Source: Amaurobius ferox (lineage: Eukaryota; Arthropoda; Arachnida; Araneae; Amaurobiidae). Taken from it: DNA of 64,000 bases. Position 1 is the stretch's first letter. Every line of letters starts with the position of its first letter. Positions 1-64,000 of the stretch are shown here, piece after piece. A program made the position numbers and the translations under genes. The notes beneath the pieces are model-generated. The model saw only the letters and a program-made list of their open reading frames with translations. It did no database searches and had not been told where the DNA came from. Location of the stretch: NCBI GenBank assembly GCA_951213105.1, contig OX578140.1, positions 123,311,649 to 123,375,648 of the forward strand. Direction: 5' to 3'.

Positions 1-138
1 TCGGGCCAGGTTTAAGCACTAGTACTGTCGGCCATGCCAGTTTAAAATATGAAATTTTGGTCAATGCAGACATGTATCCTGTGTCTCATGATGAAAAGTA
101 GTCCAGGATTAAGGCCAACTTCATGCCCTATGCTCGAC
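1..138. other. Unassigned left edge
   Basis: No coding frame, RNA gene or recognised repeat can be supported here. It leads directly into a tRNA-like SINE head. Confidence 0.5.
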
Positions 139-183
139 AGCGTAGTGGTTAGCATGCGAGGATTGTACTCGATGACCCAAGGT

Positions 184-2925
184 CAGGGGTCGGCAACCTG
201 CGGCTCGCGAGCCGCATGCGGCTCTTTTGTTGTAAAGTTGCGGCTCTCCAGTTCCATACGAAAAAATTAATAATTTATTATCAAAACCCTTAAAAAATAA
301 GAAAATATATTTTTAAGTACCTAATTTCTCAATAGCTTCTATATTCATAATCGTTAATTACAAATCGCTACGCTTAACATGACCGTAATGAGATAAATTT
401 GAACTATTGTTTTGTTCTTAGAGATGAGACTCCGTGACCATGTTCATCTTTCAGCCAATTGCATTCCATTTCCGTCTCCCCCAAACAGCCACCGTCTAGA
501 CGTGTTGACAGTCAGTCATCTCGGATAGCGCGGTCGACGTTACGTTGCATGTGTGTTAGTTTAATCGCTTGCGGTTTTTGCGTGTCTATTCGCTTGTTGT
601 TTCAAGAAGAATACGATTTGGAAGCGAATTATCTTCTCAAAGGTATGTACGCGTATAATATAATAAAATCAGTAACAGAATTGGACTACATATCTGAGGA
701 TCGTGTTAACGAAGTAATAATGGTAAATAAATTGTTTGCCGTCTTAGATAGCCAAGTAAAATTAAAAAAAAATCATTTTTTCAGCTCCGCTGCCAGCATG
801 GCATCTAGTAAAAAAAACATAAGAACTGAAGAAGAAAACCGAGAATTCAATCAGGATTGGACGGAGTCGTTTGCATTCATATGTAACACAGACGGCCTTC
901 CGACTTGTCTCATTTGCCACGAAAAACTCGGACACAATAAGAAGTCAAATTTGGAGAAACACTTCACTACAAAACATACCCAGTTTGCTAGTAAATATCC
1001 AACCGGTGACGCACGAAAAAAAGCTGTTGAAGAGCTCCAAAAAAAACCAACAACCGTCAAGTTCTATGCTAAGTAACTGGGCGCAATCTTCCAATAATAT
1101 AAATCTGGCAAGCTTTGCAGTATCATTAGAAATTGCAAAAAGAGGAAAACCATTCACAGATGGTGAGTACGTCAAAGATTGTTTTATACGTGCATCTGAA
1201 GAACTGTTTCTTGATTTTAAAAACAAAGCAGAAATCATGAAAAAAAAATCAAAGATTTGCCATTATCAGCTAAAACAGTACAAGATAGAACTGCTAAAAT
1301 GTCTTCAAATGTAACACATATGCAAGTGGAAGACATTCAACTGGTTTCTGCCTTATCACTTGCTATAGATGAGTCTTGCGACATAAAAGACACTGCACAA
1401 GTTACCCTTTTCGTCAGGTGTATGTCGTCCCAAGGTCCAAAAGAAGAACTGCTAGGATTGCTACCACTCTCAGGGCAAACTCGTGGAGAAAATATAGCAA
1501 ATGCTGTGCAAAAATGCCTGGAAGACAATGGAATCGATATAAATAAAATCGTTTCTATAGCAACTCATGGAGTCAGAAGTATGACAGGAATACATAGAGG
1601 GGTAACATCAATTCTTCAGAAAAAAATAAACCACGAAATTCTAACGTTTCATTTATAATTCATCAAGAAGCACTTTGTGCCCAAACATTTCCGGTCGAAA
1701 TAGTTGAGGTCATGAACTTGGTAATTAAGATTATTACCAGCATCTTGACAAAAGCACTCTACCATTGCCAGTTTAAAGATTTCCTTGAAGAAATAGATAG
1801 CCAGTTTTCTGACCAACTTCTGCACAATAAAGTGCGATGGCTTTCCAGAGGTAACGTGTTGCAACGTTTTACTTTGTGCTTGAGTGAAATAAAAACATTC
1901 CTCAATGAAAAAAAGCATTGACCATCCCGAATTGGAAGAATACAAATGGCTGCAAAAATTCAACTTCATGGTAGATACGACAATGAACTAAATCTAAAAC
2001 TGCAAGGAAAGGGCAACCCAGCCTACGCCTTGCTTGAAGAAGTAGTTTGTTTCGAAAAAAAATTTCTTCTTTTTGTTGAAGACATGGAGAGCCGTAAATT
2101 ACTTCATTTTAAAAATCTGAAGCAATATCGCGATGAGACCAATGCAACTATTGACACGAATTACTTCAGCATAGCTTTAAAAGACATGAAGGATGGATTC
2201 GCTGAGAGATTCGAGCAATTCAAACAAACAAAAGTACTCTCGCGTTCATAGTAAATCCTCTCACTACAAATACAAATGCGATCAACATTGAGCCATTTGC
2301 AATTGATGCTGGATCGCTCCAAATGCATTTGCTAGATTTGAAAAGCAAAGACTTGTGGAGTGGCAAGTTCGCAGAACTCAAGAACCAGTCGGAAGAGTTG
2401 GAGGTCCAGAAATGCATGCACGTCGCACAGCACAAGTGGAAATAAATTCTAAAAAAAATCCCGCGAGTTGATGCCCTCATATTCGGCGCATGGAATCTTG
2501 CAGAATGCTACAGTGAGGTGAAGAAATTGGCATATGGAGTGCTGACGATCTTCGGGTCGACATATTCGTGCGAGCAAGCGTTTCCTTGCATGAATATAAT
2601 AAAAAGTAAAGTTTGAAGTCAACTAACAAATAAAAATCTAGAGTCGTGCTTGAAACTTAAAACAACAAGTTATAAGCCAGATTTAATCAAACTTTCAAAA
2701 GGCATGTAAAGCCAATGCTCCCATTGATGTAATTTGTATATTTGTGTTTTTATATGAATAAATATTATTCCGTATTTAAAGCCGTTTATTTTAAATCAAA
2801 AATTAAATATATATAAGCAAATACTATAATATTGAAACGAACATTTTTAATGGCTCTTTAAAAACTGGGAAATTTTGTAAATTGTAACTTTTGGCTCTTC
2901 CGTTTCAATAGGTTGCCGACCCCTG
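184..2925 (+). mobile_element. hAT-1 DNA transposon with TIRs and 8-bp TSD
   Basis: The ends are 16-bp perfect inverted repeats, CAGGGGTCGGCAACCT at 184-199 and its complement ending at 2925. The 8-mer CCCAAGGT lies immediately outside both ends (176-183 and 2926-2933). CAGGG-type ends with an 8-bp duplication are the hAT signature. The 2742-bp element carries a broken transposase. It landed in a SINE. Family assignment to the ZBED5/GTF2IRD2-like hATs comes from the protein. Confidence 0.93.
798..2709 (+). pseudogene. hAT-1 transposase (ZBED5/GTF2IRD2-like), broken
   Basis: Cut-and-paste transposase remnant. The natural start is probably the ATG at 798 (protein begins MASSKKN). An N-terminal zinc-finger-like segment reads LPTCLICHEKLGHNKKSN then KHFTTKHTQFASKYP. 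The frame then shifts near 1015-1050 within A-runs, again near 1240, and again near 1650-1700. A stop at 1919 follows LNEKKH. The RNase H-like core includes LAIDESCD (about 1360) and KVRWLSRG (about 1830). The end, about 2490-2709, has the hAT dimerisation region (SYSCEQAFPCMN-like) with an internal TGA. At least four lesions make it non-functional. Length and segment order fit a complete transposase of about 600 residues. Confidence 0.85.
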
Positions 2926-3084
2926 CCCAAGGTCAATTCCTGCCTCTGCCGTAACTGTCGCTGTGTTCAAGCAGAGTATGATCCCATTAAGTCTCAGATA
3001 TTGACATTGAGCAGTAAAGATTGATTATCTCCCTTTGTAAATTGAAGGAGAAATCCTAGGAGTTTGGACACACCTTCCCAGTAT

Positions 3085-3343
3085 TAGGGAGTGGTAGCCC
3101 AGTGGTTAGCATGCAGGAATTGTACTCGGTAGGCCAGGGTTCGATTCTCTCCACTGCCAAAACTGCCACCATGTTCATGTGGAGTACAATCATGTTAAAC
3201 ATGTGGATCCATAAGTCCTTCCGGGAGATTGGTGGTAGAGGAAGGAGGGTACAGTTCCTGTGGATGCCTCCCCCAATGGAGTCTGGTCTAAATTGGGTGG
3301 CTCTTCCCGGCTGTCCAAACAGTTACCTTACACCCTTCTGGTA
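3085..3343 (+). repeat. tRNA-derived SINE copy (B), head and body
   Basis: The pol III A box resembles TAGCCCAGTGGTTAGC (about 3092) and the B box is GGTTCGATTC (3139-3148). The body (GTACAATCATGTTAAACATGTG, GTCCTTCCGGGAG) matches the copies at 44250-44085 (minus) and 62451-62715. The 3' tail is displaced to 5183-5215 by the LINE insertion at 3344-5168. The head is a good tRNA-like promoter; whether it is still transcribed cannot be seen. Confidence 0.85.
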
Positions 3344-3601
3344 TCCTTTCTTAAAATTTGGTATCTTTCGGTAATCGAAAAGATCATCACTTTTGGTGCG
3401 GGAGTTTGGGGAAAAGCATTGACTGGGGCCCAGGTCAAAAAACTTTTATCTCTTCAAAGGATTTTTCTTCTAAAAATTTCTTGTGGTTTTCGGACTACTT
3501 CTAACATTTCTCTCTACTCCTTAACTGGTATCCCCCTATTCACCTTGTAATAAATTCTCTTTACAAGAAATTCACTTTTTGGAAACTCCGCCTTAACCTT
3601 T

Positions 3602-4555
3602 TTGCTAATCCCGCTCTCCCCCCCCCCACCCCCCGAAAAATTTGATCATAACTGTCCTCTTTCCAATATCCCTCCCTCCCAACGTATGGTTAATCTTGTC
3701 CCCCGCGATCCCCTTAATTTTTCAAATATTAACATTTACACTGATGGCTCTGCCATGGATGATAACACAGGCTACGCCATCTGCATCTTCAAAAATGATT
3801 TTTTAGACAATACTTTCACCTTTAAACTCAAGCATGGGAACACAGTTTTCCAGGCAGAAATTGCTGCAATCCACTACGCCATAAACTGGGCTTCTTCAAA
3901 CAACTCAAAAATTAATATATTTACTGACAGTCAATCCTCTATTTCGGAACTTCAATCTATCAAAAACAAATCTAATTACTTATCTAAAATTAAAATTAAT
4001 GCAAATTATAATAAACACCTAATAAACCTTTGTTGGGTCAAAGCACACTCCGACATCTCTGGTAACGAGGTCGCCGATAAACATGCCAAACTTGCTACCT
4101 CCTCCGGTACCCCCACCTCCCTACCTTTTCCATACTTTCTCTTAAAAAAACACTATAAAAATGATATTTTAAATTTATGGCAAATCTACCTTAATAATTA
4201 TATTTCGCCCCGCACCCATGACCTGGCTAGAATCTCAACTTTTCTCCCAAAGGTAAACTTTAACACCCAAATTACTAATAAATACCTTATATACTTTATT
4301 ACGGGCCACGGTCCCTTCCCCGACTATTTATACTCCTTTAAATGTAAAACTTCTTCCAGATGTACCTGTGGTTCCTTCGGCGATGCCGATCATTATGTAT
4401 TTTCCTGTCCCCTTACTAAACCTTATCATCTCTCAAAACCTTCCCCCCAAAACTCTGCGACCTGGTTCTCGAGTGTTTGCTCCAACAAATCTTCCATTAA
4501 TAAAATCAAGAACTGTGTTCTCATAGCGAGAGAAATCTCAAACAAAATCTCTTAA
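3602..4555 (+). CDS. LINE ORF2 C-terminal fragment with RNase H domain
   Basis: Open frame of 317 codons. The RNase H core is intact: Asp48 in IYTDGSA, Glu86 in FQAEIAA, Asp109 in FTDSQSS, and His149 and Asp159 in WVKAHSDISGNEVADKHAK. A Cys/His-rich C-terminus (CKTSSRCTCGSFGDADH...SC) follows, as in LINE ORF2 ends. Upstream, an in-frame-like tail of the RT thumb region (VIEKIITFGAGVWGKAL) is readable from about 3350, but stops near 3548 separate it. The initiation codon is therefore not a real gene start. It is a truncated retrotransposon gene, catalytically plausible for RNase H but not an autonomous unit. Confidence 0.8.
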   Translation: MLIPLSPPPPPEKFDHNCPLSNIPPSQRMVNLVPRDPLNFSNINIYTDGSAMDDNTGYAICIFKNDFLDNTFTFKLKHGNTVFQAEIAAIHYAINWASSNNSKINIFTDSQSSISELQSIKNKSNYLSKIKINANYNKHLINLCWVKAHSDISGNEVADKHAKLATSSGTPTSLPFPYFLLKKHYKNDILNLWQIYLNNYISPRTHDLARISTFLPKVNFNTQITNKYLIYFITGHGPFPDYLYSFKCKTSSRCTCGSFGDADHYVFSCPLTKPYHLSKPSPQNSATWFSSVCSNKSSINKIKNCVLIAREISNKIS

Positions 4556-5058
4556 TCAGCCTGGGGACTTTCTGCTTTCAATTTTGTCTCTGGTCGGTGT
4601 CTCCCCCTTTTACTTTAACTGTTTTACCTGTTTTTTGCTCGGTGGTGTCGTCCTTTTTTTTGTCCTTTTTTTTTTTTTTTGCCTCGTCTTTGCCCCGTTT
4701 TTGTTGGCCTTGTTTGTCCTGTTTTGGCCGTTGGTTGCTTATGCAATGTTTTTCTTCGTATTTAAGTTTTTTGTATTATATTCTTGTAATTTTCCCCTGT
4801 CTTCATCAAATTATATATCACTTTTTCAACAAATCATTGTCAACATATCACTAAATATCATATATTATATAATTACACTCATATATTTTAATACTGTCAG
4901 CAAACATCATGTTTTATATCATGTCATCTTGCTAAATATCATGTCATCTATATTTAATCATGTCATCTAATCATCAAAATGTTAACTCATCATCACCTCT
5001 TTGTACAACTCCTTGTAACCTCAATGTATATATTTTGAAACTTAAATAAACTTTGCCC
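4556..5058 (+). other. LINE 3' UTR, T-rich
   Basis: Non-coding, pyrimidine-rich (a T-run near 4664-4680), with repeated ATCATGTCATCT-like words around 4915-4970 and an AATAAA-like signal near 5046. The long open frames here are low-complexity Phe/Leu translations, not genes. Confidence 0.6.
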
Positions 5059-5182
5059 CAGACCGTCGGACGTTGGCCGCCCTGGGAGTTGGCTTCCGCT
5101 AACTCTTTTCCCGGCTGTCCAATTAGATACTCAAGTCCTCAGGATGAGTGGGACGGTCTGGGTCTTCTACACCTTTCTGGTA

Positions 5183-5215
5183 GGTTGGACGGTCTGGGTC
5201 TCAACAACACCACCT
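5183..5215 (+). repeat. Displaced 3' tail of SINE copy B
   Basis: GGTTGGACGGTCTGGGTCTCAAC matches the tail following the same point in the copy at 62675-62705, so it is the continuation of the SINE interrupted at 3343. Confidence 0.75.
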
Positions 5216-5609
5216 CCCCAGTGATTTTCTGCACCATCTATATTTGTTAAATAGAACCTATATTGGCCTTGTTTCATTCAAGTGCAATCTTAAATAAATG
5301 AATGAAATTTAGTATGATAAATTACTTACAGAAGCGCCTACAATTTTCATACTTTTTTAATTGGAAAAGCATTATAAAAGATAATTATGCTTTAAAGTGT
5401 GTTACTTAAATAGATTTTATATGTAATTTATTATTTAAAAGTCAATGACATAATTTTTTGAACAATGATGTTTGCCGTTATTTACGTTTTACATCTAACA
5501 GTTATTTTTATATTTATTCCAGCATAATTATATTTTAAATTTAAAAAATCTGATCTTTTTAAAAAGGTTAAAAAAGGCTTTTTAAAAGGATTTTAAAATA
5601 TTAGATAAT
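5216..5609. other. AT-rich DNA without gene
   Basis: No supportable coding frame, RNA or element boundary seen. Confidence 0.5.
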
Positions 5610-5985
5610 AAATGATAACGATTCAGCATCAAATTCTAAAAGAAGTATAGGGTAGTTCACTAAGGATTTTCACTTATGCTTTCTTTTCTAATTTCGTTTC
5701 AAAAATTTTACTTGAAACATTAATTTCTTAGAATCTATTATACATGTATAGGTAGCTTGGATGATGACTGATATGGATTCAGTATCAAGTTCCAGAAAAG
5801 TGGGGGTTTACTAAGGATTACTCTTTCTAGTTCTTTTTCCACTTCAGATGAAAAATTTTTTGAAACATTTATTTTTCAAGATTAGCTATTGATAGAACTT
5901 AGATGATGACTGATATGAATTCAGCATAAAATTCTGGCAGGGGTTTGGGGATTCACGAAGGAAGGATTTTCATTTATGCTTTTAA
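5610..5985 (+). repeat. Diverged tandem repeat, about 135-bp unit, three copies
   Basis: Three successive stretches share GATGATGACTGATATGNATTC-type words (about 5625 partial, 5760, 5892), a TTCACTAAGGATT-like core and GAAACATTAATTT/GAAACATTTATTT. The unit spacing is about 130-140 bp. The copies are clearly diverged, so the array is old. Confidence 0.6.
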
Positions 5986-7849
5986 AGATGTCATTTTCGG
6001 TTTTTCCGACCGCATGACTGTACGAAATATATAAAAGAGAATTAAATGAATAGTTCTTTCAAAAATAAAGTGTACATATATATCATTTACCATAAAGACT
6101 TCTTGATTAATTTCTTGTTTTGTATGAATTTTTCCATTTTAGATTAGAAACATGAAATATTTCAAGAACCACATCTTTAAATGATTACACATTTAAAAAA
6201 TTACAAATTAAATAGCTATTTTCGTAACACTTTTATACGTACTTATGTTTTATTTTATTTTTGAAAAAAGAAATGTTACAAAATTTGAAGGTTTTCTCTT
6301 AGTCCATCCTCAGCGAAAATAAATTGGCCTGTTACATTCATCAATTGAAATAATCATAGAAAATTTCATTTGATTTTTATAACTTGTTTGAGAATTATCG
6401 TACCTATAGACATCATTGAAAAATAGTTGATTCGTTTTCAGGAATGCTTAAAATACTTATCCATCAAATTTAAGAATCAAATTTTTGACTTATCACAATA
6501 CTTTTCCTTTACATAATTCATTGTAGGGGAATTTAAAATGACCAGCAATTCATTTCAGTAATATAGCCAGATTTTTCACTGGGAGAGCAGTTTTTAAAAC
6601 AAAAACTCTAAATCTGATCAGTTGTAACCACAATAACCCTATCCCTTGTGGTCCTTGTGGAGAATAAGACGAACAAGTCCTCATTGAGGCAGATCTAAAC
6701 TCTTGCGACAACTTGCTACTAATCCATCAATGTCAAATTTTGAGATGGTGCTATCATGCAAAGGTTTAATATTTTCATTTTACCACTATTTATTGCATAA
6801 ATAACCAATTATAAAATTTGGTTTCAACATAGCTCAGATTTTCTTTTTGCATAATAAAGTAGAATTTTTAATCTTTCAATGAGCTTTTAAAAAAAATGTA
6901 ACTTGATTCAAATGTTTTTCATCATTGAGCAAAGTTGAAAAAACACATTTTTGCACTTTTGCGTTAATTTTAAAAATACTTTTAATGCATTTAAAAATAA
7001 TTTTAAAAATGATTCCAATGCTTATAGTCTAATTCTATGTTTTGTAAAAAAATTTAGGAAAAAATATCAAAATTCATTGTTAGATTTAGCTATATTCCTT
7101 CACCCATTAATTAACATGGAATTCTCAGGTTAGATTCAGGTTTTTTTTTCTATATGTTAAGAGAACGTTTCCTCTTAACATATATTTATTTAGAATCTTC
7201 TTTGAGGATGAATCCATGGTTTTCTCAACTTCAAATTTTAATATAATAGAGATAAATAGCATATCAACAAAATATAATTTTTTGAAAAATATTAAAGATA
7301 CACCTTTTTTGCAGTTCAAGGTCAAATCAATTGACCTTGTAATGAAAAATATAATTTGCTGGGTCATGTGACATACCAAAAGAAAAGGCATACCTTAAGC
7401 TACAAAATAAGCTTTATTTCAGCGCAATTCGTTGATTAGATTAAAATTATAAAGACGTTTGAATATGTCAATAATGAAAAATTACCAAATTTCCCATACT
7501 TCAAATTTTTATAAATAAAAAATAATGAAAATGAACCCCTTATCTGTGGAGTATATTTCAGGAAAATGTGTCAAAAATTGAAAAAAAAATTTATTCTTTA
7601 ATTTTGTGCATCATAACATTTAAAAAGGTTGGAAAAATTTTATTTTGTAAAAATATAAATTTTTATATGAAATAACTACTTATTTAATATTTTGATATAC
7701 ATGTGGAAAATTAATGGATTATATTCATATTTTACTCAAAATTGTTTAATTATAGCAAAATAAATCAAATAATCTTTTGAATTTCACAAATTATTTCACA
7801 GAATCATTTTTCAGAATTTCACAAATCCTTTATAGTATGATATATGCGA
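5986..7849. other. Non-coding AT-rich stretch with one hairpin
   Basis: No convincing gene. It contains only short open frames of low complexity. The one clear structure is a perfect 13-bp inverted repeat at 7151-7184, listed separately. Confidence 0.5.
7151..7184. repeat. Perfect 13-bp hairpin
   Basis: Arms TATATGTTAAGAG (7151-7163) and CTCTTAACATATA (7172-7184) around an 8-base loop. No T-tract or gene context gives it a role. Confidence 0.7.
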
Positions 7850-7876
7850 AAACATGGCTCGGCGCACAAGCCTACA

Positions 7877-8327
7877 TCAAATTCTACATGAAAGAGAGTC
7901 ACTTTCGCTATCGCTGTTGGAATATTCATATTCTTCGGTAGAAATGTCGCTATTTGAACCTGAAGAACCTAAAAGGTATTCTTCATCGTCGTCTGAATCA
8001 GACATTGCAAAAAATTTATATAAAATTTGCAAAAAATTACAATAGGAAACTAAAAATCTGACTACCTGAATGAAAATATCACTGTCAATGAGCGCTTTTA
8101 TAGCAAACCCCACCTACTTCTGAAACAAATGTGGGCAGGTAACGCCATCTATTTCAAAAACAGTGAATTGCATTGCAAAGCATTTGATAAAGGAAAACAA
8201 ACTCAGTTCGGGATCAACAGAATAGAAACAACTGGTTTTTCTCTTGCCTGAAGTCAGTTGGGGCATTCCAAATTTGGCGCGGATGGGTTGCCCAAACTGG
8301 ATTCGGGTGACACTGGCAAGGGGTTAA
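7877..8327 (-). mobile_element. piggyBac-like 5' end with acidic N-terminal coding remnant
   Basis: On the minus strand TTAA (8324-8327) is followed by CCCCTTGCCAGTGTCACC, a layout typical of piggyBac ends (TTAA duplication, CCC start). About 310 bases inside, a Met-initiated frame (start near 8011) encodes MSDSDDDEEYLLGSSGSNSD then more Ser/Asp/Glu. This is the sort of acidic N-terminus found in piggyBac transposases. It stops at 7877 after about 45 residues. The catalytic domain and the other end are not seen, so this is a fragment or an internally deleted element. The call rests on end sequence and composition only. Confidence 0.45.
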
Positions 8328-8386
8328 GGATTAAAATTTTGCATAGTGTCTTATTATTAGTGAGTGGACAACAAAACATCTAAGTT

Positions 8387-8692
8387 TTAAAAAACAAAAT
8401 CTGTGTCGGTCGGGTTGAGGCCTGTATTGATTTGACATGGAATGAACCAAAATAGAATTTTGTGAGAGTATGGGTAGAGATTGGCATGATTAGATAGAAG
8501 AAGATTGCTTCCAGCCGTCCCAACAATAGAATGAAATCTATCATCATGAGTGTCATAGTCTTCAATTTTGACAAGTGCAGGGTTTAATTCCAAAAAATTA
8601 TAATACATACTCCTTAGCTCAGGTGTAAAAGTAACAAAGTGAGAATTTAAATTATTTTCTTTAAAAAAATTTAGGACAACGAAAAACATCAA
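8387..8692 (-). other. Unrecognised open frame
   Basis: An open frame of 101 codons (begins MMFFVVLNFF, contains FTPELRSMYYNFLELNPALV) has a less biased composition than its AT-rich surroundings. No family recognised. It could be a decayed transposon exon or a chance frame. Confidence 0.2.
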
Positions 8693-9952
8693 ATAATTGC
8701 ATATAGTTGTTACTATATTTTAAAATAAATTTTTATAATTTTGAAGAGAAGTTAATATGGAGAATTTTATAGAAAAAGAGTCAACTTTTATATTATTTTA
8801 ACATGTCCTATTTCAAGCCTTAATTTTATTTTATAAGGCAGTACAGGCAGTATGGTGCACCATATAAATTTAAAGAAATTCAACGAAAAATTTTGTTCGA
8901 ATTATGAGTTACATTTCATTTGAAACTTAAGGTATTGTCAAATTAATAGTTAAAAGTAATATTAAAATCCAAATTTCCAGAAAATATTTGCGATTAAAAA
9001 TATTAATCAAGACTATCATGTTATACATAGGAACAATAAGAATTCTTAAAAAAAAAAAAATACATATATCTAATGTAGATTTTTTATGAAATCATCTGGG
9101 AAATTCATCTCCCCATCTCAGTACAATTTTGTAAATCTCAATTTTTGACTGCATCATCTGTTAATTTCTGCAATTTAAAAGTGAAAATAGAGTTCATTTG
9201 TCATGCTTCAAAGTCTGTACATTATTTTAGGCAACATTTAATTTATTTTGTTGATGTTTAAAAAGTGAAAGTTTTAAACAAAGATGTGCTGCTTCCTAAT
9301 ATTTTTCTATGAGAGTGTCGCTGATCTAGAGTGATTTTGGATCACAAATGATGGATGCATCCATTTTCTAATATAGGCACTCTATCTTCGATATGGTGTA
9401 GTTCAATTTGAGTGAGAACAACAAGAAATGTCTGATTTCATTACAATAGAGTGAGAACAGGAAAAGAAAACTTTCTTCCTTTTATGTAACAATACATTTG
9501 TTACATATTATGTACTAATTTTGCATTTGATAGCAAAAAGTTCAAAATTGGGGAAAATGCAAATGTACAGAAATTCTGACTGCAAAGAAAAATATAGGCA
9601 AAAATCACACAGAAATATAGGAAATATAAGACAAATGTAAAATATAGGATATTTTTCTTGATTTAAAAAAATATATAGGACATGTAAGACTTCTACCTGC
9701 TCTGTGAATATTAATTAATTCAGCTCTTCGAGCTTTCCATGCAAAATACCAGTCAGAGGGCCAACAATTGTAGCATGTGTTTCACTCTCAAGACAGAGTG
9801 GATCAGTGAGTGTGGGATAAGTGATCTACAAAAGAAGGGTGCTGCCACTCTGGTGACAAATACGGTCTGGAAGATACTACCCTGTGAACAAAGGGATTAT
9901 AGTTCCACATGGGAGAAGGAAATATACATATCTCAAGTTGGACAGATTATAG
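8693..9952. other. Non-coding stretch left of Tigger element
   Basis: No gene or clear repeat boundary recognised. It ends at the TA target site of the Tigger element. Confidence 0.5.
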
Positions 9953-10140
9953 TACACTTATCCCCCGATTTACACGGCACTTGTTTTACACGGTTTATAA
10001 ATTAACAGATTTCAAAAAATTGATAAAAATGTATATTCTGCTCCATATACAACTATACAAAAATTTGATGACATTTTTGAATTTTATTCCTTTGGTAACA
10101 CTGATGAAAACAACAGGGGATTCTCGGTGTTGTAAAATAT

Positions 10141-10241
10141 GTACATTTAGGGGAATCCCTGTATAGGAAAATTCCTGTAATAGGGGAATCCCCGTATGTA
10201 TTTCTCAACAGTAAAGCTATCTGGTTCATGAAAGTACATAG
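10141..10241 (+). repeat. 101-bp perfect direct repeat, copy 1
   Basis: Identical over 101 bases to 11774-11874 (begins GTACATTTAGGGGAATCCCT and ends CATGAAAGTACATAG). The two copies abut the left and right ends of the TG...CA insert exactly. Confidence 0.95.
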
Positions 10242-11773
10242 TGTTGGGTTGCTTTAGAATTTAGGTAATTTGGAGGTTTGGAAGTTTACTTTTATTTCTT
10301 TTTCCCTGGCTCAATATTCTTAATTTGGTAATATTTAAATAATATTTATTGGCTTTTTCATTTATTCTTTAATTAGAATATTTTTAATCTTCTAAATTAA
10401 TTTTCTTTATAATATTCTTAGTTAAAAATGTTCCATTCCTTAAATTAATATTACTTTTGATTTGTAAATTTTAAAAATTATTTATTAATTTGATTCCCCT
10501 TAAAATTCCCTTTAATTTGATGTCCCATTTTCCCATTTTGGTTAGAAATTCCGTTTGTTCTACAGTTTCAAGTTATTTCCATGTCTCACTGTAATTCAAA
10601 AATTTCAGTTGCGGCCATTTTCGGAATTTTGTTTCGCGGGCCCTTTACTGCGATTAAGGCGCCACCTAAGCGTTTTTCGCGCCTCTTTGGAATTCGGGAT
10701 TTTTTTTAATTGGTTCGCGTTTTTTTACGGATCGTCTGCTCTCGGAATTATGAGTATTATTTTGGCAATTCTAATTTCGGTAAGCGAATTTTAATTGCTG
10801 CCGTTTATCTAAACTCCGTGTTTTTCCCGCACGTATAAATACGCGCGCAGAATTTTTCAGTTTCAGTTTTTTGTTGAAATCCTTCGTTGTGGTTAGCGCG
10901 AGAAGCGCGTTGTTTATTTTCGAATGGAACTTATGTTCCACGCGAGTTTTTAATGGAACGTTAAGTTCCTCGCGTTATTCTTTTTTTTCATTAGTTGTTT
11001 TAATTTAAATTATGCATTTTTCAAGCTTTTTCGCGTAATTCGCGACGTAACTCTCCAGAAAAGTGTATGGTGAAATTCCTTTTGCGAGTTATGTAAATGA
11101 AGCGTCTGACGATGACGTCCGAGTATTGAGAAAATCCTAGCGTTCCAGATGTGGTTGTTAGGCCTCTGCTGATGTTTTTCAAAAGTGCTGAATCCTCTCC
11201 TGTTTCAAGTTTGGTGATTTCCCGAAAACCAGTTTTTTCCAAAATCTGTGCAGCTTCAATGATTGGAACTTTCCCCCTGTCTGGCGGCCCATCCGGGTGA
11301 ATACTGATGTTTTATTTAAACCCTTAATTTCTTTAATTCTGAATATGATTTCTCAATATTTTTTTTAATGTATTTAATTAAATTTTATTCTGTAAAATTA
11401 AAATTCTAAAACTTTATTCTGAGAGCAAATTTCTAAACCTTCATAATTTTTTAAGAGCCTGAGTTAAATTCTAAAATTCTTTAAATTTAATATTTTTGTT
11501 AATGATTTTTGATGAAATTTAAATAGATTGTTTTGAGTAAAGTTTTTACGCTAATTCCTTAATTTTAACTAAGTTGATAAAATTCTAAAATTCTAATGTT
11601 AATTCTTTCTGAGTTGCCTGCCTGTGAGCAGTGTTTTTGTATTTGTTAATTTGAAGTACAATTTAATAAACTAATTTTCTTTAAACTAAATATTATGTCT
11701 TCATTTATCTTTTTAAACACAGCAGGTTTTATTCTATCTGTCAAACACAACAGTATTCTCACAGTACACAACA
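10242..11773 (+). mobile_element. LTR-like element (TG...CA), probable solo LTR
   Basis: 1532 bp starting TGTTGGGTTGC and ending GTACACAACA, so the ends form the short inverted pair TGTTG/CAACA. It has a TATA-like TATAAATA at about 10836 in a GC-richer promoter stretch. An AATAAA-type signal lies near 11663, about 110 bp before the end. No gag/pol frame is present. The layout and first nine bases match the better-bounded element at 33452-35397 (minus). The expected 4-6-bp target duplication is absent; instead a 101-bp direct repeat flanks it. Confidence 0.6.
10830..10870 (+). promoter_or_regulatory. Probable LTR core promoter
   Basis: TATAAATACGCGCGCAG followed about 25 bases later by TTCAGTTTCAGTTTT, reminiscent of an initiator. 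Position about 595 bp into the element fits the U3/R boundary. Confidence 0.45.
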
Positions 11774-11874
11774 GTACATTTAGGGGAATCCCTGTATAGG
11801 AAAATTCCTGTAATAGGGGAATCCCCGTATGTATTTCTCAACAGTAAAGCTATCTGGTTCATGAAAGTACATAG
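11774..11874 (+). repeat. 101-bp perfect direct repeat, copy 2
   Basis: Identical to 10141-10241. After it the Tigger sequence continues into the transposase. Confidence 0.95.
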
Positions 11875-12025
11875 TACAGAAACATTTTAGCAGCAAAGCT
11901 TATATTATTGTGCGTTTATCTTTTGAACTGGTAAGTTTTCAACATTTATAGTTTTTCTTGCATCTTTATAGTTTGCGTAAATTTGTTAAGGTTTTATATT
12001 GTCAAAGGATTTAAAGAAAAATCAA

Positions 12026-13780
12026 ATGAAAAGAAAAGTTATTTCTTTAGAAACTAAAATTCAAATATTAGACCGTCTACGTAATAGAGAAAGAGTAACA
12101 GATGTTGCTAAATTTTACTCCATGAATCATGAAGCCACAATAAGGACAATAAGAAAAAATGAAGACTCCATTAGAAAAAGTGTAGCAGCTGGAACCTGCA
12201 GCAGTATGAGTATGACTTCATATGTTAGAGATGTTACAATGGAAAATATGGAAAAAGCCTTAGTGATATGGATAGAAGACCAAACTCAAAAGCGAATCCC
12301 GATCGATACCAATGCTGTTACACAAATAAAGCTTTGAAGATTTATCAATCACTTAAGAATGAGTCACCATCAACTTCATCTGATGAAAAGAAGGGGTCTT
12401 TTTCCGCAAGCCATGGGTGGTTCGAGAGATTCAAACAAAGACATTCTTTACATAATCTGAGAATGAAAGATGAAAGTGCATCTGCTGATTCGGATGCGGC
12501 ACAACAATATCTGGCAAAACTTGCTGAAATCATTGCCGCTAACTCCTACACTTCTGATCAGGTTTTCAATGCTGACGAGTCCGGATTATTCTGGAAAAAA
12601 ATGCCAGAAAGAACCTTTATAGCCAAAGCTCACAAATCAGCTAGTGGTCATAAAGTAGTGAAAAGTCATATAACAGTTCTTTTCTGTTGCAATGCTTCTG
12701 GCGATTATATGATGAAACCATTGGTGATTAACAAATCAAAATCACCACGATCATTCAAAGGAATAAATATCAAAAACCTTCCCGTCTATTGGATGGCTAA
12801 TAGAAAAGCATGGGTCACTGCCATAGCTTTCAATGAATGGTTCCATAACTTCTTTGTCCAAATGTCAAAAATTATTTAACTAAAAAGGGATTGCCTTTTA
12901 AGGCTCTTCTATTAATTGATAATGCACCAAGTCATCCTCCAGATGTACAACACGAAAATGTAAAAGTCATTTTTTTACCAAAGAATACAACTTCCTTATT
13001 ACAGCTGTTAGATCAAGGGATAATTTTGACTTTTAAAGCACTGTACATCAAGCAAACTTTCAGGTATATCTTAGAACAAATGGAGAATGATGAATCTCTT
13101 ACTCTGATGGATGCTTGGAAGAAATTTACAATTTTAGATTGTGTTAAGCATGTTGGACTGTCATACACTCAGATTCAACAATCAACGCCTGCTGGAAAGC
13201 AATATGGCCGGATGTTGTTGAAAGTGGAAATGATAAATCACCAATAGAGCATGAATATTCTCAGATCACTGAGTTGGCCCATACTATAGGAGGAGAAGGT
13301 TTTGAAGATTTAGCTCAGGCAGATATTGAAGAAATAATGGCTGATGAAGAATTGAATGAAGATGATTTAATTAACATGATTCGTGAAACAAACAAACATG
13401 ATGAAGACAATGATTCTGATGAAGAGCAATCTGAACCAGTTGCGTTCACAGCAAGAATCATAAGCGTAGGACTTGATTTGGGAAGAAAATTGGGCAACCA
13501 TTTCTTACAATATGACACAAATGTTGATCGAGCTCTCTAATTCCAGCGAGACCTTCGTAAATGCTTAAATCAATATGAAGAGATCTATAAAGATTTAGCA
13601 AAAAAACCTACACAATTGTTAATTACCGATTTCATGACAAAGTCTTGTCAACCCGAGATCTTGCCTAATTCGTCAACCATTGAGCCAGAATCGTATCAAG
13701 AAAGCTCAAGTGATGAAAGTGACATTATACCTATCAGAAAGAAAAGACTGATAGTACATGAAAGTGATGACAGTGATTAA
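12026..13780 (+). pseudogene. Tigger transposase (CENP-B/DDE_1 type), broken
   Basis: The N-terminus begins MKRKVISLETKIQILDRL (psq-type helix-turn-helix). An in-frame TTG at 11999 may be the decayed original start. A CENP-B-type DNA-binding half follows (ASHGWFERFKQRH at about 12400). The DDE domain keeps all three acidic residues: VFNADESGLFW (about 12563), LLIDNAPSHP (about 12910), and LLQLLDQG (about 13000, family norm QPLDQG). The C-terminus is acidic, ending HESDDSD. There are three frameshifts (near 12300, near 12880, near 13240) and one in-frame TAA at 13538-13540, after which the frame stays open to 13780. It is inactive, with catalytic residues still readable. Confidence 0.9.
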
Positions 13781-14066
13781 ACTTATAATTAATTTTTAAG
13801 GGTCTTTTTGTTTTTCTGTTCTTTGTTTCTAATGTAAAATAAATACGTTATATTACTACATTCATATGTTTGTTGTTTTATAAACTAAATATAATTTTAA
13901 GTTTTCTAAGATGTCTTACTTTTGTTTTACTTAAATAAATGACTGAATCATGCACATTTTGGGGTTAGTTTCATTTTACACGATTTTACCCTAGCAAAAT
14001 CCAAGATTTCAATTTACACGGTTTTGTGCTGAACCTATCTTCCGTGTAAATCGGGGGACAGGTGTA

Positions 14067-14687
14067 TTCTGAAGTAGCCAGCTGAAAGTGTTGTTAGTTA
14101 GTTAAAGGGTTGAACTTGAACCGTGACTATGCCTGAGCACATGTATCCCATTTCACTCCCCCACTCCCTTTCCATATCAGTAGTACAGACTTCAAGCATT
14201 CGCAACTGATTTGGGGGAAAAAAAGGATGGGAATCAGTTTTTTTTTTTAAATTTTTTTTTTTTAAATTTTTATATCTTGATATTTTTAAAGAACAAAATT
14301 TAAAATTCTGCTTTCAAAAAGATCATGAGATTTGGGGTTAATGATAAAAATGTGCTGTGATATCCAATGAGGGGCTTGAGCTCCCCCTTCTTTACTATAA
14401 CAATGCATTGTTATTAATCATCTGGATGTTGTCTATAGCACATTCTACAGGAAATGGTTATTTCTAATATATTACAATATTTCTCATTGCAATGACAGTC
14501 ACTGATCCATAATATATTTATCCACCTGTGTGATTTGCATATATCAAACTACACAAATTTTAATTTAACATGTTTTTTATTTACCTATTTTACTACAACC
14601 TACAATGGTGCATAAAGTTTTCATATGTATTCACTGATATGCTTTTATGTTTAAATATGTGTTTTTGTTTTTAACTAAAACACACAC
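14067..14687. other. Non-coding stretch
   Basis: No gene supported. A/T homopolymer runs near 14240-14270. Confidence 0.5.
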
Positions 14688-14743
14688 AGTGTCGGATGTA
14701 CCACCATGAGTTAGTTTATACTCATGTTGATACATCCAACACT
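14688..14743 (+). ncRNA. Candidate hairpin RNA (miRNA-like or MITE core)
   Basis: An imperfect 25-bp stem has AGTGTCGGATGTACCACCAT on the left arm and ATGTTGATACATCCAACACT on the right, around a short loop. About 22 of 25 positions pair. It lies about 140 bp beyond the CutA exon C donor, so within the CutA intron if transcribed with that gene. The 56-base span is short for a canonical pre-miRNA, and a MITE remnant is equally possible. Confidence 0.35.
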
Positions 14744-14882
14744 GCAACAGGAATAAGCTATTTGATTTTAAACATAATTTTATAGTACATTTTTACTCTT
14801 TGTCTAAAGATTACATAAAAATAATCATTTAATAAATATATTAATCTCAGATTTATTTTAAAGCAAAATTTTATAATTTTAC

Positions 14883-14932
14883 CTCACATATTTAGTAAGT
14901 TCTTCCAATCTTGAACTTCTACTCTTGATTAT
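14883..14932 (-). CDS. CUTA: CutA homologue, exon C
   Basis: 50-base exon reading IIKSRSSRLEELTKYV plus two bases of the next codon. It has acceptor TTTGTTTTCAG and donor GTAAAATT. It enters in phase 0, exactly as exon B leaves. The peptide corresponds to the CutA segment following the YEW-containing strand (family pattern MIKTRSSRLEEL...YVR). CutA proteins are small trimeric alpha/beta proteins linked to divalent-metal tolerance in bacteria and to acetylcholinesterase processing in mammals. Exon assignment is by protein pattern and phase. The following exon (the HPYEV region) was not found in the window. Confidence 0.85.
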
Positions 14933-16714
14933 CTGAAAACAAATTTAAGAAGGCATAATTTGAAAAAAAAAAAAATGAATTTACTGTTGAGAAATTTTTG
15001 AACTATCACCAGAAAGTTATTCCATTCTTAATTAATGTAAAACTCAATAAATTTTGTTAATAATTATAGAAAAAAAAACACCTATGTGTTAGTTATCAGA
15101 TTCCAAGGCAAGTTTATTATTTAGCTTCACATGCATAAATTATATAATCAGAGTAGCAAAAGAAGCTCTGTACTTTGTATATTTAATTAGTGATTGAACA
15201 TTTAATAGGTTGATTTAATAGACCAAAAATGTTCCCTTAACCCCAAAAGTAAAATTCTAAGAAATAATTGCTGCCTCAGTGAGTTTTCATTGGAGTGAAG
15301 TCAAATTTTCAGAGACCACTTATAATATTAAAATAATTATATATAAGTGGAAGATATGAAAATTAATCTTTCAAATTCACAAATTTAGAAAATAGCAAAG
15401 AAAATAGCACATATCTAGACAAAAGTTTGTGATATCGTTCACAAGCTACCTGCATCTGGAAGCCGCAATGGATAAATTGATTTGGCTCCTTTTATCATCT
15501 GGCCAGAATAAAACTGATTTTGAAGTCGAAATTTCAATGGATTTTCAGTTTTAAATGTTCATTACTTTTAAACTAATTTGAATTTTTTTAAATCTCACTG
15601 AGCATATTTTCTGGGGATCTGAAGTACTTCTATACTGAATTTTGCCACTGTCTGAAGCTTTAATTTTCCACTATACACAACACAGACATATTATTTTATT
15701 ATATAAGATTTGCAGAAAACAATCATTAGATTTGAAGCCAAATATTGTTAAATAATCATTCAAGAATATAAATTATCTTAATTTCAAAGTTAGATTTATG
15801 CTTTTAAACTACAGATTCTCTGCAATCGTGGTAAAAGTATTGTATACTACTTTACGTTTATGATTTTAGAATATTATTTATCACTTTCTGCAAATGCAAT
15901 TGACTTCCACTTCACTTTTGCAAGATGTTTGTTTAAAGTCAGTGTACTCTCATAGGAAGTCCTCATAGCTTGATGGTAGAAGGATGAAAGTTTGATTCAT
16001 AAGACTTTTATATTGATTCTAAATATATGGATTACGTAGGCTAACCAATAAAAATTATTTTTGATTAACTGGGTACCAAAAATTTCTAACCATGTATTAA
16101 TTGCATCGTACAGTGAACTCTCATTAAGATGGATATTGAAGGGGCAACATTTATTGTACATAATAGTGAGGAGTCCATAAATTTAGAGTAACTATGAAAA
16201 ATAATAACAAAAATTTATTTTTTTAAACTATATGTAAATTGTTATTAAAAATACAACATTAAAAAATAACAAGAAACTTTTAGTTCTAAAATTTTATGTA
16301 TGTAAAAAAAATGACAAAATATGTATAAATAAATCAGTGTAAAACAAATTGCAGTCATACTTATTACTATTTGAAAAATGAAGTAATTTGTTTCTTCTGG
16401 GTAATCAATCTTTCTACTATGTAATTCTCAATTTTAGCCAATTGTTTAAAAATATTTTCTGGAACATCTTTCATTGATTGATAAAATCAAATAAATTTTG
16501 ACCATTTTAATGAATGAATGATACATGTTAAGCAATGTTTGTACATCAAATAAAAAAAAGATTAGAGTTTAGCCAGGAAATCCATATTTATACATAATAA
16601 CAAGAAATCCCTTTTAAACGCAGTCTTAATGAGAGTCCACAATAATTCTCTTTGAGGACAGACACATTGTGCAGATTTAAAAATAAATTCTATCATCACA
16701 GTTTGTTGATGAAA
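14933..16714. other. CutA intron, left part
   Basis: AT-rich intronic DNA between exon C and the mariner-1 insertion. No other exon could be supported. Confidence 0.6.
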
Positions 16715-16716
16715 TA

Positions 16717-19156
16717 CAGTGTCCCAAAAAGATTGAAACACACTTTAATTCTTTACCTGTTGGAGATAAGTGGGCAATGTAAATTGCAAAAATGTTGAAA
16801 GTAAGGTAGGAAATAAGACTGCGTTAATGAAATAGTTCTATTAATTTTCAAAAAGTTACACTTTTTAAATTTTTATACGACCCCCTTACACAAATTTGGT
16901 CAATCAGAAAATTTTTATTTTTAATGCAACAAGATCATAAAAAAACTTCACATGTCTGTATCTTTAAAATCAACTCAATTATGATAAAAGAAAAAATGTG
17001 ACTTATGCCACTTTTTTTGTATCGTGTGAAAGGCTGTTTCATCAGTGAAAATAGGGATCATAAACAAATTGACGATGGAAATTGTTTAGATCAAAAATAC
17101 ATTAATATGTGTCAAAAATTTTTATCACAAGTGCATCTAAATAAAGTATTACACAGACAGAGACCATATAAAACAGTGGTACTCACTACGAGGTTGGGGC
17201 ACATAATTAAAATATGCATACATTGATAGAAGACCACTGATATATAAAGGCAATTTTCATTACAAATACTAGAAATACAATTCACAAAGCATTCTCAAAA
17301 TGTTTTTCTTCAACTTCAATATATAACTGAGTTTTTCTAATAATGCTTCTGTAAATATTTTGGAGTTCTTAACCACTAATATTGTTACAAGCATCAATTA
17401 TCTTTTGTTTAAGGTCAATTGCATTTAGTGGGCGAATATTATAAACTAGTGTTCGAAGATGACCCCATAAGTAAAAATTGAAAGGGATTAAATCAGGGGA
17501 TCTGGGGGCATTCTGTGGTTCCTTTCAAACCAATCCACAGTCTATCAAAGTTTTAGTTGAACCAGTTTGTCACAATTATAGCCTAATGTGCAGGAGCGCC
17601 ATCTTGTTGATAATACATGTCTTTCAGAAGTGATAATGCTGTCGTCTCCATAAAATCCGTTACAGTATCGTTTAAAATAAATGTATTTTTCAGCTGTAAG
17701 AGTCCCTTCATAAAACACAGGACCAATCAGTTTTCCATTCCAAATTCTGCACCATACAGACACAGAAAACTTTCTTTGGTGATGTATTTCATGGACAAAA
17801 AATGGATTCATATTATCCCAATAATGATCATTGTGAGTATTGATTGCTCCATCTTCCGTATACAAATATTCATCAGTCCACAGAATGTTCTTAACAAAGT
17901 TCGAATTGATTGTTGGACTGGTTGTTGGATTAACAACCAGTTGCAGAATGCTACACGCCGATCAAAATCGGAGAAATGAAGTGCTTGAAGTCCATGAATA
18001 CAAAATGGATGCCAATGGTATTTTCCAAGTGTTCTAGCAATTGACATCCTAGGTAGCCCCAAAGTTTTGCTTGCTTTTCAAATGCTTGTTCGTGGGTTGA
18101 AAGAAAAATATGCAATGATGTCAGTTTCTTGATCCTCTGTGTACAAACCATTTCTTTTAGGGTCAGGTCTTGAATGAAATGAACCGGTAGTTCTTAATTG
18201 CCTCATCATCCAATAAACAAATGTACATGAAATTTCAGGCAAGTTTGGATATCGCCGTCCAAAATCCTGAGCAGTTTCTGTAGTATTTTTATTACACAGA
18301 GTATAAATTATTGTTAATTCAAAAAGCTCGTTATTTGTTAAAAATACCATAATGCACAACCAGTTTCATGTTCGTAATTCGTCAATTCAGAACTAAACAT
18401 GCTGACGATTCACTGAATAATTTCTAATCTTCTTTATTTTGGTATAATATTAAAAAAAAGTTTAGTTGTATTGAATAGAAATAATACTGGGAATAAATAC
18501 ATACATTAAAAAGTAAATCGTCAACATTTCATTCTTCAGTTTTTTTTAATTATTTTACTATAAACATTTGAAATGGCTAAATTAGAGTTAAAGGAAAGAA
18601 AAAATTGTCTGTGAGTTCTATTCTTAGTTTTGGAAAATTATGCTAAATTTCAAAATCAAATACATACTTGGATTTGTTTACTTATTTATTTTAATTGTTT
18701 AAAAAAAAAAATGGCATGTCTCAATGTGAAAAGTACTTAAAAATCCATAATTGCATCGTGAGCCTACGCGGAATTTGCAAAAATGTTTCCTATGTATTAT
18801 CATCCAGTTTTATCTTTTTTGTGATATGTCACAAATTCACATTTCTAATTTGATATATGGTCCCCATTCACAATGTTCAATTAAATATAACTTGCTCAAT
18901 TTTAAAAATACAGATATGCAGGTTTTTTTAATGATCTTGTTGCATTAAAATAAAAAATTTCTGATTGATCAAATTTGTCTAAGGGGAATGTATAAAAATT
19001 AAAAAAGTGTAACGTTTTGAAAATTAATGGGAGAACTATTTCATCAACATAGTCTTATTTGCTACCTTACTTTCAACATTTTTGCAATTTACATTGTCCA
19101 CTTATCTCCAACAGATAAAGAATTAAAGAATGTTTCAATCTTTTTGGGACACCCTG
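16717..19156 (-). mobile_element. Mariner/Tc-like element with long TIRs (mariner-1)
   Basis: Inverted ends of at least 230 bp: 16717-16950 (CAGTGTCCCAAAAAGATTG...) and the complement of 18930-19156 (CAGGGTGTCCCAAAAAGATT...). The arms are mostly matching apart from scattered changes and a 2-base loss at the left tip. TA flanks both ends (16715-16716, 19157-19158). The transposase pseudogene is on the minus strand. The element lies in the CutA intron between exons C and B. Confidence 0.88.
17275..18350 (-). pseudogene. Mariner-1 transposase (DUF4817 N-terminus, DDE_3-type core), broken
   Basis: The N-terminus reads MVFLTNNELFELTIIYTLCN, then TAQDFGRRYPNLP, the DUF4817-type helix-turn-helix seen in arthropod mariner relatives. 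The core has DEYLYTEDGAINTHNDHYW, then HHQRKFSVSVWCRIW and LIGPVFYEG. After several frameshifts it continues as QQDGAPAH, then SPDLIPF...FYLWG-like and LKQKIIDACNNI. First and second acidic positions (DE, QQDG) and the SPDL aspartate are visible. Stops and at least three frame changes make it a pseudogene. Confidence 0.8.
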
Positions 19157-19158
19157 TA

Positions 19159-19510
19159 TATTGTACAAAAAATATGCAACAAGCATGTTGGTAATAACGA
19201 CACATACTATTTCAATGATAAATTCACAAATTTTAACAGATATAAAAATTTATGCAATAGATCTATTTTGAAAAACTGTATTTTTTATATTTGTTCAGAG
19301 AGAGAGGGGGAAAATAAAAATATCTAATTCCAATAAGGCTGTGAATATTGTAAATTAATACCATTAAATTTTCAAACAATATAGTATTTAAAATAACAGT
19401 ATTTCTGATAGTATATAAAACAAAATGTAGAATGAAAACAATGAGATTTTAGAAGTAAGGACTATAATTTTGTCTCATTATTTAAATTATTGCATTACTT
19501 TGTCACTTAC
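19159..19510. other. CutA intron, right part
   Basis: Intronic AT-rich DNA between mariner-1 and exon B. Nothing else recognised. Confidence 0.6.
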
Positions 19511-19556
19511 CATTAGTAACTCAGAATCCTTTTGTATTTGGCCTTCCCATTCATAT
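19511..19556 (-). CDS. CUTA: CutA homologue, exon B
   Basis: 46-base exon with acceptor TTTTATTCTTCAG and donor GTAAGTGAC. Its first base completes the valine codon split with exon A. The rest reads YEWEGQIQKDSELLM, the best conserved stretch of CutA proteins (YEW-K/E-G-I...D-S-E-LLM). The phase 2 entry and phase 0 exit match both neighbours. The very small exon is separated from exon C by 4.6 kb that contains the mariner-1 insertion. Confidence 0.9.
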
Positions 19557-19665
19557 CTGAAGAATAAAATATGCATGCATTAGATGCAATATTCAGACAA
19601 CTACTACATAATTAATTTAAATTTGGGCACAAATGTTTTAATCCAGTTAAACACACACAACTTAC

Positions 19666-19725
19666 ACGGAGTGAATTCCAGGAATGATATTTACACATGC
19701 AGCTAATTTTTGTTGTACCAAGCCC
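19666..19725 (-). CDS. CUTA: CutA homologue, exon A
   Basis: 60-base exon with acceptor AATTTTGTTCTAG and donor GTAAGTTG. It begins with the last base of a split codon, then reads GLVQQKLAACVNIIPGIHS and ends with GT of the valine codon completed in exon B. The motif (L)AACVN-IIPG-I-S-YEW is diagnostic of CutA. A gap of only 109 bases separates it from exon B. The upstream exon carrying the N-terminal strand (VTVP...A-KLA) was not found up to 64000, so the gene is only partly in view. Confidence 0.92.
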
Positions 19726-20149
19726 CTAGAACAAAATTTAAAATTCATTATGATTAAAAAAAAAAATTACATACTGAAAGAATAGTAGATTATCAAAAAG
19801 CATTATAAATCTGAGTAGAAATATTTATATACAAAGTCTAAAACAAAAAATTGACAGAAAATCAACATACTAAGCAAAATTTTCTATTAATCTTATTACT
19901 AAATTACATTTTTAGGTATTTTGTCCCAGAATAACATAACTACAGAGCAGAGCTGTGAAGTTGATAGCAATTTGGAGTGAAGTTCTAGAAGTTGATATCT
20001 GACTCTAAAGAAAATTATTTAAAAAAAATCTACTTTCATATGCAATTTTTTAATAGTTTTGTGCAATATATTAAAAAATATCAAATGTTTACCAATTAAA
20101 AACTATTGATATGAAAAATAATTTTATAATAATAAAGGAAGAAGGTTGA
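19726..20149. other. Non-coding stretch upstream of CutA exon A
   Basis: Presumed intron; nothing recognised. Confidence 0.5.
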
Positions 20150-20415
20150 AGCAGTGGTTGAGAGCTCAAGGTAAGTGTTTTCTAGTGCTCGCTCAGTTGC
20201 CAGGTTTTGGGTTATAGTCAGATCTGAAGGCATAGATGTTGTGTTGTGCATTGTGTATTCTGCCCCCACTGGTGCACCGGAACAATATCATGTGATGGCA
20301 AAATGGTTCACAATGTTGGCCAATGTATAAGCGAATGATGATGCATAAAGTGCCTGGCCATTGTTAAGGGGGAAGAAGTGTGTGTTATGTGTAGTGGAAA
20401 ATCTAAGTGACGTAT
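20150..20415 (+). repeat. Degenerate SINE-like sequence
   Basis: AGCAGTGGTTGAGAGCTCAAG resembles a tRNA-derived A-box head and GCCAGGTTTTGGGTTATAGTC a worn B box about 60 bases later. The body differs from the main SINE family of this window. Weak call. Confidence 0.35.
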
Positions 20416-22260
20416 GGCCTTGAAATTTAGTACACAAACACTTTATGACCGAGAGAAGGTGCACCTTGGTCGAAAGCCCAGACCGTCCGACTCATCCTGG
20501 GACATGAGCAGCACTTTGGACAGCCGAGGTGTAGCTTGGTGTAATTTTTTTAAAATTCAAATTAATTTTTTAGTTATTAAGTTTTAATATGATTTTTACA
20601 TAAATAATTGCACACCATCGGAATGACTGAAAAATTATCTTTCCAACAAACTTGAATGAAATGCATACAAGTAATAGTCAAATTTTCAAAATATATATAC
20701 TTTTTGCATGTTAAAGATTCAAATATATTCTGCTCTCAAGATATTTTCAGAGAGTTTGCATCTTAACACCATCAGCATAGCATTTTTTTTTTTTGTAAAA
20801 CATTCTCAGGTTTTCGAGAATTCGCAGAGAGTTTCAATGTGATTGTACCAAAAGTTTGCATCCTAAATTCCTGTCAATGCCAGGTATATTTTCTGGAATG
20901 TTTCGGTATTACCTGAAATTTAAGATGCAAATCTATAATATTAAGGAAGATGTCTGTCTGTGTTGTCTGCAGTAAAAAAGTCTAAATGTTATACGGACAT
21001 GAAATTTGGTATATATGTACTTCAGGACCCAAGACGATACGATACGTCTGAGTTATTGTTCTTAAATTCAAATTAGTTTTTTAGTTACTTTAAGTCAAAG
21101 AAGCTTCCTGTTCATAGCTGATTTGTACTATACCTTCTATCGCACGAGAGCTGATAGTGCCATTTGGTGTTGCAATCTTAATCATTAAAACTTTTACATT
21201 AGGAATATTAGTGTATTTGTCGATATTTTATTCTATTATGGATACAATATTCATTGGTGAAACATGGCATTAAATTTAAAATTCCAGTGAATTCATTTGT
21301 GGAATACTGATAATTTTTTTTTCAGGAAGCAATTTCATTTCATTTGATCAAAAAGAGAATTTGCATCAAGATCATCATAAGAATAAGAAACACGTGTATA
21401 TTTTTCAGATTTGGTAGTACTTAAAAATTTTTAAGTTTGATTAAAGTTGTTTATTTTTAAATCTTAGTGATGCTAATGAAAAGTTAATTTTAAAGCAAGT
21501 CTTCCAGGTAGGAAAGAATCGTGGCACACCCCTATCTTTTAACCGTGGTCAGAGCTGATTAGATTTCGGGTTAAGGAAAAAGTCCTGATATCAAAAGGGG
21601 GTGACCATACTCGTCACATGGGAATATAAAAACAAATATATATTTAAATGATAAGTTTGTGTAATGAAAATTTGGAAACATTTAAAAATAAATTGTACAA
21701 AATTAATGCTGGCAGGGAATTTTCTTGCTCATTGTGTATAGTGTAACAAGAGGGCGAAGTGAAATTATATTCCGTTATTCATTGGTGAAACTTGGCATTA
21801 AATTTGTATGATTTTTGTTCAAAACAAGCATTTCAGAAATTGGTTTATGTTATTTCCATCTTCATTTATATTATTTATTAATAAAAAATGTACCTGGGAT
21901 TTAAGAGGCAAATCTCGAATAAATACTACACCGGAACTTACAGCAAATTTCTGAAAACCATATAATGTTTTAATAGTCATTTATAACAAAAATAAAATAA
22001 AATTCTGTAGCATGGGTGCACACATGGCTATGCCACAATCACTCATTTTAAATTCCGAGGAATGATAAGTACATTTTCTAGTATCTAACAAAAACTACAC
22101 TGGAACTCACAGTGAATTCTTGAAAACCAAAGAACGTTTTAACAATAAGCTTGCTTATAACAAAAAAATTAAAAAACTGTTGTGTGAACAAACACATGGT
22201 TACATCATGATCACCCAACTTAAATCCGGCATAATGCCAGGTACATTTTCTAGTCTATAA
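20415..22260 (+). mobile_element. Cluster of Helitron-like fragments
   Basis: Recurring 5'-type stretches (AAGGAAGATGTCTGTCTGT at about 20943 and similar at 22262, then GACATGAAATTTGGTA and GGACCC) alternate with 3'-type ends. Those are a short imperfect hairpin such as CCGGCATAATGCCAGG, a spacer, then CTAGT: about 22030-22073 and 22210-22253, with a worn one at 20868-20905. This fits short Helitron ends in arthropods. A SINE tail in reverse (CAGACCGTCCGACTCATCC) lies at 20479-20497. No helicase gene is present. Confidence 0.55.
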
Positions 22261-22630
22261 TATTTAAAGAAAGATGTCTGTCTGTTCATACGTATGTGTC
22301 GTCTCTAGCAAAAAATCTTATAAGTTGCTGGCAGAGAAGTATTGTAAGGCTGTGAAATTTGTTACATAAGTACTTCTGGACCCGGGATGATGTGCCTTAG
22401 TAAGATTTTTTTTTAATTCAAATAAGCTTTTAGTTATTTTATGATTTAGTTCGATTTTCAGCAATTTTGACACAAATTGGTTTCTTAGTGACCGAAAATA
22501 TTATCACAGAGTTTCCATCTTAACACCATCAGAGAAATAAAAAAATAATCTTTCAAACAAGCTTTGAACAGGATTCATACTATTAATGGACAAATGTATT
22601 AAAATATATACTTTTTGTGTATTGAAGACG
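22252..22630 (+). mobile_element. Helitron-like 5' portion
   Basis: Begins TCTATAATATTTAAAGAAAG immediately after a CTAG 3' end of the previous unit. It carries ATGTCTGTCTGT, GGACCCGGGATGATG and the shared stretch CACAAATTGGTTTCTTAGTGA, also found near 61615. It stops where the GGTCATTCC arm starts at 22631. A matching 3' part exists at 40070-40300. Confidence 0.5.
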
Positions 22631-22655
22631 GGTCATTCCATGTCAAATCATTCAG
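22631..22655 (+). repeat. Left arm of a 25-bp inverted repeat (partner at 40030-40054)
   Basis: GGTCATTCCATGTCAAATCA plus TTCAG. The complement of 40030-40054 matches 23 of 25 positions. It could be one end of a TIR element. The following kilobase is AT-rich and non-coding. Confidence 0.55.
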
Positions 22656-25105
22656 GGCATGGAACCCACCACCTCAGAATTTAATGAAAATTGGCCTGAA
22701 CATATACCCTATAGGTCTTATGAAAAATATAAAATTCTAGCTTCCTACTTTCATAGTTTAAGAAATATGGTTCCTTGAAATTTTGTAGTAAAACCAAAAT
22801 GGCTGCTTGATAATTAAGCTGTGAAACTTTCAAAAATCCCTTTAGTTCACTTATTTTCAAACCTATGTCAATGAAATTTTATGTGTTTACAGTATTGAAT
22901 ATGGAGATTGCAAAAGTAACAGAAAATTTTAATTTTTGTGGAAGTACTTAAAATGAAGTGAAAAAACTCATGATTAAAAATGAATAACAATGGAACAGCT
23001 CATATAGAAAAAGGCGCAGGTGACTAGAAGCTAAAACTTTTTGCTCATTAAATCTGATGATACGAACTAATAGTTCAATTTAAAAAAATGGAGTCCTGGA
23101 CTTTTTTAAAGGATAAATTAAAATTATAATTTAGCTAGGTATATAAAATCATGGTATTTTTTTTTTTAAGTTTTAGAAATTTTTAAATAATAAGCAATGT
23201 TTTTGCTACTCTTTATAAACTGTTTTTATGCAAATTTAATCTTAGGTAAGATTATTTTTAGGTAAATGTATAGAAATATTCAATTCAAATTGTTTCTGCA
23301 TCTTTGTATTGAAAATTTTCAATTTTCTTCTTACACCAATCTATGTTTTCACATTCTTAAAAATTACCTGAATCAAGATATTTAAAATTAGCAAATATAT
23401 CAAAGAATTAAGAATTGCACTCCAAGTGCTGTGATTAGTAACGTATCAGTAGATCAGTTTTGCTTTGAACCTAGAGTACAATTTTGGTTTTGAGAGTTCC
23501 CCTATCAGCAAATTCAACAATTTCATCAAAAATTTATTTACTACATAATTAGGTAACCACATAGAACAATCATACACTTAATCCAATATCTATTATTTTC
23601 TAAATGATCTTTAGAATAAAAATCTAGAAAAATAGAGATAAAAACACAGAATAGAACATAACTCATACTAATAGTATTATAAAAAAAGACATGAAAAAAT
23701 AGTAAAAACAATATATTGAAATATGTCCAGCCTCATCTATAACTTTTAACTGCTTAATTCTGAGATGTATATTTCTTTTGCTGTTTTTAAATGTTCCTGA
23801 AGAAACATATAGCATCTACCAATATGTTTCTTTATGAATATTTAAAAACAGCTAAAGAAATATACATTTGCATTTCAAAATTAAGCAGTTAGAAGTTATA
23901 GGTTAAACATATAGTGTCCTCCAATGCTGGCCACATCTTGTGGCTGCTCTGCCTCTTTGGCGAGCAGTGCAGTCTGAGTTATGGAGCGTCTACCAATACT
24001 GTTGGTAGTAACATAGAGACATGATATTTGGTGCTCGAGTCAATTTTTTGATAAAGCAAACAGGAACATCTTAATTTTATCTTATTCATTAGCGGGCTGG
24101 CTGCTGCACACCAAGATGTTTGAAATGCGAAATGATAGGAAAGCATACTTTGTGATAAGATGAATATTAAAAAAATCGGACAACATTCACAGAAAAATTT
24201 AAAAAAATTGTCAAAAGGTGTTCTGTAAGTATTATAACCTATCTCTAAAATCATGGACGCTTTTAAAACACGTCAGTAAAATATTGGCTGGTATACACAC
24301 ACGGCAAACACCTCTTCTCAAAGGATCAAATCCTGTTCCCAAAGTATTAAGACGTAGTGGCAAAATTTTAACATCTTTTGTTAAAAATGCGATATGCTAT
24401 TTCACTATGGAGTGCAAGAAATTGTCCCCCCCCCCCTCCCCGATACTTTAAAATTCATCCAATGAGCACTGGCTTACCTCAAAAATTAATTATTTAATTA
24501 AAAAGTTATTAAAATTCAATTACACACTCTTTCACTAGCATACATGCTAGCCCACCATTAAAATTCATTGATTAATGACTATCTTAACGTAAAAAAAAAT
24601 AATTATCTTCGTTCAAATAATTAAAATATTTATTAGCATGAAATAATTTTTTGCTAAAAAAAAAAAAATTACCTCCAATTCTAATGACAATTAAAATATT
24701 AATTAACACATTACGTAAAAATAGTGAGGATCCTATAAAAATTCAATAACACAAATCTATTTCATTAGCGCATTCGAGTATCAATAGAGGAAGCCACTGA
24801 AATTTTCTAACTTCAAATACTTTCCAAAAAAAAAAAAAATTCATTCAATAAAATAATAATAATAATTACTCGCAAACCTATCTCATTTAATTAAATAATT
24901 AATTCTCATCGTCATTAAAATTCAATTTTTTATAATGAATTCTATTATTTAATTAACAAATAATTAATATCTTAACCTAATTCATTCCCCCAAACATCCC
25001 ATTAAAACCAAGATCATAAAATAATTTAAGTACCCAGCTTCTGAAATAATCTATCTTCCGTTTACTTTCACAGAATACACATTCACGATAACAATCTATC
25101 TATCA
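22656..25105. other. Non-coding stretch
   Basis: No gene supported. Includes two mirror-like copies of a GAAGAAACATATAGCATCTACC-type region around 23765-23895, where short inverted segments face each other, and an AT-rich run with A-homopolymers (24650-24910). Confidence 0.5.
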
Positions 25106-25180
25106 GCCGCCGATGGTCAAGTGGTTATGGGATTCGCGTTGTAATCTATCAGTCCCAGGTTCGAGCCCCGTCCATGGCAG
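25106..25180 (+). tRNA. tRNA-like sequence (degenerate tRNA or SINE head)
   Basis: The 75-base stretch has an A-box-like TGGTCAAGTGGTTATGGGA, a B box GGTTCGAGCCC and an acceptor-like start GCCGCC with end CCATGGC. The middle reads CGCGTTGTAATCTAT. Acceptor pairing is about 5 of 7, and the T stem has mismatches. A clean functional tRNA is therefore doubtful; a pseudogene or the head of a different SINE fits better. No CCA or T-run terminator follows directly. Confidence 0.45.
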
Positions 25181-25650
25181 TGATATCTTTTACATACAGA
25201 AATTAAAAAAAATGCTGCAAGATTAGATTTATTATTACTTACCAAAAAAAATACTAAAAAGGAAAAAAAAAATTCATATCTGATTTTTGATTAATAACAA
25301 TCTTCTTACTCTTCCATTACCGATAAAAATCTCTATTCATAGAAACAACACGTGGCAAGATGAAGCTCCACCCCTCTCCACCAGGAGCTGTGTTTAACAT
25401 GAGGAAGTATAGCACCGGAATTTGCCCATGTTAAAGTATAGCACCGGATGAGCCAGAACCCCCTTATAAAGTTTGGTGTTGAGATAGATAGTTGAAAGAA
25501 AGCATACAATTTCAGTATTCTAGTTTTGTCTACTTTAGGGGTGCCACACACCCAAATATTTGATTTACCAAAAAAATGAGAAACACATTTACGTGAGATA
25601 GAGATTTGCAATTTAGTAGTATATGGGTTGACGGTTTTAGGAATTTGCTA

Positions 25651-25673
25651 GGGGGGGGGGGGGGGGGGGGGGG
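25651..25673 (+). repeat. G23 homopolymer
   Basis: Twenty-three consecutive G. Similar runs occur at 37652-37668 (17) and 54995-55014 (20). The latter is just inside a hAT end. Confidence 0.95.
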
Positions 25674-25734
25674 CTCAACTTCAGAAAATTAGATTTTATG
25701 GAATTATATATTTAAAAGGTATATATATATATCT

Positions 25735-25880
25735 CAGTAGCGTAACCAGGATTTTATTTCGGGGTTTTTTATTGTGTATTTTCCTCTCAGTGGACACCTT
25801 TACCTTTTCAATGAATGTTAATTTTTCATTTCGAGGGGTTTCAACCCCTAAGCCCTCACTGGATATGGCCTTGGTATATA
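25735..25880 (+). mobile_element. Possible worn MITE
   Basis: Starts CAGTAGCGTAACCAGG and ends with a worn complement (CACTGGATATGGCCTTGG). The paired CAACCCCTAAGCCC and GGGG motifs resemble common hAT-type MITE ends. The TSD is not clear and TA microsatellites flank it. Confidence 0.3.
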
Positions 25881-27074
25881 TATATATATATATAAGTGAT
25901 ATGTTTAAGAGAGAAAAAAATCTGTACTAGTAACTTTTAAACATCCATTATTATAGGTATTCAATATGTAATCATAAACTTTTATATATAGCCTATATAT
26001 ATATTTAAAAAGTGGAACCTCCATAAGCCCAGAGCAGACTGTTTATGTTTTGGAAGGCCCGGTGGGGAAGGCGCTAGAAATTATCACCGATAGGTTTTTA
26101 GTTTAGGTTTGAAACTGTATACAATTTAATACATATTATATATATATATATTATAGATTAAACTTTAAAGAGTATATATTTCCAGTCGAACAAAAGTGAT
26201 TTTAAACACTTATAAAAAAACATATAATAAAATAATTTAATATATTGTTATTTATTAACAATATTCGATCCTTGATACTTTTAGCAATATATATTTTAAA
26301 AAGTTTTGAAGTATAAATTTTAAGGAAAGAATAAACTAGTAATTTAAATAAAATACAAAACATTTCTCCTTCGCTGATAACATTCAAAAATTGCAATCTC
26401 CTAGGATGCTGCCTAGCAAAACAATTAAGAATTTCATCACAGGTGAGTGATATTTCCCTGTGAATGTTAAGAAGTGCTAGTCCAACAAGTTGATTCTCAA
26501 TCATACGATTTTGTAACCACGTCTTTAGTCTTCTGAGAGTTGAGAAGGATCTCTCAGCAGTTGCTGTTGTGACTGGAATGATGCAAAAAATGTGGATTAA
26601 TCTAATAATATTTTCAAATTCAGACGTAACAACTGTTGATTTTTTTGATAGAGCAAAAAGTGTAGCACTTGGTTTCGAGGGTTTAAATGATTTGGAGATC
26701 CAGTAGTGCCTCCACATATCCACTTCAGCATTTATTTCAGCAGCTCCAGAAGTCAAGTCATCCTCGTACTCCTGTAAAAATGATCGAATTTTCTCAAATT
26801 GCTAATCGGTTTTCGTCACTTCGATAGGCAAAAGAAATTGTGCCCGCATCAATGTATTTCTGTGCTGGACAAATTGATCATTTAATTGTTGTACCATGAA
26901 ATCGACAAAAGGATTATATATACACTGACGATAATACTCTTCAGGAGTGTCAGCAGACACGTTGGAGTGATTTGATTGCTGTGAAACCATTCGCGGAAGA
27001 ATAACAGGAACATCCAAAGATTCCGCCAGTTCCTGTGTTTCGGAAAATATTTTGTAAAAATTATCTTCACCATT

Positions 27075-27804
27075 CTCCACTAACTGATGCCTGCGCCTTG
27101 ACGAGGTGGTGGAGCTTGCGTGTTCCGATGATCCTAAGAGCTATGCCGGCGGTAGCTTCGGCTACTGGTAGGGTCTCCCTTGCCGGAAAGGTCGAAGGTG
27201 AGGTTCCAGACAAAATGAGGCATCCTGGTCCTCCAGGTTGGGGGTTGGAAGTGTGGCACTTAGTCTCACTCTGTAAAATCCTCAGGGATCCATTTCTTTT
27301 GTGGATACGGGTGTTGCTATCCCGAGGTACCCGAGCAAACTTTTTCTTCTAGCTGCAGATTGCATCAATGCCAAGCCCCCAGTAAACTTCACTTCTGCCT
27401 TATGGGCCTTAGTACCACTCTTCGGCCTCTGCTGTATGGTATACCGTTTGGGCTCGGGAACGGGACCAGGTGGTTGTGTGGCGAAAAGGGCAAAGCGGTG
27501 TGCATCTGCAGTATTGCTTTCAAGAAACGTTTGTAGTAAACGGTTCCAGAGGTCGAGTCCCTTGGTTGCGTTGGTTGGATGGTGGGGAGCGTTTCATATC
27601 GAGAAATCCCCCTTGGATCCTTGCTGATCCCTGGGCCCTGTGTACCTGGTGCACGTTATGGCCCGCTCCTTATCATCTAGCTTTGCGAATGACTCCTGCG
27701 GTTACACTTTTCACGTCAGAAAAGTGTGGGGAGACGAGGCCCAGCGGGGGCTTCGATCGAACTGGAAGTAATCCGTGGTTCTTTCTCTCATTTATGGTTA
27801 CAGC
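27075..27804 (+). promoter_or_regulatory. LOA LINE 5' UTR / internal promoter region
   Basis: Untranslated leader (begins CTCCACTAACTGATGCCTGC) with several overlapping short frames and no conserved domain. Internal promoter function is known for such LINEs but is inferred here. Confidence 0.5.
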
Positions 27805-29022
27805 ATGGAGAAATCAGATTGGACTCTTTCGAGTTTTCCTGGTTCTCCGTGCTGCGACAGTGTAGATGAAGAGGTGTTAAAAGGATTGGGTTCATCTTCG
27901 GATGTCTCCCAATCAGCCATTGGAACAACCCCTCTGGGGTTGGAACTTGGTAAAAAGGAGGAAGCCTGCAGTCCGGCTGTGGAAGGAATTGGAGTCGCGA
28001 ACCTTGGTGACCGACACACTGAAACCATGGCTGTGACGCAGGGTATACTCACCAAAGCACAGAGGCGCAGGAGGAGGCGCATGCCTAGGCAGTTGGACCA
28101 GAGGCTTGCAAAAGCTGTCACTGTCACAGAGAAAGTTGGAGGCACCAAACGACTTAGGTCGGCAGGAGCCACACCTTCTCCAAGAGATCTAGTCGACAAG
28201 AAAAGATCGAGGACGGACATCCAACCTGGAACATACGCTCAAGCGGTCCAGGTTATTAAGATGGCTATCGTCAAGAAGTCCTTCCCTTCTAGTAAGCTGA
28301 GCAAGGAAGAGGTTGATATCATCCAGTTGGTGACTCTCGATAAAATAGATGAGATCCCCACTGGTGAGCAACTTCCGAAGATCCATTTCTTCAGCTCAAA
28401 TGCTGGAGCTTTGGTTCTTCATTGCAATGATGCAAATACTGTGGAATGGGTCAAGAGAACCTTCCATAATGACAGTCAGGTTTTGGGAGAGGCACTTATG
28501 GTCTTGAGTGCTAATGACCTTCCCAAACCTGTCAAGGTGGCATTCAAAACCAGAGACGTGTACACCAAGGAGCCGAGTGTTTTGCTGAAACGGCTAAACC
28601 GTTTCAACCCGGAGCTGAAGTCTGAGGAGTGGCGTGTTCTGCAAAATTTTGTGGAACCCCACTCTGTAAGATGGATCTTCGAGGTGGATTCGGAGGCTGC
28701 GGATGCGATTCGCAAGGCTGACCTGGGTGCATTCACCGGTTTGGACCGTGGAGTCTTTAAGATTCTTCGTGATCCAAACGAAAAGCCTAAAGGGAAGACG
28801 GAGATGGAGGAACAGCCAGCAGACCGGGCGACCTCCTCTCAGGTAAGTATTGGTAGTCTTGAGACTATGATACCTAAACTTAATGATCTGGAAATTGCTT
28901 CTGATTCCGATGTTACACTTCATGCTAACCCTCCGATTTCGGATGATGAGTTGGAAAAACGCATGAAGGATTTTGACAATGATATCATGCTTGATGCTGA
29001 TCATTGTTGTGATACTAGGTGA
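27805..29022 (+). CDS. LOA LINE ORF1 protein (DUF4780-like)
   Basis: 405 codons from the ATG at 27805; a GTG ten codons upstream is in frame but less likely. Residues 1-80 are low-complexity acidic/Gly-rich. A basic block (AQRRRRRRMPRQLDQRL) follows at about 85-100, a second at KKRSRTD, then an alpha/beta domain from about residue 145 to 325 (TYAQAVQVIKMAIV ... SNAGALVLHCNDANTVEWV ... RWIFEVDSEAADAI). This is like the DUF4780 nucleic-acid-binding domain of arthropod LINE ORF1 proteins. No CCHC knuckles. The C-terminus is acidic. The likely role is RNA binding/RNP formation. The frame is intact. Confidence 0.75.
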   Translation: MEKSDWTLSSFPGSPCCDSVDEEVLKGLGSSSDVSQSAIGTTPLGLELGKKEEACSPAVEGIGVANLGDRHTETMAVTQGILTKAQRRRRRRMPRQLDQRLAKAVTVTEKVGGTKRLRSAGATPSPRDLVDKKRSRTDIQPGTYAQAVQVIKMAIVKKSFPSSKLSKEEVDIIQLVTLDKIDEIPTGEQLPKIHFFSSNAGALVLHCNDANTVEWVKRTFHNDSQVLGEALMVLSANDLPKPVKVAFKTRDVYTKEPSVLLKRLNRFNPELKSEEWRVLQNFVEPHSVRWIFEVDSEAADAIRKADLGAFTGLDRGVFKILRDPNEKPKGKTEMEEQPADRATSSQVSIGSLETMIPKLNDLEIASDSDVTLHANPPISDDELEKRMKDFDNDIMLDADHCCDTR

Positions 29023-29067
29023 ATTTCTTTCTCCTAGGTTTTCTGTGCCCTTTTCTTGTTTTTGCTT

Positions 29068-32000
29068 ATGGGCTGTCTTGAGGTTGTGCAAATTAATCTG
29101 CATCATAGTCGATCTGCCTCTGCTATTCTTAGCAAAAGGCTTTTCAATGGTAAAGCTGATATTGCTCTTATCCAAGAACCCTGGACCTGTAATGGAAAGA
29201 TTTTGGGTCTAGGGATCAAAGGATTCAATGTCTTTTATGACACATCCTGTACCATACCCAGAGCCTGTATTGCTGTCAGCAACAAGCTCAATGCTGTTCA
29301 TCTGGTTAAATTCCTTCATGGTGACAATGTTGCCATCAGTGTGAAACTTAAAACTGATGAACATATGATGGAATACATCTTTGCTTCTGCCTATCTTCCT
29401 TATGAAGATAAGGAAACTTTTTCTAAGGTCATTATTAATCTTACTGAATATGGTAATAGTAAAAAAATGATCATTGGTTGCGATGCAAATGCCCATAACA
29501 CTGTTTGGGGCAGTAGTAATTGTAACCGTAGGGGTGATGATCTTTTAAATCAGATCCTTCTTCATAAGCTCTATTTACTTAATAAGGGTAATACTCCTAC
29601 CTTCGTGACAGTAAAACGTCGCGAGGTTATTGACATTAGCCTGTGTAATAGTTCTGCTTATGATTCGGTAATTAATTGGAAGGTTTTAGATGATATATCC
29701 TTGTCTGACCATCAATTAATTTCTTTTTCTGTTAAAGGTCCTGTAAAAGCTTTAGAGGACAAGGGTAGGAACCGTAGGAAAACTAATTGGGGTTCCTACA
29801 AAGAAGATCTTAGGGCCAATTTGGCCAATCACATTGGTGAGTATTCCTCTATTGAAAACGTGGATCTGGCTGTTGACTTTGTGCAACAGACCATCATCAG
29901 TACTTTTCATAGTAACTGCAGAACCACGATAGCTGACTCCCCAAGGATTGTTCCTTGGTGGTCTAGTGAGCTCAGCCGGTTGCGTGGGAAATGCAGGAAG
30001 CTTTTTAATAGAGCCAAGAAGAATGGTGATTGGCAGACTTATAAATCTGCCCTCACCTCCTATAATAAAGCAGTTAGGGATGCCAAGAGAAATTCTTGGA
30101 GAACATACTGCGAAGGTATTAATGATGCCCCTGCCGTTGCAAAACTTGTTAAGTTGATGGCTAGAGACAGAAATTGTAAACTTAACACTGTCAAGAAGTC
30201 CAATGGTGACTTTACTGTTACTGGTGAAGAGACCCTGAATGAGCTGTTCAGAGTTCACTTTCCGATTTCTCATCCTGTTGTACAGTGTGACAGTGGTATT
30301 GCTTGCTCCACGTCCTTGTCTGATGACAATAGCTGGAGTATTGCTAGGAGCATTGTTACTCTTGATAGGGTTAAATGGGCAATTAATTCCCATAAACCCT
30401 ATAAAACTCCGGGAACTGATGGCATCATTCCTATTCTTCTCCAGGAGGGAATTGAGATGCTTGCTTCCGTTCTCTGCAATATCTACAGAGCCTGTATTGC
30501 CCTTGGTCATATACCAAATGCGTGGAGGCATACTAAGGTAATCTTCATTCCGAAAATTGGAAAGGATAATTATTATGAGGCCAAATCTTTTAGGCCTATC
30601 AGCCTTACGTCTTTTCTTTTAAAGACTATTGAAAAGCTTATTGATAGGTATTTAAGGGAAGTGATTCTGGCCTCTAAGCCCTTGTCTAGTTCTCAACATG
30701 CCTATCAACCGGGCAAATCTACGGATACTGCTCTATACAGTCTCTCCTTTATTTTAGAGAAAAATCTCAATGCCAAGGAAATCGCTCTTGCTACCTTTCT
30801 TGACATTGAAGGTGCCTTTGACAAAGTACCAATCGACACTATTCTTGTTGCTCTAAACAGAAAAGGTGTTGATACCAAGATATCTTATTGGATTAAGAAC
30901 TTGTTATCTAACAGGTATATCTGTGCATCTTTACTTGGTGAAAGTATGACTGTGCATGCACTTTCGGGCTGTCCACAAGAAGGTGTGCTCTCACCAATTC
31001 TCTGGTGTCTTGTGGTGGACTCTCTTTTGGAAAGCATTAATATCTCTGGTGTCTCTTGCATTGGATATGCTGACAATGTTGTCATCATTGCCAGGGGCAA
31101 ATTTGGCAACACTGTCTCTGACATGATGTCTACTGCTCTTAGGAGGGTTGAGACATGGTGTAAAAATGCTGGTCTTACGGTTAATCCGCAGAAGACTGCT
31201 TTAGTTGCGTTTACAAGGAAACGCATACTTAATCTTGGGAATATTTGCTTCTTTGGACAGAAGCTTATTTGCTCCAAGGAGGTTAAATTCTTGGGAATTT
31301 ATTTTGACAAGGAACTTAATTGGAAGAGGCACTTGGACTACTGCACAACTAAAGCCAGAAGAATCTTCTGGTCTTGTAGGAATGCTATTGGGAAAACCTG
31401 GGGCCTTAATCCCAGAGCTATCCATTGGATTTACTCGATGATAGTCTGTCCTATCATTTCATATGGGTCCATTGTTTGGTGGTCCAGAATTAGAAGTGAA
31501 ACTGCTAAACTTGATTTAGTTAAGCTTCAAAGGATGGTGTGCATTGCAATCTCCGGATGCATGAAAACCACTCCTACTGCAACTCTTGAACTTCTACTTG
31601 GCTTGCATCCGCTCTATATGCGCATTGAAGCAGAAGCACTTATCTGCATGAACAGACTCAAATATCTGAAATACTGGAAAGATTACTCAAGGCATCTATC
31701 TTGGGGTAAACTTAATAGTAATGTTGCTAGGCATCCTTATTTCTGTATGCCACCTGATGGCATACATGTCAAATTTACGTTTGATAAGCCTTATGAAATT
31801 CTTGTCCCCTCGCGGGATGATTGGAAGAGGACTCCAACCTACAATAAACACAATTGTTTTGTATGGTACACAGACGGCTCGAAGATTGGCACTAGTACTG
31901 GTGCTGGTGTCTGTTGCCCTGATGATGGCACTGAACTATCTTATCCGCTTGGTAATTTTGCTACTGTCTTTCAGGCTGAAGTATTTGCCATTCTCATGTG

Positions 32001-32691
32001 TTGTAGAATTTGCTATGACAGAAAGTATGAGAATAGCCAGATTTTCATTTGTTCTGACAGCCAGGCTGCTCTTATGGCTCTAGGGAAGTTCACTGTGACG
32101 TCTTCCCTTGTCTGGGAATGCTATAATGCTCTCTGTACAATTGCTAGTAATAATAGTGTCATTCTGTACTGGGTGCCTGGTCATTCGGGCATTCCTGGCA
32201 ACGAATTGGCTGACGAACTTGCTAGGAAAGGCTCTAGTACTCCTTTTGTGGGTCCTGAGCCGGCCTTGGGTATTCCCAATGATCTTGTCAGAAGAATTGT
32301 CTATGACATCTTCAGAAAGCTTCAGTGTGAGAACTGGCGTGACACTAAGGGTCAAAGGCAAGCGAAAATCCTCAACTGTAATTGCCCTAGTACACGTCAA
32401 AAGGAACTTTTCAGGCTCAGTAGAACTGGCATCAGGAGAGCTGTTGGACTCCTTACTGGACACTGCACTCTCAAGAGACATCTTAATATTATGGGTGTCT
32501 CCAAGGATTCGCTTTGCAGAGGCTGCAATTACAGCGAAGAAACTGCAGCTCACATTCTATATGATTGTGAGGCCTACTCTGCTCACAGATTCGAACACAT
32601 TGGTCGTCATGTGATTGAACCTTGGGAGCTGAACGACATTCCTGTCAAGTGCCTGCTTATTTTCGCATCGGCTACTGGTCTCTTTTCTTAG
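29068..32691 (+). CDS. LOA LINE ORF2: endonuclease, reverse transcriptase, RNase H
   Basis: 1207 codons uninterrupted from the ATG at 29068, 45 bp after ORF1. The apurinic-type endonuclease shows QINLHHSRSA, LIQEPW, CDANAHNTVWG and LSDHQLISF. The reverse transcriptase shows FRPISLTSFLLKTIEKLI, AYQPGKSTDTAL, FLDIEGAFDKV, GCPQEGVLSP, and then GYADN at 31063-31077. RNase H shows WYTDGSK, FQAEVFAI, ICSDSQAAL and VPGHSGIPGNELADELARKG, with all catalytic positions present. The C-terminal CRGCNYSEETAAHILYDC is a Cys/His motif. In RT the YADD second aspartate is Asn (AAT at 31075-31077), about residue 670, which should abolish polymerisation. Otherwise it looks intact. Confidence 0.9.
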   Translation: MGCLEVVQINLHHSRSASAILSKRLFNGKADIALIQEPWTCNGKILGLGIKGFNVFYDTSCTIPRACIAVSNKLNAVHLVKFLHGDNVAISVKLKTDEHMMEYIFASAYLPYEDKETFSKVIINLTEYGNSKKMIIGCDANAHNTVWGSSNCNRRGDDLLNQILLHKLYLLNKGNTPTFVTVKRREVIDISLCNSSAYDSVINWKVLDDISLSDHQLISFSVKGPVKALEDKGRNRRKTNWGSYKEDLRANLANHIGEYSSIENVDLAVDFVQQTIISTFHSNCRTTIADSPRIVPWWSSELSRLRGKCRKLFNRAKKNGDWQTYKSALTSYNKAVRDAKRNSWRTYCEGINDAPAVAKLVKLMARDRNCKLNTVKKSNGDFTVTGEETLNELFRVHFPISHPVVQCDSGIACSTSLSDDNSWSIARSIVTLDRVKWAINSHKPYKTPGTDGIIPILLQEGIEMLASVLCNIYRACIALGHIPNAWRHTKVIFIPKIGKDNYYEAKSFRPISLTSFLLKTIEKLIDRYLREVILASKPLSSSQHAYQPGKSTDTALYSLSFILEKNLNAKEIALATFLDIEGAFDKVPIDTILVALNRKGVDTKISYWIKNLLSNRYICASLLGESMTVHALSGCPQEGVLSPILWCLVVDSLLESINISGVSCIGYADNVVIIARGKFGNTVSDMMSTALRRVETWCKNAGLTVNPQKTALVAFTRKRILNLGNICFFGQKLICSKEVKFLGIYFDKELNWKRHLDYCTTKARRIFWSCRNAIGKTWGLNPRAIHWIYSMIVCPIISYGSIVWWSRIRSETAKLDLVKLQRMVCIAISGCMKTTPTATLELLLGLHPLYMRIEAEALICMNRLKYLKYWKDYSRHLSWGKLNSNVARHPYFCMPPDGIHVKFTFDKPYEILVPSRDDWKRTPTYNKHNCFVWYTDGSKIGTSTGAGVCCPDDGTELSYPLGNFATVFQAEVFAILMCCRICYDRKYENSQIFICSDSQAALMALGKFTVTSSLVWECYNALCTIASNNSVILYWVPGHSGIPGNELADELARKGSSTPFVGPEPALGIPNDLVRRIVYDIFRKLQCENWRDTKGQRQAKILNCNCPSTRQKELFRLSRTGIRRAVGLLTGHCTLKRHLNIMGVSKDSLCRGCNYSEETAAHILYDCEAYSAHRFEHIGRHVIEPWELNDIPVKCLLIFASATGLFS

Positions 32692-32851
32692 GGATCTTCA
32701 TTTTCTTTTTGGGGTAGTACAATAGACCTCTGGTCGATGTGCTAGTCTCTTCTGGAGCCACCCACCTTCATATCATTCATTCATTCATCTTCACCATTTC
32801 TTTTTTCTTTTAACACATTAAGTACAATGTCAACCATTTCACAGCACTAAA

Positions 32852-33177
32852 AAAGGTCGATATCAACCTTCTGTAAATCTTTGACCAAGTGTAGAATTAA
32901 GGCAAATATTGAAACTGCGACTTTAAGACAAATGATTGTATCAAACTTGTGTAAAACGCAAGCCAAAACATTAGCCTTTCCTGAAGTTTCACCTCTTACA
33001 CTCTCTGTGTGAAAAAAGATCGATATCAACCTTCTGTAAATCTTTGACCAAGTGTAGAGTTAAGGTAAATATTGAAACTGCGACTTTAAGACAAATGATT
33101 GTATCAAACTTGTGTAAAAAGCTAGCCAAAACATTAGCCTTTCCTGAAGTTTCCCCTCTTACACTTTCTGTGAGTTC
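32852..33177 (-). repeat. 163-bp tandem duplication inside hAT-2 gene
   Basis: The unit at 32852-33014 is repeated at 33015-33177 (same GATATCAACCTTCTGTAAAT start, CTCTTACACT end) with a few percent differences. Both copies code the same stretch of the transposase (TSGKANVLA...HKFDTIICLKVAVS). Confidence 0.9.
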
Positions 33178-33451
33178 ATGCAATGAAATCCCCAACACTT
33201 TATACATCTGATCAAATATCATCAGACTATCATGTTTCTCTACCCAGAATGTATCACAAAATGGCTTAAGTCTTTGTCTATTGCAAGTTGTTGATAACTC
33301 TTCCACTTTGTTTTCTAACAATTTTATTCGCTGTGACGAACTGTTGAAAAACGAACACACCTCGCTAACAACTCCTAATAGATTTCAAATACCAGGAACA
33401 CTACATGCTTTACACAGACTCAGATTTAAAGAATGGCTTGCACAGTGGGTG

Positions 33452-35397
33452 TGTCCGGTAGAAAAACTGCATTTTATGATATACTAAAAACATTCTAAAT
33501 CATTCTATCATTCAAAATATTCGAAGTTTGTAAAGTTCATCTAACCTGAAAACTACCTAAAATCTGAAAACATTCTAGAAATATAACTGAATTCTTAAAT
33601 AAACAGAAAGTTGACCTATTGACCAGTTTCCCTACGTGTACAAATATGTACTCCTGTAAAATATAAGAATTGACACTTTCCTAAAAATAAAAATACATTA
33701 AAATAAAAGAAAGAGAGAACACAGATTTTAGGTTTTCAAAAATCTAACGTTTATTAAAATTTAAACTTCATTTTAAAAGAATTTTTAAAACATTTTACAT
33801 CTCATTAACTAAAATCAAACATCTTAAATAATAAAAATAAATGGAATGGCCGGTCGTATAGTGGTAGAAAAAAACGTTAGAATATTAAATTTTAAAGTTA
33901 ACAATAATAAAATTATACAATTATTTATCAAAACTAAAATTTGGGATAAAAGAACATCAGTTAGCCAAAAGGGAATTTAGAACAAAATTTAAAGAACCAC
34001 AGGTTCAGGTGACCTAAAGTATATAGGTCAAAAGGGGTCTTATTTAATGCTAACTCAATAAAACTTTAAAATAGTCCAAAACGACAGAAGCAATTAAAAA
34101 TTAGCATTTAAAAGATATCACCAAGGGTCCAAGAAGAACGGCAGAGATCGGCGGGAGGCAGGCAGAATCACCAAACGTGCTGCAAACCCAGGGAAAACCA
34201 GAAGAGGAAAATCCATGGCACAGGATCTTATTTCTGTCCAGTAGAAATCTGGAAAAACGATCGCTCCACGAATTCCGACTCCACCGGAGATTCTCCAAAT
34301 CAGCCGGACGTCCAGCAATAAACATCATTTCTCCAAGTTGCAGCACCGAACTTCTGACATCAGAACGAAAACCAAAAATATATGTCCGTCTATTGGGCAC
34401 GGAAATATTGATTCCATTCCTCATGTAAAGAGCTGCACAACTCGGGTAAATAAACAAATTGCAACTTCCTCGGCGGACATCGCGGAACATCTTGGATCAA
34501 CATTTAGCAGACAGGAAACTAATTAGCAAGACTGAAGAGGCAGGAGTTCAAAACATCCAGTCCTTATAGACACAACTCTCTCTGACATCAGATGTAACAT
34601 TTTCAGCAGCTCTTGAATGTTTAGATTAAAACTCGGCGGCAGGAATAACAAATAAACAGAGCATAATTAATGAGCCGGGAATAAAATAAAAACGTTCGTT
34701 CCTCAGAACGCACGCCGGATTCGAACTATGGCTCGCGCCGAAGCGCTGAAAAGAACAACTTTAACAGATCACATCTCAGGTTCTAATCAATAAACAGAAG
34801 AGAGCGAAAAAACGCGCGATTTTGCTTATATACTGCGAAACATCGCTGCCACAGATTGTAAACAAAATTATCGATGAACGATAAAATAATTAATGACAGA
34901 CGATTTTAATATTACGGTCAACCAATTAAAAACTCGAAATTTTAAAGAAGAGAAATGGAATTTCAAAGCAGACGAAAATTAAAAAGAAATGAAGTGAAAC
35001 GATTTGGAAATATATGAATTCGGCAATAATTTAAATATGGACGATTCTGAAATATTTAAAAAGCTGAAAATAGAATAAAACCGAAAAACTGCAATGAATT
35101 AACCAATTTTTAACAGAGAGCAATAAATTTGGAATCAAATTAAAGGGAATAAAAAGGGCAATAAATGGAATCACAAATTAGCCAATTTAAATAAATTTAA
35201 ATTGCTAAAACCTAAAAAGAACGAACTTTTGCCGTTTTTAACACAAAACCTATAGAATAGAATATATTTGAACAAAGAATATCAAAAACCTAAACAATTG
35301 GAAAATGAAGAGTGACTATGTAAATAAGACCCCTGAACACATTTAAACAAAAACAAAACCCCTAAAATAATAAAATATCCAAAGGTATAACCCAACA
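33452..35397 (-). mobile_element. LTR element (TG...CA), probable solo LTR
   Basis: On the minus strand it starts TGTTGGGTTATACC (35397) and ends CCGGACA (33452). GGTG lies outside both ends on the plus strand (33448-33451, 35398-35401; a fifth base T also repeats). It has TATATAA at 34832-34826 and an AATAAA-type signal near 33755. No gag/pol domain; the open frames inside are not recognisable. Length 1946 bp is large for a solo LTR but matches a long-R design like the element at 10242. The hAT-2 protein frame resumes across it with one CACC. Confidence 0.75.
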
Positions 35398-36216
35398 GGT
35401 GTAGGCTGCTAACTTGTGTTCTTTCCGAATTTCTGCTTGAACTCCACGGAACTGGCTGGCCATATTAGCTCTACTCCATAGAATCCTTGGCCTCAAAGAT
35501 TTTTAACATTCAGATTTTACTTTTTAAGAGTAGTAAGAATGGTTTGAGCTAATTCTGCCCCAGAAAGATCCGTTACTTCCACAAAAGTTAGAAAGTCTTC
35601 TTTTATTTTATCATTGTGGTAATGTCGCACATACAAGGAGAGTTGCTTACGTCGGGCACAGTCTGTCGTTTCATCAGCTAACACTGAAAAATATTTCGAT
35701 TCATTTACTTGTTCAGCAATCTTGCTCTGGATGATGGATGCGCAACAATCTATAATTTCATTCTGTACGGTATTACTAATAAACATCGCATAGCGAGGTG
35801 AGTTTTCAAAGTGCTTCGCTAAATCGGTGTCTCCTGCTCTTACTCGAAATTTTAACAATTCCCTAAAGTTTCCTTCATTTTCAAGTCCTAAAGATGTCAC
35901 ATCGATTGTACCTGTGTCTCTGCGACCACGAATGCTCATATTTTATCTTCCACAAAATAGAAGACTGTCTATTATAGGTAGTAACCTCTTCCGGTTTTGG
36001 GAAATGGTTTCTCTAACTGATTTATTTAGTTGGACATCAACACTTTCGGCATTTCCTTCCATCACAGATTTGAAACCTGATGCATGTAATAATGCTGTTT
36101 TATGATAATCCTTGGATGAACGTGACCTGCACTCTTCAAGGGCATCTTTGCATTTACAAAGCGGAAGCGTTACTAAGGTGGCAAGCTTTTGCTGTCCTCT
36201 TCCACTTTCTGTTCTA

Positions 36217-36711
36217 TCACAATGGATCCCCAGCCATTGTGGCTTGTGGGGAAATGAAAAAAGTAGGCAATCTGGCAAAGGAGGCATCTCTCATGGACCC
36301 ACCTATGTCGCCTGTTAATTTGAGAAATGTTAAAATTCAAAGTTTCCGAGCAACTGCCAGAAGAGAGCGGGTTGCGGGAAAATCTTGGGAAGGCCTACTG
36401 ACATCTTGTCTTCCAAGAAACCTTCCTCTTGGGGTTTCATCTTTCTGATTGCTGACTGGACATGACTATCTGCAGGCACACTTGCACCGTTTTGGACTCG
36501 CTGACTCTCCTGACTGTATTCTATGTGAGGAAAGTGTTGACATGAATGACAGGCATCTCTGGAGTTGTTCTGCTCTCCAGGATGTCCATACTTCTTACTT
36601 CAAGATGCTCTCCACCCCTGGAGATACTTCGTATTTATATTGGATTGCAAGACTCCTTATGCTCGAGAGGGCAAATGATGAGGGACGTAATTAAAAAAAA
36701 AAAAAAAAAAA
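36217..36711 (+). mobile_element. 5'-truncated LINE with poly(A) tail
   Basis: Flanked by 13-bp direct repeats ACTTTCTGTTCTA (36204-36216 and 36712-36724) and ending in about 20 A. It contains the end of RNase H (QWIPSHCGLWGNE) and the ORF2 Cys/His tail (LADSPDCILCEES...DRHLWSC). Frame breaks at about 36240 and 36446. It inserted into hAT-2 and is dead on arrival. Confidence 0.88.
36449..36694 (+). pseudogene. LINE ORF2 C-terminal fragment
   Basis: 81 codons, MLTGHDYLQAHLHRFGLADS then CILCEESVDMNDRHLWSC, the zinc-binding tail typical of Jockey-type LINE ORF2 proteins. It ends just before the poly(A) run. Confidence 0.75.
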
Positions 36712-36916
36712 ACTTTCTGTTCTACCGAACAAAACGGAAACTTCACAAAATGCACCTTGTTTCGAATGACTGTACGACAGCCATGGAAACTACCAACCAT
36801 TTAGTTTGAAAACACCTTGTTTTTCCTCCTAAAACAAAGAAAAAATAAAATACTATATACTAATTGCAATATAATATATTGGTGGGTGTTCCAAAAGTCT
36901 GTAATATTATTGGTGT

Positions 36917-37191
36917 CAGGACTGGCTTTAGCGTTTACGTCGACTTGGACAAAAATACAAATTGCGGCCCCTTAAACATATACATTTTAAAAATAAATCT
37001 TTTATTTTAAATAAACATCAAATGGCATTGCCTTTAAATTATAATAAAAACGTATATTTAGAAAGAAACATGTAACAAAATTTTCGATCAGTGTCATCGG
37101 AAGATTTGTCAAAACACAACCAAAATGCCGCCCTTTAGATTTGCCACCCCGGACAAATGTCCGGGTTGTTCGCCCCCTAGAGCCGGCCCTG
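36917..37191. mobile_element. hAT-type MITE
   Basis: Ends CAGGACTGGCTTTAG and the complement of CTAGAGCCGGCCCTG (13 of 15 alike). TTGGTGT lies outside both ends (36910-36916, 37192-37198). 275 bp, non-coding. It lies between two N-terminal pieces of the hAT-2 transposase. Confidence 0.75.
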
Positions 37192-37734
37192 TTGGTGTAT
37201 TCCGTATATTTTTAAAACTCTCCCTAGATTTATAAATGAATTTATATCGGTTACCATCATTCTAAATATGGTGTAACAGTTTTGATATTTAATATTTTTA
37301 AATACCTTGAATCACAGCTTTGAATTCATAACCTTTCGTTGGAATCCATGTTTTCATAAAGAAATCTAGTTTTTCCTTGTCATTTAAATTCCTTCCAACA
37401 ACTGCTCCAATATCCATTGCAAGGATACTAAAGGATACTACACTCAAAGGATACTAAAGAGATGGGGTCAAGGTCTCAGAGAAATTAGGAAACTCTGAAA
37501 AAATCGGATACTTACAAAACGGAATTACTATTTTTTTATTGAAAATTATTAAATCTCAATGAGACAAAATTTTGAATAATATTATGTCAAATATACAATT
37601 TTTACCATAGTTTTAGATTTTTCTTTCTTATCTTTTTTCTTCAAAGGAGGAGGGGGGGGGGGGGGGGGCTCTCCGGTCCCCCCTCTAAAACCGTCTTTGA
37701 TAAGGGTCAATTATTTAATATCTGCGATACGTGT

Positions 37735-38095
37735 ATCTTTAGAAAAGTTATAGCCTGTCTGGAGGTTACACAAAATGAAATGTTAAGACTGATTACAGGT
37801 GCAGAAAAAACAACACCTATAGAGGCAATGCTGTTATTAACTAAAAACAAACCAATAGAAGAAATTAGTTGAATATAAAAACCCCACCTTTAAGTGAGAT
37901 AGACATAGGAATTAGACACACAGGTTAATAATTAAGAAGGCAATTCAGATAGAAACGTTAAATTTAGCACAAGTGTAGTTTGAAGAAGCTAACAAGACAT
38001 TCCATAATTCTAATCATTTAACAGCAAAATTCTTCCAATTATATAATTATTCAGGATATGTTTATTGTGATGGAGCTGATTTTCAATGGGTATTT
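37735..38095 (+). pseudogene. LINE ORF2 remnant
   Basis: Reads TQNEMLRLITGAEKTTPIEA then MLLLTKNKPIEEIS, a pattern found between RT and RNase H in Jockey/R1-type LINEs. In other frames FEEANKTFHNSNHLT and YVYCDGADF follow. Several stops. Boundaries are uncertain. Confidence 0.5.
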
Positions 38096-38218
38096 GGCTA
38101 GTATGTTTTTAAATATAGAATTTAAACTTGTAGTCAAAATTCTCTTAAAATTTTTGTAGCACATTGCTATTTTGCCCCTTTTAAATACTCTAAAGCATTA
38201 ATTTTCTTTTCTTTTTAA

Positions 38219-39093
38219 TTTCCTTATATACAATAATGTATAAAGAAAGTATTGTGATGGGGTCGAAAATTCGAATTAGAGTTTTTGAGGGGAGAGCAAG
38301 TTTCAAGCATATCTGATCACGAATCGAACATTTTCGAAGTGATGTCTGTGCGTGTGTGTCAGTGAGTCTGTGGAGACGATAACTGATGAACGAATGAACC
38401 GATTTGAACAAAATTTGGTACAGAAATTACAATCCATGAATCCTGGAAATCTATTAATTTTATATGCAATCAAATGTTCAGAGCCCCCCTCAATTTTCAA
38501 ATGAAATTTTGAAAAAATTATCAAAAAATCAAAACCTCTATTAAAGTTATGCAACTAGATATTTCTTATGTAATTTTTCATTAGAAAATGATTAACATAA
38601 ATTTTAGAATGCTAGCATGAACCGTTCTTAAGATATTGCACATTTTTCAAAAACATTATCAAAATATTATATAAAATAAAAAAAAATTTCCTATTGAGAA
38701 ACATGCTCACTTTTCACATGTAATATCATGCGATAAATTTGGTGACATCATTCTCGTGGATCTAGCTCGCTCCATTCATGAAAATAGATACTTTGAGTAA
38801 TACTTTTGCATTTGAATGCCAATAGTCATTTATCTGCTATAAGAATAAATTATTTTTCCTTCCATAACGCTTGGCCAGATTTTGGCAGAATGTTGCCAAC
38901 TGGGCGATTTTTTTAAATTTTACCAAATTAAAGAAAATCTCGCCAAATGGATAAAAATGATGCTAAATCAATGATAATAACGACTAATTGACAAAAATTC
39001 AATATCTTGGAAAAAATACATGTATCTACTATAAGAACAACCTATTTTGTTTTTACTGTAAAAGTCGTAAATACATTGCATTATATAAGGAAA
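38219..39093. mobile_element. MITE-like element (family M), copy 1
   Basis: Terminal inverted 12-mers TTTCCTTATATA (38219-38230) and TATATAAGGAAA (39082-39093). It shares AATGTATA..GAAAGTATTG, GGTCGAAAATTCG and GTCTGTG(C)GTGTG with the copy at 60363-61088. No coding capacity. Confidence 0.6.
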
Positions 39094-39801
39094 GGCATTT
39101 TTTTATATTATTGTTGCTTTTTTCATTTTAATCATTATTTTTTATTTTAATCTTAAACTTTTAATATTTCCTTTTTGTTCCAATTTTTAATAAAATTTTT
39201 TTTTAAATGACTAAACAGTAGCAAGATTTGAGAATGCAGGATAGCTTCTTTCAATATATTGTGGAAAATCTGATAATGCACTAAAATATTATGATACTGT
39301 ATAAAATTTCAGATTTAAAAAATATAAGAGCCTTTAATAATAAAAAATTGCTAGGAATTTTAATGTGATATTGTAATCAGATTTTTTTTTATTTATTTTA
39401 AATCTGAATCATTTATAATATTTAACAAATGTCTACAAATGTAAGTGATTAAATTTAAATATATAGCAAGTGTAATAAGTAAAGAACATGTCATTTTTAA
39501 ATGTTTAGTTATATGAGAAACATAAGGAAAGTCACATTGAATTGAATTTATTTTTTTATTATCTAGCTTTAAATTTATACATAATTTTGGAATAACTCAA
39601 TTCTCTAAATATTCAACAAGAACAATTAAATCATCAAAACTTATCAGTAAAACTAAATAAAAAATTCAGCAAAAAAGCCAACAAAATGTAATGAATTTTC
39701 TTTTTTAGCTATATCAAATTTAAACTCCTCTTATTTTTCCTATAAAAAAAATGAGACTCAATATTTTTTTTTTATTTTATACATTAACTTACATATTGAA
39801 G

Positions 39802-39839
<38 letters not shown>

Positions 39840-40029
39840 TCTTAATAACATTGCTTTCACTAAAGTTGCTATTATACTATCTCAACTTAATTTCAAACTT
39901 ATGTATTTTTTAAACTAAAGTATGAAGTTAAAATTTTCAGGATTTTCATGGTTCTAGTTGATAAACTTTTATGCCAACTTTCGTTAAAATCTAAGTTGGT
40001 GGGCTTTATTTTTGAAGGGGGAAAAAAAA
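39094..40029. other. Non-coding AT-rich stretch
   Basis: Contains an A-run of about 27 at 39809-39835. No gene. Confidence 0.5.
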
Positions 40030-40054
40030 CTGGATGATTTGACATGAAATGACC
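40030..40054 (-). repeat. Right arm of a 25-bp inverted repeat (partner at 22631-22655)
   Basis: The minus strand reads GGTCATTTCATGTCAAATCA then TCCAG, 23 of 25 identical to the left arm. Confidence 0.55.
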
Positions 40055-40069
40055 TAGATGTAATCTATC

Positions 40070-40303
40070 TATCTTATCTATGGCTAAAAATGTACCTAGT
40101 GTTGCCCGGGATTTAAGATGCAAACCTCTGATAAAAACTACACTGGAACTTAAAACAAATTTGCTAAAAGCAAAGAACGTTTTAACAATACACTTGCTTA
40201 TAACAAAATAAAATAAAAACTGTTGCGTAGGCATACATATGGCTACACCACAACTGCTCATCTTAAATTCTTGGCAACGTCAGGTATGTTTTCTAGTATT
40301 GTA
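40070..40303 (+). mobile_element. Helitron-like 3' portion
   Basis: Shares CTACACTGGAACT, AAAGAACGTTTTAACAATA and CTTGCTTATAACAAA with 22085-22170. It ends with a worn hairpin (TTGGCAACGTCAGG) and CTAGT. Confidence 0.5.
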
Positions 40304-41785
40304 ATAAAAAAAGGATTAACCGAGAAACATATTCTGGTGAAATACAAGTTATACTTATTTGAAATTTAAAAAATTATAATTAAATATGGATGAAAAGAAT
40401 GTTTCTAAATTCATTTATATGAGACTGAGATCAGGCAAACAGTCTGTTTATTACATAATTAAAAAATTTTCTTAAATCACATGTAATTGTTAGGTACAAA
40501 AAGGCTTATTTATTTTTATTTAACTTAAACTATTTTTAATAAAGTTTGTTTATTTATTTATTGTTTCTTTTTATTAACTCTTTTCAATAACTTGTTTGAT
40601 ACCTATTAAGTGTTTTTAATTTATACTAATAATGTTTCTTTTAAATTCCTATTCTTACTGTATGGCCTGTGAACATCCATGGTCGTTTTTCCAGATACAT
40701 TTCAACACCTTTTTAAACTCTAAATTTCACTTACCTTAAATATATATATCAATAATGCACAGCCAAAAACACAAAAAGAATCACAAGCAATTCATGATAA
40801 ACTAAACTAACTTTTATTGTGAAACAATTTAAAACTTCCAAAAATTTCACATTTTTCCTTAAATTCTCAAACTTTCATATTTTAAAGCCTTAAAATATTT
40901 AGAAAATTTGTGGTAGTACATTGCATTACCCTAAAAAAGAAAACAACAATTAAAACCCAGAAAAAAAATTTAAACCCGAATCAAAACACACCCAGTTATC
41001 AATGTAAATCCCAGGTTTAGATTCCGCTCTGGTTTGAAGTCCAGAGTTTGGTCTGTCTGGAAAAGCTGTCCACAAAAATGTTAAATGTTAACCCCCAAAA
41101 TAATAAAAACAAACACAAACTGTAAACAATAAAATTACAAATGATCAAAATTCAAAATAATAAAAAAAGAAACACCAAATAGTAAAATGTAAAATCCCAA
41201 TTTATACAAGTAGCAAAATATTATTCTCTAAGGTAAAAAAAAAATGAAGCTGCCTGTGTCAAAAATAAATTCACAACAATTAAAAGGATTAAAATGCCAA
41301 ACAGATTCCCAGCCTCAACTTCTTCTATTATAAAATAACTAGCCAAATATCCGTTGGAAATCAACGGTTTCGTAATAAGCAACCCCCCGAATAATGTAAA
41401 TTTTTGAATAATTTGAGTTTCACATTTAATTGGCAAATCGAATAATTTGATGTGCAGAAACTTTTAAAGAAGAAAATATTGGAAAACTTAAATTGCACTT
41501 TATCCTTTCAAACTATCTTCCTTTACACAAAATTAAAGTCTCTATCTCATCCCGAAGCATGCTATTTTATCATTTCCCCATTCGACCGTCTTTCTGTGGA
41601 GCACAGCCATAAATGGACATTTAGGAAAAACTTTATTCGCCTTGGCTTTTTTATCAGATGACTGGCCCATACACCAAATATCAAACCTCTATCATATTTA
41701 AAAGGGAGCATGTATAACTTATTCGAAAAATCGAACATTTTGGTATGTAGCACCCTCTAAAGTAAATAATTTTTGAATAGCTTTT
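40304..41785. other. Non-coding or unassigned stretch
   Basis: No gene supported. The 41450-41700 frame on the minus strand (FDFSNKLYMLPFKYDRGLIF) is not recognised. Confidence 0.4.
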
Positions 41786-42433
41786 CTATATTTTTTTTTC
41801 AAATTCTTCTTTTGTTAAAGAACCATAAATTTCTCTTATAATCTGTTGAATTTCTCTAAGTCCAAAGAATATAATATAATTACAGTTTATTCTTATATCT
41901 TTAGGTGTAGAATAGTATGATTAAGACAAATAAATTATAGAAGTATTTTTATGTCTCCCCATATAAAACAATTCTTTTTATTTCATTTTGATTTTCCTCA
42001 GCTATACAATCATCATATATGATTAGATTTATATTTTCGGGTTCCAAGTCATCTAGAGTAATAAAGTCTTCTAAATTAGTAGCAATTGTAAATTCTCTTT
42101 TCTCATATTTTTTAAATTCTTTTAATAATGTGTTCTTTACATCTTTACTTATTTTTTTAGTTTTAATAATATCTTCTCCTTCTATACCATCAAACATTGT
42201 AAATTTTATAATAACATCTTCATAATAATCTAAATTTTTTGTGCATATATGGAGTGCATCAAAATTTAAAGGACCTATGCCTTTTTCAAAACCAAACAAA
42301 AAATTATATGTTAAATTGAATTTACCTGAACCTGATTTTTTAGTCATTAAAAGTCTGGATGAATAGGTAAAATAGGATTTTGGTTAGAATCTATAAATCT
42401 ACTTCCGTTTATATAATTTTTTACTATACTCAT
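41786..42433 (-). pseudogene. Packaging ATPase (FtsK/A32-like) pseudogene
   Basis: The start ATG at 42433 is preceded on the minus strand by CTAAATAA. The P-loop region reads KSGSGKFN (Walker A, with F where the family has T/S). Walker B is INLIIYDDC. A later stretch RHKNTSIIYL then YYSTPKDIRINCNYI is typical of Polinton/adintovirus genome-packaging ATPases. One frameshift lies between the N-terminal residues and the P-loop (near 42350), another near 41950, and an in-frame TAA lies soon after. About 215 codons in total, near the usual size. The product would translocate DNA into capsids; this copy cannot be translated whole. Confidence 0.82.
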
Positions 42434-42444
42434 TTATTTAGAAG

Positions 42445-42535
42445 GTATTTTTACAGAGCGTAAATTTATTTTTACAGTATGTAAATTTATTTTTACAAGG
42501 AGTAAATTTATTTTTACAGCATGTAAAAATCAACC
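42445..42535. promoter_or_regulatory. Divergent intergenic region with three 21-bp repeats
   Basis: GTAAATTTATTTTTACANNNN occurs three times in exact 21-bp steps (42460, 42481, 42502), with half units at both borders. The core GTAAA...TTTAC is itself palindromic. It lies between the ATPase start (minus) and the next gene (plus), so a shared promoter/operator or replication-related role is plausible. That is inference. Confidence 0.75.
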
Positions 42536-42542
42536 TAAATAA

Positions 42543-43397
42543 ATGAATGAATTAGAAAGAGAAAGAGAAAGAAAATTAGAACAAGAAAGAATAAATGCTA
42601 TAAAAGTTATAAAATTAGAAAAGGAAAGACAAGTATATAATGAAAGCGAATATAAAAAGAAATTAGGTATTCAAGAAGAATTATATGAGTTTCATAATCC
42701 CATAATAAAAGAAATGAAAGAACAAGATATAAATAGAAAAGAAGAATTAAATAAAATAACAGATGCTATTGATAATATATCACATTCTCAGTTGGAATAT
42801 TCGTTAGAGTCCTCTAGAATTATTCCTAGGTTAAAATACGATGATAGTTTAGAGAAAATGTTTACAGAAAAAGGATCAAAAGGTATTCAAAACTATACCT
42901 CATCTAAATTATGATTTGAATAAAGCATTTGATACTCATTTTTTTAAAAAGGCTTTAAATTACCTAGTGAACTTGACTATGAAAATGTGGAAACATTGAA
43001 GGATGTTGTAAAAAAGGCACTAGAAGTAAAAAATGAACCTATAGTGACTAAAAGACATGCGGCATCACTTTTAAAAAGGTCAAAAGATGAAGAAATACTA
43101 AAAACAAATAAAGAAATTGTACGGAACAACCATATTTTTCTTCAATTTAAATTATATATAAAGAAATTAAATTCTATTATAGATTTAATAGAACCACCTT
43201 CCAAGAAATATGGAGGAGGTATCTCAAGAGATAATTTACAAGTTTTATTAAATAAATATGCTCAAATGAGATCAAAAGGAAATAAAGCTGTAAAATTACA
43301 TAATCATATAGCTATTTTAACAGATTTATTATATAAAAATGGCGATATATCAAAAAAAGAAATTATGCAAATTTATGAAAAATTCCTCTTTAAATAA
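42543..43397 (+). pseudogene. Adintovirus-type coiled-coil protein, two frame slips
   Basis: The ATG at 42543 follows CCTAAATAA. Residues 1-40 are a Lys/Glu-rich coiled coil (NELERERERKLEQERINAI). The first frame ends at 42914. The sense text shifts frame near 42890 (PHLNYDLNKAF) and shifts back at a T-run near 42940, after which FKLPSELDYENVETLKDVV and the C-terminal domain (RHAASLLKR, EPPSKKYGGGISRDNLQVLL) run to TAA at 43395. The two slips cancel in frame. About 285 residues in all. Function not recognised. It is next to the X-like gene and shares its start motif; a structural virion component is a guess. Confidence 0.65.
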
Positions 43398-43735
43398 ATG
43401 AGTAATTATATAGAAAATGAAGTTCATTTCAGCGAAGGACAGATTGATAAATTAAAATCTGCTTTAAGAAATGGAGAAGAAATAACATTACAAATAGATA
43501 CATCTAAAACTCCTAATTATAATATGTACAGGACTAAAACACAAATTAATCAACTTAATAAAGGAAAAAGAATTACTATAAGTAAGACTCTATTAAAGAA
43601 AAATGGAGGTTTTCTGCCTTTTTTAATTCCTATTTTAGCATCTTTAGGTCTGGGAGCAGCTAGTGGAGCTACAGGTTAGGGTACTAAAAAAGTATTGGAT
43701 AAAATATCTGGATCAGGTCATCCTAAAAAAAAAAA
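43398..43735 (+). pseudogene. Small virion-like protein with hydrophobic segment and basic tail
   Basis: The ATG at 43398 abuts the preceding stop (TAAATG). It reads an N-terminal acidic part, TKTQINQLNKGKRITISK, then GGFLPFLIPILASLGLGAAS, a glycine-flanked hydrophobic helix. TAG at 43677 interrupts; the same frame goes on with GHPKKKKKSWG. The combination recalls small adenovirus-type core/membrane-active virion proteins (X or VI-like) found in Polintons. The assignment is by pattern, with moderate confidence. Confidence 0.6.
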
Positions 43736-43742
43736 AAAATCT

Positions 43743-44336
43743 TGGGGGAAAAGGGTATTTCAGAATTGGGAATATCAGACGAAATGATTGAAAAAAATAT
43801 GAAAAAGGATTTAGAGATGTATTTACTTCAGATTTATTATCTAAACAGATAAGAAAATTTGAAAATGGAATCATTAAATTAGATATATCAACAGGTCCAG
43901 GAACTCATTGGGTTTGTTATTATAATGCTCCTAAACATAAATTTATAGAATAGTTTGATCCTTTCGGTAAACCAGGTTTTTTTACAACAACCGACATCTG
44001 TTAAATGTGGTTTATTTTGTATGAAATATATAACTGAAAGAAATAAAGGTAATTCTCTGGCAAATGTAATATATACACAGGCACGATACCCACTTCCCCT
44101 ACCACCAACCTCTCGGAAGGACTTACAGACCCACATGCTTAACGTGATCGTACTCTGCGTGAACACGGCGGCAGTTTTGGAAGTGGTGAGAATTGAAGCC
44201 GGGCCTACTGAGAGCAATTCCTGCACGCAAACCACTGGGCTACCATGCCCTTATAAATGATTGTAGACTTCATGAAGAAAATTATAAAATGCATTTTCCT
44301 AAAAATGATTATAATTTATTTATGAGAAATTTTTAG
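43743..44336 (+). pseudogene. Adenovirus-type cysteine protease (C5-like), interrupted by SINE
   Basis: Pieces in shifting frames give GISDEMIEKNM, then LDISTGPGTHWVCYYN (catalytic His in THW, about 43904), FDPFG (about 43958; Asp position) and SVKCGLFCMKYI (nucleophile region CG, about 44006). These are the hallmarks of the C5/Ulp1-like maturation proteases of adenoviruses and Polintons. A TAG replaces a codon just before FDPFG, and there are frame shifts at about 43800 and 43970. A minus-strand SINE (44085-44250) splits the C-terminus, which resumes with HEENYKMHFPKNDYN. In the intact family it cleaves virion proteins. This copy is dead. Confidence 0.85.
44085..44250 (-). repeat. tRNA-derived SINE copy (C)
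   Basis: The minus strand reads GGTAGCCCAGTGGTTTGCGT, a B-box-like GCTTCAATTCTCACC, then GTACGATCACGTTAAGCATG and TCCTTCCGAGAGG, matching copies B and D. It lacks the distal tail. It is inserted in the protease gene. Confidence 0.85.
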
Positions 44337-44610
44337 ATGCTGGTTTAAATAACATCAATTCAGAAACAGGATGTATGGTAGATTATACGAATTTTGGTAA
44401 ATTATATCCTATTATATGTTTTGATCTATCTAAACATGTAAACTATATAAATGTATTAAGCAATTTAAGAATTACAAATGATTATACTTTAAGAAATAAT
44501 ACATAAACAGATTTTGCTTTTTATTATATTTTAAAAGATCGTAGAAAATGTTCTCTAAATATGAAGGCTCAAACCATTGAAATGTTTTCCATTTTGAGTT
44601 AGTCATATTT
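44337..44610 (+). pseudogene. Capsid-like C-terminal remnant (unassigned)
   Basis: Frame fragments GCMVDYTNFGKLYPIICFDL, NVLSNLRITNDYTLRNN and DFAFYYILKDRRK appear before the fibre-like gene. Position and beta-strand-rich text suggest the tail of a jelly-roll structural protein, but no family motif allows naming. In-frame TAA near 44505. Confidence 0.35.
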
Positions 44611-45056
44611 TAGGACTATATAAATGAAGGCATATTATCCTTCCTTTGATGATGAATTACAACAAGGTTCAATAGGACCTCCAGGATTAGGATTTAAATT
44701 AACACATGATGGAAATTATGATATGGAAAATGAAATTTTAAAACATTGTGAAAATCCTATTGATGATTATGATGTGAGTACAAAAAAATATGTTTTGAAT
44801 GAATTAGAAAGAAATTATCAAAGTTTTAAAGAAACGATGGATAATACTCAAAATTATATAGATACTAGTTTTTTAAATTTTGTTAAAGAAACAGCTGATA
44901 AAATTAAACAATTAGATAAAAATCTTATAGGGAAAATAACTACTAGTTATGAACAAATTATCAAAGAAAGATATGAAAAATATTTTATAAAAACAGAAAA
45001 ATCTGCTGATGTTAAAGACAAAAAAATTATTAATTTAACAGATCCAGTTGCAGGTA

Positions 45057-46339
45057 CAAGGTCTGTATAAAAAGAATTGGGAAATTTTTTTTCCTGACGT
45101 GAGTGTACGTTGTAGCGCACATGCTTGGTAGTGGGGAATGTCAAGACGCGCCAAGCAACAGTCGCCTTCGAGCATTCGTTCAGGCTACATCGTGTTTTTA
45201 GTGGACCCTGTCGAGTGACTCAGTGCAAGTGCGAAATGCAGCGAACGATTGAACAACGGTACGCGATCGAATTTTGTGTTGGATTGGGGAAATCGATTAC
45301 GGAGACGTTGGCCATGATTCGCCAAGTGTTCAAGGATGAAAGCATGTCACAAACAGCAGTTTTTAAGTAGCACAAGCTCTTCAAAGATGGCCGAGAGAGT
45401 GTGCAGGACGAGTCTCATGCTGGACGCCTGTTGACATCAAGAACCAATGACAACGTGTAATGTGTGCATGAAGTGCTGAATTCAAACCGTCGTTTAAGTG
45501 TGCGAATGGTCGCAGATGAAATTGGCATTGATAAGATGACAGTGCACAGCATTATCAATGAAAATTTGGCGATGTGAAAGATCTGTGCTAAACTCATCCC
45601 GAAGGTTTTGACGGATGAGCAAAAGCAGAGGCGAGTGTCTGCTTGCGAAGACCTTCTGCAATGCGTTGAAGAAGACCCTGGCTCTTTGGACATCATCATC
45701 ACAGGAGACGAGACTTGGATATTTGAATACGACCTGGAAACAAAGCGGCAACGTTCGGAATGGCACACTGCGGGATCACCTCATCCAAAAAAAGCTCAAA
45801 TGAGCAAATCCAGAGTGAAAGCCTTGCTGATCATTTTCTTCGACGCAAAGGGGGTTGTCCACTACGAAAGACAGTGAATGGTGCTTTTTACCTATAAGTG
45901 CTAAGAAGACTGAAGTGAAGGGTCAACTGGATGAGGCCAGCCATCGCCGGAAATTGGAAATTGCATCACAACAATGCAACCAGCCACACCTGCTCCAACA
46001 TGACCGACTTCCTGACGATAAACGGCATAATGACGGTTCCCAACCCCCTTACAGTCCCGACTTGGCACCAGCAGACTTTTTTCTTTTCCCAAAAGTGAAA
46101 TCCTCCCTCAAAGGACATCACCATGGGACCCTAAGTGCCATCAAAGAAGCTTGCATGCGTGCCCTTAAGGACCTTTCGGAATCCGCCTACCAGGGAGCCT
46201 TCGAGTCGTGGAAAAGCTGTTGGCAAAAGTGTGTCAACGCTCAAGGGATGTACTTTGAAGACTTTTGAGGTATTGTAGCAATATCTGTAATAAATCTATT
46301 TTTCTGAAATTTTTCCTGATACTTTTTATACAAACTCTG
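45057..46339 (+). mobile_element. Mariner-2 transposon
   Basis: 1283 bp with TA on both sides (45055-45056, 46340-46341). Inverted ends CAAGGTCTGTATAAAAAG and, from the right, CAGAGTTTGTATAAAAAG. Size and ends are typical of mariner. It lies inside the fibre-like gene. Confidence 0.92.
45237..46268 (+). pseudogene. Mariner-2 transposase (DD34D type), broken
   Basis: Starts MQRTIEQRYAIEFCVGLGKS (helix-turn-helix). Stops occur near 45368, 45459 and 45577. The catalytic core has IIITGDETWIFEYDLETKRQ (first Asp). LHHNNATSHT has Asn where the second Asp is expected. After a frame change, YSPDLAPADFFLFPK keeps the third Asp. It ends GMYFEDF at 46268. Stops, frameshifts near 45880-46030 and loss of the second catalytic residue make it inactive. 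Confidence 0.88.
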
Positions 46340-46880
46340 TAAAAACGCTGTAAATAAGAGGTATTTGGAAAAGAAAGCTTTAGTGTTGAAAAATGATATT
46401 TATGTTGCAAATAATAAAAAAATATCAAATGTAGCGGATCCTGTTTTAAATAATGATGTAGTTACTAAATTTTATGTAAATAATAATTTTTTTTATGCTA
46501 CAATAGAAAGTGAGTTTGAAGATTTTTTTACACCAGATCATAAAAAAGTAATATTTTCTAGATTTAATGGTAGTTTATTAAATAAAGATATGATATTAAC
46601 AACAGATATGATTATGAAAATTACAGTACATCTTGAATCTAAAGAAGATATAAGTCCTATAATTTCACTTATGGTAGGTGAGGAATATATTTATAATAAA
46701 AATACAACATTTGTCTATGAAAATAATATAAGTAAAATTTTTATTACAAAAGGTAAACAAGGAGATGAAATTAAAATGTATGTTAGGCCATCTGGAGATA
46801 TTAATTCAAATATTCTTAAAATTCATTTAGAAATGGAAAGGATGTTTTTAGGATGAGTTTCAAAATTTCCTTCCTAATAA

Positions 46881-47371
46881 ATGGAGGAGATTAAAGTTAA
46901 TTGGGATGAAATTTCTAAAACTAATTTATCTGAAGATATAAGAAATTAAAAATATTCAGAACTTACAGAAACTTTTATGGAAGAGCTTATAGATTATGTT
47001 GAATAGAATGTTATAACTATCTATAAAAATTTATCTGAATCTTTCATAGAAAAATATGAAAAAGAATTTGATTGGGATCTTATTTCTAGATATCAGAAGC
47101 TATCTGAAAAATTTATGATAAAACATTCAGATAAAATAACTTGGGTTTTATCTTTCAATTTCAGAGTTTAAGTGATGAATTTATTATAGAATATCATGTA
47201 AGACTCGATATACATAAAGTCGTCTTGTTTCAAAAACTTTCTGAAGACACTATGAGAAAATTGCAAGATGAATTAGATTGGAAGCTTATAACTCAATATC
47301 AAGCATTTAGTGAAGAATTTATAGTAGAATTTATAGACAATTTAGATCCTTGTTTACTGGTTTATATATAA
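46881..47371 (+). pseudogene. Repeat protein of DW..IS.YQ.LSE.FI units
   Basis: The ATG at 46881 follows CCTAATAA. The text consists of about 20-residue repeats: FDWDLISRYQKLSEKFMIKH, LDWKLITQYQAFSEEFIVEF, plus degenerate units (NLSESFIEKYEKE, SLSDEFIIEY). Two in-frame TAA/TAG (about 46948, 47004) and one frame change near 47140 break it. Similar DW..IS..QKLSE.FI repeat proteins are known from phages and large DNA viruses; function is not established. Confidence 0.65.
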
Positions 47372-47384
47372 ACAATTACACAAT

Positions 47385-47600
47385 CAATCAAAAAATTAAA
47401 AATTGGTATCACGTCTGCATTCAACAAATAAAATTAAGGACAAAACGTCTTTAAAATGAAAGGTCATTTATTAAAACATCTTAAAAGACGTACAAAGCAT
47501 TTTAAAACCACCAGAGCGCTTTCGGATATTAGTACGCCCTTCATCAGTGGCTACATGAATAGTAAAACATGGAATGTTCATATATGGAGACCAGTTATAC
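47385..47600 (-). repeat. Retroelement-like 3' segment (unassigned)
   Basis: The minus strand has GCCACTGATGAAGGGCGTAC then TCCGAAAGCGCTCTGG and a downstream AATAAA, a word pattern seen near ends of several animal retroelements. CTGATGA...GAAA recalls a hammerhead core, but the stems pair poorly. The family cannot be named. Confidence 0.3.
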
Positions 47601-48160
47601 AGCAAATTTGCATAAAAATATAAAATGGTAAATGAACACACTATTAATTAGTACAAAATAATCCATGAAATATACGCGGAAAATACAAAAATTACTTTAA
47701 ACGCTTTCAAATTGTAAAAATATTACAAGAAAAGTACTATCAATACATTATTTAGTTACAGGAAAAGAATAATTTCAGAAGAACCATCAAGTGCAATTTT
47801 CATGAGATTGACGTCATAAATAACTATTAAGAGATTTGAATTGCATAGAGTCGAGAATGAGTCGTCAAGCATTAATTTAAAATTTACCTGATCACTTTTA
47901 TAATCTTAATTGGAGAAATCTAACTGTATTACTATTGTGTGAACTCAATGTAAAGTTTGGTCATTATGAAGTATAAGAACTTTGTGAAGTTAAGCAGGCA
48001 TTGCAAGAAACTCTTTATCTTTTGAGACAAATCATTAATAAAAAGGTAGATAAAATACATTCTGTAGACGACATGTTTGAAAAATAAATTCGAGCAAAGA
48101 AAAAGGATTTACAGATTATGAGGCGATAGAATTATACTGTTAAAAAATAATTCTAAATAA
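47601..48160 (+). other. Degraded coding-like stretch of the adintovirus block
   Basis: Around 47918-48086 a frame reads LLLCELNVKFGHYEV, stop, ELCEVKQALQETLYLLRQII then VDDMFEK, resembling a decayed small gene. No family identified. The part before it is featureless. Confidence 0.35.
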
Positions 48161-48457
48161 ATGATTAACATATTTGAAGATATAGAAACTCTCTATCATG
48201 ATAGGGATAAGGAAATCTGTGAATTATCTAGAAAATGTGAAAAATTACTTCAATGCTATGATGAATATAATGATTTATACATTAAAAATTTACTTTCAAA
48301 ATAATTTGCTCAAATGTACATAATAATCAATGATGAAAAAAATGATGACATTAAAAAAGAAGGTCTGCAGTTATTAATAAATGAGATGGATAAACATTTT
48401 GTTTACCAAAAAATATTTGAAGCTGAAAGATTTAGAGAGCGAAGCTCACGCTTTTAA
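48161..48457 (+). pseudogene. Small alpha-helical protein, one nonsense codon
   Basis: The ATG at 48161 follows TCTAAATAA, the same start motif as the other genes of the block. It reads MINIFEDIETLYHDRDKEI then CEKLLQCYDEYNDLYIKNLL. TAA at 48302 is followed in the same frame by 50 further sensible codons (KKEGLQLLINEMDKHFVYQK) to TAA at 48455. Predicted helical, 98 positions. Unrecognised. Confidence 0.5.
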
Positions 48458-50886
48458 AGAGTAAAAAAGTTAATTTTATAGTATATTTTAAGCATTTACT
48501 GTTATTTAAGAGGCGGTTTCAAACCACTTTGTTTTAATGATATTATTCTTATTTTCAATGTAAAAATTCAATACTTTTATCTTTTTATTTTACTTTTATA
48601 TATTTTGGCTTTTTTAGAGCCATTTTAATGATATTTTCAATTTCTTTATATAAATTTTTATATGTTAATACTATATTTTTATCTTATTCTATATTATTAT
48701 TCTTTAATGTTTTTATATAATCTTTCTTTAAATTTTTAAAGCTTTGGGGGATGGCTATCCCCCCCAAGACTTATACCATAATGAATAAAATTAAGTATAT
48801 TATTTGCAATTAATATATCATTTTAATAATATAAATATATCTTTAAACCAATTATCTAAATTTAAATCATATTTCTTTAATTTTATAAGAATATAATAAA
48901 ATTCAATACTTTTATCTTTTTATATTACTTTTATATATTTTTTATACTTTATATATTTTTAATGATATTTTCTAATCATTCTGGTGATGATCCGATTGGA
49001 TCCTCAGTAAAATTCTCATTTTTTCTTTATAATTTTGATTTTTTTTGTTTTAATTTCATATCTCTTATAATTCAGTATTGGATAGACATCTAACACAAAT
49101 TTATGTTTAAAATATTAATGATAACAAGAATTATAAGATAATTTTATAGAGTTTTTAAAAAGATATAAATATTTAAGATTTTTTGTTAATTCTACATCAT
49201 TTTTAATGTTAAAATTTTTATTTTTCTATATATTTCTTATTTTTCTAGGAGGGTACATGTCAAATATCATGCAAAAAAACATGTCCTTCAAGCCTTTAAA
49301 AATGTTTATAAAACTGTTATGATAGACATATTTCTACTTTTACGAAACGTTTTCTTTTTTGTAAAAGTGCTAACATTCATATATATAAAAAAAAATTTTT
49401 AATTTAAAAAATTCTTATTTTTTCTATATATTTCTAATTTTTCAGGGGTGTAAATGTTTACTCCCTTAAATTGAGAGGTTAAAAACTGCTTAATTTTGAC
49501 TATTTTTATATCATTTTCGGTCTCATTGTTGTTCAAAGGCCTTGATTTTGAAGTAAAAACAGTGTTTTTTGAGGCGTATATTTTCGCAGAATTTTCAAAA
49601 AATGGTTTTATATTTATTGATTTTTCCTATAAAATCAGACATTTTTTATTTATTAATTTTTTTCTCTAAAATTAAGCATTTGAACAGTAAGGTTAACACC
49701 TTAGATGAATTTTTATATATTAATTTTTTAAACAAGACAAAATTTATAAATTGAGCCAGAACGTGTAAATAAAAACTACTAATATATGTCACATTGGCAG
49801 CTTCTGTCTGCAAATGGTTCTTTAAACATCATCATCAGCATCTGCTCTAAATACCTCTGGTATAATTGCTAATCAACTTTGATTTTGATTAGCAGTTTTG
49901 CTAATCATATTCAAATACTTAAGAATCCCAGTGAGCATAATGTACTACAGTTATTGTATATTTTAAGTTACTTTGGTTCTTGAATTAAATTCTTAACATT
50001 CTATATTCTTAAGACATTTTTCTTAACTGTTTTCCAACATTTTTCACAATATAACAATCAGTGCATAGTTATTGAAAAAATTTAATAACCAGTGCGTATG
50101 TGCTCTTGCTCACCTGTGGATATTTCCCAAAAGCATAAATGCAAATTTTTAATTTAGTAGTTTTACATAATTTTTAAGAAATAGCATATCATTCACATTA
50201 ATGGCTGAACTAATAAGTGGCATAATACATATTTATTGTATTTTTTCAAATCTGTTTTGTATTTGAGTTAAATTCTTAAACATTTTATTATTCTTAATCA
50301 TTTCTTTTATAACTGAGCATTTCTTACAATTCAAACATTAGAAAATAATCATAATAACTAGCGCAAGAAAAAATAACATGTGTAATGGCTCCAGCTGTTT
50401 GCGTCTAAATTTGTGATGGGATTTTGCAACTTTATTAAATATGAGTTCAACTGTGTTAGAAAAATACAAAGAAAAGCTTTTTGTATGTCATATACATGAA
50501 ACAGGTAACAGCAAGATATGACTAATGCAAAGAAAACTTAAATTGCACTACATACATACATTCAGAAGGTATACATACTCGGATAGTTTGTTAGCCACAT
50601 CATCATTAGGCACAGTGACATATGAAATAGAAAAAAGAGAATTTTCACTGCTTGCCATTGTGCACAATGTTCTTCTAGCTGTATTTAATAGACTTAACAT
50701 GCACACTACAGACAGCAAAACCTAAAATTTAGAATTTGAGATAAATAGTGTGATTCTTAAAAGCAAAATTGTAGGCAGTAAAATCATATATAAAACAAAA
50801 ACACATACGAAATGAAATAAAGGGTCAAATTATGTAAAACATGTTGGTTTAGTGCTTAATAGTCTGTTTATGTCTTAATCATATAC
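48458..50886. other. AT-rich DNA without gene
   Basis: Very AT-rich (48460-49780), with GGGGGATGGCTATCCCCCCC forming a short palindrome near 48747-48766. It may include the worn end of the adintovirus-like block. The 50525 frame is unrecognised. Confidence 0.45.
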
Positions 50887-51422
50887 ACTGGTTTCCAAAA
50901 GTTAAGCACGGACAGTAAAATCAACAAAAATTGAAAAGTAAAGCCTTGATTAACCCAAAATTGTACATAAAGGTAGCAAATGTGTTTACACATTAAAGAA
51001 AACAAGAATTATGATGAAAAAAATATTTACTTTTCATACATTATATGATGACGTCACATTTGGGTCACTAACAAAATGATGTTTAAAGGCAAACAAACCA
51101 AACAAAACTTACATTAATATATGTGACCACCCCAGACCTTCACAGCAAAGTGGTATAAAATTGAAAACTGTCTACGAACAAAAGAATTTGCCTAAACATT
51201 TTCTGCAAAAATCTGCCAGTCATAAACGATATATGCGCACACATCTCACACAAAAATATTGATTTTCTGATTACCTAATTTATTCAGGTAATATTTTCAG
51301 GGTACCAGTAAATGGGAAAAAAGGGGGAAAAAACATGATTTACTAGAGTTAGATATATAATATAGTGTTTTGAAAATGAAAGTAACAGTGCATATGCATT
51401 GCTTTCTGTGAATAGCGTTCGC

Positions 51423-52075
51423 CTATATTCTCTGACTCTGCTTCACACAAACTTTACAATGATTTTCCATGCTTTCAATGAGGTGATCAACCATCGCAGA
51501 TTTGAACAATGGCCATTGCTCCAATAGGGCAGTTTCCAACTTTCTGAGACTGGCCGGAGAAGGTAAACGTGCAGAGACAGCATGCACGAGGGCATCTCAA
51601 AGGTTTTCAATGGAATTAAGGTCAGGGGAATAAGCCAGCCACTCCATACAAGAAATGCTCTCACTTTCCAGGAATTCGTCAACGACGTTAGCTCGATAGG
51701 GACGGGCATTACCGTCCATAGGGAGGAAATCAGGACAAACTGCTGCAGTGTAGAGTCTCGCAATGGGGTCTTGGACTTCCTCCTGTTACCGCATAGCCGT
51801 CACAGAACCGCCTTTAAAGATGTGCAGTTCTGTACGATATCCCATTGAAATTCCAGTCCCCACCATGACGCTGTCATCTCTGAATATATGATGTTCTTGG
51901 CCTCATTGCATGTGCCTCATTCTCTCCAGACTCTTACACACTTACCATCTGATTCCTGGGCAAATCTGGATTCATCCGTGAATAGGATGTTACACCAATC
52001 TGAGACAGTCCAATTGACATATTGACGACACCACTTAAATCTTGTCCCTCTGGCTTGGACGGTTAGTGGAATCCA
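51423..52075 (-). pseudogene. Tc1-like transposase, C-terminal part
   Basis: Reads WCRQYVNWTVSDWCNILFTDESRF (first Asp), then GNARPYRANVVDEFLE, where the second catalytic Asp of D-N-A-R-P is Gly. AYSPDLNSIEN (DD34E Glu) and LETALLEQWPLFKSAMVDHL follow, to TAG at 51423. A TGA replaces the Trp codon after SIENL, and there are frame changes between the parts. Inactive. Confidence 0.8.
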
Positions 52076-52799
52076 AAAACATGGTACTCGGAAGCACAGT
52101 CTAAAAATACGATTTATAACAACATCTAAAAGAAATAGTCACCGGTTTCCATCAGATAATACTGCAGCATCACTCTAACACAGGGATTTGCCCTTTTACT
52201 TAAGGCCATTTTTAGTTGCAAACTGTCGTAAAGAAATTCAGTCAATGAACAGCACTAAATGCTAAAATGCATTAACTCGTACATTATTAGCCACATTCCA
52301 CTTAAACACCGTAGAATATTTTGTTGCCTGTTTTCAACATCAACTCGATACTTGAACATTAAATTGATCAAATATTTCTATCTACGATTTAATTAAATAG
52401 CTATTTAAAAACTATAGCTCAACTATTCTCACCGCACAATGCGTGTCTCACATACAAAACATCGAGTCCGAATACTAATGCATATTCATGCCATGTCTAA
52501 CAATCGACTACGAGTAAATGTCTACTCCACTCCTTCTCCCATTTCCCTCTCTATCTAATAATCCAATGCAAGCTTCCTATATTTATACCATAAGATCGGT
52601 ACCTTACAGAATGAATTCCAAGGTTCAACTCATAAAGTATGCAAATGAGTCAGTGCATACGTCGAACCTCTAATCCGCATCAAGATACTTACTGGAAAAC
52701 TTTGTGAGTCGTTCCCATGAATGGAAGTAAGTTAAAAAAGGTAAGTTGTATTTTTGAACTACTTCCAGGAAAATTAGCGACTCGCAATCAAATGATTAC

Positions 52800-53090
52800 G
52801 TTTTTCTAGTAGCATACACAGCAGCCAGGCTCAGGACACTCTTGGTAGACCAATAGCCGAGAAGACCATCACATCATCCGACATGCACGCACAGCACTAA
52901 CTGCATCATTGTCCGTCATCTAGAAACAGGCAGCACCTTCACTACGGACCCTTGTGTCTGCCTGTTCCATTGCGAGGTGATTGGTTGAAGGACAATTGGT
53001 ATCACAGTGCCCATTACGTGTGCTGCCAATGATATCCATCCACCATCGCTTCCGATTGAAATCCGTAAGGAAATATTTATAAGAATTTTG
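52800..53090 (+). pseudogene. Tc1-like transposase, N-terminal/linker fragment
   Basis: The plus strand reads EDHHIIRHARTALTASLSVI, stop, QAAPSLRTLVSACSIAR, then LVSQCPLRVLPMISIHHRFR, the usual order of the second HTH and linker of Tc1-type transposases (RTLVRR...KRP..L.L...HR..R). Opposite strand to the C-terminal piece. Confidence 0.6.
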
Positions 53091-53240
53091 AAAGCAATTG
53101 TGTGTTCACATTAATTTTTAATGGATTTAAATAAACATTTGAAAATTATGCATATAACACACTTATTCAAAATCTCCACTTGAACTCCTGTAAAAAAATT
53201 AAGTGTCCAAAATAATTTGATAAGGGAGAGGGGGTACCTT

Positions 53241-53499
53241 AGGACACTTTCAATTTTAAAATCAGATTTGAGAATAAAATCTTGTTATTTTATATACTAC
53301 TTAAACATATTACCCGGCATTGTCCATGTCCTAAATAAGCACCCGCTACCTATATAATACAGATACACTGCTCAATTTCCAAATTATCTGTTTTGGCCAC
53401 TATGTATACACATAACCACTGTTCCCCTTAGCAATGTCTAGTCCATTCATTGCATGGTCATGGAGAACAGGAGAAAAATAAAATACACTTGTAGCAATA
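53241..53499. other. Non-coding stretch
   Basis: Nothing recognised. Confidence 0.4.
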
Positions 53500-53610
53500 A
53501 TGCAAGATCACTGACTCAGCAGTGTCGGAGTTTGATCTCGGGATCAAAGCATGGTAGGCCAGTATCATAGCATTGAGTTAAAGCTGACTCCAACTTAGAC
53601 ATTTATTACT
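53500..53610 (+). repeat. Dispersed repeat R, copy 1
   Basis: GTTTGATCTCGGGATCAAAG, GGCCAGTATCATAGCATTGA and TTAAAG parallel 63465-63560. GTTTGATCTC could be a worn B box, so a SINE origin is possible. Confidence 0.55.
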
Positions 53611-53884
53611 GCCTTATAAGCATTCGCTACAGTATTCCACCTCTCAGTGAGTTTCCGAACGAGGTTGTTGCTGGGTTACAAATGGGGTGTGCAAGCTATT
53701 GAAGGAAAGGAGCATTCATGAGGCCATGAGGAGGTGAGCTTGCAGTGAACTGTGTTGCCAATCACATGGCCAATGAAGAAAGTTCATTAGAGTTTTAAAT
53801 ATTTTGTTCAACTGCCTCTTGACACCATCTAATGGGGAGAACATAAAGTATATTTTTACAATGCATATATAATTTTCAGAAAGC

Positions 53885-53967
53885 TGAATAATCTTACATA
53901 ATGAAAGAAGATGTCTGTGTATGCAGTCTGAAGTGGAAAATATAAGCATCAAGACTATGAAACTTGG
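53885..53967 (+). mobile_element. Helitron-like fragment, left half
   Basis: AAAGAAGATGTCTGTGTATG, then TATGAAACTTGG. It continues at 61191 (TATTTAAAGGCCTGGCAAGA, TGCACCTTGGTC) after removal of the hAT-3 insertion and one TACACAGG. Confidence 0.55.
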
Positions 53968-54968
53968 TACACAGGCAGGGTTCTCGCTGCCAATCGCCAT
54001 TGCGCCAAATCAAAATAAAATGTTTCATTTGGCGAGTAAACAAGTGATTGAATTCGCCAAATTGTAAGTGGCCTAATTATGGATAGTTATTTTTTTCAAA
54101 CTTTCCTAAGTATTTTCTGTTATTTTAAACACCCAAAATAAAAACTAATAGAAATAGCTTTCAATCGTGATCATAAGAATCAAAATATTAGCAATTGCGA
54201 CTGTTTTTATTTTTTTCAAGTTTCTTTTCCTCCAAAATCGGCACTTTATTAGGGAATCATAAGTAAAAAAGAAAGAATCAAAACATTCTCCTTACTTCTC
54301 CTGGAAAAAAAAAAAAACATAGACAGAGAGACTAGAAGATTGTTGAATAGTGCTCTCTCTTTTTGCCTAATAAATTACTATGCATTTCTATTTCTTTACA
54401 AATTTCAATATTTTCTCAATTATTGTTTGTTTGGTGTCAATTTGGGGCAAAAAGTTCTAAAAATTTGATCTCTATAAAAATTTTTGCTTTAAAACCAATA
54501 TTTACAAATATAGTTAAATTGTGACTAGGATTTCTTTATGTTCGTTTCTCCTTCATGTTTATGAATATGAATGATATTTTCTGCAATTGATCAAATCAAC
54601 TTAATCACTGAAGTGTTTACGTTCTGTTAGTGAAATCAAAACATTGAAGGAAAGAAAAAGTTCTGTGTGTGATTAATATTTTCTTTTAGTATTAATGTAA
54701 AACTTATTTCCCAGTTTTTTTTCCTTTATAAAATGTTCATAGCGAAATGAAGGCACGAGTCTTGATTATATTTTGCTGTGAATCCTACAGATTGTAATAT
54801 ATCAGCATCCATGTTTTTTTCTGTTATTTTCATATTTTTATGAAATATTGTATTATTTACTGTCATAATGAGATTGAAGTACTGTATATATATATTTATC
54901 AAATTCAATGTTTATTTCTAAACATCTGCCTGATGTCATTTAAACATTAATATAGTGTTCACTCTAGG

Positions 54969-57642
54969 CAGGGCCCTCGCTAAGACTTATCATTGGGGGG
55001 GGGGGGGGGGGGGGAGAGCCGATAAAATTGCCAAGTCAAGTAATGATTTTTACCAACTTAAGTAAAGTCTAGGGAGGTTTTTTTTTTTTTTGCACCGATA
55101 ACACATTTTATATCGATATTTCATTCATCGATATATCAGTATGATTAATGTATCCATAATGTCTCTCAATACTCAAATATCTTAAAGGTTTTTTTTTTGC
55201 ATAATTCTGTATCATGAAATTGCCAAAAGAGAAAAAAAATTACTGTAACCCTAATTTGATCCTCAGATTTGACAGATAATCAGAAAAACTATTTGATCAA
55301 ATTAGGGCCTTATCAACCAATTTTGGCATCCTTTCCAAGTGATGGTAAAGACAGATTCAATCCCCATTGGTATAAAGAATTTCAGTACTTAGAATACAGT
55401 ACAATTAAAGATTGTGCATACTGCTTTGTGTGCTTTCTGTTTCCTCATGGAGTAGGTCAAGAGAAGAGTGAAGATGCATGGTCGAAGATTGGAGTGAGAA
55501 ATTGGGGGCAAATGAGAAGCAAAAGCTGGGAAAGTTACAAACTCACTTTTCATCTAATGCACAAAGATCAGCACTCCACAACTATTGTAACTTTTTAATA
55601 AAGGAGCGGCACATTGATGTACTTCTTGATCAAACCAAGAGATTAGCTCTGATAGAAAATGAAAGAGTACAGTTTCAAAACAGAGAAGTAGTGAGAATCT
55701 TGCTCGACACATGCAGGACCCTAGGACGTCAAGGGATAGCATTTCAAGGATCAGGATCAAATGATGGTAATTTTGTACAAATAATATCGCTGATCTCAAG
55801 ATATAACCACATCTTGAAAACGTGGTTTGATGAAAGAGAATTATGGCGGTACCACGTGAGTTACATGAGTCCTGAGTTACAAAATGAGCCCGTTGCTGAA
55901 GAAATAGAAAAAAAAAATTGTTAAGGAGATTAAGAGCTGTGATTTTTTCTCAGTGATGGCTGATACCACACCTGACAGTTCACAAAAGGATATGCTTTCG
56001 ATTGTTGTCCGTACTGTCGATGAAAACTGCAAACCAAGAGAACGCTTGCTAGACGTTTCTGAATGTGCTGAAAAACAGGTATTGGAATGACAAAGTAAAT
56101 TTATGAGACTTTAAGAAAGAAAGAAATTGACACACCCTCATTGGCTTTTCAGTCGTATGATTTTGCAAGTTCAATGTCAGGACAGTTTAATGGAGCACAA
56201 AAGAAACTCTCAGAAATCATAGGGCATAATATACCATACATTCCATGCCAAGATCACAGACGTAGAACACAGCTTCAGTATCAGCATTATTATTAGAGAC
56301 TTATTCGACGCACTTGAAGCATTGTATGTTTTCTTCAATTCAAGTACTAACCGTTTCCGACAGTTGAGGAATAAGATCAAAGAAGTGAAGTATGCCCTTC
56401 TTTTGAGAAATATGTCTAGTACTAGGTGGACAGCCAGAGCAGAGACTAGAAAAGCTGTAAACACATCATTTGCACCTATCCTATCTGTATTAGAAGAAAT
56501 TTCCACACAACAGGAATTAGATTGTGCTACAAAAGCAAAAGCGCATGGGTTATGCAAAAAGATGAAATCATTTGATTTCATTGTTATCTTGTTTTTTATG
56601 AAAAACATTATGTATAAAATGAAGAATTTGACAGAAACTTTGAAAAGCCCTGATCTGAATTTGATTGATTGTATTACAGTTGAACAGTCGAAAACACCGT
56701 AATAATTTTGGAGAAGATTAATATTAACACCACAGAAATGGACAACTTGATCACAAGTGCGGAAACATGTGTTGGAAACATTGAAGTTGATCCTGTACAT
56801 GACTTTCAACTGCACCATAGAAGACGAATGAGGCCGAGAAGGATTGAAGAGTATGCTGAAAATGAAGTAAACATAGACCTAAAACAATGCTATAAAAAAG
56901 AGTTCAAGGCTGTCCTTGATACACTATGAAGAGACCTTAAAGACAATGTGGTTGCTATGAAGACAACTATTTCTCCACTATATTCAATTTTCAACTTTCC
57001 CTTGAACAAGGATAATCTGACAATCGAAGCAATTGAAGAGGCTGTTACGATGTTCCCTCCAGCTACTAGGTCTCATATGCAGGCTCTACAAAGTGAGTTA
57101 GAAGTCTTCGTTAACATATGCAAGGAGGAACATACATATACTATCAATGGAAACATTGAAGAACGTAATGGTTCAATGCAAAAATGCTTTAAAGCTGGCT
57201 TTCAAAATGTGCCAATTGACTTTAACAGCCGGTTATGGAGTCAGCACAAATGAAAGAGCCTTCATTTAGCTAAATATTGTGAAATGTTCCTTGAGAACAA
57301 CAATGACAAACATGAAGCTTAACAGCTTCATGCTTTTGAAGTGCGAAGCAGACTTTGGAAACGAAATCAACTTGGAAGATGCTGTAGAAAGGTGGTCTTG
57401 CCTGAAGCAAAGACGAATACGTGTCTATGTAAAATAAGTTAAACACAATAAAGCCTTTTTTTTATCCATATTCCATTTATATGGATCTTTGGAGTGTATA
57501 TCATGATAAAATATCATCCATCATTTTATTTAAAATGTACCAAGTCTGCCAACTTGAATCTTGATTTTGCCAACTGTACAGGGATTTCTCAACATTCGGG
57601 GGGGAGACTCCCCCCCTGTCCCCCCCCTTAGCGAGGGCCCTG
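54969..57642 (+). mobile_element. hAT-5 element, nested in hAT-4
   Basis: Ends CAGGGCCCTCGCTAAG (54969) and CTTAGCGAGGGCCCTG (57642), perfect 16-bp inverted repeats. The perfect 8-mer ACTCTAGG lies outside both ends (54961-54968, 57643-57650). G-rich (54995-55014) and C/G-rich subterminal runs. Encodes a broken ZMYM1-like transposase. Confidence 0.95.
55269..57437 (+). pseudogene. hAT-5 transposase (ZMYM1/TTF-type), broken
   Basis: The N-terminal TTF-type zinc-finger region reads FNPHWYKEFQYLEYSTIKDC, then AYCFVCFLFPHG. After a frame change at about 55480: LGKLQTHFSSNAQRSALHN and LLDQTKRLALIENERVQFQN. The catalytic region is degraded (FSVMADTTPDSSQKDML, about 55950). Later pieces run 56322-56702 (YVFFNSSTNRFRQLRNKI), 56708-56929 and 56948-57253. 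The dimerisation end is NERAF, stop, then MLLKCEADFG to TAA at 57437. At least five frameshifts or stops. Confidence 0.85.
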
Positions 57643-57650
57643 ACTCTAGG

Positions 57651-58544
57651 ACAAAAAAAGGGCACGGTGCTTCTATAAAAAAAGGCACTTTTTCGAAAAA
57701 AAAGGGGCACTTTTCCTTTAAAAAAAAAGAGCAATTTTTTAATGAGTATTTTTTAGAGAAACATATATATATATTTTTTCACTACATTGACTGTAAGGAA
57801 TGTAGGATATGGTTTTTCTATTCTCGACCACCCGCCCGCCTACTCCCCCCGCCGTCATGTTAAGTCTATCGGACCTAAATGTTAAACCTATGGAAGATAA
57901 TGCTCTCCTATGGAGGATAATATAATACATAGCCCTAATATAAAGCTTATGGAAGATAATGCTATCCTATGGAGGATTACAGTCAATGTAATGAGTTATA
58001 GATTTGATTCGAATCCTTTTTTTTAAATAGACCTGTGAAGAAAATTTTATGTTTATATTAAATTATAAAACTGTGTTATATTGCTAATATGCAACAATAA
58101 TTTAAACAATACATAAAATATTGTTTGTACTTTGCAATTGTATTAATTATAATAGTCTACTTATACTAATAAAATTAAAGATCAGCCACTCATAGTAAAG
58201 TACTAATATCAGCACAGTGAAATTTGTATTTAGAAATTAAGATTCTTAATTTCTTTTCTAAATACAAATTTGTTCAATACCGTTGTTTCTTGATTTAAGA
58301 ATCAACTGAAAAAATTTGAAGGATATTTAAAATTTTTATGATAATTAAAATTAATCACATTTGCCTTGTTTGGGAATTTCAAAAAAGAAAATTTTCAAAC
58401 GTGTTTCATTTATTTCAGTAAAAATGTTACTTTTGATTAGAAACAGATGATTGAAAATGTTTTTGTAAACTCTTTCGAACAATAAAATCAACATCAAAAA
58501 AGCATAATTAACAAATTACATTATCAAAATTTTCAAATTTATTT
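57651..58544. other. Internal non-coding part of hAT-4
   Basis: A-rich and AT-rich. Nothing coding. An inverted-looking pair TTTGTATTTAGAAATTAAG / TTTCTAAATACAAA occurs at about 58222-58270. Confidence 0.5.
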
Positions 58545-58811
58545 TTAAATAAATAATTTTCTGCTTTTAACATCTAACCAATGCTGAACAGCTTTTCTGA
58601 ATTCCATTTTTCCATTTAGCTTTATCATTAATATATCATTCACATTATCAACTTTTAATCTATTTCTTTTGTCAGTTAAGATGTTTTTAACTTGCGAAAA
58701 AATTCTTTCCACTGCTACTGTAGACATAGGAATAACATTTGCAACTAGAAGGATTTTTTTAATTTTTGGAGATTGTTCTCCAATGACTTTATTCTTATCT
58801 GATAGACTCAT
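58545..58811 (-). pseudogene. hAT-4 transposase C-terminal (dimerisation) fragment
   Basis: Reads VIPMSTVAVERIFSQVKNIL, then TDKRNRLKVDNVNDILMIKL, the classical hAT C-terminal motif (S.A.ER.FS..K.I....R..L...N...L..I). Upstream catalytic parts are missing. 88 codons, open. Confidence 0.8.
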
Positions 58812-59026
58812 TAATAAACCTGATATTGTTAGGGCTTTCTTTCTGCACTCCCCTTCTTCTTACCACGTAATACCTAAAAAATATTTTTAACATGGAAAAA
58901 GGCTTTAGAAAGGGCAGGGCATCTTGGAAGAGGGATGAAAAGGGGCAGGGTGCAATTCTTCAAAATTAAAAAGGGCAGGGTGCTGCTCGCTTCTGATTTT
59001 AATCTAGAGTGAACGTTATATTAATA

Positions 59027-60362
59027 TGACACTTTCAATCGCGATATCTTTTTATACAATTTAATTTCGCTCTATGCATATCGGAACGAATAAAAAATGA
59101 ATTCAAAAATATAAATCTAATTTTGAAAACGTATTTTTTTCCCAAAAAATCTGATGTAGCCAGTTCATGGCTTTCCCTACAAACTCAAATACTAGGAATA
59201 CAAATAGAAATAAAGGAAACTGTCAAATTATTTTATTTTTTATGGATTACCAAAAGAAAAGGGATTACGTTTACAAGATAAGTAATTTATTTTTATTTAA
59301 ATAAAAAGGTTATTTGTTATCCATCCCATATTTCATCCTATGCACGTGTTCATCATTAAGAAATTGATCACTGCCGACTAGACTAAATTCTAAGAAGTAG
59401 TGGCATTATTAGTTAAAAAACCTTTTCCGTATTTATATAAAATGTATAAAAATTGATATCTGGATAGCATTTCTAGAGTAAGTTGAATATGATATTGAAT
59501 GTATATATATTTTACATGCTTTTTACTAACTGATGTAATGTGGAAAATAACCCCCTCCTCCTTTGTAATTAACTATTGAGTTCGACACCTTTGATAATGC
59601 ATTTATGTAAAATTGTTATTTATTATAAGAATATTAGTGTATTTAAAAAAAAATTATATTAACAGCATCCCAGAATAAATTAAGAACTAACATAAAATCG
59701 CCAATTGAGAGATAGTAGCCAAATCTAGCAGTCGAGCTTTTTTTACGTCATAGTTGCAATGGTTGGCTCCTCGAACGCTAGTGTCTATGCGAAATCCTAT
59801 GTTAACTATGTTGCCATAGGTTCCTATGGGAGTGAACCTTCTGAATATAGTATTATGTGCATGTAACCATGTGGTAGAAAATTGTGTCGCCAATTCTGAT
59901 TTTTTAAACATTTAGTTTCAGTAATTATTTAAAATTTTAGTGACTAATATTTCCATACTCCATACATTTAATTACTACTTTATTTTTACATAATCTGAAT
60001 CTATGTAATTTTATCTACAATTTGATATACAACACTTATGTTTTGATTGTATTTCAAAATTCGGTACCTATGTCCTGTTTTTCATGGAATGGCTGAAAAC
60101 TGATACACATCTTAGTTTTATCTAATATGGATGACACTAGAGTGAATGTGATCCCTGCTGGTATTGTAAAATATCTATTAGAAGTTAATTCTGATTGGTC
60201 TCTATCACAATTCAAACAAAAGTAAATAGCACATACAATCAAGCATGAGAAAAACTGAAGAACTTTTGCACGTAATTTATAGTTTAGCTTTTTTCACAAC
60301 TCTTTTTAAATAACGATTTGGGAATCCATGCTTTATGATGAATCTGTTCTGCTAGCCTTTTT
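59027..60362. other. Interior of hAT-3, non-coding
   Basis: Contains a GC-richer stretch at 59690-59890 with a minus-strand open frame (RFTPIGTYGNIVNIGFRIDT) that is not recognised. Otherwise AT-rich. Confidence 0.4.
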
Positions 60363-61088
60363 ACTTTCCCTGCAATACATGGTAATGTATAGGGAAAGTA
60401 TTGGAATCATGTCGAAAATCGCAACTCGAGTTTTCGACGGATCTACACGTTTCGAGACCTCTAGAATACGAAAAAACTATTTTTAGCATGACGTCTGTGT
60501 GTGTCTCTGTGTGTCTATCTGTGCAGATTTTGTATCCACTCTAACTAAAAAACTAATGGACCGAATTTCATAAAATTTGGTAAGTCACTTGAGGGCGAAT
60601 CTGGTGCTGATTAGTTTTGGGTACGATTTGGGATAAAAGAACCCGCCTTTTTTTTCGAAATGGCCCGCAAAATCTTGTATCCCCTCTAGCTAAAAAACTA
60701 ATAGACCGATTTTTACAAAATTCGGTAGATAAGTCACTTGTGGGTCACTCTGGTGCTGATTAGATTTTGGTATGATTCGAAAAAAAATAATCTGCCTTTT
60801 TTTGCAAAATGGGCCTCAAAAATCGCCAAAATCTAAAATAAAGAACTACGTATGCTCAAATATATCCATTAAATGCTTGTTTTATACGTAATTTGTAACG
60901 AAGAAAAGATTAAGATCAACCCCATTACACTAGGACTAGCCGTTCTCGAGATATTTTAGTTTTTCTTATTTTTTCTACGCCACCTTTGAAAATAAGTCCA
61001 GTTACCAAATGAGAAGGAAACTTTAATTATAAGTGAATTAAATTTAATTAAAATAAAGAGAACGTGGATATAAGTCTGCAGGGAAAGT
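60363..61088. mobile_element. MITE-like element (family M), copy 2
   Basis: Terminal inverted 12-mers ACTTTCCCTGCA (60363-60374) and TGCAGGGAAAGT (61077-61088). It shares TGTATAGGGAAAGTATTG and GACGTCTGTGTGTGTC with 38219-39093. Internally a 95-110-bp segment (CCTCTAGCTAAAAAACTAAT... GGTGCTGATTAG) is repeated in tandem at about 60533 and 60675. It lies within hAT-3. Confidence 0.7.
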
Positions 61089-61190
61089 CATGTGCTGTCC
61101 ACATCAGATTTTTTTCATTTGGCTACAGTTTTTTGTTGCTGATTAGCCAAATTAAGTTATTTTAAAGCCAGTGAGAACCCTGTACACAGG

Positions 61191-61800
61191 TATTTAAAGG
61201 CCTGGCAAGATGCACCTTGGTCTTCTTTTTAATTTTTAAAATTCAAATTAGTATTTTAGTTATTTTATGTTTTAGTATTTTTACATAAATTGATTCTTTA
61301 GAGGTCCTAAGTATTTTTACAAAATTTCTATCTTGACATCATTGAGAAGAATGTTCTTTCTAACGATGTTTAAACAGAATTCGTAGCATAATTCCTTCAT
61401 ATTTATTTATTTATTTATTAAATACATCGAGATTTAGATTTTCTAGGTTACCTATAATAATAAATTAAGTCTATCTGTCTCATCTGTAGCAGAAAATCGA
61501 AACATCCCATGGACATGAAATTTGGTACCGGGACAATGCGCCTCACCGAGATATTTTAAAAATTCGAATTAGTTTTTTAGTTATTTTATATTTTAGCATA
61601 ATTTTCACACAAATTGTTCCTTTAGTGACCAAAAATATTATTACAGAGTTTTCTTCTTAACACCATCCAAAAGATCAAGATATTCTCTTTCACACACACT
61701 TTAAACACAACCCATATGATTAATAAACAAATGTTTGAGATTTTTTAAAACATATATACTTTTTGAGTATTTAAAACAGTTCAGATTTTTATATTGCAAT
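61191..61800 (+). mobile_element. Helitron-like fragments
   Basis: The first unit continues the fragment at 53885. A second begins near 61452 (ATAATAATAAATTAAGTCTAT, ACATGAAATTTGGTACCGGG). Both contain AATTCGAATTAGTTTTTTAG-like and TTCCTTTAGTGACC-like text shared with 22400-22500. Confidence 0.5.
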
Positions 61801-62230
61801 ATAAAATAATTAACTGACAATCCCATTTTCATGATTTACCAGATGTTTCTCTGAATATCAAAAAATTGTGCTTCTGCTGTATTTCGCTCGTTAATTGCGA
61901 CTTTTTATGTAAAACCTCAATATTATCAGGGTTTATAACAATTTTCATTTAGAAAATGTGCTTTGATTTTAACTGAAGGAGCTTATGTAGTGAATCGAAG
62001 GAGTTTATATAGGGTGTATCAGAAGATCATATTTAAAAAGTGTTATACTCACACAGAGGACTAAAGGCATATTTTAGATGAATCAAAGGAGCTTATTTAT
62101 GGCATATCAAAAGAGCTTATTCGGGTGTATCAAAAGAGCTTCTTTAGTGTGTATCAAAGCAGCTTATTTAGGGTGTTAAGTGCTTATTTAGTGTATATCA
62201 AAATATCTTATTTAGAGCATATCAAAAGAG
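61801..62230. repeat. Short tandem-like words (GGAGCTTATTTAGGGTGTAT)
   Basis: About seven irregular repetitions of ATCAAAGGAGCTTATTTAGG-like words between 61976 and 62237, spaced 25-60 bases. No coding frame. Confidence 0.6.
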
Positions 62231-62232
62231 CT

Positions 62233-62324
62233 TATACACTCACGTCCAGGGTCCGACCATTCAACTTGATGCTCTAAGTCCTAGGACGAGCCGGATGGTC
62301 TGGGCTTTCGACTCACGTCCAGGG
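62233..62324 (+). repeat. SINE-tail-like block before 5S
   Basis: ACTCACGTCCAGGGTCC ... ACGAGCCGGATGGTCTGGGC then ACTCACGTCCAGGGC parallels 62703-62790. The 5S-like sequence follows with no gap. Confidence 0.6.
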
Positions 62325-62443
62325 CCCAACGGCCATACCGTGCTGAAAACACCAGTTCTCGTTAGATCACCGAAGTCAGGCAGCATCGGGCGCGGTTAGT
62401 ACTTGGGTGGAAGACCACCTGGGAACACCGCGTGCTGTTGGCA
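62325..62443 (+). rRNA. 5S rRNA-like sequence, nearly complete
   Basis: 119 bases, the normal 5S length. Hallmarks in order: CCCAACGGCCATACC, then GATCACCGAAGTCAGGCAGC, ATCGGGCGCGGTTAGTACTT, GGGTGGAAGACCACCTGGGA, ACACCGCGTGCTGTTGGCA. Helix I pairs except the outermost position. The internal control region (GCAGCATCGGGC, GGTTAGTACTTGGGTGG) is almost canonical. It has SINE-tail-type sequence on its left and a tRNA-headed SINE starting about 8 bases after its end, and no T-run terminator follows. Either a dispersed 5S gene/pseudogene or the head of a composite SINE. Confidence 0.88.
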
Positions 62444-62450
62444 CATTTCG

Positions 62451-62715
62451 GGCGCGGTAACCCGGTGGTTTGCGCGCTGGATTTGTACGCTGCCACAACT
62501 GCCGCCGTATTCATGCGGAGTACAATCACGTTAAACATGTGGGTCCGTAAGTCCTTCCGAGAGGTTGGTGGTAGGGCAAGGAGGGTACGGTCCCTGTGGA
62601 TGCCTCCCTCACTGGGTTCCAGTCTAAATTGGGTGGCACTTCCCGGCCGTCCAAACAGTTACCGTACACCTTTCTGGTAGGTCGGACGGTCTGGGTCTCA
62701 ACAACTCACGTCCAG
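62451..62715 (+). repeat. tRNA-derived SINE copy (D), most complete
   Basis: The head GCGCGGTAACCCGGTGGTTTG is a worn A box; the B box appears deleted, since GTACGCTGCC follows directly. The body and tail are complete: GTACAATCACGTTAAACATG, GTCCTTCCGAGAGGTTGG, TTCCCGGCCGTCCAAACAG, CACCTTTCTGGTAGGTCGGA, CGGTCTGGGTCTCAACAAC. This copy defines the tail used to recognise the others. Confidence 0.85.
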
Positions 62716-62865
62716 GGCTTATCTTCCCGGACGTCCAAATTGTTAATCATGTCTTCGGATGAGTTGGACGGTCTGGGTTTTTGACTTATGCCCAGGACGT
62801 GAGCACGGCAGCTCAGTGGTTAGCGCACGGGAATCACTCAGTGGTTAGGCAACTAAACATTAAAA
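62716..62865 (+). repeat. SINE-tail derivatives
   Basis: GTCCAGGGC, CCCGGACGTCCAAATTG, GAGTTGGACGGTCTGGG repeat parts of the SINE/LINE tail. AGCTCAGTGGTTAGCGCACG at about 62811-62830 is another tRNA-like A box without body. Confidence 0.55.
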
Positions 62866-62892
62866 AAAACTTAAATTAATTCAATTAATCCC

Positions 62893-62930
62893 TGCTTTAT
62901 ATCCCAGGCAATGCTGGGTAGTTTCTGGTT
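62893..62930 (+). mobile_element. Worn Helitron-like 3' end
   Basis: TTTATATCCCAGGCAATGCT GGGTAG forms a short GC hairpin (CCCAGGCAATGCTGGG) followed by TTTCTGG, where CTAGT would be expected. Confidence 0.4.
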
Positions 62931-63419
62931 TGATATATATTGTCCTATCCAAAAAACAAAGATTAGCACAATTTTACAGTTTTGCAAAAAGTGCCATATA
63001 TATCTTGGGATTTTAACAATTTTTTTTTATTTCATATGTAATTTTAATTTTGGTGATTTATAATAGGTGATCACAAAGAAATGAACACATCTTCTGCAGA
63101 AGTCTTGCATTCAACTTTTTTACTGGGGGACTTTATTGCACATGCCTACCTAGAATGATTTAAGCCATGCCTTATCATCATTCCTTTTATTTATTTATTT
63201 ATGTAGTTATTGCTTTCGTGAAGAGTATCCAATTTCATTATGAATAAATTTTTCGGAGCAAAGCTCTTTGCATTTAAACTAAGAATTTCACATTTCATGG
63301 TGATTTGGATTGAAACTGATTTGACAATTTAGAAACTCTGTGGTATTATTTTAGTATAGGGTGCTTATTTAGGACCTAGGCAACTCAGGGTAATTCATTC
63401 TAGTTGGAAATAATAGAGT
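62931..63419. other. Non-coding stretch
   Basis: No gene seen. Confidence 0.5.
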
Positions 63420-63565
63420 GAAGGATGTTTTGTGTTTGTCCAAGGTCACCAGTGTAGTGCGAAATAACCAACTAACTTGGCTGTGTCGGGGGTTTGATCT
63501 CGGGCTCAAACCGTGGGTCGGCTAGTATCATAGCAATAAATTAAAGACATTTCCAGTTTAAAGCA
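63420..63565 (+). repeat. Dispersed repeat R, copy 2
   Basis: GGGTTTGATCTCGGGCTCAA, GGCTAGTATCATAGCAATAA and AATTAAAGAC match 53505-53600. Confidence 0.55.
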
Positions 63566-63932
63566 TTTGGTTGATTGATAAAATAGCCCCCACAGCTCCT
63601 TTAGCGCAAAGCACCAGGTTACAATTCTATTCCGTTTTCATCGCCAATCCGGTAGTCCACAAATTTCTGATATCCAGTCAACACGCGGCTTTTATGGATT
63701 CTGCATTTTAATGAGATATAGGTATTTCATCAGATCTTTTTCAATCGGATTTGTTGAATATTTTTGTTGACTATCTATCTTCCATTTTCATTAAAAATTC
63801 CATATGTAATTTTCGTATTTATACATTTATTGAATATTTTCTGTAGATTTAATTGGATTGCAGTTTTCCAATGATATATGGTACATGGCAAATGGATTTG
63901 TGCAAATGTTTTAGAAATCGTGTTCCGGTGTT
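63566..63932. other. Non-coding stretch
   Basis: Nothing recognised. Confidence 0.4.
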
Positions 63933-64000
63933 GTTATTGTTGAGACCCAGACCGTCTGACCTACCAGAAAGGTGTAAGGTAACTGTTTGGACGGCCGGGA
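63933..64000 (-). repeat. tRNA-derived SINE copy (E), tail only, cut by window edge
   Basis: TTGAGACCCAGACCGTCTGA CCTACCAGAAAGGTGT... is the complement of the tail of copy D. The head lies beyond 64000. Confidence 0.85.

What the first reader, a model, noticed from the sequence alone, without database searches (positions are those of the whole stretch)
42425..48165. Shared TAAATAAATG start motif on nearly every gene of the block
The starts at 42433 (minus), 42543, 43398, 44624, 46881 and 48161 are preceded by CTAAATAAATG, CTAAATAAATG, TTAAATAAATG, TATATAAATG, CTAATAAATG and CTAAATAAATG. In one case the upstream stop directly abuts the ATG. A common word at six of six starts, also on the opposite strand, suggests a promoter or initiator fused to the start codon. 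It resembles the TAAATG late-gene element of poxviruses. This would be an element-encoded transcription signal in an arthropod Polinton.
Basis: partly seen in the sequence, partly recalled or inferred. Interest (0 to 1): 0.75.

Follow-up and report, generated by a model that had tools for sequence, protein, structure and literature searches.

The report
Shared gene-start signal of arthropod Polintons
A family of virus-like mobile elements in an arthropod genome carries the same short DNA signal just before almost every gene, which looks like a promoter of the kind poxviruses use and could reveal which machinery switches these elements on.

Summary
All six window starts carry the word (6 of 6; 17 of 271 other ATGs in the block). 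The window's own genome gave 150 scored matches to one gene, the window included, a lower bound. In 21 loci (20 relatives plus the window) the word TA[AT]0-2ATAA lies within 16 nt of 163 of 172 gene starts in 12 gene families, against 134 of 4484 other ATGs. A weaker A-rich-then-T-rich tract lies about 13-23 nt upstream; alone it separates start-associated AATAAA from other AATAAA, leaving one gene family out at a time (AUC 0.93). The signal exposed an overlooked small gene (20 of 20 relatives). Kozak context, upstream poly(A) signals, stop-start overlap and a classical TATA box fit poorly. Best reading: an initiator-type promoter giving nearly leaderless mRNAs, like the TAAAT initiators of poxviruses and the TAAAN initiators of yeast linear plasmids. 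Integrase has no such start and seems to be made by -1 frameshifting; protease may be too. The polymerase is unknown and no transcript was mapped. The upstream tract is weakly supported in the window's own lineage (2 of 12 starts).

The parts
42431..42441 (-). CTAAATAAATG at the start of the packaging-ATPase gene remnant (F3)
42535..42545 (+). CTAAATAAATG at the start of the coiled-coil gene (F4), divergent from F3
42446..42528 (.). 21-bp tandem repeats with TTTACA...TGTAAA dyads between the two divergent starts
   Evidence: (D1)
43390..43400 (+). TTAAATAAATG at the start of the pX-like gene (F5); the F4 stop abuts the ATG
44616..44626 (+). CTATATAAATG at the start of the fibre-like gene (F9); the one window start without AATAAA
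46873..46883 (+). CCTAATAAATG at the start of gene F10
48153..48163 (+). CTAAATAAATG at the start of a short gene seen only in the window (F13)
41949..42433 (-). ATPase gene remnant (F3), broken frame; assigned by position and by eye
   Evidence: relative L066 matches Pox_A32
42543..43397 (+). F4 gene in two open pieces, 42543-42914 and 42948-43397; assigned by position and by eye
43398..43679 (+). pX-like gene (F5), shorter than in relatives
   Evidence: Adeno_PX E 8.5e-5 (22.8 bits, below the curated cut-off 25); 29 homologues; alignment
43700..44070 (+). remnants of the adenain-like protease
   Evidence: fragments (by eye); relative L066
44270..44600 (+). remnant of the C-terminal part of the major capsid protein (match by eye to A2)
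44624..46856 (+). fibre-like gene F9, interrupted by a mariner-like insert at about 45071-46340 (insert named by eye)
46881..47371 (+). gene F10, broken; assigned by position and by eye
   Evidence: piece 47135-47368 matches phrog_3532 (unknown function) E 5.6e-19

Best explanation
The word is the initiator part of an element-encoded promoter. An AT-rich tract (A-rich, then T-rich) lies about 13-23 bp before the end of the word; after a short spacer comes TAAATAA or a variant (TAATAA, TATAATAA, TATATAA), and the start codon follows after 0-8 nt. Transcription would begin inside the TAAA, so each gene or overlapping gene pair has its own promoter and a nearly leaderless mRNA. Genes without the word are reached otherwise: integrase, and perhaps protease, by -1 frameshifting from the gene before. 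Shown by computation: the word, its close relation to the start codon, the tract (in two of three lineages), and use of that start codon. Inferred: promoter function and the transcription start. Open: the polymerase, either host Pol II reading an unusual initiator or the RNA polymerase of a co-infecting cytoplasmic DNA virus.
For: Word at 163 of 172 starts (94 of 103 distinct upstreams) in 12 gene families, versus 134 of 4484 other ATGs; 0 of 121 in the -40..-24 window and 6 of 121 in -33..-17; shuffles mean 12.2, largest 22, of 121, observed 112. Family-weighted profile: A-rich -23..-16, T-rich -15..-13, core -7..-1, little beyond -24. The 22 nt upstream of AATAAA separate held-out gene families from 428 other AATAAA sites, AUC 0.934, and 0.899 against 103 AT-rich ones; AT content alone 0.712. 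A matrix trained on L057-L072 picked 16 sites in L055 and L056; all 16 lie 0-4 nt before an ATG: 12 at listed starts, 2 at a better F3 start, 2 at a gene not listed before; 12 of the 16 listed starts there that have AATAAA passed. The new gene is in 20 of 20 relatives (frame short in some), AATAAA at 20 of 20 starts, the stricter word at 18 of 20. In L066 all 10 passing sites are listed starts, though L066 was in that training set and the new gene's start did not pass there. The word stays while the ATG moves: F9 distance 0, 2 or 8. It stays at F5 although F4 ends directly before the ATG in L061 and overlaps it by 4 nt in L066. Codons 2-12 are under purifying selection, pooled pN/pS 0.23, so the adjacent ATG is generally used. 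Similar word in poxviruses and yeast linear plasmids.
Against: No transcript 5' end was available. The most constrained six letters, AATAAA, are also the poly(A) hexamer. In the window's own lineage (L053 and L054 are its nearest among six loci compared) the upstream tract trained on the other lineage scores poorly: the window passes at 1 of 5 starts, L053 at 0 of 4, L054 at 1 of 3, and three passing sites in L053 and the window stretch are not gene starts. The window-only gene F13 ranks at the 49th percentile of controls when held out. Purifying selection on codons 2-12 is not clear for F1 (1.07) and F8 (0.72). No relatives were found in viral contigs, prokaryote genomes or phage records, so reach beyond this genome is untested. 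Copies are related by descent, so the independent evidence is the dozen gene families (two of them single-locus) rather than the 172 starts.
Confidence: 0.66

Rival explanations
1. The word is the AATAAA poly(A) signal of the gene before, overlapping the next start codon in a compact genome.
For: AATAAA at 160 of 172 starts is the most constrained hexamer; genes are tightly packed.
Against: F3 and F4 are divergent, 68-120 nt between their ATGs in 14 of 19 loci (529-1237 in the other five), with no gene seen reading into either, yet both carry the word. F2's ATG lies 16-62 nt before the end of the F3 stop in 10 of 16 loci, so cleavage could cut before that stop. The word keeps step with the next ATG (0-8 nt, one row 9), while the distance from the previous stop to the ATG runs from -62 to +114 nt in junctions with intact genes next to each other. 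TATATAAATG replaces it at F4 in both L053 and L054.
Confidence: 0.1
2. It is a translation signal, a Kozak-like or leader context, rather than a promoter.
For: It sits at the start codon and that codon is used. In the precedents, slippage at the initiator makes 5' poly(A) leaders that are said to act in translation.
Against: It puts T at -3 in many genes: 79 of 172 starts have a purine at -3, opposite to the Kozak preference (recalled). The distance to ATG varies from 0 to 8 nt. A tract 13-23 nt upstream belongs to it. Host gene contexts were not compared.
Confidence: 0.12
3. It is a TATA box of a host Pol II promoter.
For: TATAAATA-like forms and AT richness.
Against: Initiation about 30 nt downstream would fall inside the ORFs, but codons 2-12 are under purifying selection, pooled (not clear for F1 and F8). 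No second conserved box lies beyond -24.
Confidence: 0.05
4. It only reflects AT richness or stop-start overlap of packed genes.
For: The loci are AT-rich and TAA before ATG gives stop-start joints.
Against: Other ATGs give 134 of 4484 and shuffles a mean of 12.2 of 121. In-frame TAA at -3 is present in 91 of 172 starts. AT content alone gives AUC 0.712 against 0.934.
Confidence: 0.03

Closest known systems
Poxvirus late and intermediate promoters (TAAATG; TAAAAA-N14-TAAA)
   Same: Initiator TAAA(T) at or near the start codon of many genes, AT-rich tract upstream with a spacer, on both strands.
   Different: TAAATG exact in 97 of 172 starts; tract is A-then-T; no RNA polymerase gene was noticed in the stretches held (not searched for as such); no transcript data.
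Initiators of yeast cytoplasmic linear plasmids (VLE; TAAAN with an upstream conserved sequence)
   Same: TAAA initiator at gene after gene (12 pGKL genes) of a linear element (that such plasmids are protein-primed is recalled).
   Different: Those elements encode their own RNA polymerase and capping enzyme. The upstream conserved sequence was not compared letter by letter.
Virophage and mavirus late promoters shared with the giant helper virus (e.g. TCTA)
   Same: One promoter word repeated before the genes of a small integrating relative of Polintons.
   Different: Different word; there a helper is known, here none is known.
Adintoviruses and other animal Polinton-like viruses
   Same: pX-like, A32-type ATPase, double-jelly-roll capsid and integrase genes (the comparison with adintovirus gene content is partly recalled).
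   Different: In the passages read of PMC11071296 no start signal is described; 'promoter' and 'TATA' have zero occurrences in its main text by the term counts.

Membership tests
Polinton/Maverick | double-jelly-roll major capsid protein | tested here: met
   relative L066, DJR-like_dom E 5.2e-9, above cut-off; window holds only a remnant
Polinton/Maverick | A32-type packaging ATPase | tested here: met
   L066, Pox_A32 E 5.6e-12; the window piece alone gives no such match
Polinton/Maverick | adenain-like protease | tested here: inconclusive
   L066 Peptidase_C5 E 3.8e-4, 20.6 bits, just under the cut-off 21.3
Polinton/Maverick | retrovirus-like integrase | tested here: met
   L066 1-651 minus, rve E 1.3e-14
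Polinton/Maverick | protein-primed PolB | tested here: inconclusive
   only the N-terminal part of a large ORF is in hand, Rho_N and SAP-like matches; PolB label recalled; genome search for PF03175 did not complete
Polinton/Maverick | terminal inverted repeats and target-site duplication | not tested
   element ends not in hand
Poxvirus post-replicative promoter | TAAA(T) initiator at the gene start | tested here: met
   TAAA at 169, TAAAT at 151 of 172 starts
Poxvirus post-replicative promoter | exact TAAATG | tested here: inconclusive
   97 of 172
Poxvirus post-replicative promoter | AT-rich upstream tract at a set spacing | tested here: inconclusive
   present in lineages A and B; in the window lineage 2 of 12 starts pass; not compared by alignment with pox promoters
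Poxvirus post-replicative promoter | read by a viral multi-subunit RNA polymerase; 5' poly(A) leader | not testable with these tools
   no transcripts
Poly(A) signal | lies after a gene that reads into it | tested here: not met
   divergent F3/F4 pair

The most novel reading that the evidence does not exclude
These animal Polintons live like virophages: their gene-start promoters are built for the slipping RNA polymerase of a cytoplasmic DNA virus of the host, such as a poxvirus-like virus, giving poly(A)-headed, nearly leaderless mRNAs, so that integrated copies would be expressed mainly when that virus is present.
Probability: 0.17. Interest if true: 0.92.

Novelty: new variant of a known kind. 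Interest (0 to 1): 0.7.

Why it matters
How animal Polintons are transcribed is, to my recall, an open question; the passages read here do not answer it. A uniform start signal gives a direct test of host against virus-type transcription, a precise way to find Polinton genes and starts (it found an overlooked gene here), and a trait bearing on the debate about how Polintons, virophages and large DNA viruses are related.

Tried and rejected
Viral contigs were scanned eight times with two window ORFs, the ATPase piece, the pX alignment, two DNA patterns, a capsid alignment and an ATPase alignment. No protein relative was found. The divergent-pair pattern gave no match. The single-motif pattern gave 22 stretches: 20 of 22 hold one copy of TAAATAAATG, one two and one three, and in 8 of 22 the matched copy stands before a frame of 100 codons or more. 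I took these as chance or unrelated and did not follow them. Prokaryote genomes and phage records gave nothing. A protein search with the F4 piece gave no hit. Pfam on ten window pieces gave the pX match and otherwise weak ones. PHROGs gave one strong match, phrog_3532 of unknown function for the F10 piece (E 5.6e-19), a second for the same piece (9e-7), and weak ones. Dyads in the divergent region are not clearly more numerous than in shuffles, although similar ones recur in all three lineages.

Rows dropped before the count of 172: 37 of 209; 29 are internal-repeat hits of F10 without an ATG. The other eight lack an ATG or a usable N-terminal match; five of these eight still show the word nearby.

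Corrected on rechecking: one search lists a distance of 9 for six F8 rows; in five of them another in-frame ATG directly follows the word.

A literature claim of absence rests on searches only, in an open-access library. Of the papers, passages were seen of PMC3061580, PMC11423596, PMC8547959, PMC11071296, PMC6211774, PMC10328495 and PMC11464507; the rest were seen as search listings.
Full report
Observation. The exact 11-mer occurs three times in the window, always at these starts, and the looser word stands at 6 of 6 starts against 17 of 271 other ATGs of the block.

The element. The window copy is a broken Polinton. It holds an ATPase remnant on the minus strand, a divergent coiled-coil gene, a pX-like gene (Adeno_PX 8.5e-5, below cut-off), protease and capsid remnants, a fibre-like gene split by a mariner-like insert, and two more short genes (several of these named by eye). 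A protein search with the pX-like ORF found 29 homologues; the four that carry a species name are from the spiders Araneus ventricosus (two) and Trichonephila (two). The host is therefore probably a spider (inference). Its genome of 3.56 Gb gave 150 scored matches, the window included, out of 1865 candidates; 47 rows share one identical score and several dozen another, which suggests recent spread. Twenty relatives were read in stretches of about 10 kb. L066 shows a Pox_A32 ATPase, a double-jelly-roll capsid protein, a weak adenain match and an rve integrase. Three lineages can be told apart: L057-L072, L055/L056, and L053/L054, which are nearest to the window among six loci compared.

The signal in relatives. 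Start positions were set by homology of the first 60 residues. Of 209 hits, 172 were kept. The word TA[AT]{0,2}ATAA lies in -16..-1 at 163 of 172, or 94 of 103 distinct upstreams, in 12 gene families, two of which are single-locus (F12 in L053, F13 in the window). It is found at 134 of 4484 other distinct ATG upstreams, at 0 of 121 in the window -40..-24 and at 6 of 121 in -33..-17. Dinucleotide shuffles give a mean of 12.2 of 121, largest 22, against 112 observed. Several of the nine misses differ by a letter or two. One, F3 in L055, turned out to be a wrong start: the signal points to a later in-frame ATG, which matches the other F3 starts.

Structure of the signal. With all starts aligned on the word and gene families weighted equally, an A-rich tract at -23..-16 and a T-rich one at -15..-13 appear, then a weak spacer and the core; beyond -24 there is little information. 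The 22 nt upstream of AATAAA, scored with a matrix that never saw the gene family tested, rank start sites above other AATAAA sites with AUC 0.934, or 0.899 against AT-rich sites only. A matrix trained only on L057-L072 picked 16 sites in L055 and L056, all 0-4 nt before an ATG; 12 of the 16 listed starts with AATAAA in these two loci were among them. Two of the sites are a basic gene of 76 residues that I had not listed; it is in 20 of 20 relatives, with a short frame in some, and AATAAA at 20 of 20 starts. The same matrix did badly on the window's own lineage: 1 of 5, 0 of 4 and 1 of 3 starts passed in the window, L053 and L054, and three passing sites in L053 and the window stretch are not gene starts. 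The upstream tract therefore differs there or has decayed; the core word is kept.

Rivals. A Kozak context is unlikely because the word puts T at -3 in many genes (purine at -3 in 79 of 172) and because its distance to the ATG varies from 0 to 8, with one row at 9. In-frame TAA at -3 holds for 91 of 172. A TATA box would place the transcript start inside the genes, but codons 2-12 show pooled pN/pS 0.23 (F1 and F8 are unclear). The poly(A) reading is the most serious rival because AATAAA is so constant. Against it stand the divergent pair F3/F4, the overlap of F2 with F3 in 10 of 16 loci, and the tie to the next ATG rather than to the previous stop.

Mechanism. The layout (tract, spacer, TAAA, start codon) is that of an initiator promoter. 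In vaccinia virus and in yeast linear plasmids such TAAAT or TAAAN initiators mark the transcript start and cause 5' poly(A) leaders (passages of PMC6211774); TAAATG is the pox late signal. I infer that transcription of these Polinton genes starts in the TAAA. No RNA polymerase gene was noticed in the stretches held, but the ends were not read. Either host Pol II reads the signal, or a helper virus does, as for mavirus and its relatives.

Genes without the signal. Integrase shows no ATG in the part held and lies in the -1 frame of F1. Of 13 F1 rows, 8 (L055, L056, L065-L070) have the heptamer T TTT TTA 18 nt before the F1 stop; L064, cut by the stretch end, has it too; the other four have shortened F1 frames without it. 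In L066 and L065 a strong stem begins 8 nt after it (z -2.2 for L066); the L055 fold is not clear. Protease overlaps the end of the pX-like gene: of 21 rows, 13 have a long open frame at -1, 3 at +1, L058 is fused, and the rest are broken; A-rich or A/G heptamers lie near in most of the -1 rows. Predicted frameshifts at penton and hexon-adenain genes of adintoviruses have been described (passage of PMC11071296). The large right-hand ORF has AATAAA 47 nt before its ATG in 5 of 6 loci, with tract scores at the 62nd to 73rd percentile of controls. So the signal may mark capsid and assembly genes rather than replication genes.

Limits. All copies come from one genome and are related. No transcripts were seen. 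Element ends, host start contexts and other phyla were not tested.

Noticed in passing
L066 1-651 (minus) and the same place in L055, L056, L065, L067-L070: Integrase shows no ATG of its own and sits in the -1 frame of the preceding phospholipase-like gene; the heptamer T TTT TTA, known from retroviral frameshifting (recalled), is 18 nt before the stop, with a stem 8 nt downstream in L066 and L065.
   Followed up: partly
end of the pX-like gene in L053-L072 (about 3430-3510 after orienting): Protease overlaps the pX-like gene, in the -1 frame in 13 of 21 rows (+1 in 3), near A AAA AAA/G or A AAG GGN heptamers; in L058 the two are one open frame of 271 codons.
   Followed up: partly
L055 oriented 6705-7216 against L066 6517-7028: A 512-bp piece of the fibre-like gene is 94.7% identical between lineages that are about 64-70% identical in their other aligned pieces, which suggests exchange between elements.
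   Followed up: no
upstream of F8 and F9 (and of F7 in L055/L056): Perfect inverted repeats with stems of 7-13 bp just before the start signal, differing in sequence between lineages: F8 12 of 16, F9 10 of 13, F7 2 of 12 distinct upstreams; shuffle means 1.8, 1.3 and 0.4. Could be operator sites or 3' ends of the gene before.
   Followed up: partly
window 42446-42528 and F3/F4 gaps of relatives: Dyads of the type TTTRCT..AGYAAA recur in the divergent region of all three lineages, beside 21-bp tandem repeats in the window; their number is not clearly above shuffles.
   Followed up: partly
L055 5005-5232 minus and relatives: Small basic gene (MNKHRLQRKSKKIHGRGFF-like), 20 of 20 relatives, no Pfam match; found through the start signal.
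   Followed up: yes
window 29038-32691: Long open frame of 1217 codons, by eye a LINE with reverse transcriptase and RNase H.
   Followed up: no
own genome: Many copies of the pX-like gene with the same match score on many contigs (47 rows with one score), suggesting recent expansion.
   Followed up: no
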